From Allacma fusca (taxonomy: Eukaryota > Arthropoda > Collembola > Symphypleona > Sminthuridae): 64,000 nucleotides of DNA. A program made the translations under genes and the position numbers. The notes under the pieces were generated by a model that worked only from the letters and a program-made list of their open reading frames with translations, was not told the DNA's origin and searched no databases. The stretch is from assembly GCA_947179485.1 (NCBI GenBank), contig OX359247.1:33704801-33768800 (forward strand), read 5' to 3'. Of this stretch, positions 1 through 64,000 are shown one piece after another; position 1 is the stretch's first letter; each line of letters begins with the position of its first letter.

Positions 1-1351
1 GGAAAGGTTAGTCCTCGAAATCATACTTTGTTTGAGAGAAAAACACAATGTCAGTTAACACATTTCCGTTGGGATATTCTCTGTACACAGCATGTTTTTA
101 CTGATTATTAAATTTTGTTGTTGTTGTTCAGTGTTTTTTGCAGTCCCTTACATATGTACATATGTATGTGTTTACAATGTACTATCCCTACAGTGTTCAT
201 TTCGATAGTGTTTACACCAAACACTAAAAGGTTTTGATGAAATAATTTATCTATGTGATAAACTAATTTCGAGTCCCGTTGTAAACACCATGAAGATGCC
301 GAAAGGCAATTAAGTCCCGACCTCTAGCACATTTTGAGACTTCGCTTCTGTCTTGATATTTACACATTAGCTTTTGCTACTGGCAAAATACAGGAACTTC
401 TATGTATCCGCGTGATAACTCCAACTTATCGTAATTTAAGTTGCTTTTAAACCATTGAACTTTGCTTGCTAACAGCTTTTATTCCTCAAATTGCTTAATT
501 AAAGGAACACAAGCTCACTTAAATAATTACGTATGCAAAATTTTTGCAGTTCAAATGTGCAACAATCCGCATTTTTGCAGGTAATTTACGGGTTAAGAGT
601 TTATGTAAAATTGTGGGAAGAATTTGAGCCAAAACATTTCTCGGGTTCATCAAGTTTCATTTTATGAACATGCTGTTGAAAATACCGTGACGTGGAGTTT
701 GATATTCTGTCAAAAGAATACACGCACGTACACCCATGGGTTGATTTTAAGGTGAGAAACACGAATAAATTAAAGCAAATTGCCACATTTAAAACTTGTT
801 GAGTAAACAAGAATTTCCAATTTTATAATGAATGTCTTGATATCTTCCATGGATGTATGTATGTACATACATGCAAAGATGGGAGAATATAACCATTCTG
901 ACTCCGAGGTGATTCCAGAAGCTTGCATTCTACAATGCTTACACGTATCGTATGCATATGTATACCTATGTCTATAGAGTATGTGTAATAATTGTATGAT
1001 TAGAAAATTGGAGTATAGTTCTGACAATGAGCTATGCCTGAGGTGGTCAGGGTTCCTACTAAATAAAATAAGACCTGCCATAAAAACTTCAAGTGCAGGG
1101 AAAGAATACTAAAACAGGAATTGTCAAGTTATACCATTGTAAACTTTTTTTTCTGCAAAACTAGAGCATACATTGCAATGTGACCACTGTAAACGAAAGA
1201 ATCCTTGTTGAGATGTGCTTTATGTCCGGAAATCTGGTCTACTCCAGTCAAAATCATAAAACGCAATTGTTTAAAAATAGTTCACAAGGTTTATGACAAA
1301 AACATGGCTTTTAAAGTACTGTAACCCTTGAACTTCTCTTAGGAACCCATG

Positions 1352-1382
<31 letters not shown>

Positions 1383-4300
1383 GTATATGCATTCAATCAT
1401 AAATTATTTAATCTTGTACTGTACATCCAAATAAATAAATCAGCACGATCACAGTAGTGGAAATTTTGCGAGAGGACAAAAAAAACTGAAAGTTTTATTA
1501 GCTTATTTCATTGGGTCATGGGACCAGCACATTAAATTATTTTCAATGCAATAGATTTTATTTTGAAAAAAAAAACTAAAACTCGGTCATGTGCACCAGG
1601 GGTAACAGAGCTATAAAATCAAATCAGGTGAATCATTATTGTCAGAGGAAAGATTTATGGCTCAATTATATTAGAGAAACAAGCTTATGCTTGTGATGGC
1701 CCCTGCGAATAAAGATGAAATAAAAGCCGGATTTTGGGCTGATGTTTACGGGAAGACTATATATTGACCTTTAGCTGCACTTTCAGTATTATGTGCACAT
1801 AATGAGATGGGAATCGCTGCATTTCCTCGCTGATGGTTTACGACTTCAGTTTTTGCTTATCCTCGGGTCCCCGATTTGCAGTTACATGTAATAGATAGCT
1901 CTCTCTCTACCCTCGCATTTTATAGTTCAGGCCAATGGATTTTTATTTTGATGGATTTTATGCTACTTGTCAGTTTATATGAAATATACAGTTCCTCACC
2001 GGGATTGGGGCATACATCATCGGGGATTTTATATTGGTCGTTGAACCTTTGAGGACACTGGTTATGAATCAAAAATTATTATAATATTTAGTTTCACATA
2101 TGGGTTTTCACTTGTCCCATATGTGTGTCTATACCTCCTTACACTAAAGGGTCTTATCACAAATCAAGAGGAAGTTATACCTTTGGGGTTATAGCTACAC
2201 AGTAATAAAATTTCGATTGCTTTATTAAATTAAGCATGAGAAAACTCCCTCATTTGACTTGACAATGCAAATGTGAAAATGAAAGTCAAAGGCAGTTTGT
2301 TCCGCATGGCACTTCTGTCTCATTTTATTATGTATTTAATGCAGTGAAGTTCTTAAAGGCAACCGTATCAGTATTCATAACTTCATATGTATAGATCTCG
2401 GGACTGGTACTAAACACTATAATATATACATATGTGGTTTCCCTTGAAAGCTGAAATCTTATCTTTTGAGGTGGAACTTACGTAAACGTAAACCTCGTGA
2501 TACAAAATGTATACTAGATATTGATATTGATATCAGTAGCAACGTTCTCAGAATGAAACCAATCTCTGCTCTAGTTATGTATTTATATAATTCGGTATTC
2601 GTTAAAATCATGAGGACAAACAACTTTATAATTAGTTTACGTCTACATTTAGTTTTCAATGGAAGTTCCCTTTCTAAACTAATTCTAGGAAATCTGCCAC
2701 TGAAAGGATGCTTGTGGACATATGTATGTAAATACAAAAACGACCTGCTCCAACAACCACGACAATCAGAGTCATGTCCTGTATAGGCTATCATTCAACA
2801 TCACATAACTTGTAATCAAAAAGTTTTCAAGAGAAAGAACGAGCTGTTACACATGTTTTGGAAGTACGTGGGGTAGAAACGTATGGGGATGCATGGATAC
2901 ATATGTAGATACATACATACATGGATGCATACAAATAACAAATTACTTTTTTCCTTGTAATATAATCAATTAAGTGTATCGAGAGTGATAGGAGGAAATG
3001 GGAAGGTCGAGTATGAGTAAGAGTAACGCTGTAAATTATAATAAGTAATAAGTATGTGTACGTAAAAACAGTAATTCATAAATGAAAGCGAGAATGAAGC
3101 CCGAGGACGCAATTTAGGACCAACTTTTCGTTACTTAAAAGATGAAACATTATAATTGTCGAGCAAGGGGGCAAGTTACGTGGTCACCTATTTCTCTTGA
3201 GAAATTTTTTTGATATACGGTAGCATACTATATAGTGACTATACACACGCTCGCACTTGTTCAAATACTGTATATGGGGAAGTACTTGTTAATTTACAGC
3301 TAAAGATGTTAACTTGGATAGGTCAAATATACCCATGTAACTGTTCTATAATGGTTGTTATATCTTCTTGTGAAATGCCTAGTTTTGGAAATGCTTGAAC
3401 GGCACAAGAATCCTTGAGGAATAAAGATGCTCTTTTTCCTCTTTATCATCATTGCAATCTTTCCACACAAATGAGTTTATTCGTCGGCCGACTCCATACT
3501 CAAGGATATTAGAGTGTGGACAGAATACTAAAAAGAATGCGTATAACATTCAGGGATATTTATTATTAAGTCACATATTAGGGAACCGGGATACGAAACT
3601 TACTACATTTTAATTCTTTCAATTGTCAACACTCGATTGACCTTATACATTTTAGAAACTGTAATATCCTACAGATGTGGGCTTTAAAACATGACTAAAC
3701 GAACTTGTTTAACAGAGAGAAACCCTTCTCAAATCCAAGTTCACGTCAGTTGTGTCATCAGCGACCATCGAACTGTATACCTTACTACATACCTGTTATC
3801 AAAAACTACAAATATATACATAGATGTTTAAAATATCAGGAATTAGAAATATTACATGGACCATTGAAATAATTAAAAGGCGTTTCTATTCAGTCTTCAC
3901 ATTCCAATGAAGTAATAAATTTAGTTTTAGCACGGGATGAAAAAATCTGTTTGTACATTTACATATGTATGTATGCATGTATGCATGTATGTAAATATCC
4001 GGCATTCACAACAGATGCAGTTCAAGTGCGATAAATAAAATTACAATGAAATGAATCGTCGATCAAGAAAACCAGGAGGTGAGAGTGCAATGTACGGATT
4101 TCAGCAGAGATCTCCTAAGTGACATCTTCATGAAATGTGCATCCTAATGTCATTCCAAAAGTTATTAATTACCTTGTTTTGGAACTATATGTCATGCTTG
4201 AGCACGCAAACATTTACAGAATGTAGCTGTAATAATAATTATAATATTATATGCGGCTCAGGCATATAGTAAACATCATCAATAAATGTCAATGGAGTCC

Positions 4301-6227
4301 TTTCCACATTACATACAAATTATACAAGGTCATTCATGGATAAACAAGTTTGAAATTCTCAAGAGCAGCAGAGAGTCCAACCTCAGCTTTCTTGTCCAAT
4401 TCGAATAGATTGATTTAAATTACATTTGATAGTGTCATGCTGATAAGTCACTACATTACATGCAAGCATAATTAGTTGAACGCAGCTCTTTACCTGTGAG
4501 TCAAGTCTCAAATGTAAGTTTTTACAGGGAAACAATTCTTCAAGTGAAATAAAATAGGATCTTGTTGAGTACCAAAGTATTTGTAAAAAAAAGGAAAAAA
4601 ATTTGTACTGTAAGTTTATTTTGACCCGTACAAAAATAATTTACTCATCACAGAAGGTAAATACCTTACAATATGTATGTGTGTGCATACAAAGTTGCTC
4701 CTTGTTGTTTGGTTGCTCCCTGCTTTTGGTGAAGGAACAGTTTCAATTCAAGTTCTGTACGCCAGATTTTTTTTTTGCCTGAATAAAACAAGAAGAAACA
4801 ATTTTCTAGATTGTTCAAGTAATAAAATTAATTGGTATCCTCCAACTAAATTGCTTCTCTCGTTTAACGATCAAAAAGTTGTGAGGAAAAGACTGTAATT
4901 TATATCTATTTTTATATATCGTCTGTTATTACTTTCATTATCCTGGAATTGGAGAAACAACCTGTCAAAATATCACAAAGCCTCATTTTCCACTTCGGAG
5001 CAGGAACATGTGAAAACATTTGAACGGCTGATATTTCTGAGCTACAAATACAATGGGACATATGACAGTATATTGAGACAATTTGGCATTATACGAAAAA
5101 TAGGCAACCAATTTTGACCTAACGAATTCAATGACGTAAGTTCATGAAACAAGAGGCTACTCTATAGCATTTTTATATCCAATTCTTCTTCAAATCTTCA
5201 CCTTCCTCCTGCCATTAAAAAAATGGGAAAGATGAGTGATGACTCTTATATAAGTCCTATTAACTTACATATAATATTTAGGAACCTTCAAAAGCTTCCC
5301 TAATGGGAAACGAGCAATGTGTTCATACTTCGTACAGGCACGTACATATATGCATGGTAGACAATAACATTTATACAGTACGTACTTTTTATAAAAATAG
5401 AATGTCGTGTAGTCTTCCAGCTCGACAATAACATCCTGTTCCTATATGCACTACATTTATTGAGATTCGCAGTTGAAATTAAGTCTTTTGTTGGCTGCAA
5501 AACTTTTCAAAGCCATTACAATAAGTTCGCTGTTCCAGACTTCCCTGGAAGTCTCAATCAGGCTTATTATTATTTCCTTATAGTTATCCAGGGGCTTAAC
5601 TAGTTTTATGAGAACTCACAGATGCTCTGAAATATTTTTACTTGTGTGTTTCAATTTTTTCTATTAATAAGACATAACAACAAAGATGTAGGAGTAGTAG
5701 GAAAAGGTACGATACTTTTTTTTTTCGAACATTCTAAATTATATACAACATTTATTTTTTATTAGGTTGGATTTGAACTTTTGAACACTCCAATTTAAAT
5801 AGAAAAATTCATTCGGAAACGGTAGACTTGCATGTGCTTGCAGCTTGCAGCTTGCACTTATTACTTGAGTTTGGGGCAAAGTGAAACTCCCAGTAATTAA
5901 ATAATGATATTAAGCTCTGATCAGCGTAACCTTCAATACTGCAATACTTCCTTTGCCCTCTAACAATATGAAATTACACTACTAGCACCCTCAGTGTATC
6001 AAAACAATTTTAATTTACTGACCATACAAAAGTAATGAATATTTTTCTAATAATTGTAGTAAGTTTTAGTAATAAATAAAGTAATGCAATTAATATTACC
6101 AATTATTACTAGTCGTTGCACCGCTATAATTAAAATACATTACGTGATCTGTAAGTGTGAAGGCCGATGTTCGATTTAATCATTAAAAGGCTTGTTGATA
6201 CTAACACTAAACTATTTTTTTGCTAAG
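1..6227. other. Gene-poor stretch with microsatellites
   Basis: I see no gene here. The open frames are short, lack recognisable domains and often overlap on both strands. The stretch contains tetranucleotide microsatellites, mainly (ATGT)n at about 1349-1384 and an imperfect ATGT/ATGC run at about 3963-3993, plus scattered palindromic ACATATGTAT-type blocks such as 2890-2935. It ends in the presumed promoter and 5' UTR of the F-box-like gene. Confidence 0.6.
1349..1384. repeat. (ATGT)n microsatellite
   Basis: About nine uninterrupted ATGT/GTAT tetranucleotide units. Shorter copies of the same unit recur all over the window, for example at 3963-3993 and around 2890-2935, so it is a genome-wide simple repeat and not locus specific. 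Confidence 0.9.
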
Positions 6228-8163
6228 ATGTCACTAGAACGTTTACTTGAATTCGATATTCCCCTGACTAAAATTCTAGATGAATTAGATGGACTGAGTG
6301 CTATTAGTCTTGCCAATACTTCCCTGTTCGTGAATGGAGCCGTGTATAAAAATTTGAGTGGGAACCGTGTAAGCTTTATTTCATTGAATTATAATTAGGA
6401 TTCTTTTAGATTTAATAACGAATTAATTTTGAACGAAATTCTAATTTATGTGTGGAGTTGTGAACTTACTTGAGATTGGTGTTGCATGTTTAAAATTTTG
6501 AGAATGTACTGAATTTTTTTTATGGTTTTGCTAGGGCAACCGGTACTGGGCACAACGATGTGAGCATTGGAGAGAGGACCCGGTTCTGCTGAAGGTCTTA
6601 GCAAGTTATGACCCAATATTTCCGAAGATGGTCAATCGGGATCTGCAGGAGTGCCGAGTGGAATTTGACTGGGGCGAAGCATTCCTAGCTGCGCATGACG
6701 TTGGGTTTACGATCCGCTCGTGCAATTGGACCTTACGTAGTTTGAAAGAATTTCAGGACCGTATCAAGACAGATATCGTTGTTCGATATGATGACAGCAG
6801 TTTGAGTCGGGATTATCCATGTCGTTTCACGGGAACCTCGGGTTCTTTAGCTTGGAATATTCTATGCCCTGGTACAGATAAGAGAAATAATCCGGAGACT
6901 GTGCTGGTATTCGAGGGTATGGCGGTTTGTCGGGGGGCCAAAGTTGCTGATCATGATCGGGTGTTGATGTCGTTTGTGATGCTGCTTCCGAGGGTTGATG
7001 ATGAAGAAGTGCAGCCATTAGTTAAGAAAGTAGACAGAGCTTTGGTTTGGCGACTGCTGGTGTCTGTGGGGGATACATTTGTTCAAATATCTCCAATGCA
7101 CGAGGGGGAGTCCTGCAGAATACTGTTGGAGCAGTACGTTTTCATAGGGCATAAACATGAAATGGATCCGGTCGTGTCGCATTGCAAGTGAGTTGTTTTT
7201 GTAACTTTTGACTTTTGTTGTGACTAGTTATTCAGTCCGGTAATAAAAAAATAGTTTATAAATCTTCAGGTTTAAAGTAATTTCGAATTAGTTCTACAAG
7301 GGTTTTTTTTATTAAATCTCAGAGACATTATAGCTATTTGGAGCAGCCCTTACTCCCTGAAGGTTTACAAGGTGTGGGTTGAATTTAGTGGGAATGTAAA
7401 TGTTGACGTGATAGCACAAGTCGATGTAAGTGAAGAGACCAAAAGGATTTTTATGGGTCGACTCTGGAGTAGAATGGCTCAAGCTGTTAATAGTTTCGTC
7501 TTTGCTGTTGAAGAAAATAATGAAGCTTGTGATGCTAACGAAGCAGGGGGAAATAAAATTGATTTAACAGTGACATTTCCTGGGGCAGGGCGAATTTACA
7601 GCTTAAGTTTGCACGGGGATCAAGCAGTGCATGGGTCAGAACTTCAGTGCCATCCGGAACCATCGTCACTTGGCAATGAGCAATTGGAAGGAATTGCATT
7701 TGCTCACGGGCTACGAGTTTACTACACATCGCAACTATTGGGAATTTCTAGGAATGGGGACTCTTGGTATTTTCGTCCGTGGAAGGAATTTAATTTCAGA
7801 TTACAACCAGGAGCAGAACCAGATGTCACGCTATTGGAAATAATCGGACCGACTCTGCTTGTTATTGTGTCGGAGGAAATTATGTACTTCGTTGAGGTCA
7901 GTCTATTTTCTTGTTCGCCCGCTGCTGAGAAAGAAGATAGTGTGAACCTGCAGCATCCTGGATTGACCTTGGACATAATTCGAATAATTAATTTGAGACT
8001 GTGTAATATTTTAAAGCAAATCAAGCATTTGCATTTAGATTTTAGTAACGGGGTTCCATACATCTGGCTTGAAGCTAACCGTATCAAACTAACAGATGAA
8101 GGGTCAGTAGTCATAGATGAACATCCTTGCTCGTTTGACCTCTACCGGCTTGATTTTTATTGA
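6228..8163 (+). CDS. F-box-like protein, three exons
   Basis: Exons 6228-6368, 6535-7187 and 7323-8163 join in frame to give 544 aa. All introns are GT-AG and the phases agree. The start is the ATG in AAGATGTCAC; an in-frame ATG 12 codons upstream has poorer context. The first ~50 residues (MSLERLLEFD...LTKILDELDG, then NRYWAQRCEHW) resemble an F-box: a helical Leu-rich stretch followed by a Trp/Cys-containing helix. An F-box would bind Skp1 in an SCF ubiquitin ligase. The remaining ~490 residues have no repeat or motif I recognise (no LRR, WD40 or Kelch signature) and look like a globular beta-rich domain. The substrate is unknown. It lies about 390 bp upstream of IQCA1 on the same strand. 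The gene model is well supported; the F-box call is tentative. Confidence 0.65.
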
Positions 8164-8556
8164 TTGCATGTTGCATGAAGATAACGTGTGTTATGTCTTT
8201 TGAACGACAATATTATTATACTAGACAAGACTATTAATGTAAAACGAGTTTTCTGTTGCTTTTAAGTTTTTCCTTTGTTGCTGATTTTATTCATTTTACG
8301 AATAATTACTTAACACGAGTAACAATGAAATTCTAGCTTTAGATGACTGGTCTTGTGACTTTTCAGTTTGTTGCGTAAACATTTTGATCAATAAATACGC
8401 TATTACACATCCAGCTGTATAGCAGCCAACTTATAAAATCAATTGTGGGGTTGCTTTCCGTGTATTGATCAATCAAAAAATAATTCTTGAGCAATAGTTA
8501 GGGTTGTGTGCCTACACGAATGTTAAGAATAATAATTAAATTTAACATTTATAAAA

Positions 8557-11500
8557 ATGTCCCACAACTTTTACAACAGTTTATGGGCAGATGCCCAGCA
8601 AGAATACAGAAGCTTGATACAAGAAGAGCGTCGAGTCCTTCCAGGTGTCGAAACAGAAGATTCATTCCGTCTTTTTGAGTTTCTAGCAGACTTGTACATA
8701 AAGTATGTGTCAGTTTTTAAGAAAATAGACCTAGTGTATGATCAAATAGTTCACCCACAAAAGCGCCCATTAATTCGCAAAATGCTGGACTTGATTATAG
8801 TCCGCATCCTTGAGATACGTGATGTTATCACGCAGACAGAGCTCTCAGAATTTTTTTACTTTGATGACATCCTTCAGTGGATGCATTGGATCCCAGACGA
8901 CCTTGACATCAACACACCTAAATACTATGTTCACGATCGCGGTCCTGAGTTTGCAATGCGAGAGAAATGGTTAGAGTCTGAAACCTCTAAGAAACTTGCG
9001 GAAGAAGAGGAAGATTTCGGTGAAGGTGATGACATGGATTTAAAATTAACCGACGGGGAAAGACTGCTGTCTATGAAGGCAGAGTTCGAAGAAAAGGTTG
9101 AAATGGAACTGGAGAAGGCCGTTAGGTTCATCCAAACTGCCGAAAGAGCTCGTCAGGGCCGTGCACGGTTCCAAATGGCGAAATTCATTTGTGAGGAGGA
9201 GGAGAGGGCACGGGGAAAGAAGAAACGGCAAAAGCAACTTTATATGAATACACTTCAGGCGGCAATAATTATTCAGGTTGTAATAATTAAATTAATTGAT
9301 ACCTAAACATTTTTGTCGGTTCTAATAAATTTAAATAAATACAGGCGTCTCCAAACATTATTGTCTCTGCTGCTAAAACGGTAGAAAATAAAACAATTAA
9401 GGCATATCCAAGGCGCAAATATCGTAGTGTACAATGCGGGATTCTGCTGTTATATTTTAGGATTTGCAGCACTGACCAGTCCTACCTAATTTGCTTGCTT
9501 TTTGGTTGTTGGTTTAAAAGTGGGAGCATGAAGTGCTTTCAAAATCAATCTGATGGAGAAATATGACTAATTAAAATTTGCAATGAATTCTCTGAAGGTT
9601 GCCTGTTAGCTTTCGAGGATCAATAGTTAATGCTAGAGATGTTATGAACTCACCCAAAATAAAAAACGAAATTCAATATTTTTTTTCTAGCGTGTTGTTC
9701 GGCGCTTCATGGCTTACCGCCGAGTTCAGAAAAGACGCAACGAAGAGTTAGAATTTCTTGGATTAAGCTTCAATCGACACAAAACAAATACTCCAATGGG
9801 TCAACTTATGCTTGAATCCAAAGAATGGCAGAAGAAAATTGAGGTTCACGCTGAAAAGCGGCGAGAAATCCAACGACAAAACCATAAAAGTTATATGGAA
9901 GCTCAGTCAGTAATCGAAACTCGTTTAAGACTTATGGAAGCTCCAGAACTTGCTGAAGATCTGAAATGTCAGCTACGAAACTGGATGTTGCAAGTGAAAG
10001 AAAAAACGAACAAACTCCCTGACATACCCAAAGCAGAATTCGGCGGAACAGGCTACATTTTTGCCCCCGAGAAACTCCCCGACCAGATGTCAGCAGGTGG
10101 ATCTGAAAAACCTACTTCCGCCAAAAGTTCCTCCATTTCTAGCGGAAAAAAGAAATCGAAAAAAAGTAAAAAGGGGGAAGCTGCTCAACAGCAAGAGGCA
10201 AAAGATAAGCGGGGAAGTAGCGAGGAGAAAGAAACAACCTCTGCACTGGAACCACCCCGACATTTCGAACAGATGATTGAAGCTAATATCGACTACAACA
10301 CTAACTGGCGGTTGCGCAACGAAACTCACAATACGGATCAAGGTCACGAAGATCAAATAATTATTGACGGCAAAAGAAATATTATTGGCAATGAGGTTCG
10401 AGTACAGGTGGATATTATGATGAAGAATGAACTTGTACTCTTGAAAGACGCCTTGCAAAGGAAGAAGGGCAAGAAGAGTAAGAAACAAAAGAGTGGGAAA
10501 GGTGGCAAAGGCGGCAAGAAGGGGAAAAAGAAAAAGAAGCGTACTAAAGACCTCACACCAGATAGGACTCTGGAGTCTCTCTATACGGAACTAGTATCAA
10601 ATAACGTAATCCGAAAATTTCCCAAAGTCAGATTTGATGATTTGGTTGGTGAATGTAGCTTAGTCAATGGATGTATTAGAAGGCATCATTCCTCCGACAC
10701 GGGATCAATTGTTGAGGATCCAGAGAAACCCAATTTCCCTTCTAATCCCCATCCTCTGCCTTCTTTTGGGGATGTGAAGAGAATCATCAAAGATATTTGT
10801 GTTTTACCCATGGGGTCTTCGACTGTACATCAATTAGCACCTTTTACAAAATCGATACTTATAACTGGACCGGAAGGATCGGGAAAAAATAGCTTGGTGT
10901 ATGCTGTTTGTACGGAATTAGGGGCTACTTTATTTGACCTCACACCAGCAAATATTGCAGGTTTGTACTATGATGCAGTGTTGTATTTACATAGAATATT
11001 ACCTTTGAAATATATTTTGCATCTACATCTGCATGTACTCGTTCCATCGTATGCCATATAGATAAGTAGACATTGAATAATAATATACCATTTATTATTT
11101 TATTTTATATCATACTGTCGTATTGAGATCTGTTTAAAAAATCTGACAATGCAAGGATTTATAATTGCGCTAATAATAAATGTATGATTTGCTAACTGCG
11201 TGCTAATTAATATAATAGGCAAATATCCTGGAAAGCCCGGTCTGAACATGTTAATGCACTTAATTGCAAAAGTCGGCCGCCTGGTCCAACCCACCATTCT
11301 ATTAATGGATGAGTGTGATAAGACCTACCAAAAAAGAGTAGCCAAAACAGACAAGACTGAGCCCAAGCGATTAAAAAAACCCTTAGCTAAATTCTTGAAG
11401 AGCATCGGCCCTGAGGATCAAATCATGATGATTGGCTTGTCTGCGGAGCCGTGGGCAGCCCCTATAAAAGTTCTCAAGAAAGACTACCAAAGGATCATTT

Positions 11501-11979
11501 ACATTCCGAAACCAGATCACGGAGACAGATTTGTCATGTGGGAACGGCTGCTAGCCAGCCATTCCAATCAGCTTCATCATGATGTGCACTTAACATTGCT
11601 AGCCAAGCTCTCGGATGGATGGACTCTAGGAGCTATTACGGAAGTCGTTAGCAATCTAACTCAAAAGCACTACGAGGCTTTGGAAGAGGATAATAGATAC
11701 AGAACACGAGTTACTCCAGGGATGTCCCAGGCAGGCAACGCTGGGAGTAAAGATACTCCTGTGGTATTCAAACAGGCGAAAATCGGAAGAAAATTAATGA
11801 GAATGGATGATTTCCTCAAGGAATTGTCAATTATGGACCCATTGTTCTTTGAGCAAGAGAAACTATGGAATGGGTGGTTTAGCAAAACTCCAATGCAGAA
11901 ATCAAGAATTGCTGCATTTGAATCCAAGGTTGAGAGTAAGCCTAAGAAAGTGAAAGGGAAGAAGAAAAAAGGGAAATAG
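8557..11979 (+). CDS. IQCA1: IQ motif and AAA domain protein IQCA1 (dynein regulatory complex subunit DRC11)
   Basis: Exons 8557-9276, 9691-10960 and 11219-11979 give 916 aa with matching phases (0 and 1). The N-terminal half is charged and helical, with the DRC11-type opening MSHNFYNSLWADAQ. An IQ calmodulin-binding motif (IIIQRVVRRFMAYRR, about residue 237-251) is cut by intron 1 exactly after the Gln. Lys-rich low-complexity blocks lie near residues 391-410 and 497-525 and at the C-terminus. The C-terminal third is an AAA-like domain with a P-loop-like GPEGSGKN at about residue 633 and a Walker-B-like ILLMDECD at about 690. In the family, DRC11 is part of the nexin-dynein regulatory complex of motile axonemes. 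The Ser/Thr of Walker A is Asn here, so nucleotide binding may be weak. It is convergent with MTP, with only 287 bp between the stop codons. Confidence 0.9.
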
Positions 11980-12130
11980 GCTTTCACTGATGTCAGGGCC
12001 AGAGAACTTTGGACTCGGGATAGAAACATATCATTTAATCAAATGTGTGATTATGTATGCATGTATTTATGCGGTTGGCTCTGCCACAAAAATGTTAGAA
12101 CAAATCAAAAATAATTACGCACGATTGTCA

Positions 12131-12136
12131 TTTATT
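12131..12136 (-). terminator. Candidate poly(A) signal of MTP
   Basis: AATAAA on the minus strand, about 130 bp past the MTP stop codon and inside the short gap between the convergent MTP and IQCA1 genes. It is the only good hexamer I see there for MTP. Confidence 0.5.
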
Positions 12137-12266
12137 CATTCGTTAAATCTAAACATCTATAGACAGTAACGAACCTGTAATTTGGCAAATGGATTTCTGT
12201 AGGACTCATTTGTATTTGACTGTCGACCTCGGTTGGGCCAATTGAAGTAAATGACGTCAGTTTCCC

Positions 12267-15200
12267 CTATAATTCGTCCTTGTACATAACTCCACATAAT
12301 TGAGAATTTTTCTTATTAAGGGCATATGTAATGCCAGGAACGGGAGTTGTCTTGTACTTGGCTTTCCTCAGCCTGTGCTTACTACCTGGAATCCTCTCAG
12401 TCTTGTGAATATTTTGTCTAAAAATGTTTAATTTGAAGGCATTGTAGAGGATATTTCAGCTTAAATATTTAATAAAACAATTTTGCCTAATAATTGTACA
12501 TCTGAAACTACTCAGTGCTGAATATAAACACGCATCTTACAATATCATTAGCTATTTCCTTACCTAATATTGAACTCTGGTTGGGTTAACTTCAAGCACA
12601 TGAGCACGCCGTCAGAGAAGTTGATGTCTGAGGTAAAATGCAATGATGCCTCAGCGGCTACCGTGTAGTCAACGCGACTCTTGACGAATGAAGTATCCAC
12701 ACGTATTGTGCTTTGCAGAACTAGTGCAGCTCTAGGAAAAAATTTAATAATGTGACACTGATATAGCTTATAATTCTATCTATACTACTACAAACTGTAT
12801 GAAAACATTTCAGTTTATAAAAATATTACTTGTTTTCGACCAAAGAATTGGCTGTTCGGTACCAAAGGGAAATTTGCACTTGCCCTGCAAGTTCAAATGA
12901 TAGTCCGCCTTGAATGTTTATGTCTGTCACTAGACCACAGTACAATGGAATGACTTGTTTCTCATCTTGGAGCAACACATTTCCCTGGAGTTAAAAAAAA
13001 GTATTATTAAATTTTTCCATGAAGTCAACATTATTTATAAAGTTTTTTAGTAATTCAGCTCATGTTTGTTTTGCTCACTTTAATAGCACTGGTTCGCTCC
13101 GAGCCCGCCCCAGACCAAACAAGACTCATTAGCTCGCCTTTCCCGGTGAAGAAAACAATAGGTCGAAGTTGAACTCCCATGAGAGTCAATTCCATCCCTG
13201 CAGTTGCGTCTTCAGATTCTTCATCCACAGCAACCTCATTGTTTGAGCTAGCAAAGGAACTTAGACCTCCGGCAAAAATTCCCAACTTGAATAAACAAAG
13301 GTTAAAATTCGATTAACATTATTGAATTATTTGAGATGAACATCATGTTTATCTAAAATAATGTATCGGAGAATATAAAAACGCTGAAGTGGTATATAAT
13401 ACATTGAAGAATAACACACCGACAAAAGATGAAGTGAGTCATCACTACTCTTAATGTAAACATCGAACGAGCTTCGTTTGAGGATCTTGCTAGACATTTC
13501 AATAGCATTGGAAAAGCTAGTGTTCCCACTAGGTCCGCTAGTGAATGTCCTGGAGAAAGCTGTAGACAGTCCTTTGGGAGCGAGATGATGATATGTTTGT
13601 AACCCTTCCTCAGTGATGATATCATTGACAAATTTCGCAAGCTCCGAGTTTGTCTCCATAAATTCTTGAACGCGATTCCACATAAAAGTGGTCACTTCGG
13701 CGTGTTGACTATCATGATTTTTGAGCAAATGCAAGATCTGAAGGACTTCTTCCCTCGTAGGTTTATTTCTGAGCAAAATATCAAGAGCAAGGGTTCTAGC
13801 AGAGGAGTCGTACTTCTTCCCTAGTTGCTGAACAACCTTTAAAAGCGTTGGACGGAAAGTAACCGCGATGAGAGGATCCGGGAAGGCATGGACGGCTTTC
13901 ATAGCCACAACTCCCGTCTTCGGATCGGAGCTTTGAATAATTTCAAATAATTTGGGCAAGGTGGCCTTTGACTTGAGATTTTTCAACGCACGGAGATACA
14001 TTTGTTGACATGAGGATTCTGTACAGTCTTCGAGAGACTTGACGATATAATCTTCAACTTCAACATCGATCAACTTATCCAAAGCGGGGGAACCTGTGCG
14101 ACGATTGTTAGTTCTTAAGGTATTGACTAAAGCAGCGATTGACAGAACCAAGGTTTCTTGCAATTTTGAACTCTTCATTTTTTTCTTAATTAGGTTGAAG
14201 AGGTCTATGATGAAACAACAATGGAATTTAGTTAGTAATATTTAGGTGAATCTTTTTTAACTTCACAGCATTTTTGTACATATAATATTTTACAACAATT
14301 TGTAACACAAATGGTTGTATATATGTTGTAGTATAAAAGTTCCAAGACCTGGAATAGCTTCAGGGGCCGGAGTAGGTGACAAAGATAAACCCAGAAGATA
14401 TCTTTCAGGGTTAGAAATGAAATCATCATCTTCAAAATCAAGAACTTTCATTGCTGCTTTGTGAGCTGACGGAGTTCCGGCTGCTGCACAAGCATCCAGA
14501 AGGGCAGGTCTAATAGTATTAAAAATTCCAGTATAAAACTTATACATTTTACAATCCATACTGAATTAAAAATAGTTATTTCTCATAAATATGCTTTCAT
14601 TAAAATACTGGCATAGCTTACAGATTTTTCTTGTTAGCATTCAAAATTTTTTCGATTTCATCAGCTGATGCATCCCTAAATTTCGTCACTATTTGAATGA
14701 AAGCCGATGCCATTTTGTTTGTAGAAATGCTTTCATAATCCAAGGATTTGATCAATGTGTCATACTGAAATAAAACGAACCAATAATTATTACATCCGAG
14801 TTTTGACATTGCTAATTTCAGCTGTTGAATAAGCAACATATTTTTCATAAACCGCTTGAGAACAATACGAAAATCATCTATACTCTCATACATTCTTGCA
14901 GTTAGGTCCTTCACACTGTGGAAATTTCTCATATTGGGACACCAAAGAGTCTGTGGTCATTTGAAGTCCACTAATTTTGGCAATTTCTTTAATGGCTGCC
15001 TCAGCCGAGGAGGCTGTAACGATATTATCGCTTGATGATGTAGTTCCTGGTAATGCAGAAAAACGATTAAAAAAATGACTTTATCCCTTTTTCTACATGA
15101 TTTTATTATGAGTAGTCTCCCTATCATTAACTTACCTGTAAGCTTGAAAGACTGAGAGGTATTGATGGTTGCCCCAACTTCCTGCTTGGCAGTTGTTCTT

Positions 15201-18200
15201 ACAGTATGCCTTTCCGTGGCTTCGGATTCTTCCACAACAACAGCTTCCCGAGTGAGTATAGTCCTAACGGTAATATTGGATTGAACATCAGCTCCTAAAA
15301 CCCGGGAGCTATGTGTACTAGAAGGGAACTTCTGAGCGGCCGCGAGTTGTTCGCAGTTACCCGTGAGATGTTTAGTCACATGGCGGGTGTCACAGCTTTC
15401 GTAGGTGACTTTGCACTGGCCCATGGGGGTATTCTCATCAACGGTCCCACTGGTCGTGCCAGTCTGGAATTGAAGTCAAAAGTTCTCAAAGTGAGTCAAA
15501 TTATTTTACTGGACGTTCTTTCCCTACAAACTTACGTATGTATGTAGATAAAGATTCTTACCGGTATTTGCAGTAGGTTTGCAATTCCCTTTTTGATGTT
15601 GACGAAGGAGATGTCATCATTAGTGACTGAGTAAGTTTTCTGGATAATCCCATCCTTCCAGTATACATAAAGCGGGTGAAGACTGGCAGAATCTAATTGT
15701 GAGGTGTGATCCCGGAATCCATCCGGATGAGGTGCTTTCCGGGATTTAATTTGTAACTGAGGTCGTGACAACTGAAATGGAAAATATAAAACATTTACTA
15801 CATTCAAGAGAATTCCAAAACCTCATTTGAAATATTTTAGTAATCATTCTATTGGCAGAGGTCAATACTCACAGTTATCTCTAAAATGGCTCCACCGGGT
15901 TCATTCTGCCAAACCGGCCGGACCTGAACCGTTGTCAGGACTTTATATCCCACGGTAGATGGTGGTTTGACTTGACCAGAAGTTCCTCCAGCACCATTGG
16001 AATCCTTCGCTGACACCGCCGGTGGCTCATTTAATTCCAAGCCAAGTACATAATCATATGTGTACACACTCCCCACCTCATAGTTTCGGGTGGTGGCTGC
16101 AAAGGAAACCAGCACAAAACCGAAACTTAGTGTAACCAATTGGCTGAGGAGAAAAGGTACAGGAACAATTGCATGAATGAGCGTCGCACTTCGTGTCCAC
16201 ATTATTACTAATTGTGTTTTATCACACCGATAACTAGCACGTGCATTAGCTTTTAAGTTGCTTCTCCCCGAAGCATTCCGTCACAGTGGAGAGATAAAAC
16301 CCTTAACTAATTTACAAGGTTCGTAACTATGTGAGTCAAGAGGTCCGGTAAATAATTTACATTTCTTTCTCTGACGATATTCCCTTCCCCGCATAAATCA
16401 ATAATAAATAGCAACGTGGGAGTAAATACAAGGAATACACGTCAACACACACAGGTACACTCAACTGCCTTTAAATTTCATAATCAAATTCACGTCGATG
16501 ATTATTGTTGGACACATTAAACTGATATGAGAATTCAATACAGTTACACAGTACTCGAATAAATATTATTTTGTTTAAAAAGTAAGCTAATCCATGCTTC
16601 GGAATGGAACACAGTTAGCCCACGACACAGTGCAAGGAACTTGTCTACCTACAGTGGGGGAGGTGTGTAGTATTTCTGTATGGTAAAAGGAAATCCGATT
16701 AAGGTACTACTCTGTAGAAGGCTGGGTAAAAAACCAAAATAGAAAAGGAAAAAGTATTTATTGCTGTGTATAGTGAGACAGTAGAGAGAGAGAGAGACAG
16801 AGAGGAATTTGAGGGGAGAAATAATCCGGGAGTTTGTCAGCGGCAGGAGTAAAACTTACTAACTAACAGTGTATGTATATGTCAGGCTCTTGTGCACATA
16901 CAAATGTATGTACACCTAATAAAAAGCTTTTAAAAGGAGCAGGTAGTAAAGATGTACCCCAAAGGTGATTGACTACTTACTACCTTCACCACGCGAAATC
17001 CTCAGTGGTTGTTCATGTGAGCATCCGAACTAACAATAAGCTAACAATAAGTGCATATTCAAGATACTGACTCATCCAGGAGCATATATAGTCTGTAATA
17101 GGTATGGGTATATTACGGCATTAAAGTCACGTAAAAAGGTGTTCTCAGAGTACATAATCAAGGTTGGTCGGACGAAAAGGAAAGGTTTATGCTGCAGGTA
17201 AAATATCTTTCGTTCTGCCAGCCCACACTACAGATATAGATACATACATGCCCGTACTAACTAAATACAAGACATATGGGAAGGAATATCTAAAAGTATA
17301 CGTAATGTGCGAGTGTTATAGACTTGTGAGACAGAAAAAGTTCTTGACCGCGGTGAAGGTTGTCTTCCGTCCTATCCAACTCTGTCAGGCTCAGGATTTT
17401 CTAATAACATTAAAACTATAGCTTCAATATAAAACTGGCCATACCAATCCCTTCAAGTTTTGAACTGCTCACAATTAAAACAATAATATATCTTAAAATG
17501 ATACCCAGTGTAGGTCTCATCTCAAATCTGCGAGAGTGTCTGATGATTATGAGAGAATAAATCTCAACCACCTCACGACGTCACAACTGCTCGTGAGTCC
17601 TGTTAGTTTGATGGTATTTGTACCCCCACATTATTTCCCTACAGTGGGTATGACCAGAGGACAGGAATTATTACATCCAGGTACAAACAGACATAGGTGT
17701 TTTCTATCAATCGTCCGTCGTCATTCTACCCTTGTTTGTTCGCCTGACTGAACTCTGTTTTTTTTTATTGTTGCATGTTTAACTCGTATTTTGCTTTTCC
17801 GGTCAGCTTTTTCATTCAATCACATTCCAGATTAGTCGTCCAACAAGTAGGCATCAGCAAACTAGTTTCTACCACTTTGTCTCCCTTGGATTTTGCTCAA
17901 GGTACAGGCTAAAGTTTGGCGTCACAAATTACTGTCCCCCTCAATCCAAGTCCACACACACGCACGGACTAACAATAAGGAATACCAAATAGTATACATG
18001 TGTCCCAATAAATTTCTCGTGACAATTGAACGCGATTCCTTTCAAATCCAATCTAGTCTAATACGAAGTGTTTGATTCATTCACATAAATCCTGTCAATT
18101 CTCAAAAAGTATGTACCATGGTCAAAGGCTGGCAAACAGAGTGTTTGCTAATGGGAAACAAAATAAATAGAAGTTGAATGGGCTCTTTAAAAAACGTCCA

Positions 18201-19245
18201 AGTGTATTATGGAAAAGGGAGGTAATATGTTGAATGAATACAATTTTATTATTGAAGTTTAGGTAAAAAGTTAATTCGTGCAGGAACTCAAGGTGACTCA
18301 AGTCAATTCTTTGGAATCATGACAATCATTTAAGAAAGGGAGCAAACCCATTAGGAGGGAGTAGAGAATAGCGTATAGATTCTCATATTTTCGAAGCTGG
18401 GGTGTATGTATATACCTGACTTACCAGGGGCCTGATGACAATGGGAGCCTGGAAAGATAAAAATGAGAATAAATTACATCACAATTTCATTATTATTGTC
18501 ATGAACAGTTGTCAAATTTAAAAGTCATATGAGGGTCTGATGGATCAAAAGAACAAGTGTCCATACAAATGAGTAGGAAATAATGCGGAATGACATATCA
18601 TAATTTCCTCGAGCTATTTAGATGTGACTGAACGACCTATGTATATGGTGGGAGGGGAGACATGATTCGTTATTGTGATTATCTATTCCAAAAGCTATTA
18701 CAAATTACAACGCCCTGAGTGCTTCAGTAGTTACCGTGTACTCAACTTTGGACAATCATATGGTAATCTTCTGGTGAAAAGAGACATTGTTCGAAAGCTG
18801 TTACGGACTGCATAATTATTATACATAGAGGCAGTATGACGAATTTAATTTCCTGAGGATGGGCAAGTGCAACTACGTTACAACGTTTGTTCACTCACCT
18901 GAGCTCAATGTTTTTGCAAGTCAAATGATCAAGCTAAAAGATGGGGGGAAGGGTATAGTAACAAATTATTCATGCTCAACTCCCAATGGAATTTCCCTAA
19001 TTTTTTATCTTAAGGATTGGTTAAGCTTTAATGAGGAAAGAGGAAACTGGGGATTTGTTACGTTTGTATCTCCTTTCAATATTTATTTTCAAACTGTTCC
19101 TGTACTAAAGCTTTGAAATAAAACTCAAATTATTTCCAACATGCTTCAAGGACGTTCTTAATGACCCTCCATATGGAAACGTAAAGAAGCTGAACTCACC
19201 AAATATTGCGAGGACGAGAAATAAAGATGCAAACGAAGGGAACAT
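12267..19245 (-). CDS. Mtp: Microsomal triglyceride transfer protein large subunit (MTP)
   Basis: Core exons on the minus strand: 15873-16096 (or to 16202), 15562-15771, 15136-15463, 14892-15046, 14622-14764, 14349-14560, 13420-14204, 13079-13285, 12830-12984, 12564-12731 and 12267-12417. Every junction is GT-AG with consistent phase. Two starts are possible. A distal signal-peptide exon at 19200-19245 (MFPSFASLFLVLAIF) can splice to the strong acceptor before 16096, giving 927 aa, or 935 aa with the 24-nt exon at 18425-18448. Alternatively an ATG at 16202 opens a 947-aa form with its own hydrophobic leader. The body is a vitellogenin-N/LPD_N lipid-transfer domain: GSVYTYDYVLGLEL, a Cys-containing VTYES segment, then a helical superhelix in the 785-nt exon. 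In animals MTP pairs with protein disulfide isomerase in the ER and lipidates apoB-type lipoproteins. The C-terminus is LCGVMYKDEL-stop, an ER-retrieval signal. A poly(A) signal (TTTATT on +) lies at 12131-12136. Confidence 0.9.
16203..19199. other. First MTP intron / upstream region
   Basis: If the distal MTP exon is used, this is a ~3.1-kb intron. It holds the 24-nt candidate exon at 18425-18448 and an AGAGAG-rich simple repeat at about 16783-16803. The plus-strand open frames at 17164, 17536, 17893 and 18859 have no recognisable domain, so I do not call genes. Confidence 0.5.
18425..18448 (-). other. Candidate 24-nt micro-exon of MTP
   Basis: On the minus strand a 24-nt segment is flanked by TTTCCAG on its 5' side and GTAAGT on its 3' side, both strong splice sites. 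Its length is a multiple of three and its phase fits between the distal signal exon (19200-19245) and the acceptor before 16096. It would add eight residues (GSHCHQAP) just after the signal peptide. It may be a cassette exon. Confidence 0.5.
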
Positions 19246-21206
19246 AATGTCCGAAATTGAGTCACTACGCAGTGCTAATGAGCCGAAATTGTGGGAAATG
19301 ACTTGAAAATAAGATTATTGAGATTTCATTTTCTTTCACTATAATTTAGGTCGACACTGAAACAGACTCACTATGGGGAAAGAATTTATCAATGGGTAGC
19401 AGGAAGCAGGCAAGCCAGTACGTGTTGGCTTATTGGTCCAGATAAAGACTGTATTTTAGATTTTTCCATCCTTTTCTACAAAATCCATCATATATTACTT
19501 GCATGGTCATCATCTTATATTCCAAGTCATCTTATATAACGTGATGATGGAAAGGTCGGTCACACTTTGATAAATGCCACGACGAATAGAACCAACTGTT
19601 TATCGGGTCTTATTTACTTTACCAAGTAGATTAATGCTTCATGTAGTTATCTTCGACTTAACACACTCATCATCTTATACGTTTTTTTTCTCTTGGACAC
19701 TTATCCAGGAGCTATATATGTATATATGTACTCACGAGTTTTTTTTTCTTCTGCGTATCTGTAAAGTTTTCTGATTTCTTAATACATTGCTTAACTCGCT
19801 CCAATGCTGTAATATCTAATAATAATATTAGATAATTACTTACATTTCGAACTTTAACCAGTATCTGAAGATGCTTACATACACATTTGAATGTACTCAC
19901 TTTATGCGGGAACAAGTGCATGTAGCAGCGAAGCTCATTTTTTGGGACCTATTTATTACATTAGATTCCACAGCATGTGCTAAAAAATTAGCTCAGAATT
20001 TCATTGAGCAGAAATATAGCTTAGGTCACACACACAGGGTCATGAGTTCAAATCTGGAACTCATGCACGTACTAATGGTTTTTAAGTTTAGGTATACATA
20101 TACATCTATTTTGATACGCACATCTGTATTAATGACTGCTGGGAGACTTTAACGTAATTAATATTGCATTTAGTTTTGTAATTAAAAACATATGTAGACA
20201 GCAAAAAAAATGCAACCGTACCAGCTCTAAGTTTGTAGAATGAAAAATCACAATTAATCGCGAGAAATGGTACGATACTGCCTCGTGCTAAAATTAATTA
20301 TCTCAGCAGCTTGTCTATTGACAGTTGTTACTTGAAGCATGCACCCCGAAATAAAAACTTATATAGCATGTTATTTAAAATATTTATAGATTTGCACTTC
20401 CGACACCAATCTGACAAAAATTAATGGCAAACTGTCCTTAAGGGTATGCTGAAATGCGATTTTCTTATTCCACTTTATGACTAAAGAGACAGTTCAAGTT
20501 TATTTGTTTCCTGGTAAACAATTTTTACAGGCAAAACACCAGTCCAGGTTTGGAAAGAAACACTATAAAACTGAATTTACTATTTATTTTCTGATTTTAA
20601 ATGTACTTATAAACCACGTTCCCACATGCACAGTATGTATTTATATAAATTAGCATATTTGTACCACTGACATTAGCTTGACTCCTGCTCACATGTCTGC
20701 TCACTAGAAAAAAATAATGATAGTAATAACTAAATCGAAAATGATTGTCAAAGTGCTCCAGATGAACTTCTTTGTAATAAATCCATCTCTACAATGGCTG
20801 CAGAGCTTCAAACGGCTTACAAATGTAGAATCAAAGGTTGGAGTGTTTAATGTCGTAGAAGTTCTTGTTGACGTCATACACACTGGCTTTGCAATCTCAC
20901 AAAACAGTTTTCAGCAAAAATATTGAAATTGACGATCGTGCATGTCTGTGCTTACATACATATAATTTTATGCTTAGGTATGAAAAGAAAATTGGAATCT
21001 ATGTATCTGAATGTTGGTATTTAATTTTTTTTTTAAATTTACGTTATTTTCTAATTAAAATAATCTGGTAGGCTTTATGTGCATATGTAATTATTACATA
21101 TGTATCTTGTAAAATTTTATTGCTCATGTTTGTCATTACTACATAAATACAGACCATCACTTCCAAGACTAGTTTAATTTTTTTTACAAATTTTGGATGT
21201 AGGATT
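19246..21206. other. Intergenic stretch between MTP and the IR array
   Basis: Contains the presumed distal MTP promoter and the 3' flank of IR-A. Short open frames on both strands show no domain. I see no RNA gene or structured repeat beyond scattered AT-rich sequence. Confidence 0.5.
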
Positions 21207-23532
21207 TTAATCCAATAAACTTCCTATTTTCTTGGAGGCAAATAACTCAAACATGATATTTCTTTCCATATTTTCATGCAAAGGCTGAACCTGTTGGAAT
21301 ATTTTATCACTATGGTCTGATATTTGGACTACACGACCGCTTTGAAAACATTTTAGTAGAACATATGCAGTTTTTTCCGCACAAAATAGGACTATGCAGG
21401 CCCCTAAACAATAACAAAGAAGTTTTTTTAAAACAGCGGAAAACTGCCGATCCTCTTGGTCTTCTCTGTCGACGTTGACATTTCCAGCATAGTACTTTTT
21501 CGTGTGCTGCCATTTCAAAGCATTTTCCTTTCCCTTCCTCTGGACCTTCTGCTTGAAGTAGCGTGTGTAATATTGTGTCAATCCCACACTCTGGGACAGA
21601 CTCAAATAAAAATTTATTGGTGCTGTTGGGGCAAAAATAAATGAATAATAATAATTATCTCAAACGAATCTTAATATTATTTGTAATTTGAGAAATATCT
21701 ACCTAAAAACATGGGATAGTACTTGCTGACCCCCAGTACCATCAAACCTTGAAAGTGTGAATCCTTGGACAGAGCGTACATTTTCTGACCATTGATATCC
21801 ATCAGAAACTCTCCTCCGATGGCTTCCATAGCCATGGTGTAGCCAATGCAAACGTTATCTCCCTCAAAAATTTTTTGGTAGCACTAGGTTTTAAAAAATG
21901 ACTATGAATAATTATTGTATTACATAATTATACATACGTGATTAAGTACATTCTGCTTAAAAGTAAAAATAAAATTCTCACGTCTTCCGCCAAATAATCA
22001 TACTCCACAGCTCTCCTAGCAATCTCCGCATTCACTGAGGTGTTCAACTCCCTGAAGTCATTTTCGAGAAACCCAGTGTAAAAGACAATACCAATATCGT
22101 ACTTCGATGCCGCCAGTTCCGCAAAATTTTGGGGTCTGGTAATGTAGTGAGGGCAGACGATGGCAGAAATAAGTTTCGATTTGTAAGCACAAGCTAAAAC
22201 AATTAAACTTAGGTACCAGGTCCCCACCATCACATTAACAACCCTATCTTTCGAGAAGCCACTTTTAGATTGGTGCGTGAATGCCATTTGGTCTAGGATA
22301 GGATAGAGTACTATTTGTGCAATGGTCCGGTAAGCAAGTTTCCCAATTCTGAGATAAATGATAGCCTGTAAGACAGCAATCATGGAACTAATTGAGATTA
22401 GAAATCCCATCCAGACCTCATACTCGAGTGGGTCTTTGAGGACACTCAAGGATCCAAATTTCGTCTGGAGAGGCGGTGCTGAGATGAAAATTGCACTGTC
22501 GTGCATATAATCTTTCGTTAGATATATTACTTCCCCTTTTAAATATGTAGGCTTTATCACTGTGGACACTGCTGAGGATCCGTCCACCAGAGGGTTTGTG
22601 AAGTCATCCCATTCTCCGTCTTCATTTTGATCCCCAGTTGGGATTCCCATGGCTGAGGAGGTTTCGAATGAAACATTGAAACGCCCGAGGGCTTCGTAGG
22701 TAACAGCCATGTAAGCATCTTCCCATATCCCCGTCTTGTGGAAGTTTTCTAATCCATCAGTGCACATGGGACAAACAACTACGTTAATAACTTGATTTTC
22801 AAAGTTTTCTTGAGGTGTTGGTAAAAAATCATCATTTTTCTTGAATAAATTATTCTCATGTGAGGCTATTTGTACTAAAGATTTTTCGACGCCAAGGGAA
22901 GCTTTGTAAACTAGAATAGCATCAGTATGGAACACTATGAATAAATTGAAACGAATAACACTAGATATTTTAGAAAATAGGCGAATTTTCTCTGGAATAT
23001 CTGGAATTGTTGTGAAAAATATGCAAAATGCATACAGAGGATTTGGCATTATTTTTAATAGATTTCCTTGCCAGGATGCAAAATTTGCATGAGATTCTAG
23101 CTCCGATTCTTCTAATTGTAAAAAATTGTTGATGTTGTAGAAGCTGACCGAGCAAGTGTAATGAAACTTGTAAATGTGTGGAATTATTTCCAGAGTAAAA
23201 TTGTTTGACATACCATTGTCAAGATCCAAAATCAAATTCGCCCCGTATTTTGAACTAATTGAGTATTGGGAGTCTTGTTTTGTAATTCTGATGTTATTGG
23301 TATGAGCACTCCATTGATATTCCACAAAATGTATTGCCTTGACTTCCAGAATGAATGTAAACGACGAACAGTGGTTAAATTTATCCACCATTTCCTGCTC
23401 AATATGATTATAAACTTCAAACAACTGATGCTGCATTTGTTGGGATGAGACAGGGATACATTTTAATGAAGATGAATTGATTAGTATTATAACAAATAGT
23501 GTCCAAAGGCCCATTGAGAATATTGGTGGCAA
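21207..23532 (-). CDS. Divergent ionotropic receptor IR-A
   Basis: Exons 21982-23532, 21703-21883 and 21207-21622 join to 715 aa. The leader (MGLWTLFVIILINSSSLKC; the Met seven codons in could also start) looks like a signal peptide. A Cys-containing N-terminal region is followed by a ligand-binding S1 lobe holding CPMCTDG (about residue 257) and EDGEWDDFTNPLVDGSSA, which aligns by eye with the NGEWxGMVGELxxGxADIA stretch of ionotropic glutamate receptors. Then come TM1 (EVWMGFLISISSMIAVLQ), a pore segment (IVLYPILDQMAF), TM3 (GTWYLSLIVLACAYKSKLIS), the S2 lobe split over exons 1-2, and TM4 in exon 3 (LLCYCLGACIVLFC). The usual SYTANLAAF gate motif is replaced by SLIVLACAYK. This points to a chemosensory receptor subunit in sensory-neuron membranes; the ligand is unknown. 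It is the most 3' member of the array. Confidence 0.85.
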
Positions 23533-24356
23533 GCGTGCATTCCAAGTATTTTAAGTTAACCGTAACTACTGTGCTCTAAACAGATGCCTTGGAAAGTTTC
23601 GGAACAATCTCACTTGTTTTCATTTGCTTGAACCGTTTGTGAATACAATGAGGATTTCCTGTGCACAAAACGCCCGTAAGTTCAAGGCGTTCCAAGTCAG
23701 CGCACCTAGATTTATCAAAGTCAGAATATTTAAGTATGGAAGTAAATAAGTTATTTTTACAGCGCAATAGAATCCTATGGTAAGCAACAGTTATTACAGT
23801 GAATATACTAATAAGGATTCTCTTCAAAATTACTAGCAAAACGAGTCACTCCGTTTCCGGTATCAGTGCAAGATGGCTACTTAAATGTATGTAAAAGTAT
23901 AGGTATAATGTATCTTCATTATGCAGTCATTTGACTTGTTTAGAAACCGCGTGTTGGTCTTTTTTCTTTAATAATTCTTCTATTAGTTGGTTTATTACTA
24001 AGGTTTCGAACTATCCTTTAGTATGATGTAGTTGCAAATGTTAGTACACGTGTATGTGTAATAGCATTGATTTTCACAAAAATAATAAACACGTATTCAT
24101 AGCAGTGCGTAAACACTCTTAGATTGAATTCTTACGTCAACCACAACAAATGCCCATCCCCCTGAATTTGTTTGTCCTCGCAATAGTTCACAAACACTGG
24201 GATGGTGGCCAGCCAGTAAAGATAAATACATAAATCTAAACCAAAGATGGTAACTACGAAACATCTATTCAACCACTTATTTTTTAAACCTTTTTGTTGT
24301 AATATGTAAACTATTTTATATCATTCCTATTTTCAACAAAAACATTTGATAATGTT

Positions 24357-25456
24357 CAGGCACTCTGGAATAAGGGGGACATGGGAACTTTGTCCCCCCC
24401 CCCCAAATTGGCCTTTTCTTGACTTTTTGCTGTCAAAACTGCCATAAAGCTTCAATTTTTTGAAAACATTATTCTCATCCTTGCACATACAAGCAGGAGT
24501 AGATAGTACGTGGATACTTGTGGAGATCAGATCATCTATGTAACTATCGAAATTATCTTGGTGACAGATCCGGCCTAAATTAATTATTTAGTAAAAATTA
24601 TTCTGTCGGTCCGACAGACAGAAGAGCACAAAATCAGGAAATCGAGGAGAATTATTCTTGTATGGGTCCTCGTGTTCGAAAGCCAAAAGCGAAGTCAAGA
24701 TCAAGTTCGATCAACAATTTCACGAAAAGGGCAAAATTTAAAAAAAAAAGAAGATATGTTTACATCTATAAATCTTTGTTATTGTTGACCTTTTTATATT
24801 TAGAATATTGTTTCCCGCTACTATTACCGAACATTTAGACCTCCCCTTTCCGCTAACAATAATGACCAGATTTTTGAACAATTTGAAACTTTTGTTTTGA
24901 ATTTTGTTCCAGGTTCATACCAGACCAATGACTCTGATCCAAAATGTTGGACCAGACAGTTTGGAATTATGTACCACCATTCCTGTATAAGGAGCATAAC
25001 GGAAAATTTGGTCGGATCAAATTACAAACTCCAGAGGTTTTTGCGCGCTGATTTGATTGAAAAGGATACAACAGAGTATTAAAACGTCAACGAAAGAAGT
25101 TTATTTGAGTTATATTAATAATTACCATTGTATATATGCTGCTTGCTGAAATATTTGCTTCAAATGATTCACCGCCACAAAATTTGGTCCAATTGGTCTG
25201 GTCCAACCGATGGAACAGGTCATGCACTTCTAAACCAGTAAATCTACCGGACAATGTTCCCTGGGTCAAAATTGTAACGGCTCTTGTGGAATGGTCCTAC
25301 TGAAAATCTATAATTTGAATGCTTACATGAGCTAGCTAACCAAAAATAATGTGTAACCCGAAATGTACTTACAGTTTGTATACAGCAACTAGCAAAGTAA
25401 CTAAAATTAGTTTAAAAATGTTGTCCCCCCACTTTTTCGGACGTTCCGAAGTGCCT
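24357..25456. mobile_element. Possible terminal-inverted-repeat element
   Basis: The left end CAGGCACTCTGGAA and the right end TTCCGAAGTGCCT are imperfect inverted repeats. Each is followed inward by a G/C run (GGGGGACA near the left end and its complement TGTCCCCCC near the right). The eight flanking bases (ATAATGTT and ATAATATT) match at seven of eight positions if one terminal base is lost. The interior carries scattered inverted GGTCTGGTCC / GGACCAGAC words and no transposase. Confidence 0.4.
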
Positions 25457-25516
25457 ATAATATTACCGCTTAAGGCACTTGGCACAAAAGCAACCTATGT
25501 ATGTATATAACTCTAT

Positions 25517-25750
25517 CTATAGTATAACTAAGACAATAACAGCAGCTCTTATAGGAACTTTCATGACTTCCGCAAGTATTTGAACAGTCGATATGCTATC
25601 CGAACTTTTGAAGACCTTTGTACTTCGGAGTACAGTAGTTTTCATCTTCCACAAAGCATTGATTTGCTCTCTTTTGATTGCTTTGTTTTGAAAATACGTC
25701 TGGTACTTTAGGGACAGTCCCGTGTTTTCACATGTACAGCAACTCAACCT
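25517..25750 (-). pseudogene. Orphan, decayed third exon of an ionotropic receptor
   Basis: The minus-strand reading TGLSLKYQTYFQNKAIKREQ followed by INALW parallels the start of IR-A exon 3 (VGLTQYYTRYFKQKVQRKGK then ENALKW), so it derives from the segment just before TM4. A stop falls inside what should be TM4. The upstream AG (CTCTACAG) gives the wrong phase compared with every intact array member. No first or second exon is found upstream before IR-B. I infer a remnant of a sixth array gene. Confidence 0.6.
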
Positions 25751-25871
25751 GTAGAGCTTTATGTTTTCTGAAACTTGTAGCAGAATATTTTTATTTTTCT
25801 CCAGTAAATTTAAAATTCAATTCACGGTGATTTGAAAAATATATAATGTTACGAAAACACAACTACGATCT

Positions 25872-26072
25872 GGGCCCTATTTCATAAACATTACAACTCG
25901 ACAATGACAATTTTACAAATACAAGATTAAAAAAGCAATTTATAATTAAGGACCGTGTATATGCTTTCAAATATGACTGAGGTGTTTATGAAACCAAATT
26001 TATAATGACAATTTACAATTTGTGACTTCTTACTTGTAATTGTCGGATTGTAAAGTTTACGAAATAGGGCCC
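25872..26072. mobile_element. 201-bp MITE with long terminal inverted repeats
   Basis: It begins GGGCCCTATTTCATAAACAT and ends with the near-complement TTTACGAAATAGGGCCC. The complementarity continues inward through the TTGTAA / TTACAA and CGACAATGACAA / TTGTCGGATTGT stretches. There is no coding capacity. No clean target-site duplication is visible, so the superfamily is undetermined. Confidence 0.75.
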
Positions 26073-26129
26073 TGCTCTCTAACTTCTTTTACTATATAGC
26101 ATGTTTTTCACTTGTTCCTGTCTCAATTA

Positions 26130-26530
26130 GAACATTTTTTAGTTTATGGAAAGGAGCATTCGTGGATTTTGGAACCCTTCCTTTGGTTTACAGATTCAGA
26201 GAGCCATTTAGATTACAGATTGTTGGGAAAGCTTTTTAGTTTACACATCAGGACAACTTTTTATTAGGTTATGGATTGTGATAGTTTTTAAATTAAGGAC
26301 AGGGAACACTTTTAGGTTACAGGTACAGGATTTTTTTACGGTACTGATAGATTGACCTATTAAGTTTAGGTAGAGGGGAAACTTCATAGGTTATGGAAAT
26401 TGATAGGTTTTTGTGTTCGGAATAGGCGAAACTATTTATGTTTTTCATATTAGACTGGAGATTTATTTTGGTTTTGAAAAAGGTTGTCCTTTAGTTTATT
26501 AAAGGGAATAGCTTCACAGGCTATGGAAGG
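26130..26530. repeat. Degenerate ~30-35-bp tandem repeat
   Basis: A loose unit of the form TTTTAGGTTATGGATT...GGGAAACTTT recurs about ten times with heavy divergence (for example near 26137, 26204, 26237, 26267, 26305 and 26381). It reads as an old minisatellite. Unit length and copy number are by-eye estimates. Confidence 0.45.
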
Positions 26531-28104
26531 GGATATTATTAAAAGAACACATAACAAACGAGAACTAACATAAATCTGTACCATGCACACTTGAAACAAT
26601 GATTTCTTATTACATCCAGAGCAACATAACATGAGAGCAAGGGACATGAGAAACGCGAACCAAACATCGTTACGTCGAGGATCTTTCAGACCCGTCGGAG
26701 AGCCAAAATTTCATATTTGGAGGACATACATTACTTACATCACCATTTTTTCCAATTGTTTACAACAACTCTGTCGTAGAATTAAAGGTCATTACGTTTC
26801 AAACATAGTTGTAAAATCCCTATTATTCTACAGATACATATCTATGTGTATATCTTTCACCTCAGACTCACAAATCGGACATACTACTACTGGTAAAGGT
26901 TGGTGGTTTAGAGGGGAACTTATATCCTCTACTACTGTCGAAGCTGACCTTTAAAAACATTTCTATCAGTTTCTAAGCCCTGGAGATATTTTAAATGTGG
27001 AAGCTGAATCAAGAGCTGAATAGCGTATTTTTCCTAAAATGTTTTCAACCCCGGAGCAAGAATAGTCATGTCTGAACTCATAGTCTATTATACATTTCTC
27101 ATAGTAATATTTTGCTCAAAATCTATTAACCAATTTCAGTACCTATAATCTACAGCAGTTTTGGTTAAAATCTAGGAGATGTAGCGAATTTATCTCTAAT
27201 TAAGAAAAAGCAAAGAGGGAATTGTTTGTGACTTTCCGAATCTATATATTTGTGCAGGTTTATCAAAAATAATCGCCGCTCCATTATTTTATTACCCCAA
27301 ATACACTCTTGAATAAAATCTAGAAGAATGAAAACATTCTGGCAGCGTTTGTCCTAATTATCGGTTGTGAAATGATCAAGTTTAAAATAAGCTTGTAGAT
27401 CAAGACCGCCAAGACGCAGCCCAATTGGTTGTGTATTAGCCTTAATTTATTTATGCTTATTTGAAATAATATTTTCCCCAATTTACGGAAACTAGAGTAG
27501 ACTTCAGGTTTTATTTTCAATATATTTTACAAAGAACACATTTACACAGTTTACGCATGCTGTCTTATCGGTTTCATGACTGTATTTGGCTCAGCTGAGT
27601 AACGCCCCTATAGTGTCAACGTATTCCATCTATGCCTCAGATATCTCTGTGTATTGTATGTATTTACGCTTACGTATGTATCTACACGAAAAAACATTTA
27701 AATTAATCACCATTATGACAGGGATTCATACATGATATCACGCGGTAAATTCATGCCCACTAATAAATAACCATGCAATGTTTGCACAAATATCTGTTTG
27801 CATGATTTGATGAATGCTCCAGATATAAGAAAATAGATATTTTATTCAAGTTTGATTCAAGTCAACGTAGAGGAAGTTCACACACACACACACATACGAT
27901 ACCTTATGTTAGCAAGTAGAGTACATTGTGCGCTGATGCATCAAACAATCTGTGTGTAGCATTGACTCTGATAAATATGATGGTTGCTCCAAACCTTGAG
28001 GGACACAAAATGCCCACGGGCCTGATCAAAGACCTGCCAATTCTAAAAATGTCATGGGAGCTAGATACATAATTTGAACTAGCAGATGGGTCAGATGAAA
28101 ACTT

Positions 28105-30417
28105 TCACTTTGCGAATTGAACTTTTGATTGTGTAAACAATTCTTCTGGACAGTTCTGGAGGCGATAATAAAGAAATTTCAATTTTCTAGCGATTCCGCC
28201 TGGGATAAAATTTTCTCCTTTTCGAAAACGATGAAAACAGGACCTCAAATGTGTACGACGGTCTGCTGGTGTATCAAATGCAATCACATGTACAATATCA
28301 GTATGTGCTTTCCAAGCATAAAACAGCCTTGCTATGGTCTCCAGAAGAAATACACTTCCAGCCAAGGTGCTACCAAAAAATATAATCCTCATTATAAGCA
28401 TTTCAAATTGCTTATTTAAGATAACTTCATGAGAATCTTCATTTCCTTTGTAATACGGCATGTTTTCGACAAATTTACGAGCATTAGCACGGCCTTTCTG
28501 TTTCATATCCCGTTTCGCAAGCGCATGGTACAGATGAGAGAGTCCAACACTGTTCGACAAACTAGTCAAGTAATTTAAAGGCTCTGGAAATTATATGGTT
28601 ATCCATTTACAATTAATTTTTGTTACTACACATGTAGTAATGTACAAATAATAGTTATACATTGCCCAAATCCTTACCCAGAAACATTGGGAAATATTTG
28701 CTAACCCCAAAACCAACAAACGCGTGGAAGTGGGCATCACGTGACTGGAGATACAAACTCTTTCCATAAATGTCAATCAGAAACTGGGTAGCAAATTCCT
28801 CAATAACGCTCACATAAGCCAAGCAGGCTCTGCCCTCCTGAAGTATCATTTGGTAACACTGGAACCAGAACAATAAATAAACCTTTAATAAACCAATTAA
28901 AATTAGCCCAGTTCCAAACATTCCCAACCAAATTTCCAAACCTCAGGTGAAATGTAATCGTATTCCACAACACGCCGTAAAATTTCCTGGCTCATCTTGT
29001 TGTTCGTGATTTTGAGGTCATTTTCCATAATACCTGTGTACAGGACTGCCCCCAATTGGTAGCTGGATTCTGAAAGCTCTTGGAACGTGGAAGGGATTTT
29101 TGAATACCGCGGGATAACAATGGCAGAAATTAAATTACATTTGTAAGCACAACTTAAAACTATTAAACTGAGGATCCAGAGCCCACAAAGAAATCGTGTC
29201 CGATTACTTTTCCATGCATTTCTTAGGCACCCGGTTTCAGCAACTTGATCCACAATGGGGTAAATAATAGCTCTAACAACGGATAAGCTCATTTTCCCAC
29301 CCTGACCATGAATAACCAGTTGCAAACAAAATACCATGACGCTGGCTGATATACAAAATGCAATCCATACCTGATTATCCAACGGATCTTTTAAAATAAC
29401 GAGTGAGTCAAATTTTATCTTTTTTGGCAAACCTATCACGAAAATTGCACTGTCATGAGCATATGGAGTAGAAAAGAGTATATGTTCAAGCTTGGATGAA
29501 GATGGTAATACGAGGGTTGCAATGGCTGAAGATCCTTCTATTAGAGGGCGCGTATACTCATCCCATTCTCCATCTTCATTCTGACCGCGTTGGGGTAAAC
29601 TAAAAACTGAAACGGGATCAAGCGTCGCATTCAATTTGCACAAAGCTTCGAAGAGCAGAGCTAAATTATCAACCACCCAGATTTTCCGGGTCTTCACCTC
29701 CTCAAATTCATTCTCACAGATGGGGCAAACGGAAACACTTACAGGACGACCTTGAAAATCTTCCCGTTTGTTAGAAAACACTTCGGGGCTCAATTCAACC
29801 TCTCCACCCTTTGAGAAGCCAAGAGTAAGAAGCTCTTCGGCAATGCCCGGGACTTGTTTTAAAATTACGATTTCCTTATCTTTTGGAATTAGAAAAATTT
29901 TATTGGTTGTTATTGTGGAAACTTTCAGAAATGACTCTATCAAGGTTATCTCGGTTATGGCGAAGTAAATATAAAATGGGATTCCTAAATGAGGCATTAA
30001 CTTAAACACTGCGGCTTGAAACCTTTGGAAATTATCATCTCTGCCCTCAGACAGGGATTGCCATTCATCACTGACTTCGACTAAAACCATAGAACAATGA
30101 TATCGAAATCTGATTGGATGGCTAATAGAATTCATAGCTAGGATATTGTACTGGTCCGTATCAAGCAGAAGATTTGTTGTATAGTGGAGATTCCTTTTTA
30201 AGGCTCCAATTTTTAGCATTTGATTTCTTGAATTTAAAAGCCAGTCGTTTATCAAGGATGTAGTGGAATTAGAGATAAAGACTGTTTGTGGAGAACAATT
30301 GAAATTATCAGATATTTGTGTATGTAGTTTTCGAAGAAGCTCTATATAGTTGGTCGATATGAACTTGGAGGAAGACAAAACTGAGACAACCATGAAGCAA
30401 AGTAGTCTGAGAATCAT
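28105..30417 (-). CDS. Divergent ionotropic receptor IR-B
   Basis: Exons 28942-30417, 28678-28858 and 28105-28583 give 711 aa. I start at the ATG at 30417 because it opens a signal-peptide-like leader (MILRLLCFMVVSVLSSSKF); an in-frame ATG at 30528 would add 37 residues in front of it. S1 carries CPICENE and EDGEWDEYTRPLIEGSSA. TM1 is QVWIAFCISASVMVFCLQLV, the pore segment YPIVDQVAETG, TM3 LWILSLIVLSCAYKCNLISA, and TM4 (exon 3) MRIIFFGSTLAGSVFLLE. Exon 2 opens CYQMILQEGRA as in its paralogues. The cytoplasmic tail after TM4 is the longest of the five (about 70 residues, Arg/Phe-rich). It is more similar to IR-C and IR-D than to IR-A or IR-E. Predicted chemosensory receptor; ligand unknown. 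Confidence 0.85.
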
Positions 30418-31061
30418 GTCTTTGGAAAAACAAAGGATTTTAGCAATCAAAAACGTATTATCCTGATTCAGAAGTACATGAATTTTTACGATACGAAACG
30501 ACACCAGAATAAGCCCAGCTTCCTTCAATACTTTTTCACGTTATGCTAAACTACTGACTCATGCTGTAAAGTGTTTGCTCATGTTTAATATTAAATCTTA
30601 TTTTTGCTCATTGACTGTAATACAGGATACGCCCAAATGTATATCAACCCATGAACCCGTCTGTTGTGTATAATAAATGTCTGGTAACATATTTATTGGT
30701 GCATGAAACTGTATGTACACTTGAAATGGCTGACAAAAACTTTTAAAAGTCACGGTACAAATTCATGATCGCTTTCTTTTCAACGTCCAAAAATGTTGCA
30801 GAACCAGGCTGCATTCCCAAGCTCGCCCTGAATCTCTTAAAATATTTGTCAACGAACAACGCAGGCTACAGAGCAATACGGGGAGTAGTGGGATGGAGTA
30901 TATCGTTGGCTGAATTCTAAAAAGTACCATTTTCATTTCATGACCTATGCTTTTTAAATGGGTTCGCAAATGAAAATGGTACTTTTTAGAATTTAGCCAA
31001 CGATATATTCTATTGCATAAAATTAAATGTGTTGGGGAGGTAAAAGTACATTACCATTACT
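30418..31061. other. Spacer between IR-B and IR-C
   Basis: Presumed promoter of IR-B and 3' flank of IR-C. The only structured feature is the fold-back element at 30900-31006. No further gene is seen. Confidence 0.5.
30900..31006. mobile_element. Fold-back MITE, copy 1
   Basis: Two ~39-bp arms (starting ATATCGTTGGCTGAATTCTA and ending with its near-perfect complement TTAGCCAACGATAT) flank a ~28-bp loop containing CCTATGCTTTTTAAATGGG. The same loop and inner arms recur at 45308-45405, which marks this as a dispersed repeat. Confidence 0.8.
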
Positions 31062-33805
31062 CTAGCTTGCGAAATATTCAGCTGGGAATGAATGCACCTG
31101 TATTCCTGAAGCTGTCTTTCGTGTAAGCTGCCACAAAGAAGACGATTTTCGCTCCACATAAAACTTTTCAACAGAATCTTGCCAACTCTTACACTTGTGG
31201 ACCAAATTCATTAAAACTTCTAGGGCAAATGCAATTCCAGCTAATAGACTGCCTGAAAGAATCAACTGCTTAAGAAATGTTTTATATTGCTCATTTAAAA
31301 CAGACTCTTTTTGATATCTGACGCCCTTATAAAAAGGTTTTTCAGATGCCCAATTTTTAGCATTGTTTCGCCCAATCATTTGAGTCCGAGATCTCGCAAC
31401 CTTACCGTACAGAATGGAGAGCCCTGAGCTTTCGGATAAGAGGATGAAATTATTTACTGATTCTGAAATAATTTCAATAATAATTAATTTAATAAACCAT
31501 TGTGTAATAATTATTATGAAATAATGGTTCAGCTTCAAATTTTATTAACTTGGTATCGGCTAATTACCTAAAAGACCAGGATAAAACTTGCTGACCCCTA
31601 AACCCAAATACCCATGGAAATGGGAATCAAGTGACTTGTAGTACATATTTTGTCCATAAATGTTAACTAGGAATTGTTCGCTGTATGATTCCAGCAAAGT
31701 TGAGTAAACAAAGCACGCTTTTTCTCCCTCGAATATCATTTGGTAGCACTACATGAAATGGATGAAACCTTAATGACAGTAATACATGTAAAACATGCAA
31801 GTTACATATATGTATGTATAAACAGGTGGTCCTATATCCTTTTTCTCCCTCCTGAACTATAAGTATAAGCGACAACAAGGCCAAATAAGTGATTTCCCCT
31901 TTTTTTAAGCTCTGGGGAGTAGATGTCCCGAAGATGAATTTGCGGCCAACCTTGTTCCCTGTTCTAACGGGTCATGGGCACAGTACAGACCTGCTGGTTA
32001 GCTCTCCAGAAAGTTTTTAGATTTTCTACAAATGAGCGTAAAATAAATTTCAGAAAACTTTCCCTGTGATCAAACATTTGTAATACCGACAGTCCCCAGA
32101 AAATTTCGACTTTGGTTCACTTTCCTGAGGATTGTGACCTCTACTTTTGACCTATTTCAACAATGAAACAACTTTCGAAAAATCTGGACAAAAATTTACT
32201 TCAGATTGGGGAATCACATGTTTTGTTATGTTGTCCCTTATAAAAGAGACCAAGGATATGGGACACCATGTACATACATGGAACAGAGAAGCAAACCTCT
32301 GGAGATATGTAATCAAATTCTTGCATCCTGCTTAAAAGTTCCTTCCCCATGGAAGTATTACTGCTTTCGAAGTCCATTTCCATAATTCCAGTGAAAAAAA
32401 CTGCTCCAAGTTCGTAATGAGATTTTGACAATTCCAGGAATGTTCTGGGAGGCATTGTATATTGGGGTATAACAATTGCAGAAATCAAATTACATTTATA
32501 AGCGCAACTGAGTACTATCAAGCTGAGGAGCCACAATCCTACAAGGAGCCTCACTCGTACACTACTCCATGCAGATTTCACATCACCGGAAATAACAGCC
32601 ATTTGGTCCAATATGGGTAACATTATAGCTGGTATAACTTGCCATTGGGTGGTTCTGCGTTGGGAATGAGTGCTCATAATCAGTTGGAATTGCAAGCACA
32701 CGATCATTGAAGCTATTGAAATTAAAAACGCTACCCAGACATTAGTTTCAAGGGGATCTTTCAGGACAATCAAAGATCCAGCTTTCACCTTTCTGGGAAG
32801 GCTCACCAGGAAAATGGCGGCGTCGTAAACGTAAGGTCTTGTGAGATAAACAACTAGGGATTTGGATGTGGAAGGAAATGTCATGGTTGATATAGCTGCT
32901 GATCCATCAATTAGCGGACGAGTGTACTCATCCCATTCTCCATCGTCGTTCCTTTCACGTGAAGGCAAGCTAAAAACTGCAACCAGTTCCAGTGTGGAGT
33001 TTACCCTGTTTATGACTTCATCAATAATTGCCAAATCAGGGCCTATCCAAATTTTAAGCCTTTTAGACTCTTCGTACGACTCTTCGCATAAGGGACATGC
33101 AAGAACGGCTACCGGTCGACCTTGAAAATCCTGCCAACCTTCCCAATGATTACAAAATTTTTCCATGCTAATATCAAAACTTTCCTCTTCAAAGGATTGC
33201 AACAAATAAACTTGATCAATCATTCCTGGGGTCTGTTTCAGCACATTGACTTTTCCTTCGTTCGGAATCACAAAAATTTTCCTGTGAGTTAATGCTGTTA
33301 CTTTCAGGAACGACGGAATTAGAGCTACTTCAGATGATGAAAAGTAAATGAAAAAAGGTTTTTCGACATTCCGCGTTAGTTGTAGCAAGTTTTCCTGGAA
33401 ATATTCCTGATTAAAATTATCCCCCTCAGATGTGGTATTTTTTGTCAACAAAGTTCCGATTTCGATGAAAACCAAAGAACAATGATACCGGAATCTGACC
33501 GGGTCCTCAATGGAATCCATTAGCGCGGCATTGTTTGCTTCCATATCTGTTACAATGACTGTAACGTAGTCATTAGACCTCTTTATGGAGGTAGCCAAGA
33601 TCCGATTTTGTAGAAGAGGAAACCAGTCGGTATTGGTGTGCATACCGTTGGTTGAAAAATGAAAGACTACTTGGGGTGTACAATCGTCAAAATTTTCGGT
33701 TATTTCAGCATGCAATCTTTCAAAAAGTTGGATATAAACACTTGGGATGGATTTTGAAGTTGATATGGAAGTTAAGAAAGCCAAGGAGATTATTACAGAA
33801 AACAT
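31062..33805 (-). CDS. Divergent ionotropic receptor IR-C
   Basis: Exons 32297-33805, 31568-31748 and 31062-31462 give 696 aa. The leader MFSVIISLAFLTSISTSKS is followed by IPSVYIQLFERLHAEITENF. S1 has CPLCEESYEE and DDGEWDEYTRPLIDGSAA. TM1 is NVWVAFLISIASMIVCLQFQ, the pore segment MLPILDQMAVISG, TM3 GLWLLSLIVLSCAYKCNLIS; TM4 in exon 3 is LILSGSLLAGIAFALEVL. The protein ends with a ~50-residue tail. Near-identical to IR-D in its leader, TM1-TM3 and S2, so a recent tandem duplicate. Intron 1 is longer than in the paralogues (about 550 bp). Predicted chemosensory receptor subunit; ligand unknown. Confidence 0.88.
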
Positions 33806-33966
33806 GACTGCAGCCAGTCAGAGTTAGTTGGTTATAAAACTGACCCTGTGTAAGACCCGTTAACTTCTTGATCTGGGCAATGGGTTCCTCACATAATTAC
33901 GTATATACGTGTGGAAATTCTTATCTGGGCTACTGTTTCTAGATTAAATAAACGTACTTGCTCAGA

Positions 33967-33983
33967 GTTCCGGGAACTCCCTT
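33967..33983. promoter_or_regulatory. Conserved 17-bp word upstream of IR-C
   Basis: GTTCCGGGAACTCCCTT lies about 165 bp upstream of the IR-C start and recurs exactly at 39594-39610 upstream of IR-D. It contains TTCN3GAA, the general shape of a STAT-type site. It may simply be residual duplication identity. Confidence 0.35.
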
Positions 33984-34290
33984 ACAGCTGGGTGGTGTGG
34001 TTCGTGTAGACATAAATATTGTCACAGATTTAGTACGGCGTAATTTATATTATCTCATGCAACACCCGTACCATTTCCGGGACTCGCCCTGTACTCTACA
34101 GTCGTGAATAACAAGTACCATTACTTACGTCAATCAACAATAAATTGTTAGGGGAATTGTTTTTGAACACTATATATGTATGGGATCTAACTATAAAAAT
34201 TCCTAACTTATAACCATTTGTTTTGGATACCCTATTTTTCTACAATCTGATAGTATTATCTGAGTGGGAGTTTGTAAGACTCAACCACTA

Positions 34291-34440
34291 GATTTTGTGG
34301 GTCTTGATCTCGTCAAATTCGTTCTAATACAGGTAACATGCACTAACAGGCACTTACGGGACCACGTTGAGCATCTTCTCGTTTGTTAGAAAATATGTAC
34401 GTTCGGAACTCAATTCAAACGTTACCCCCGAGGTTGTGCG
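34291..34440 (-). pseudogene. Decayed fragment of an ionotropic receptor first exon
   Basis: The plus-strand text GATTTTGTGGGTCTTGATCT followed by CGTCAAATTCGTTCT tracks IR-B around 29681-29725, and ATCTTCTCGTTTGTTAGAAA tracks IR-B around 29757-29777. The minus translation ends ...GVTFELSSERTYFLTNEKM, matching IR-B GGEVELSPEVFSNKRED. The CPxC region is disrupted. Nothing of exons 2 or 3 is found nearby. It is a remnant of a receptor lost between IR-C and IR-D. Confidence 0.65.
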
Positions 34441-34533
34441 ACATATGATTATTTTTATTGACATCGTTTCCTCCTGCAGCATTTTTATTTCCGGTATTGC
34501 GGGAGAAATGTCAGATGTGCAGGAGGAAAGAAA

Positions 34534-34632
34534 ACATACATATATGGTCGCTGAAGATGCAAAATGGTCTACGTGCGAATGTTTTTGTATAGCATTTAAA
34601 CCATTTTGCCTCTTCAGCGATTGTACATATGC
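34534..34632. repeat. Small fold-back (35-bp arms)
   Basis: The arm containing GGTCGCTGAAGATGCAAAAT pairs with CCATTTTGCCTCTTCAGCGA across a ~29-bp loop. No target-site duplication is clear. It could be a MITE or a decayed fold-back. Confidence 0.6.
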
Positions 34633-35394
34633 CCGTATATGCACTGTTTAAAATACAGTAGTCATGCGCATTATTACAGTTGTCCGAATGTGGGCATACA
34701 ATTTTTATGAAAGCTGCCACAGCTGAATCTCATTTTAAAAAATGTTCGAGTACTATTGATATGTAGAGTACAAAAGGGTACGTTCATGTTAATATTATTT
34801 CTTTTATCATAAATAAGTACAAATATAGATAGTCCCAGGGTACTAACTGTATCATTGGTAAGAGACTTATCGTTAGTGTTATTTTTTATTGTAACCAATT
34901 ATTATTAACTGTGAAGCAAGATTGAAATTACAAAATTACTTCCAGGAGGACCGCCATAACTATACAGTATTTGTATCTTACCTTACTTGATACCAACATA
35001 CATAGGGGTTTCGGCTACAAAAGTAAATTTATTTATAATTTATGTAATGTGGTTTTCCGTCTGAGTAGTATAATCAGTAGATATATTACAACGTCAGCTA
35101 AACAGAACTAACGAGTTTAACTCCTCGTAACTTAGAAGGGAATCTCTCGGGGTGGATACCGTGGATGGAAATGAAACTTTGTGTGAGGACAGGGCCTTGG
35201 TCCAAAACTTAAACCCACAAAATAGTTCAGGCCCAAGGTTGCGTGAGAGTTTAAATTTCATTTTTTATCGGAGAGGACGGACTGGGAACCACGTCTCAGT
35301 TTAAAATTTGCATTTTAAATTCCATAACAAATTTCAATTTTCGAATTTCGAGACATATGTATGTGCATACGTAAACTTGGCATAGGCTAAAATC

Positions 35395-36170
35395 AGCCAC
35401 AAAGACCCCCGGTTTGAACCAAATTTATTTCCAGAAATTCTGAAAAATACTTCATTGACATTGGTCAATACTTAGTCACAAGGTCAAGAAGCGACAAGGA
35501 AAGTTGTTTTTACCAGAATTTTAATTTCGTCAATTTAAGATTTTATTTATTTAATTTTATTTATGAAAACATTTGTCGAGCTATAACTCAGGTCTCTACG
35601 TTGAGATTTGTGGACATGACCTAAATGTGTGAGGATGAAGTAATGGAAAATACTAAAAATATTTTATAGCAACTCTTTAAAGCGAATCTTAAACTTTGCT
35701 ACACAAATTTAAGTTTTCAGACCGAAAAAAACAGGAAGATGTTGTCAAACTCTAATGAATTCCAATTAAATTTGCTACAAACCCAGTTGTTCAACAATAT
35801 TTATAAACGTCTACCCATCCATGAAAAATGGCAAGAACATAAACTCCTCTCCGTAATTTCTTTACTTTGCTCTTTATCTTTAGCTTCAAGTTGAATTGCT
35901 TCAATCTTGCTTCGGCTCTTTTTCTTTCATGTCCACAACTATCAACGTAGAGACCTGCTCGCTGGAATTCCCTAATTCAAACTGGTGTCAACACAATTTC
36001 GGATTTTTTTACGGGAATCAAAAAATGAAAGAATTATTGACATTCTGGAAAAAAAAACTTTACTTCAAGTTTCTTCATACTGTGACTTCAAACATTGACC
36101 CGGCTCAAGGAGGTAAATTTTAAATTTCTGGAACCAAAATTGCTTTATCTGGGGAAACCATTACATCATA
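35395..36170. mobile_element. Long inverted-repeat (fold-back) element
   Basis: The left half (TTCCAGAAATTCTG... through CTCTACGTTGAGATTTGTGG) is roughly reverse-complementary to the right half (CACAACTATCAACGTAGAGA ... AAATTTCTGGAA). The best block is 35594-35618 against 35931-35957. Divergence and small indels show it is old. No transposase is present. Ends are estimated to within about 20 bp. Confidence 0.6.
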
Positions 36171-37151
36171 AGTCGCTTCTTCTTGTGAACTAGGGGGGAC
36201 AAGAAATGATTGTGGCCACCCTATACATACAAAATGATAAAAACAGAATTTTAATTGATCTGTAGTGATTTCTTACTTATTTAAATTTTGTCTTACTTAT
36301 TTGGTACTACTGAGGGGGATTTTCGACTTACTAAGACTTAAACTCAAATGAATCTCTATAAAATTTAAAACAAGTGAATCCTTCCGAAATATTTTTATGA
36401 GAGACAGAACGTCCATGAAGAAAGCAACGTCAGAAAATGTTTTTTTCGTACCTTTGTCACTTTCATTTCTAAAAAGATAATTTCTCCAACCTAGCTATGA
36501 AGCAAGTTATCCCAGTTAGCACCATGTTTATTGAATCATATACGAAGAAACCACTTCAGACCACTAATTATCAAATAGATATCCAGAAATGTGGTTAGAG
36601 CAATATTATACCAACAGTGTAAAAGTTTATATGTATATGTTTGTACGTAAATGAATTTGACCACAAACGTTGTAATGCACTTGGATGTGTCAAAATTTTA
36701 ATGATCACTCGTGAATGCTCACTGGTAGGCATTTATAAACATTTTTGGGTGTATGTATATGTAAACGTATAGTTGCTATCTTATGTGATATGACTTAATA
36801 ATAACTTACTTAATAATGCCACATGCCACGACACACCACCATAATTTGATTCCTGAGGTTGTAGCTAATTTTTTCCAAATTGTCAAGCATTTTGTTCATT
36901 GGCGTAAATTAATTTTTGGAGACACGAATGGAATCCAAAGTCACGTTTTGAAGGATATTAAAAGTAATTTTATTTTTATTTTCACACAACATTTGTTCCA
37001 GGTTATATTTCAACACTCGTCTTTAAGATAACAATTCTGAGATAAATACTAACAGACAAATAAGCAGACATTTACAAACGGACCTCCAGTGTAAATTTAA
37101 CTGAACAAGGGTAGTTTATTTTGAATGAAGAAAAACTAAGGTCATTACATT

Positions 37152-39392
37152 TTAATTTGCAAAGTATTCCGCTGGAAACGATCCCACCGAAAATCCTGTA
37201 GTTATCTTGCGCGACAGTTGCCACAAAGTAAATTTTTGCATTACATAAACCCTTTCGGCAGAATCGTACCAACGTTTCGATTTTGTGATCTTTAATAAGA
37301 CTTCAAGAACAAACGCACTTACAGCTAATAGACTGCCTGCGAGGACAAGCTGCTTAAGAAATGTTTTAAATTGTCCATTTAAGGTAGAGTCCTTTTGATA
37401 TCCGACGCCCCTATAAAACGGTTTTTCAGAAACCCAATTTTTGGCATTTCTTCGACCAATTATTTTAGTATGAGTTTTCGCAATCCTGTAGTACAGCTGG
37501 GTGAGACCCGAGCTTTCAGACCAACTGATGAAATTATTTATTGGCTCTGAAAATGTGACAATAAAATTTGCTTAACAGTTTCAACTGATATTTGAATACG
37601 TCGGAAGATTTGATTACCTAAAATTCCAGGAAAAAATTTGCTGACTCCTAAACCCATATGCCCAGCAAAATGTGAGTCCAGGGACTTGTAGTACATTCCG
37701 TGTCCATAAATGTCGACCAGAAACTGTTCGCTGAATGAGTCTACTAAAGTCGAGTAAGCAAAGCAAGCCTTGTCTCCCTCAAATATCGTTTGATAGCACT
37801 GGATGAAATGCATGAAATTTAAATGACTGTAATCAATTTAAAATATTCAGTCAAGGCACATACACATACATGGATTAAAGAAGCATAATTACCTCTGGTG
37901 ACAGGTAATTATATTCTTGCATTCTACGTATAAATTCCTTCCCCATGGAAGTATTACTGGCTTCCAAGTCCATTTCTAGTAGGCCAGTGAAAAATACTGC
38001 TCCAAGTTCGTAATGAGATTGTGACAGTTCCAGGAATGTCCTGGGAGGCATTACATATTGGGGTATAACAATGGCAGATATCAAATGGCATTTATAAGCG
38101 CAACTGAGTACTATCAAGCTGAGGAGCCACATTCCTACAAGTAGTCTCACTCGTACACTACTCCATGCAGATTTCACATCACCGGAAATAACAGCCATTT
38201 GGTCCAGTATGGGTAATATTATAGCTGGTATAACTTGCCATTGGGCGGTTCTGTGTTGGGAATGAGTGCTCATAATCAGTTGGAATTGCAAGCACGCGAT
38301 CATTAAAGCTATTGAAATAAAAAATGCTACCCAGACATTAGTTTCAAGGGGATCTTTCAGGACAATCAAAGATCCAGCTTTCACCTTTCTGGGAAGGCTC
38401 ACCAGGAAAATGGCGCCATCGTAAACATAAGGTCTTGTGATATAAACAACTAGTGACTTAGACGCGGAAGCAAGTGCCATAGTTGCAATAGCTGCTGACC
38501 CATCAATTAACAGACGAGTATACTCATCCCATTCTCCATCGTCGTTCCTTTCACGCAACGGCAAGCTAAAAACTATTTGAAGCTCCACTGTGGAGTTTAC
38601 CCTGTTCATGACTTCATCAATAATGGCCAAATCAGCCATCGTCCAAATTTTCAGCCTTTTAGCCTCCTGATATGACGATTCACATATTGGGCACGCAGCA
38701 ATGACCAATGACCGACCTTGGAAATCTTCCCATTGATTACAAAATATTTCCTTGCTAATATCAAAACTTTCCTGTTCAAAGGATTGCAACAAATAAACTT
38801 GGTCAATGATTCCTGGGGTCTGTTTTAGCACATTGATTTTCCCTTCGTTCGGAATCACAAAAATTTTCCTGTGAGTTACTGCAGTTACTTTCAAGAATGA
38901 CGGAATTAGATCTACTTCAGATGATGAAAAGTAAATGTAAAAAGATTTTTCGACATTCCGCGTTAGTTGTAGCATGTTTTCCTGGAAATATTCCTGATTG
39001 AAATCATCCCCCTCAGATCTGATATTTTTTGTCAACAAAGTACCGATTTCGATGAGAACCAAAGAACAATGATAGCGAAATCTGACCGGGTCCTTAATGG
39101 AATGCATTAGGGTGGCATTGTTTGCTTCCATATCCGTTACAATGGCTGTAACGTAGCCATTAGACCTCTTCATGGAGGTAGTCAAGAGCCGTTTTTGTAA
39201 AAGAGGAAACCAGTCTGTATTGGTGTACATACCGTTGGTAGAAAAATGAAAGATTAATTTTGGTGTGCAATCGTCAAAATTTTCGGTTATTTCAGCGTGC
39301 AATCTTTGAAAAAGTTGGATATAAACACTTGGGATGGATTTTGAAGTTGATATGGAAGCTAAGAAAGTTAATAAGATTAGTCCAGAAAACAT
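37152..39392 (-). CDS. Divergent ionotropic receptor IR-D
   Basis: Exons 37893-39392, 37618-37798 and 37152-37546 give 691 aa. The third exon has no ATG near its start and is read through the splice phase (opens EPINNFISWSESSGLTQLYY, ends SFPAEYFAN). The leader MFSGLILLTFLASISTSKS and the following 25 residues nearly duplicate IR-C. S1 has CPICESSYQE and DDGEWDEYTRLLIDGSAA. TM1-TM3 differ from IR-C at only a few positions; TM4 is LVLAGSLLAVSAFVLEVL. As in IR-C the tail ends FPAEYFA(N/S). The S1 segment RLKIWTMADLAIIDEVMN differs from IR-C (RLKIWIGPDLAIIDEVIN), so ligand preference may have shifted. Predicted chemosensory receptor; ligand unknown. Confidence 0.88.
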
Positions 39393-40012
39393 GACTTCGG
39401 TAGCCAGTCGATCTGTTCAGTTTAAAGAATTTCTAAAACTAACCGTAAGACAGATACTGTAATCGTTTGAGCTGAGCCATGGATTTTTGCATAATTCTAT
39501 TTTTAGAATTCCTTCTATTGTCTTGATTTGTATAACCATGTACATATACTGTTGTTGTTCCTGCGTTAAAGAAGTGTACTTGATCAGGAACAGGTTCCGG
39601 GAACTCCCTTGTTTCCGGGGAGCAGTTTGTACATTCACATTTCCGTGTTTCATCCTCGTGGCGAGCACACGATTGACCTTAAATTGCATGAATCAATGGA
39701 CATGAACTTGAATGGAATATTTTGCATTCAATCGACGTATAAAAATAAATTCATTTTTTAAAAACGATCCCCACTATATGTTTACTATAATTCAAATTAC
39801 TAATTTATAACAAATTATTTCTGCTGGGAGCTTATTTTCAGCTTTTTATCTTGATTGTCCTATTTCGTATTAACACCCATTATATTAATTATTAAATTAT
39901 ATTTTTGCATCTGAAAATTATTGGTTACTCCACCACAATTCTCAAACAGTAGATGTTAGGATTCCGACCTTTTATTGCTACCAGCATGGTCATCAATACG
40001 CACTCACAGAAT
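39393..40012. other. Spacer between IR-D and IR-E
   Basis: Presumed IR-D promoter. It shares the 17-bp word GTTCCGGGAACTCCCTT (39594-39610) with the IR-C upstream region. No other feature is seen. Confidence 0.5.
39594..39610. promoter_or_regulatory. Conserved 17-bp word upstream of IR-D
   Basis: Exact copy of the word at 33967-33983, about 200 bp upstream of the IR-D start. The surrounding sequence is clearly less conserved than the word itself, which suggests function, but chance persistence after the duplication is possible. Confidence 0.35.
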
Positions 40013-42265
40013 TTATTCCATGTAGTGTCTGAGCATAGTTAGCAGGTACCACTGGCTCAATAAAAACTGTACCAATATTTCAATTACAAGAACCACAGTC
40101 GCAATTGCGAAGCCATTTTTGCTGATTTGAATGAGGACGTTAGCAAGGTGTCGACTTTGAATATTTTCAGATTTAGCATGAGGTCCTTTGTAGTAAGGAT
40201 GGGTTCTCAGCTTCTTCTTAGCATTAACTTTCCCACTTTTTCGTCGCTTGTCTAAGAAATAGTTCCAGTAGTACCTTGACAGTCCGGAGCACTCCATCAG
40301 ACTGGTGTAGTAATTTACCGGTTCTAAGCAAGACACTCGTAAAAATATGAGCGTACCCGTGAGGTCATAATCTTATAAAAGCTATATGGTAAATTGTACA
40401 TACCTTGAAACATTGGATAAAAATGGCTGACAGCATTTCCACCCGAACCTTGAAACCTGGTGTCCCTTGACAGAGCAAACATGGCCCGTCCTTGAGTATC
40501 CATTAGATATTCCAAACCAAATCCCTCCAAAATCATGTCATAGCCCAAACAGACATTGTCTCCTTCGAAAATCTTCTGGTAGCACTACAACATATATATG
40601 AATGTTTGTAACATTATATTATGGTGGCATTAAAAAAGCTTCAGAGAAGTAGTCTATTAAATGATCATTAAAAGTAAATAGCATAATACTTCCAAAACTA
40701 TACATGGATGTTTATAGTACATAGTACAGACAGACTAAATTAAGAATATATCTTCTCACGTCAGCAGACATGTAGTCATACTCAACCGCCCGATGAAGTA
40801 TCTCCGAATTCAATGAAGAATTCCTAGACTTAAAATCCTTTTCCAAGAACCCGGAGAAGAAAACAGCTCCAATGCCGTAGTCAGACTTGACCAGCTCTGA
40901 AAATGTTTGTGGTCGGGGAATGAAGCGTGGGTAGACGATTGCAGAAATAAGCTCGGATTTGTAGCAACAGCTTAGAACGATCAGACTTAACAGCCAAGAT
41001 CCAACTAAGAATCTAGCACCCCAACGTGTTATGACATTTTTGGAGGAACTGTACGTGAACGCCGCTTGGTCAAAGATTGGGTGAAATACAGCAGCCACAA
41101 TGACGTAATAAGCAAGAGATCGTTGCCAGAAATAAACAAGAATTTGAAAGCATACCACAATGCAAGCAATGCATACCAGAAATGTGAACCAAACCTCTGT
41201 GCTCCATGGCTCCACCAAAACTGATACGGACTTGAAGGTCCCTTGCACCGGCAGTGCCGTAATAAACACAGCACCATCATAAAAATGTGGCTTACATAAA
41301 TAAACTTTATCAGCTTTGAATTCATGGAGCTTCACAATGGTTGAGATTGCTGCTGATCCATCAATTAGTGGTTGAGTGAAATCATCAAATTGTCCCCCAT
41401 CAGAGACTTGATCTGATGGTACACCGAATGAGGCCTCAATTTCCAACGTGACATTAAATTTTCTTGTAGCTTCGAATATAATGGCAATGAAATGAAAGGT
41501 CCACATTTTCTCTTTCTGTGCATCTTGTATTTCGGATCCGCAAACTGGACATCCTATGACTGCTATTGGATGACCTTCAAAATTCTCCAAATTATTTAAA
41601 AAAATGGATCTATGGATATTGAAACCATAAATTTCGTCGTAAAAGCCAATTTTTAACAAATTTCTGTTAAACTCTGTTGCAGGTGTAGGACTAAATACAG
41701 AAATTCTGTCTCCTTCAAAAACTATGAAAACTGTGAAGCGAAACTTGCTTAGCATTTTTGTCATAAATTTCAAGTCATCATACCGTTTGGGATTGTCCAC
41801 AGTAAATACAAAAAACGAAGAGTGAGGATGAGGAACTATTTTTAAAAGGCGTTCGGTCCATGATTGAACTTTTTCGAAATTTAATTCGGTATCATTTAAC
41901 TGTAAGTATTTGCTAATGTCATAGTACAGTATTGAGCAAGAGTTGTGATATTTCAAAGCATAGGGAATGGTTGAAAATTGTCTCGGAGAATTTTCGTCAA
42001 GATTTAGTAGGAAGTTAACTTTATTATTGATGGGAGAACTAGTGGATGTATCCAAAAAATTATTATTTGATTGACCCGCAAGCCAATCATAGCGCATGAA
42101 GTTTTTAGAATTCGAAGCAAGAACTAATGAAAGTTGGAAGCAATCCTGGAATTGATTTTTGATGTCCGCTTCAATACGCTTGTAAATATCTATTACTTGA
42201 ATTTTTTGAATTGTTTCTTGTGGGATGAATAGCGTAGAATACAATAAGACTAATAAGACTTGCAT
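40013..42265 (-). CDS. Divergent ionotropic receptor IR-E
   Basis: Exons 40760-42265, 40404-40584 and 40013-40323 give 665 aa. The leader MQVLLVLLYSTLFIPQET is a likely signal peptide. S1 has CPVCGSE and the motif DGGQFDDFTQPLIDGSAA (Glu-Trp of the other members replaced by Gln-Phe). TM1 is EVWFTFLVCIACIVVCFQIL, the pore segment FHPIFDQAAFTYS, TM3 GSWLLSLIVLSCCYKSELIS, TM4 ISKNGFAIATVVLVIEIL. The tail after TM4 is very short (about 15 residues). Exon 2 opens CYQKIFEGDNVC, almost as in IR-A; together with the N-terminal LQLxxxEL segment this groups IR-E with IR-A, at opposite ends of the array. Predicted chemosensory receptor; ligand unknown. Confidence 0.86.
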
Positions 42266-43083
42266 GATTACGTAGATGCTTTAAATTTTGGCTGCTACTT
42301 CTGAATACTCGTGGAACTGGCAATAACTGTTACATCGATGTAGCTATATCTACAATACATGTCTCCGGAAATTCTATAAATTTTCCTTCTACATTTCTTT
42401 ACTTCTTGGTATCTGTCAATATATCCATCCCGAGTATATTTATTATTATTATTTATCATTTAATGTATTTACAAATCCTAGCCTTTTTAACCTGTTATTT
42501 GTTTTTTTTTTCTAAAAATGTTTGATTGAAAACATACTGCATGAGTTGGAATTTTTTATTCCTCAACTAAATATGTAAGTATATGATATGATGCGGGGTA
42601 ACGGGAATCATAGAATCATAACTGCCCCTCCCTTTTAGCAAGCTGCAAGTAGCACACATGCATTAAGAAATGTTTTCACGAGTTGATAGTTTAGCCCCAA
42701 TATGTTATAATTTATAATATATTTCCCTATATAACCGTCATTGGAAGAATCGACAGAGAAACAGATACATTGTAGGTAAACTTCCACAGACAAATAGCAA
42801 TCATTCTGAAATTATGCCAACCGTAAAATATTCCAAAGGAATCGCACACATGTCTTAAATTTAAACTTAAACAACTCTCTTTTTAACGTACAGTTCTTGC
42901 TACTTTTATTGTTACATGCAATTATAAAACATATCCACCTGAATCATGGATGAGCCGAGACTCTTGAGGGGAAGATTTTGGGACATTTGATTATTTATTT
43001 GCAGGTATTGAAATTGAAAACCCTGCACTGCGACTGACAATGAAAACTAGAAATGTTTGGGCTGGTTAGGATTCGGGTGAAAG

Positions 43084-43641
43084 CAGAGATGCGCAGCCTT
43101 CGAAGGCTAGCCTTCCAAGAAGGCTTCCTTGAAGGCGGAAAGGTGACTTCCTTAACGTTGCAGAAGGAATGGAAGGATCGGAATACTTTTTCTGAAGGCT
43201 GAAGGAAGCCTTCACAAAAACTAGCAGTGAAGGATTGTGAAGGAAGGGTTCCTAAATATTAGCCCTGAAAGGCCATGAAGGCTTCCAGGTACATGAAATG
43301 TCTATAACTCGAAAGCATAGCATATGCAACGACGTTTTGCTGCTAGCGCAACAATGCAGCCAATTCGTGAACTCACAACTGACAATGTAAGCCCGCTCTC
43401 TTCACTGTACTAAATCCTGTTTGGACAAAACATTTTTAAGTAGTTTGTTGTTTAAAATTGAAGGGAGGTTGTTTTTAGAAGAAGGCTGAAGGCAAAAATG
43501 AGTGTATGTATTTTGGAAGGAAGGGTGAAGGAAGGCAGATTTTTTAGAGGGCTTCATTCTAGAAAATGTCGAAGGGGAAATTTTTACTGCATTTTCGCCT
43601 TCGAAGGCTTGAAGGAAGGCTATTTCCTTTGCGCATCTCTG
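43084..43641. mobile_element. Non-autonomous hAT element, family 1 copy 1 (558 bp)
   Basis: Terminal inverted repeats CAGAGATGCGCA / TGCGCATCTCTG fit the hAT end consensus YARNG. A perfect 8-bp target-site duplication GGTGAAAG flanks it (43076-43083 and 43642-43649). The interior is built of GAAGG/CCTTC words (AAGCCTTC, CTTCGAAGGC) and has no transposase. A second copy in opposite orientation lies at 60729-61695. Confidence 0.93.
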
Positions 43642-44039
43642 GGTGAAAGGCTACCCCTAGCCTTGTAGAAAAGTTCAGTCGTTTGATTTGCACTTCTTGT
43701 ATTTTATACCTGCCCTAAGAAAACTTTTGATTTCATGTTTGGTCTGAATAAACGAATAATTATATATAAGTATACACGCTATATGATATAGCACATGCAG
43801 CAAACCTTTCGTACTATTGGGTCCTTAAAAATGACTTTTATATCAGTTATAATTCTTTATAATCAGAATTGAATAATAAATGTACTCGTGGAAAAATTGC
43901 AGAAGATAATTTGTACTGCTTAAAACTTGACTTATATCAGACAAATTTTCCACACTCAACGCAAGTACTTATTCTCGTCAAATTTAATGTACGTTCTGTT
44001 CAAGGTTCACGTAGTAAAAATAATCAACAAAATTATAAC

Positions 44040-44112
44040 CGATCCTGCCAGGATTCGAACCTGGAATCTTCTGATCCGTAGTCAGACGCGTTATCCGTTG
44101 CGCCACAGGACC
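44040..44112 (-). tRNA. tRNA-Arg (anticodon ACG)
   Basis: A 73-nt cloverleaf on the minus strand. The acceptor stem GGTCCTG pairs with CAGGATC (one G-U), with discriminator G. The A box is TGGCGCAACGG, the anticodon stem TCTGA/TCAGA encloses loop CTACGGA, and the T arm is CCAGG-TTCGAAT-CCTGG. There is no intron. Short plus-strand frames over it are artefacts. Confidence 0.96.
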
Positions 44113-44655
44113 GAGGAAGTGGTAGATGTATAATTTTTTCTCATCGAAATCATTACTAACCTAAATAAAAATTTTACATATGTAAAGATACTTCAAAATT
44201 TCGAAATCAATGCTGTATCTCTACTTTGCTCCCAATCTAACCAAGAAGGTAGGTACTGGCATATGTGCATACAAGTGTATACACGTACAGAATTATCTAT
44301 GCATGTATGTGTGTAGGTTTATATTGTGTACTTATTGTTAGTATGTTCGTTCATACATTTTCAGCTCAGTCAGCTCTTCTTTCAAGCAATCAGATCGATA
44401 AGTTTTCTGCAAGTGAAGGAATTATCCTCAGTCTGTCTAGACCTATGTATGTACATACAGCCAAACCTGAATATCTTGTTTCGAAAAACTTTCAGACAAA
44501 GACCAATAAATACATGTTTACACAAGTAAACCTCATTCCTTTAATTTTCCGTTTGATATTTTGTTGTTGTTGATTTATTATATTATTACTCCATTCGTAC
44601 ATTAACGAATATTATGTATTTACCGGTTGCCATGAAACACAAAGACACTTACAGC

Positions 44656-45146
44656 TAGGGCTTCTGTTCGGGATGGGACGTCCCGAGGTTTTCGGGACGG
44701 GATCGGGACAAAACTTTTGTCCCCATGTTATTTCGGGACGGTGTGGGGACGCACATTTTTGTCCCGAGGATTTCGGGACTGGACGGAACAATATAATGGG
44801 GACAGGAAAAAATTCCTGTACAGTATACTATTACTTTAAAAATTAATATGTATGGGGATTATTCCGTTTAAAATATATTATTCTATATGTGAATACTTCT
44901 TAAAGTAAACTTTCGCTATTATTGAAGGTGCTGTTATAGAAATAGTGGGGAGCATTTCTTTTAAGAATGGATTATGATCGGGACGAGATGTCCCGAGGTT
45001 TTCGGGACCGGGACAGTTTCGGGACAAAATTTTTGTCCCCACATTATTTCGGGATGGAGTGGGGACGCATATTTTTGTCCTAAGGATTTCGGGACGGGAC
45101 GGAATTGCCTGTGGGACAAAACAAATTGTTCCCATTAGAAGCCCTA
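44656..45146. mobile_element. Non-autonomous hAT element, family 2 copy 1 (491 bp)
   Basis: Ends TAGGGCTTCTG / AGAAGCCCTA with a perfect 8-bp target-site duplication CTTACAGC (44648-44655 and 45147-45154). The interior is rich in GGGACGGGA / TTTTGTCCC words, arranged as two similar halves (about 44670-44810 and 44975-45120). A related copy begins at 63850. Confidence 0.93.
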
Positions 45147-45307
45147 CTTACAGCTTCTGCATTTAAATGAAATGTGACTCCGAGTTTTAACAATAAATTT
45201 CGTGACATGACTTAAAACAGGCGATGAATGGATGCCATAAATGTGTCATTCATCTAAAATAGCATCGATTTTCGAAAATTAAAATTAAAATAATGATAAC
45301 TAGCAAT

Positions 45308-45405
45308 AAGCCAATTTTAACTGGTATCATTTTCATTTCGTAACCTATGCTTTTTAAATGGGATCTCCAATGAAAATGATACTTTTTAGAATTTAGCTAA
45401 CAATA
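45308..45405. mobile_element. Fold-back MITE, copy 2
   Basis: Shares the loop CCTATGCTTTTTAAATGGG and the right arm (ACTTTTTAGAATTTAGC) with the copy at 30900-31006. The left arm is partly eroded. Confidence 0.75.
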
Positions 45406-45577
45406 TTAGAGATATTATTAGAACTGGACACAAAATTTTTAAATAAACGCTTTGATTCTAGGAAAAGACGCGTTTCATAGTTGTACGCAATAGCTAGCTG
45501 CACAACCGTAGTACTAATGTATACTAACGTACCGTAACATGATTTTTTAATTTAATTTTGCTTTACGATTTTTTAAA

Positions 45578-46040
45578 AATAATTCTCTCTCCTAATTTGA
45601 AAGAGTGGGCCGTCTTGGTGGTGGACGGCTGCCCGTGCATTGTCGCCGCCCTTGCTATGGTGTAATGCTTTAATTTTTTTTAATTTTTAAAACAATTTCA
45701 ATAATTTATTTAGCAAGCTATTAAGCTATTTCTGGCTCGGCAAATAAAAAAAGCGCGCGTAAATTTGAAACTCAAATCCACAAAGTAAAAAGATTTTTAA
45801 TAATTTCGAATTATTTTTAGCATCCTTCTTTTTCTATTTGAATGAAATTTTTATAGATAATAATATAACGAAATAATATTAATTTTATTATTTTTTTAAA
45901 ATATTTTTTATTCAGAATTTTTAATATTCATTCAAAAAATAAAGCGTAAATTTGAATCTCAAATCCGTATTACACCAAGACGAAGACGTTGACGAAGACG
46001 GCCCACTCTTTCAACTTACAATTAGTAGAGAGGATTATTA
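45578..46040. mobile_element. Inverted-repeat element (~460 bp)
   Basis: The left arm (AATTCTCTCTCCTAATTTGA then AAGAGTGGGCCGTCTTGGTG) and the right arm (reverse complement CCTCTCTACTAATTGTAAGT then TGAAAGAGTGGGCCGTCTTC) are inverted repeats of ~45 bp, with an extra internal GACGAAGACGTTGACGAAGA repeat on the right. No transposase, no clear target duplication. Confidence 0.65.
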
Positions 46041-47812
46041 TTGTTTTACTGTAGTTTATAGAGAAAAAACAAAGATTCATTTATTTTTGAAAATTGTATA
46101 TTTTTACAATTATTATTGCAGCCATGACCGAGTTATTTTCGAGGATTTGTGGTTATCAAGACACCTTTGACCGCCCCCCGTATGTAAACACTAAGCTTAA
46201 TTCTAAATATTTTTTTTGCGGTAATTGACTTGTAAAAAACCGGGAAATGCTTTCGAGTAATACTCGATATCTGGGGTCGCGAAACGGGAGGTATAAGATG
46301 TTTTCATGTGTATGTGTCATGACTGGTTGAGTATTTAAATGGCCAATAACTGCGTGATGGGTAATATTGGAGATGTGATGTAATAATGACAAATAATATT
46401 ATAGCCAACTTCTTTGACTCGCCATTCAGCTATCACAAACCACAAAGAATTATTGTATAATTTATGTGTTTAATAGAAGTGAAATAAAAAAGTCAAACTA
46501 AATTTAGAGTTATAATTTTCTCAAGTTTTAAAAATTTCGAAATATATCTGTCTTGCACCTAGGACAATTTTTATGGCCGTCGTATATTAATTCCTCGAGG
46601 TTTTCCGGCCACCTCCTTCAAAACAATGTACTGCTACTAAATATTATTATAAATACTGCTTAGCTTAACTACACCTTAAAAAATCAACTGCCTTCATTAT
46701 CGGGCTGACAGACAAGCAGACACCACGACGTCCACAATACGGACTTTCAGCTTCGCTTTGACCCTAAAAATTTCGCTTTATTCCCAACTCTGGTTTGAAG
46801 AGTATACTCTTACTTGGTACTTCTAGTATTGACTCGGTTTAGAGAATAGTAGTAGTTTAGATAATTAAGAGCAACTTTCCAACTAAACGGGAGAATGAAA
46901 GTCTTAGTATGAATTATTATAAATTAAATTGTATAATAATATTGTAATTTGTACATCAATTCAACATCAAGCGACACGGAATAAATCTTAGACTTGTTAT
47001 TTCGTATAATTATGATTTAGAATGTTTTGTCTAATTATTCAGTCGTACTTTTTACACCTATAGAATTTTCAGAGAAGAATTCTATTCTTCACCTAAGAAT
47101 ATACAGCAGTAAATACGAGTGTATAATTTCCCCTTTCGGAATGCTCTTATAAAGAGAGTATGTGTATTGTAGATAGTTATAGGTTATACAATAATACGTA
47201 TGTATATTCATACGGAGCTGATAATGTATGACAAATCCTCAACTGATCCATCTCAAGTATGTTCACTTTATCCGCTCAGGCTCAACAAATATTTTGTCCG
47301 TTCATCTTACCAAGGTCTTTTTTCGTACCCAATCTTGTATTATATCATTGCATGCATAGTAGGGATCATTAGATAGCTGCGGCTTCAATTTAATACCGAT
47401 AAAATTCCCTTTAAAATCATAAACATGTGCTTGAGGAACTACACAGAAGTTTGTATTATAATGCATGTTTGGAAGCACAAAAGATACTTATTGTGTGCAA
47501 ACTTCTGCTGATCATAGTCTCTTTCAGAATAGTTTTTTTTCGATTTGCTATAAATTACGTCATTTTTTTTCAAGACACACTCACGTCCATTGGAAACTAA
47601 CTTTAATTTTAACCAAATGTTACTATTGCCTCTGAAATTTGTTTATATCTATAGTTCCACATTGAATAAGAGCCTAAGTCACTTATCAAGAAGGCATTTA
47701 TTGTTTGTCAAGTTGAAATAATTACATACTGCAGTTCTTGAAAAACACATCACAGCCTTATCGTAGATTTCACACGTCAAATGATTAACAAGTCCCAGAA
47801 ATTAACAAGATA

Positions 47813-47878
47813 ACTTACATACATATACCTTATATATATAAGGTATATTATATATAAATATATACCTTATGTATGTAA
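47813..47878. repeat. AT-rich palindrome
   Basis: Outer arms ACTTACATACATATACCTTA and TATACCTTATGTATGTAACG are near-complementary. A nested perfect palindrome ACCTTATATATATAAGGT sits in the left half. It would form a cruciform-like fold and is probably a simple-repeat derivative. Confidence 0.6.
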
Positions 47879-48081
47879 CGTAACCTTGATGCTATTTTTG
47901 ATGATGGAAGTGCATGGACTGCACAAATATCGTGAACAAAGACTACAAACTACAGTCCATGTCTATGGAAGCAGAATGTTATATACAGTATGCTACAAGT
48001 CGTTACACACCTTCTATCTTACAATTAGTCAGTTGAAAGAGATGTAGTAAGCCTCAAATTAACTCCAGAATTTCGAGCACA

Positions 48082-50487
48082 ATGATTTCTCTGACAGCAT
48101 TTCTTTTTTCTTCTGTTCTTTGCTTCAGCATTTACTACCTTTTCTTCAGAAACGATGGGAAAACATACCCGAAAGGTAACTTCAACCTGCTCAATAATTT
48201 AAATTGTAACTTAATGATTTTCGGGATAGTTTATTTTCAAATATTTATGTACAAAAATAATATCATTTAAAGGTTACATATTTAACATGCCAACGTGCTA
48301 CAACTATATTTTGTGATTACATTTAAACCGTTTTGTCATTTCATCTATTATAAATCAGCAATAGTTTTGTAATTGTAAATTACTGTGCTACGATTTATAA
48401 TATATTGCGAATGCATATTTTGGTCGCTCACTTTTATCAAAATAGGACCCAGGGGTGTACCTATTCTAGGAAATGTGCTACAATTACGCGGAGGGCAGCA
48501 TAAACCGATGACCAAATGGGCCAAGGAGTATGGCCCTATTTTTCAGATATATTTTGGGCCAAAAAGGTAATTTTATGAGAACGCAACGGGATAGCTTAAT
48601 AATGTCGTTTGTGATTTGTGTCGTGATAGCAACCTTCTCCAATTGCTTAACTGTAATTCAGCCATGATGAAGCTTCACAGTTTTCGTTGCTATTCGAAAC
48701 ATAATTTTCACTTAATTACGATAATTTCCTTGCCTCTTTTTATTTTTAGGACCTACGTATTGTCAGAGCTGAAGTCTTTACGCGAAGTTTTCAGTGACTC
48801 AGTGCATAATGATAGGCCACACAATGAAGCATTTCATTTGCTCCGAGACGGACTCCATGGTAATTCTATTATGAATGATCGCATTCTATTAATATGGATC
48901 TAGGATTTAAAATTTGGTCTGTACACTGAAACTTATGGGAAAAATAGGTGTGGTTGCGTCGTCAGGTCAAGAGTGGGTTGAGCAGAGGCGATTTACTTTA
49001 CGTCACCTTCGAGATTTCGGTTTTGGGAAAATGGCCGGAGAAGAACTGATCATGTTTGAAGTTAACGATTTTCTTTCAAAATTTACAAAAAATGATGGGA
49101 AACCCCTAACTCTGAGTCGAACATTCAACATGGCTATCCTAAACACATTGTGGAGGATCACAACCGGAAATCGTTACCAACAGGACGATCCCCAACTTTG
49201 GGCAATATTTGATCAGATAAGAGAGTAAGACCGCACCCACCGTCCTATTCTCATCCCCTATTTTTTTAGCATATGGATAATCCGTAAAAATGTTTACTCG
49301 GAGACATTTGTAGATAATTCTCCTGGCCTGGCAAAACTTTAACAGTACTTTATAACCATTGATTAATAAACTGCGTACCTTTTGCAATTTTAGATTCCAA
49401 CGACAACTTGGAAAAAACCCTGCCATATTCTTTATGCCCTCTTTAGCAAAAGCTTTTCCCAATGCCTTCGGTTGGAATGTGGTGGTGAAAATGATTGGTG
49501 ACATTAAACAGATACTCCTCGGCCACATCGACGAGCACCAGAAAACGTACTCTCAAAATGACGCTCCACGAGACTTCATGGATGTCTACCTAGCTGAAAT
49601 ATACAAAACAACGGATACAAATTCAAGCTTTTACAAGGATCATGGACGTAATACTTCACTTGATACTAATATTTATTACTGACATTAAATTGATGAACTG
49701 TAACTGCCATTAATGATCTATCTGTAGGGAAGAATGTTCCAGTGTCTATAATGGTCTCTTAATTTTGTTTACTCAACAGTGCGGTCTTTGAGGGCAGTTA
49801 TGGCTGATTTTTTCATCGCTGGATCCGAGACTGTCACAATTACTCTTTCTTGGTCGGTTTTGTATCTTTCTAAGTTCATGGAAGTACAGAAGAAATTACA
49901 GGCGGAGCTGGATAATGTAGTTGGAAGAAATCGTAGCCCATGTTTGTCAGATCGACCATCGTAAGTCCAAGGAGCTGATATTAATTGGATGTGGGTGCAA
50001 CCGAGGAAAGATATTTTAATTCAGCTGATTTTTTAACCGTAGGCTGCCATACACTGAAGCAACAATTGCGGAAGTAATGCGCTACTCATCAGTTATTCCC
50101 ATTGGTTTAATTCATGAAACTAACAAGGACAGCAAAATATTGGGATATGACTGTCCCAAGGGTACTCAAATTATTCCGAACCTATATTACATCCACCATA
50201 ACGAAGAATATTTCCCGGAACCTGAGAAATTCATGCCGGAAAGATTTTTGAGTAAGGATGGGAAATCTTTTAAGAAAGTCGATGCCCTCATGCCTTTTGG
50301 TCATGGGAAGCGTTCCTGCTTGGGAGAAACTTTGGCTCGAGATGAAGTATTCTTATTCCTCACGAGTATGTTCCACAGATTTAACATCCGCTTAGCTGAT
50401 GAAAGCAGGGATGTTTCACTTGAACCTGTACCAGGTCTAGTAATGGGTCCTTTAGATTACAAAGTTGTAATGACTGACAGAGATTAA
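48082..50487 (+). CDS. Cytochrome P450, CYP2-clan-like
   Basis: Seven exons (48082-48175, 48446-48566, 48750-48859, 48948-49224, 49394-49647, 49780-49960, 50043-50487) join without a phase error to 493 aa, the usual length for microsomal P450s. The N-terminal anchor is MISLTAFLFSSVLCFSIYYL, followed by a Pro-Arg hinge GPRGVPILGNV. The C-helix has WVEQRR (about 118). The I-helix has AGSETVT (about 300), where the residue after the conserved Thr is Val instead of Thr/Ser. ExxR is EVMR (356), then PERF (411) and the haem loop FGHGKRSCLG with Cys at about 438. It is a haem-thiolate monooxygenase of the ER using NADPH-P450 reductase. The look of the haem loop and the SxxG hinge is CYP2-clan, but the subfamily and substrate cannot be set by eye. 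Confidence 0.93.
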
Positions 50488-52734
50488 CTTTTATTAGCCA
50501 AAGTTTCAAGCCGTTTACTAGGAAAATAATGGTATACACGCCGTATGTGCATAAATGTGTATGTATAACCTTGTATTGTGTTCACATGGGCGTGTAATCA
50601 TTACTACCAAAATGTAATTTTGTTGAATGTCAAAACATCTATGTTTATATTCACCTACTAATCAAAGAAAACAAAGACTCGATAATATTTGTAGGGGAGG
50701 ATCAATAATTGCCTTGAAATTCTGAAAGTTTTCCGACTTTGCTTAAGTGTTTGTCTTTGATGACCCCAAATATTGACCTAGGTTAATGAAAAAAAAAATT
50801 GAAAATCTAGAACTTAAACTACAAGCTGGGGAATGAAATATTTCACGAGTCACTACTTTACGTAGACTAAAGCGGGGAAATAATTTTGCTGGGAAACCCG
50901 GTATATAAAAGATCATTAATGTTTGAACTCTCAAGATTCGCTGATTAAGATAAAAAAAATATTTGCTGTTGTCGAGTTGTAATAGCAATTCGAACAGAAT
51001 TTGTTAACTATAGATTTTTGAAGAAAATTTGTTATACTTTAAGAATTGAAATACAAAAGTGAAAATATTATTTAATGAAAGTAAAGTTAAATGTTAATTT
51101 GCTATTGATGACATAATCAATGATAATAAAATTAAAGCTGGAAGATCCTGACAAGAAAAATAGTAGTCTCCCAAGCGTATAGACGCCAAGATACAATTTG
51201 CTCCCACTCTAGTCCATTTAGGGGGCAATGGTATTTTTAAATTATTTATGAAATTTTTTAAGATTTTTCCAAATTTGTTCACCTCACTAGTCAACAAACT
51301 CCGGAAAGCTTGAGTGAATAATCTAAAACACAAAGTTTGACCTGTTCAAAACAATCTAGTTGCTCCACTTTCCATTATTTTTGATGCTTTTGAGTAACCA
51401 GACAGAGAAATTAAGTAATTTTTACTAGTGCCCCTACTGTTATCTAAGGCGGGGTAACATTCGGTACTTTTCACATTACACATCGAGTAAATAATATCAA
51501 CTGTGGGACAGTGGAGCGTATGCGATAACACTAGCAGCAACAATAGAAGCTCTTTATAAACAGATTTTAGTTCAAAAATAACATACGTACCAATTTCTGA
51601 AACGTTAAATAGATACCGCCTAACGGCAGTCAATTTTGTAGACATAAAATGAATTTAAAATCATTATTTTTGGGTAAAGCCCAAAAAAGTAGACTTTAGA
51701 AGCATTTTCACTAAAATAGTAGATTTAGTAAACCTCGATTTTTTATAGTAGACAGCCTTGTCAAATAGTAGCTAGTCTACTATAATAGTAGGCATCTGGC
51801 AGCTTTATTTGTAGCAAAAAAGGGCTTACCAGCAAGCACAAGATGACTTCTACGTTGAATACTTTACTCACTATTGCCTATTCCAACTACTCTGACTTGT
51901 GATTGTGACACCTCTATTGACTGAGTGCAAGTGAAGAAATTGTTGGATGAGTTACATGTTACATACATTTAATTGTATAATCCGTATTACATAAAGTTTA
52001 GTACATTGATGTACTTATGCAATTACACAGAGTACATACGTAAGTAACAGCAGAGAGTACGTTCTGCGTAATAGTCCTTCAAAATGTCATCCAATGCCAA
52101 AGATACGAACGACAGGTTTCGACCAGCACGATCACGATCCCTCAATGAGTATTTTGGTATATGTAGCTGTAATATTTTTAAACGGGCACGCAGTGCAATG
52201 TTTTCCAGTTCTGGTACAACTTTGAAAAAACATGATTATCGTAGGTCATGTTTCTTCTCACGTGTTTGGCCGATTTACGGCTTCAAAATATGTTTACTCA
52301 ACAGATTCGAAAGATCGGAAATTTAAGGAGATTCATTTTGGCCAAAATTCTGTTTAAGGTATGAAGGTCAGCTCGAACATTCCAGTGTGTGTGCATAACG
52401 AGCTTGGTATAGTTTTAGGTTATGATACAAATGTTATATGTATCAAGGTAAAAGACTTAAGGGAGGGATTGCTTAAGTACAGGTTCACAGGTTTAAAAAA
52501 TCACTACTCCTCCAGATGTTGACATCTCTGGAATACTGTACTGCTTAGCAAAACAAAAACACAAAGCTGTCGCTGCAGAACCAGTAACCGCAGCCACCTC
52601 TCATGCACTTCAGTTAGTACCTGCGGCCAGATTCAAACTATGTTTCATCCTACGTAAATACAAGGGTCATCGTCCGTTCTCTTGTCAAGTGTGCCGTCGT
52701 AGCCTGTGGTTGTAACAGAAAACAGTGTTGGGAT

Positions 52735-53296
52735 CAAAGGTGTCCACCTATCCTATTTATAGGCCTATATATAGGATAAAAATAGGCAGGATGCAAAATC
52801 CAAGTAATTATAGGTAGTAAAATAGGATGCAGTAATTACCGCTAAAATTGATCCTATATTATATGTAGGAGCTGCAAGAGTTCACTTTTTATTTAGGAAC
52901 AAGGTAGGCAGTTTGCGAAGGTAAAAATAGGCATATTTGATAATCTATTGACAAATGTGTCAAGCAATTATTTGATTTAACCTTAAAATAAATCTCAAAA
53001 ATATTCTTGTGACATTTTAGTAGTTCGATTTTTTTCATGTGTTTCGATTGCACGTACATACATAGATGATTTTTAGTTGAAAAAATAAGCCTTTCTAGGC
53101 TAAAAATAGGTGTTTATAGGCTAAAAAATAGGCCTTTATAGGCTAAAATATAGGCAGAAACATCACAGTAGTATATATGTAGGCAAATAGGTAGGCAATT
53201 TATTTTTGATAAATAATATAGGTTAATATGTAGGGAAGGCAAAGCTGCAAAAAATATGTAGTATTTTAGGTAGGCTGAACCTTTTGGACACCTTTG
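52735..53296. mobile_element. Non-autonomous hAT element, family 3 (562 bp)
   Basis: Ends CAAAGGTGTCCA / TGGACACCTTTG with a perfect 8-bp target-site duplication GTTGGGAT (52727-52734 and 53297-53304). The interior is a dense array of TAGGC / GCCTA / TATAGG words and lacks coding capacity. Confidence 0.93.
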
Positions 53297-54430
53297 GTTG
53301 GGATTGGTAAAAGTAACATTCTCTGGTCCGACTTGTTCCTTATCTTGGTTACGGTTACGTTTGAATGATATTTACATCAAAGATAAATCACTTTAATGCT
53401 TGGTTCTTATTGAGTAGGGGAAATTCACTGCTTGGCCGGAAGTGCCGAGCTAAAACCCGGAATATTTGCTAAAATATGAATTTCATTGTTGAGATTAGTC
53501 AGTCGATGAAACCATAATGTGTCTTTGACCTCTCATAACCCCGAAAATGAAAGCAGCACTCTCCGTTGCGCTAAAAAACTTCTTTCACATCATTAACAAC
53601 ATACTCCTTAACTAGTGCCTATGCAATAATTTTCATTGACATTGGAAAGTAAAGTAAACTTTACGCAATTTTTGATCTCTCATATCAATTAGGAAATTAA
53701 TAATTAATACAATCGTTGACTAAATATCCCATTGTTAATTATGCTCATACAACTAATGTAATCATAATTTGAAATCACGAATAGGTAAAAAAATGTCAGC
53801 TGACAAGTAATTAAGTGGGAGACGCTGGAAGCAACTTACAATTAGCAGCAGCTGGCTGTACATTGACTAGAGACTAGTGAGATTGAGATTCATACCAAAA
53901 AGATATCGTGAAATTGGGTTTTAGCATAGTCACAGCATGAATCTTAGATATCTCAAAATCTGTTAAATTTAAATGATGTCTGGTTGTAGTTGTATTCTGA
54001 CTTATAAATATTTATGCATAAGTACGGATTGTAATTGCAAGGGTAGATTGTCCTCGAAAATCTCTCATTTAAGTATATTATACATACATTATTATATACT
54101 TCAGAGTTGCGCAATAGTTGACTACATCTTCAATCGTCAACATCTTTGACAAGATCCTGCTCTTGCTATAGACAACAGTTGATCAATCCCTTTTACTTTC
54201 ACCAAATAAATATGCAGGGAGACATATGCGCAGAAACAAATGTAAGTACTAAAAAAAGGTAGGTAACAATTAGTGAGGGTTTTCCTTATAAATATGCACA
54301 ACCCAAAAGCAAAAGGTGTGTTGTTGCAAGAAAATGTCGTTGTAAGGATATCAACAATGTCAGGATTTACATTCAAAAAGCTTAAGTCTCAGCATCTCAG
54401 TTTTAATTCATGTTAAAAATTAATCACTAT

Positions 54431-55840
54431 CCCGAGTAGAAATGACTGGTCAGATTTACGTCTGAAAATGGGAATTGTCGTTAGTTGACGTTAAACTGAC
54501 TAAGCTCAAATTTTTGGTCACAGATGCGATGTCCCATGAACGTCAATGAGACTATCACAAATATTATCGCAATTCTGAACAAAAATACAACGTTCTTTTA
54601 ACATCAGGACCTAACGTTAATCAATAGAACATTCACGACGTGTAGTTAACGCCAAATCCCGGCCAAATAACGACAGCAACTATACCAATGGTTATATTTA
54701 CGTAAACTTGACGTAAATAATAGTGCCTCCTAGCAATTTCCTTCTATAGAACCATTACATACATACGTCAAGCCCGGTCGTTAATGCAACGTCAAATTTT
54801 GGTCAAACATAGTAAACTCGGCACATGCGTATTTACAAACTGGCCGAGAGCGCTGTATAGTCCGAACTTTAAATGATTTGGCTCTGATCTGTTACTTTCC
54901 TGTAACTTCTAACAGCCAAAGATTACTTCTTTTCGTCAATTATTTCAGGTAAGCAAAACAAATTATTATTTTATATCAAAGTGTAAGTCGTGTGTATTGT
55001 TTGAAGCAACGAGTTTTATGATAACAGTTATTATTAGAATGTAAATACTAAATATGTTCTGTTTATCAAAGGTAAGTAATTTTTAAATGATTATGGTTAA
55101 GGAAGTATGTACTTGTAAGGCAACGCTTAATGTTAGCTATTATTAATGTTGAAAGGTAGGAAACCCTAATATTTATTTGGAATAATTATAGGGTTTCAAT
55201 TTGTGACAATTTTCAACATTTTTAATATCTGATAGTGTGTCGCCAACACTATCAAGTATATCCCTACCATATATATTCTTTCCAGCAAATAGTTTCTAAT
55301 GCAGAAGGACAAATAAACAATACATAATTTAATTGTGAATTCAAAGCAAATAATGTCCTCAAATGTTATAATTAGTTGTAAGTTTTTAAAAGATACAGAT
55401 AATTAATTGTTGTACCTTTCTTAAAGTTGCAACTAAATCTAAAAGCGAAATATTTCTTATTTTCAGGTTTCATTTTGGCGATCGGTGGGCAAAAATTGAG
55501 ATTTGGAATCAGGAATAAGGACAGAAGAATGCTGCGGACAACTTTGAATGATGACTTTTTAACTATTTAATTATTTTTTTGGGATGGAATTTAATCAGTA
55601 AATTATATTTCAACCCACGTGAACAGGGAGGTTAAATCGCGTTGCATTAACGATAGTATTTGGCGTAAACCAGACGTTATTTCTATAGTTATCTTTTCGC
55701 AAGGTGGTGACGTTCAGCTGTCGTTGTCAAAGCGGACATATTGTATTCAGCTGGACGCCACAACTGGACTTTGTTCTGACCAATTGACGTTAATTTTTAA
55801 CGCACTAATAACCGTGTACTGACCAAAATTTCTACTCGGG
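54431..55840. mobile_element. 1.4-kb terminal-inverted-repeat element
   Basis: The left end CCCGAGTAGAAATGACTGGT and the right end (reverse complement CCCGAGTAGAAATTTTGGTC) match for 13 bp and then share GGTCAG. The interior is dotted with inverted TTGACGTT / AACGTCAA words near both ends. The only long frame (55619-55822) resembles no transposase. The target duplication is unclear. Confidence 0.65.
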
Positions 55841-57500
55841 TAGATACTAAAAACCGCAAAAGTGATAAAATTCCCACAAAAACAATATTTACAAACATGC
55901 TATTGATATAATTTTGACCTGGGTTCATGAAATACAATGAGAATAAATCACTAATAAACTTACTACAAGCCAAGCACTAGAAAATGCCTACGAAACTAAT
56001 CGGTTTTTTTGCCTCCGTCCTCAACGTGGCGACACATCAAATGGGTCATATTAAAGCCCATCTAATTTCATACACTTAGGAGTTAAACAGAAGTTTCAAA
56101 TACAAATTGTGAACACCTTTGCACACCTTAAGCTGATTCAGCCAGATAGACATTACATAGGAAACCCACCTTTGAAGATCACATGGTAGCAATAGATATA
56201 GGAAGACAAAAAAGTGAAAAAGCATGACGGAACTTACTTATGTATGTATATAGGTGAATAAGCCAAAATAAATTCTTCCCATAAGTTCAATGAGATGTAC
56301 ATACATGCACATTAATTTTCTGTAGATGTGCAACTAAATATGTACATAGGTGAGGATGGAAGGACAACCCTCCGTGTATCTGTACACACAAATCTTACTA
56401 TAACATATCATTTTGAGTCCTTGTTCATCGTCCACGGGGGTCATTATAACTTGGTCTCCATCCCCTGTTCTTGACTCATATATTTATTCCCTGGAGCTAT
56501 TTCAAAATTTCCAGTTTTTACTTACTGAGCAGGATCGAGAATAGAAACTGCATTTAAAATGCATCCTTATCACACTCACAGTCAGTGCAAATAGTGTCTC
56601 ACCAAGGCCATTTTAATGAGATCCACGCCAGTAGCATCGTAACCAGTAAGTCCACTTTTATGCAACCATATGTACATAAAAACATGCAGATAGCTGGCAT
56701 TTTACAAGGAAAGTGTGGGTTGAAACATTCATTCGTATTTAAGAAAAAATTTGATTTGGCAAATTAGTTGTACAAGTCAAGACCGCTATCCCAGTTGCAA
56801 GATCTAACAATCCAGATTAACCATAGTTATGTCTCATGTTAGATAAAATCAATGGTAATCTTATAATCTAATAATCAATTTGATTATAAGAAGTACACTC
56901 ACTTAAGACAATTTTATTTAAAAAACCCGTCATCATCCTGAATAAAATCATTGCCGATTTGACATATTGTCTTCTGAAGTGTATTGAACAATTACGTAAA
57001 CACTGCTAATTGTAAGCCGAGTGACTACCTTGGCAATTATCTTTCCGGGAGGTGTGTAAACGACCAATATGACTATAACTCACGATCAGGATGCTTAATT
57101 GAAACACCTCCTCCCCAATGTAGTATCAAGCATGGCAAACGAAGATACAATTGTGAATAAAACATTACACAATATATACATACATATGCACCCTACGAAA
57201 ATTAGCAATTCAATTCCAGCTTCCTTAACCTGTGTATTTCTTCAAGGAGGATTCTCAGTCGAGCTCAGAGAAGCTGTTTGTGCGAAGCTGGTGTGGGAAA
57301 CTCTCCTGGACCCGACTTGTGAACGACAGGAAAAATCAAAAACTTATTACAAAAAACAAATAATTACTTTTTACCTAAAACAAATACAAACACTTTACGA
57401 AATATAGCGACTTGTGACTTTATGATATAATAAATAAATTAAATAAAATAATAATAGTTTATCAAAATCCTTATCGAGTCAAAAAAAAAAATTTGTTTAA

Positions 57501-59195
57501 ATGACAACTAAGGACTCATTGACGGGTTCAGGAGAAAAAACACCCCTGATAAGAAGTGGGGACCACTCTAATGCCTATATTCACGTGCTAATGCCGGATG
57601 AATGGGGGAAACGTGAGAAATTAACTGGATTGGAAGTTCCATTTAAACCTGTTCATAAACCTCATCGGGAAGTGGCTCAACGAGAGAAGAGACGGGGTCA
57701 GAGGTTTTGGGGAATTATTTTAGCAGTGCTCGCGAGTACATTTCTATCCTTGACCACCCTCATTGCCAAATTACTAATTGGCTATCATCCATTCAACGTG
57801 GCTATATGGAGATTTCAAGGGATTTTACTCCCGTCACTGCCCGTTCTTGTGTTCTCTACTTGTGCGAGGAATGAGCCTGTTTTTGATACTATTCGACCTC
57901 TCACCCAGCCCAATAAGCTCAAGACTTCCTTCTTTCTTTTTGTAAGCCATTTTTGGGGAGCTTGGATTTCCATGTGAAAAAAATGTATTTTAATTTTGAA
58001 AGTGAAAATATTGATAGATCAAGAATAACGATTGTTTAAATGTTCTTGTTTTTTTTACTAATTAGCTGCGCGCTTTCTTCGGATGCACAGCGGTCATTAT
58101 GCAATTCTATGCACTTCAGTATATTGAAATTGGGGATGCAACGGTAGTACAATTGGATAATTATTTTTTTGATACGTAATGTAATAATGAGGTTTTAAGA
58201 TTAACATTATGTACTGAAATAATTATTATTGATGGGAGAAAAATAATTGGAAATTATTACAGGTGATTTCGTTCACAACACCAGTCTTCGTCGGACTTCT
58301 CTCTCATTTCCTGTTGGGAGAGAAATTTGGGGTCGTACCAATCTTCACTGCATTACTGACCGTCCTTGGCATTGGTGTCATTACTAGGCCTCCGATTTTG
58401 TCAGGAGCAGCAGAATTCGATACGAATAACTTGGTAGGAAATAATCTTATGACTGCTTTTTTGATTTCCTGAAATACCTTTCAGTAAATCAGTAAATAAT
58501 AAATTGTATGAGGCATTTTGAAACTGCAGATTGGAGCAGGCATGGCATTGGGTTGTATGTTCTTCGCTACCTTCACTTATGTCATTCTAAGAGGGCTGCG
58601 TAATGTTCACTATGGACTGGTCACATTTTGTTATGGGTTCTACAGTGTGATAGAATGTTCGATTTGTGCCTTAATAATTGGCGTCCTCGAATTCCCTCAC
58701 ACTGGTATGGACTGGTTTCTAGCGTGTACGCTTGCCGCCTTCGCGTTTGCCGGTCAAAGCTTCTTCACGCAAGCTCTTAAGTATGAAGAGGCCGGTCCAG
58801 TGTCACTTATTCGAACCTCCGAAGTTATTTTTACTTTCTTATGGCAAATGATCTTCTTGAATCAATTACCGGATATTTTCAGGTACATGGGTTTCAATTA
58901 TTTTTAACTACGATTTCTTATTAATCTACAACAACGGAATGTTCCGGAAATAATGAACTTACATTTTTTCTTATTTTTTTATTTTGTTATACACACAACT
59001 TCTTGTATTTATACTTTATTTATTTTTAAACTTACTTTGCTTTACTTTTATTTTGTTTGTATGTGTGGGCATTTCAGTATTGTGGGTGCGCTGACCATCA
59101 TCTTTGGAGTGGTTGTGACGACCGTGAGGAAATGGATAGAGGAGTTACCGGAAGAGCACGATTTGAGAGTCAAATTTTGGTTTCTGCTCAAATAA
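57501..59195 (+). CDS. EamA/DMT-family transporter, SLC35G-like
   Basis: Exons 57501-57941, 58066-58143, 58263-58433, 58530-58882 and 59078-59195 give 386 aa. A ~70-residue hydrophilic, basic N-terminus precedes about ten hydrophobic segments: WGIILAVLASTFLSLTTLIA, then FRAF-type LRAFFGCTAVIMQFYALQYI, VISFTTPVFVGLLSHFLLGE, FTALLTVLGIGVITRPP, a second repeat from IGAGMALGCMFFATFTYVIL, and the closing IVGALTIIFGVVVTT before a Glu-rich tail. The two-fold EamA repeat, with its IGDAT-VISFTTPVF and GPVSLIRTSEVIF signatures, is typical of SLC35G1-like proteins (DMT superfamily). Members sit in plasma or ER/Golgi membranes; the substrate of this group is poorly known. The TAA stop overlaps AATAAA. 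Confidence 0.88.
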
Positions 59196-59425
59196 ACATA
59201 ACTATCAAACCTGAATCCATTTTCAATGTGTATCTTCTCCACAGGGTTTTCTTCGAATCTGCGTAAACTATTCATAGTAATCAGCTATTCCACAGCCACA
59301 GCAGCCAGTTTTTTTAAATTTGTTTTTGAGGGGTAAAATCACTAGGAACAGATACTCATCAAAGACAAAATTCTATTTTAATTTTCCGTGCAATCACTCA
59401 GAGTGGCATGGTCAAATATAATGAT

Positions 59426-60129
59426 CAAAGATGGGCAAATGAAGTGCCTAAGCCTAAAGCCTGCCTATTTTCTTTCGAAAAATACAGCCATCCTATATAG
59501 GCTGATAGGATGTTTTAACGAAAAGAAGAGCCTTAATACCAAGGGTCAAGTACTCTAACTGCATGCCTATTAGCCTATATCTATCCTAGTGTACATTGCT
59601 TGCCTGTCTATATTTGCTGTATAGCTTCTGACAGAGCTAGCCTATATAGGCGATATAATTGTGAGTTTTAGATAGTGCAAGCCGTATGGATTGATCATAT
59701 ACAATAATTGGAAATTGGAATATCAATGTAGGGGTTTCATTAATGATGTAGTAAACAAGTAAACTACGTAGTATATAACATGTGCATATACTCTGGTAAT
59801 TACTGGTTTCAAGTAATTTCCGCCTCATTGTCAGTCCGTCTCTGCTAACGTTTTCCCAAAGATCTTGTAATCCTGTCCTAAACTAATTCGTGCTTTGAGA
59901 ACGCTCCGGTCACCACTAATGCCTAGTCTTTACTTGACGAACTTGTAGCCTGCCGTAATAGCCCAGTCCCTTGTTCGGAAATATCTGAATATCCTAGATT
60001 TTCCCTAAGCCTATATTGTAGTGGTGACTGCCCAGCCTAGAACCTCGCCTAGATTTATATCCCAATTTGCAGCATCCTAGAGCCTTAGCCTATTATAGGG
60101 CCTAGAATCTAGGCAGGCGCCCATGTTTG
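59426..60129. mobile_element. Non-autonomous hAT element, family 4 (704 bp)
   Basis: Ends CAAAGATGGGC / GCCCATGTTTG with a perfect 8-bp target-site duplication ATAATGAT (59418-59425 and 60130-60137). The interior consists of GCCTA / TAGGC words, like the 52735 element, so the two families may be related. It begins about 230 bp past the SLC35G-like stop codon. Confidence 0.92.
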
Positions 60130-60728
60130 ATAATGATAATATTATTGTAGGAACGGCGTATTTTCTACCCACTATCGAGGGTACTGTAAAGTATGTCACA
60201 TGCAATAATGATTCCTAATTCCTAAGCATTTTCAAAATTTTTCTGAACAACTTTTGTATCATGTAATAATAGTCATTATCGATCGCTGGAAAACCCATGT
60301 CTAGACTTACATTTGTTCTCCAAAACATATCATTATAAGTGATTTCCAGTGATGGACAGTAATTATTGGCGTTTCAAGTTTCAACTACTTACCGGAGCAG
60401 CCGGAATAAATTCTTATTTTAAGACGTAAGTGTAGAATCACAGCTCACAGGGTAGAGATTTCTAATATTACCATAAGAATCTCAAGAATCAAACGTACAG
60501 GGTATGCGTACAGTCTGTTCCTCCCTTTATAGTTAATTACTTATTATTTCTATACATGACTTCTGTGCTACAGATTCTGATGTATTCTGCTATTAGTGTA
60601 GCCAACAAGTAAACAATTTGTTCTCTTGTATCTATCTTTAATTAATGTGAACTCATTGCGAATCAACTCTGAATTCTTTTCAATAAACTATAACCAAACA
60701 AATTATTATCATATCATGATATATGGTT

Positions 60729-61695
60729 CAGAGATGCGCAAAAGAAATAGCCTTCCTTCAAGCCTTCGAAGGCGAAAATTCAGTAAAAATTTCCCCTTCA
60801 ACATATCTTAGAATAAAGCCCTCTAAAAAATCTGCCTTCCTTCACCCTTCCTTCCAAAATATTTACACTCGTTTTTGCCTTCAGCCTTCTTTTTAAAAAT
60901 AGCCTTCCTTCAATTTTAAACTACAACCCGCTTAAAAACGTTTTGCGCCAGCAGGATTCAGTGCAGTGAAGAGAGCGGGCACAAATTGTCAGTTGTGAGT
61001 TCACGAATTGACTGCATTGTTGCGCGAGCAGCAAAATGTCGATTCATATGCTATGCTTACACGTTATAGATATGTCGTGTACCTGGAAGCCTTCACGGCC
61101 TTAGAGGGCTAATATTTACGAAGCCTTCCTTCACAATCCTTCATTGCTTGTTTTTGTGAAGGCTTCCTTCAGCCTTCAGAAAAAAGTATTCCCATCAGGG
61201 TTGGCAAAATACCGGCTTTTATCAATAAAGGCCAAACCAGTGGCAAGAAATGGTAACAACCGGTTTTTATTGGACAGTGGACTTATTTGGATAGTATTAA
61301 TTATGACCATTTTATACCAACCTATACAACAGGTCCGGACCGGTTAGAACCGGATTTTAACCGATAATAACCAGGCCATTTATGACCACTTGGCAACCCT
61401 GTGTACGTGCATGCTTAATATTAGCCAAGCCGGTGGTACGTTTTGGTTAAAACCGGTTTTTATTGGACAGTGGATTTATTTGGATAATATTAATTACGAC
61501 CATTTTATACCAATCCAAGCAGTTGGACCAAGCCGGTAAGAACCGGATTTTAACCAATAACGGCCAGGCCATTTCTTGCCACTTGCCAACCCTGGTTCCC
61601 ATCCTTCCATCCCTTCTGCAACGTTAAGAAAGTTACCTTTCCGCCTTCAAGTAAGCCTTCTTGGAAGGCTAGCCTTCGAAGGCTGCGCATCTCTG
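60729..61695. mobile_element. Non-autonomous hAT element, family 1 copy 2, interrupted
   Basis: Ends CAGAGATGCGCA / TGCGCATCTCTG with a perfect target-site duplication ATATGGTT (60721-60728 and 61696-61703). It is inverted relative to the copy at 43084-43641. After subtracting the nested element and its duplication (407 bp), 560 bp remain, matching the 558 bp of copy 1. Confidence 0.94.
61196..61594. mobile_element. hAT-like element nested in family 1 copy 2 (399 bp)
   Basis: Ends CAGGGTTGGCAA / TTGCCAACCCTG. The flanks ATTCCCAT (61188-61195) and GTTCCCAT (61595-61602) match at 7 of 8 positions. Inside are two similar halves (about 61255-61402 and 61450-61594), each holding ACCGGTTTTTATTGGACAGT and an ACC..GG-rich right end; the first half also ends in TTGGCAACCCTG. 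Confidence 0.88.
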
Positions 61696-62709
61696 ATATG
61701 GTTACATTCTCTGTTGTTGTTGTTGTTTGTCAGATTTCCGTGTTACCAAGGCTATAGATAGTAACAGGTTCGGCCAAAGCGTATGCTGAAACAACCCCCT
61801 CGCTGTGACGTTATCAAAAGTCATTTCTTACTACACATACTACACAAGTATGTACTCAATACTCAAACTCAACAATTCGCAAAATAGTTTGAATAAGATT
61901 TTTAATTATTTTCAAGTATTATAATTAAATTTAAAATTAACCCACGACAACAACAGAGCTATTAACAAATTGTTTCCTGTTCACAAAATTAACCCGTGAC
62001 TTCTGCGTTTTAGCAGGGAATTAGTTTGTAGTTAAGATTAAAAATCCCAGCTGACACTTGCGTTTCTTGCTATTTCTGTAAATTTAGATCTTGCTTACTC
62101 CATCAATGCCTTTAAATTGAATAACGACACCGTGTGAAACTCGATGTGAACACCAAATCCCGACTAATTATTATTTTTTGAATCAAATTGAAAACGGGAA
62201 GTTTGGTAAAAATCTCTTCGTCAAAAGTCAACTTGCACGTTCGTCTTCATAAAGTTCTGTTATTGCAGTGGAATTTGCAAATATTCCTTGGTCACATGAT
62301 AGGTTTTAGTACTTAGGTACTTGATCGTCAATGCCTTTGAAATATCCCCTATGCTCCAGTTGACACTTTTGTGGCCACTAATTAATTTGGCTTGGTCGGG
62401 GGAAAGAGATATTTAAGTGGTTTGTTTTTACTTAATGCAGCTTTTACTTTAGACTTACAATTAGAACTTTAGAATCACACAAATAATCTTCACGATTTCA
62501 CTTCTCTGTTTTGAAATAATTGATTGAAGTTTCTTCATAAGCTAATTATGATCACCTTAAATTTGTTATGCTTTACAATCAGTTGTTAATTTCATCTCTA
62601 AATATTTTTTTGTGTAGACAGTTACTTCGAATTAATTGAAAGGAAACTGGCTGAGTTCTGAATGGAAACACATTGGAAACGGTCGTACTTTTTAATATTT
62701 TTTTAGGTG

Positions 62710-62949
62710 TCAACGTGTCAAGTCCAAAAGTTCATTTTTTAAATCGCAGACATAATCACTTTCACTGAAATGATGTAAACAAATCCTAGCAGTTACACAA
62801 TTTACATTTTCTTTCCTCGTACACTTAACAACCCAAACCTTAGCCGTGTGAGAATTTTTAGGGAACTTGTAAAATATTAAATCTGATCGTCTACTCTGTT
62901 TAATATTTTTAGTGTTTTTACATTCCGCTAATGCACAAATAAAGTTCAC
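62710..62949 (-). CDS. THAP-type zinc-finger domain protein (single exon seen)
   Basis: The 79-residue frame has the C2CH THAP layout: Cys5-x4-Cys10, FYKFPKN (Pro30), invariant Trp39, then Cys57-x2-His60 and the closing HFSESDYVCDLKNELL. THAP domains bind DNA in host regulators and in P-element-type transposases. The frame stops right after the domain, where family members usually carry an AVPT(I/L)F box, so it is either an exon of a longer gene or a truncated copy. I found no convincing next exon below 62710. No transposase catalytic domain is visible in the window. Confidence 0.7.
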   Translation of the reverse strand: MNFICALAECKNTKNIKQSRRSDLIFYKFPKNSHTAKVWVVKCTRKENVNCVTARICLHHFSESDYVCDLKNELLDLTR

Positions 62950-63849
62950 ATTAAATAATTTTATTTGCTTCTATACAGATTATCAATTAAAGACAAGTAG
63001 AGCGCGCGCTGAGATCACTTTTACTGACGTCACAGCCCCCTAAATTTGTCCACCTCTCCGCCCTATTCATTCTTACGTGTGATTTGGCAAAACCTGTTAC
63101 TATCTATAGCCTTGCGTGTGCGTGTTACCTGAAATGAAAACATTACATACTGACTGGTAGAAAATATATCGCTCTTCAAAAACCAACAGCACCTCAATGT
63201 GTAATATGCATTTTCATTTACCGAATATCGGAGATTTTAGGTAGTTTTGGTAACAAACAAATTTTTATGATACGCTTTCATTTTACCCAAAACAGTTCTA
63301 CAGAAAGTGTTTGTATTGTCATTGTCCCATGTTTTATATTTAGGGTTCTTGAGAAGGAACAAGAAGAAACAGGCCCAAATCTGGGCAATATGCAGATTGT
63401 CATCCTGAACAAATCCTAATATCTAAACTCAAAACTTTGTGGAATTTAGAGTATTGTAACTGATTTAAGAAACTTGGGAGGAATTTAGCCCACAAAATCA
63501 TAAGTCATCGTCCAGATTAACAAAAGCTAATTTATTACAACTTAGCTAAAGGTTACACGATTTGTGTCGACAGGTTAGAAGGAAAAACGTGATTGCTTGA
63601 ATTTAGATTTGAAAAATGAAGTACCGTAATGTACTGACTCCTGTTTTAATTTGATGGGTTAGAGTTTCAGATTTAACCCCTCACGGATTAAATAGGAACT
63701 GGTCCGGAGCATTACGGAGACACTATTTGAGGAGTATATCTGTAGTAAGGAGGGTTGTGACAGAACTATTTTAATTAAATTTCAACTTGGATTCAGACAA
63801 TGTTATAACCTCATTTTGCTCTACATTTAGGGTTACCGAGCATGGATAG
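62950..63849. other. Intergenic stretch
   Basis: Upstream of the THAP exon on the minus strand; presumed promoter with a CG-containing patch near 63001-63060. No other gene or repeat is recognised. Confidence 0.4.
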
Positions 63850-64000
63850 CAGAGCTTCTGTTGGGGACAAAATTCCTGTCCCGTCCCCGTCCCGTCCCGT
63901 CCCGATATTTTTTCAAAACCTTTGTCCCCAGTCCCATCCCGACAATCGGGACCAGGCCTGGCCTCAAGTTCGGTTCAACTCATGATTCGCACTTGAACTT
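63850..64000. mobile_element. hAT element, family 2 copy 2, cut by the window end
   Basis: The left end CAGAGCTTCTGTTGGGGACA followed by repeated CCCGTCCCGT words matches the right end (read in reverse complement) of the 44656-45146 element. The right end and target duplication lie outside the window. Confidence 0.75.

Follow-up and report, generated by a model that had tools for sequence, protein, structure and literature searches.

Large expansions of ionotropic receptors (IRs) have been described in a dipluran and in a cockroach. The dipluran Campodea augens has 2424 IRs, mostly intronless, and the part of its genome report that treats them describes several intron-bearing lineages, the introns of which were gained independently and never lost (PMC6938034). 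Blattella germanica has 755 genes in a divergent, largely intronless IR clade that is presumed to be gustatory, and the section on this clade notes idiosyncratic single, rarely double, introns in some of the genes (PMC6175461). Among the springtails, at least 15 IRs, with orthologues of IR25a and IR8a, are given in the relevant passage of the Holacanthella duospinosa study (PMC5644144). Three collembolan genomes yielded no odorant receptors (PMC6080948), which makes IRs and gustatory receptors the main candidates for springtail olfaction and gustation.

The IRs of Allacma fusca are comparable to those of Campodea augens in forming a large, fast-evolving expansion in a non-insect hexapod, with arrays and many scattered singletons (PMC6938034). 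The Campodea intron pair described there has phase 0 followed by phase 2, whereas the Allacma pair has phase 0 followed by phase 1, the two being likened by description (PMC6938034). Cockroach introns, in the section on the divergent clade, commonly lie near the 5′ end, whereas the Allacma pair flanks the central part of S2, close to the 3′ end (PMC6175461). Compared with the at least 15 IRs given in the Holacanthella passage, Allacma harbors at least 74 three-exon loci, some of them truncated, in addition to 155 long-open-frame matches. We consider it highly probable that, as a whole, the genes described below are divergent IRs, namely, channel subunits of a large dispersed family whose introns were gained once.

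The window, i.e., the whole stretch of DNA analysed (64,000 nucleotides), corresponds to C10:33,704,801-33,768,800, where C10 (66,084,411 bases) is chromosome 3 of this globular springtail. The array spans exactly 21207-42265 of the window, from the stop codon of the first gene to the start codon of the last, and its genes were named IRa to IRe in ascending order of coordinate. The features, from the upper to the lower end, are as follows:

40760..42265, minus strand, IRe exon 1: hydrophobic start, N-terminal ectodomain, S1, M1, pore, M3 and start of S2; gene of 665 aa
40404..40584, minus strand, IRe exon 2: 181 nt, opens CYQ, middle of S2; a crude free-phase scan preferred 172 nt
40013..40323, minus strand, IRe exon 3: end of S2, M4 and a short tail
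37893..39392, minus strand, IRd exon 1: gene of 691 aa
37618..37798, minus strand, IRd exon 2: 181 nt
37152..37546, minus strand, IRd exon 3: with M4
32297..33805, minus strand, IRc exon 1: gene of 696 aa (79.5% identity with IRd)
31568..31748, minus strand, IRc exon 2: 181 nt
31062..31462, minus strand, IRc exon 3: with M4
28942..30417, minus strand, IRb exon 1: gene of 711 aa
28678..28858, minus strand, IRb exon 2: 181 nt
28105..28583, minus strand, IRb exon 3: with M4
26621..26707, minus strand, short remnant of another family member: 28-29 residues from the start of the M1 region, 45-54% identical (tblastn, E 3e-4 to 4e-3)
21982..23514, minus strand, IRa exon 1: gene of 709 aa
21703..21883, minus strand, IRa exon 2: 181 nt
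21207..21622, minus strand, IRa exon 3: with M4; stop codon at the low end

All five predicted models were open from ATG to stop in three exons, and the placement of the five genes on the minus strand by the initial annotation was confirmed. Its outline of the exons also held: the first exon, put at ∼1.5 kb, measured 1476-1533 nt, the middle exon was 181 nt in each gene, opening CYQ with phase 0 in and phase 1 out between GT/AG borders (5/5), and the third exon (311-479 nt), which had been said to carry TM4, encoded a hydrophobic segment fitting M4 in every case. Intron 1 ranged from 83 to 548 nt and intron 2 from 71 to 105 nt. The spliced proteins were 665, 691, 696, 709, and 711 aa long; of the proposed range of 665-715 aa, the lower end was correct and the upper end slightly off. 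Ten frames around the array were checked against Pfam; five matched AAA ATPase, Vitellogenin_N, P450, EamA transporter, and THAP, the remaining five matched no family, and none of the ten was related to the array.

On the basis of their sequences, the five genes are divergent IRs. PF00060 was the best Pfam family for all five proteins, yet the bit scores (15.1, 20.9, 20.7, 16.0, and 24.6) were below the cut-off of 30.8 in each case, and none of the five had PF10613 among its matches listed at E up to 1. The domain search with these two families, suggested earlier as a check of identity, thus fails at the curated threshold. The PF10613 matches listed in the genome were long-frame, presumably intronless IRs and multi-exon iGluR/IR genes. 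A family profile was built from 30 first exons, comprising those of IRa-IRe and 25 drawn from a list of 35 long paralog exons. Searched against the PDB, it returned 164 matches at E up to 1, and the best 60 of these 164 were all glutamate receptors, with GluD1 at the top (E 2.3e-9) and with coverage of S1, M1, the pore, and M3. This match to iGluRs at 2e-9 supports the reading of the initial annotation that the array encodes divergent ionotropic receptors with a fixed three-exon plan. PF00060 was matched at E up to 0.01 by 15 of the 30 profile members. The Pfam results of the 30 members also included one chance-like match to TrbL. Hydropathy analysis showed M1, M3, and M4 segments in all five window proteins, with M4 located after S2, and a signal-peptide-like start exceeded the same threshold in two of the five. 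Structure prediction of exon 1 with AlphaFold, using the five-sequence alignment, gave a mean pLDDT of 37, too low to be informative. The order S1-M1-pore-M3-S2-M4 is common to the Allacma proteins and to iGluRs such as GluD1 and the kainate receptors.

To place the array in its genomic context, the 392,743,791-base assembly (91 contigs) was searched with IRc and four paralogs from other subfamilies as queries. The three-exon family was spread over three chromosomes, with at least 74 distinct loci (42 on C8 and 16 each on C10 and C1) and a further 14 fragments. This count is a lower bound because each search scores only 64-71 candidates; the last two queries combined contributed three new loci. 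Some of the 74 loci contained stops or short frames (down to about 250 aa), and hence not all are intact. Elsewhere in the genome, 155 long-open-frame Lig_chan/Glu_bd matches were found, some of them under the Pfam cut-off, and these are presumably intronless IRs. The five window genes are ordinary members of the three-exon family and account for a small part of it.

The exon plan was shared throughout this family. Prior to any splicing model, the reading-frame matches to the five-gene profile were already interrupted at two common positions in almost every locus. With phases 0 and 1 imposed, 45 of the 48 distinct fetched loci could be modelled (the model list has 47 entries, as IRc and IRd recur in two partial ones); the second exon measured 181 nt in 41 of these genes and 184 nt in the other 4. 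The three loci without a model lacked a second donor (L016), lacked a full exon 2 (L043), or had a split first exon (L062). When a crude splice scorer was run without fixed phases, intron 1 was in phase 0 in 46/46 and intron 2 in phase 1 in 42/44 loci, and exon 2 measured 181 nt in 36, 184 nt in 4, and other lengths in 4 (n = 44). Each of the four discordant picks, L012 (= IRe), L021, L047, and L060, also has a 181-nt solution with imposed phases. Chance is excluded as the source of the shared exon plan, since there is homology between the exons, and another 40 distinct genes could be modelled alike with phases imposed.

Glutamate receptors hold glutamate by an arginine and an acid in S2. Among the 43 aligned rows of the family, the glutamate-anchor arginine was kept in none, and an Asp or Glu at the S2 position was likewise found in 0/43. 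The anchor-arginine position was occupied by K in 8 rows, including all five window genes, and by H, T, A, S, N, F, or V in the others; four of the five intronless IRs analysed retained the arginine. The family is therefore set apart from iGluRs, which hold both anchors, and, judged by its residues, is not one of iGluRs proper (AMPA/kainate/NMDA), as the glutamate-binding residues are not intact. Judged by eye, the ectodomain preceding S1 also differs from that of iGluRs, being only about 210-230 residues long. Other positions were strictly maintained: an acid followed by Q in the pore, YK in M3, and a pair of S2 cysteines were each present in 43/43 rows. A CxxC motif in S1 was present in 39/43 rows, in the form CPxC in 18/43, including all five window genes; two of the four rows without CxxC were truncated there. 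It is very likely that the family no longer binds glutamate. As both anchors have been lost in every aligned member, the ligands are probably other small molecules, and probably differ between paralogs.

Each protein would be a subunit of a membrane channel and would consist of a short ectodomain at the N-terminus, a ligand-binding domain of two lobes (S1 and S2), and a pore domain comprising M1, the re-entrant pore, M3, and M4. In sensory neurons, each subunit would assemble with an IR25a/IR8a-type co-receptor, and the cation pore would open when the lobes close on an environmental chemical. The chemosensory role that the initial annotation called probable is a reasonable expectation given the IR family to which the genes belong. 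It is unlikely that the genes, being true IR homologs, have non-chemosensory functions in tissues of the gut, gonad, or nervous system, for instance as internal sensors or as synaptic channels; such functions would be compatible with the great divergence of the family from solved glutamate receptors, but many fast-diverging, arrayed paralogs accompanied by fragments (at least 74 loci and 14 fragments) form the pattern of chemoreceptors, as outlined in the parts of the dipluran and cockroach reports concerned (PMC6938034, PMC6175461).

The conserved cysteines invite a further reading, which we regard as rather improbable, that the three-exon family is a springtail-specific class with a binding chemistry of its own, in which a cysteine-based site (disulfide or metal) would serve in ligand capture or gating, and in which the intron-framed S2 cassette would diversify between paralogs. 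It draws on the CxxC in S1, the invariant S2 cysteines, the acid beside the pore glutamine, and the loss of both anchors.

With regard to the origin of the two introns, a quick maximum-likelihood tree without bootstrap was computed from the five window genes, 38 other three-exon genes, five intronless IRs, and one partial iGluR. All sequences were from the Allacma fusca genome alone, some intronless rows being cut at the 5′ end by the locus; of the modelled genes, L021 (short) and L022 (without exon 3) were left out. A branch with SH-aLRT 100 separated all three-exon genes from the five intronless IRs and the iGluR. The nearest intronless IRs, L063 and L064, read through both intron sites in one frame. 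They share the acid-Q pore and the two S2 cysteines with the family, and have Y-R in M3 where the three-exon family has Y-K. A single gain of both introns fits this read-through and the shared pore and S2 features. Most likely, the two introns framing the middle of S2 would have been gained once in an intronless ancestor and kept through duplications, with the root and the direction of intron change set by the partial iGluR outgroup and by five intronless genes, the majority of them long-branched.

Single gain was weighed against inheritance of the exon plan from ancient IR/iGluR introns. S2 introns are indeed present in iGluR genes and in a locus that we take to be IR25a-like from its motif, a fragment of which was identified by PDB search as a glutamate-receptor relative. 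However, compared by eye, these introns seem to lie at other places, with an offset of ∼14 residues past site 1 and of 3-6 residues at site 2, and the IR25a-like intron near site 2 is apparently in phase 2, as against phase 1 in the family. The nearest relatives, L063 and L064, are intronless at both sites. Ancient inheritance is thus quite unlikely, and a single gain within the divergent IR lineage is preferred.

Pairwise identity within the array was 79.5% for IRc-IRd, 43.5-44.5% for IRb against IRc and IRd, 38.1% for IRa-IRe, and 30-33% for the others, and in the tree IRa paired with IRe (SH-aLRT 99). That the five are a recent, self-contained tandem expansion from one founder at the site is very improbable: they are adjacent, on the same strand, and of one exon plan, and IRc and IRd are closely similar, but IRb, IRc, and IRd clustered with two C1 genes at 40.38-40.39 Mb (SH-aLRT 97), the next relatives of the five and these two together were three C10 genes at 35.0 Mb (a 10-gene clade with IRa-IRe and the two C1 genes, SH-aLRT 99), pairs other than IRc-IRd are 30-45% identical, and a constrained clade of the five window genes was rejected by the AU test (p-AU 0.013). 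The "clean lineage-specific IR expansion" of the initial annotation accordingly does not stand as worded, given that the five are not a clade and that the family extends over at least 74 loci on three chromosomes. From their divergence and placement, the five are read as old paralogs, not one clade against the rest of the genome. The window array would be an old tandem cluster, with copies having moved from or into it, to or from other sites.

The closest pair, IRc-IRd, showed a dN/dS of 0.34. Synonymous divergence between the two was 0.15 in the N-terminus, 0.11 in M1-M3, 0.46 in S1, 0.94 in exon 2, and 0.66 in exon 3, and this unevenness suggests patchy gene conversion in exon 1.

The 155 long-frame IR matches included one on the two X chromosomes, as against 41.6 expected, and 8 of 22 conserved multi-exon iGluR/IR loci were on the X chromosomes. 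A depletion specific to IRs was ruled out by the controls, as P450 (1/92) and GR (5/53) were likewise scarce on the X chromosomes and the autosome C12 was also depleted (IR 4/155, P450 3/92, GR 0/53). The scarcity on the X chromosomes is a general bias of expanded families and not an IR trait.

In the open-licence PubMed Central literature, no paper linking Allacma with ionotropic receptors and no description of a three-exon springtail IR family was found, and the family size and intron plan in a springtail appear to be undescribed in that literature. Large IR expansions with lineage-specific introns are already known from the dipluran and the cockroach, and the present family is a collembolan example. 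Collembola would thereby join the groups with massive IR expansions, and the invariant intron pair would provide a clean marker for dating the rise of the family.

Genome-wide profile matches to three expanded families, namely, the ionotropic receptors (IRs), P450s, and gustatory receptors, revealed that most of their members are carried by contigs C1, C8, and C10 of the Allacma fusca assembly as compared with C12, C5, and C9. In counts restricted to the top-scored matches, many of which sit in arrays, the two X chromosomes X1 and X2 (putative assignment) held only one of the 155 IR matches in long open frames against 41.6 expected from length, and C12 held four (23.6 expected from length); the putative X chromosomes and C12 carried one and three of the 92 P450 matches, respectively, and five and none of the 53 gustatory receptor matches.

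The genome profile search also showed four equal-scoring IR matches at C1:36,972,806-36,985,105, spaced at an interval of exactly 3,960 bases, and this region is probably a near-perfect tandem array of one IR unit. On C10 (chromosome 3), the Lig_chan match at C10:2,770,369-2,771,199 lies within an open frame of 2130 aa, the usual length being 600-750 aa, and the frame perhaps represents fused receptors. The genome note (PMC10427803) describes a heterozygous inversion on chromosome 3 at about 5-45 Mb, within which the whole window (1-64000) falls.

Synonymous divergence between the neighboring receptor genes IRc and IRd (window 31062-39392) was uneven along the pair, ranging from 0.11 in M1-M3 to 0.94 in exon 2, and hence suggests patchy gene conversion between them.

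Two differing exons for the ligand-binding lobe S2 were observed at a locus that we take to be IR25a-like:

C8:24,268,267-24,271,452, minus strand, L003, IR25a-like gene with two differing S2 exons

The unlike exons lie ∼750 nt apart with plausible splice sites at each. They are candidate mutually exclusive exons of a co-receptor, or else a partial duplication.
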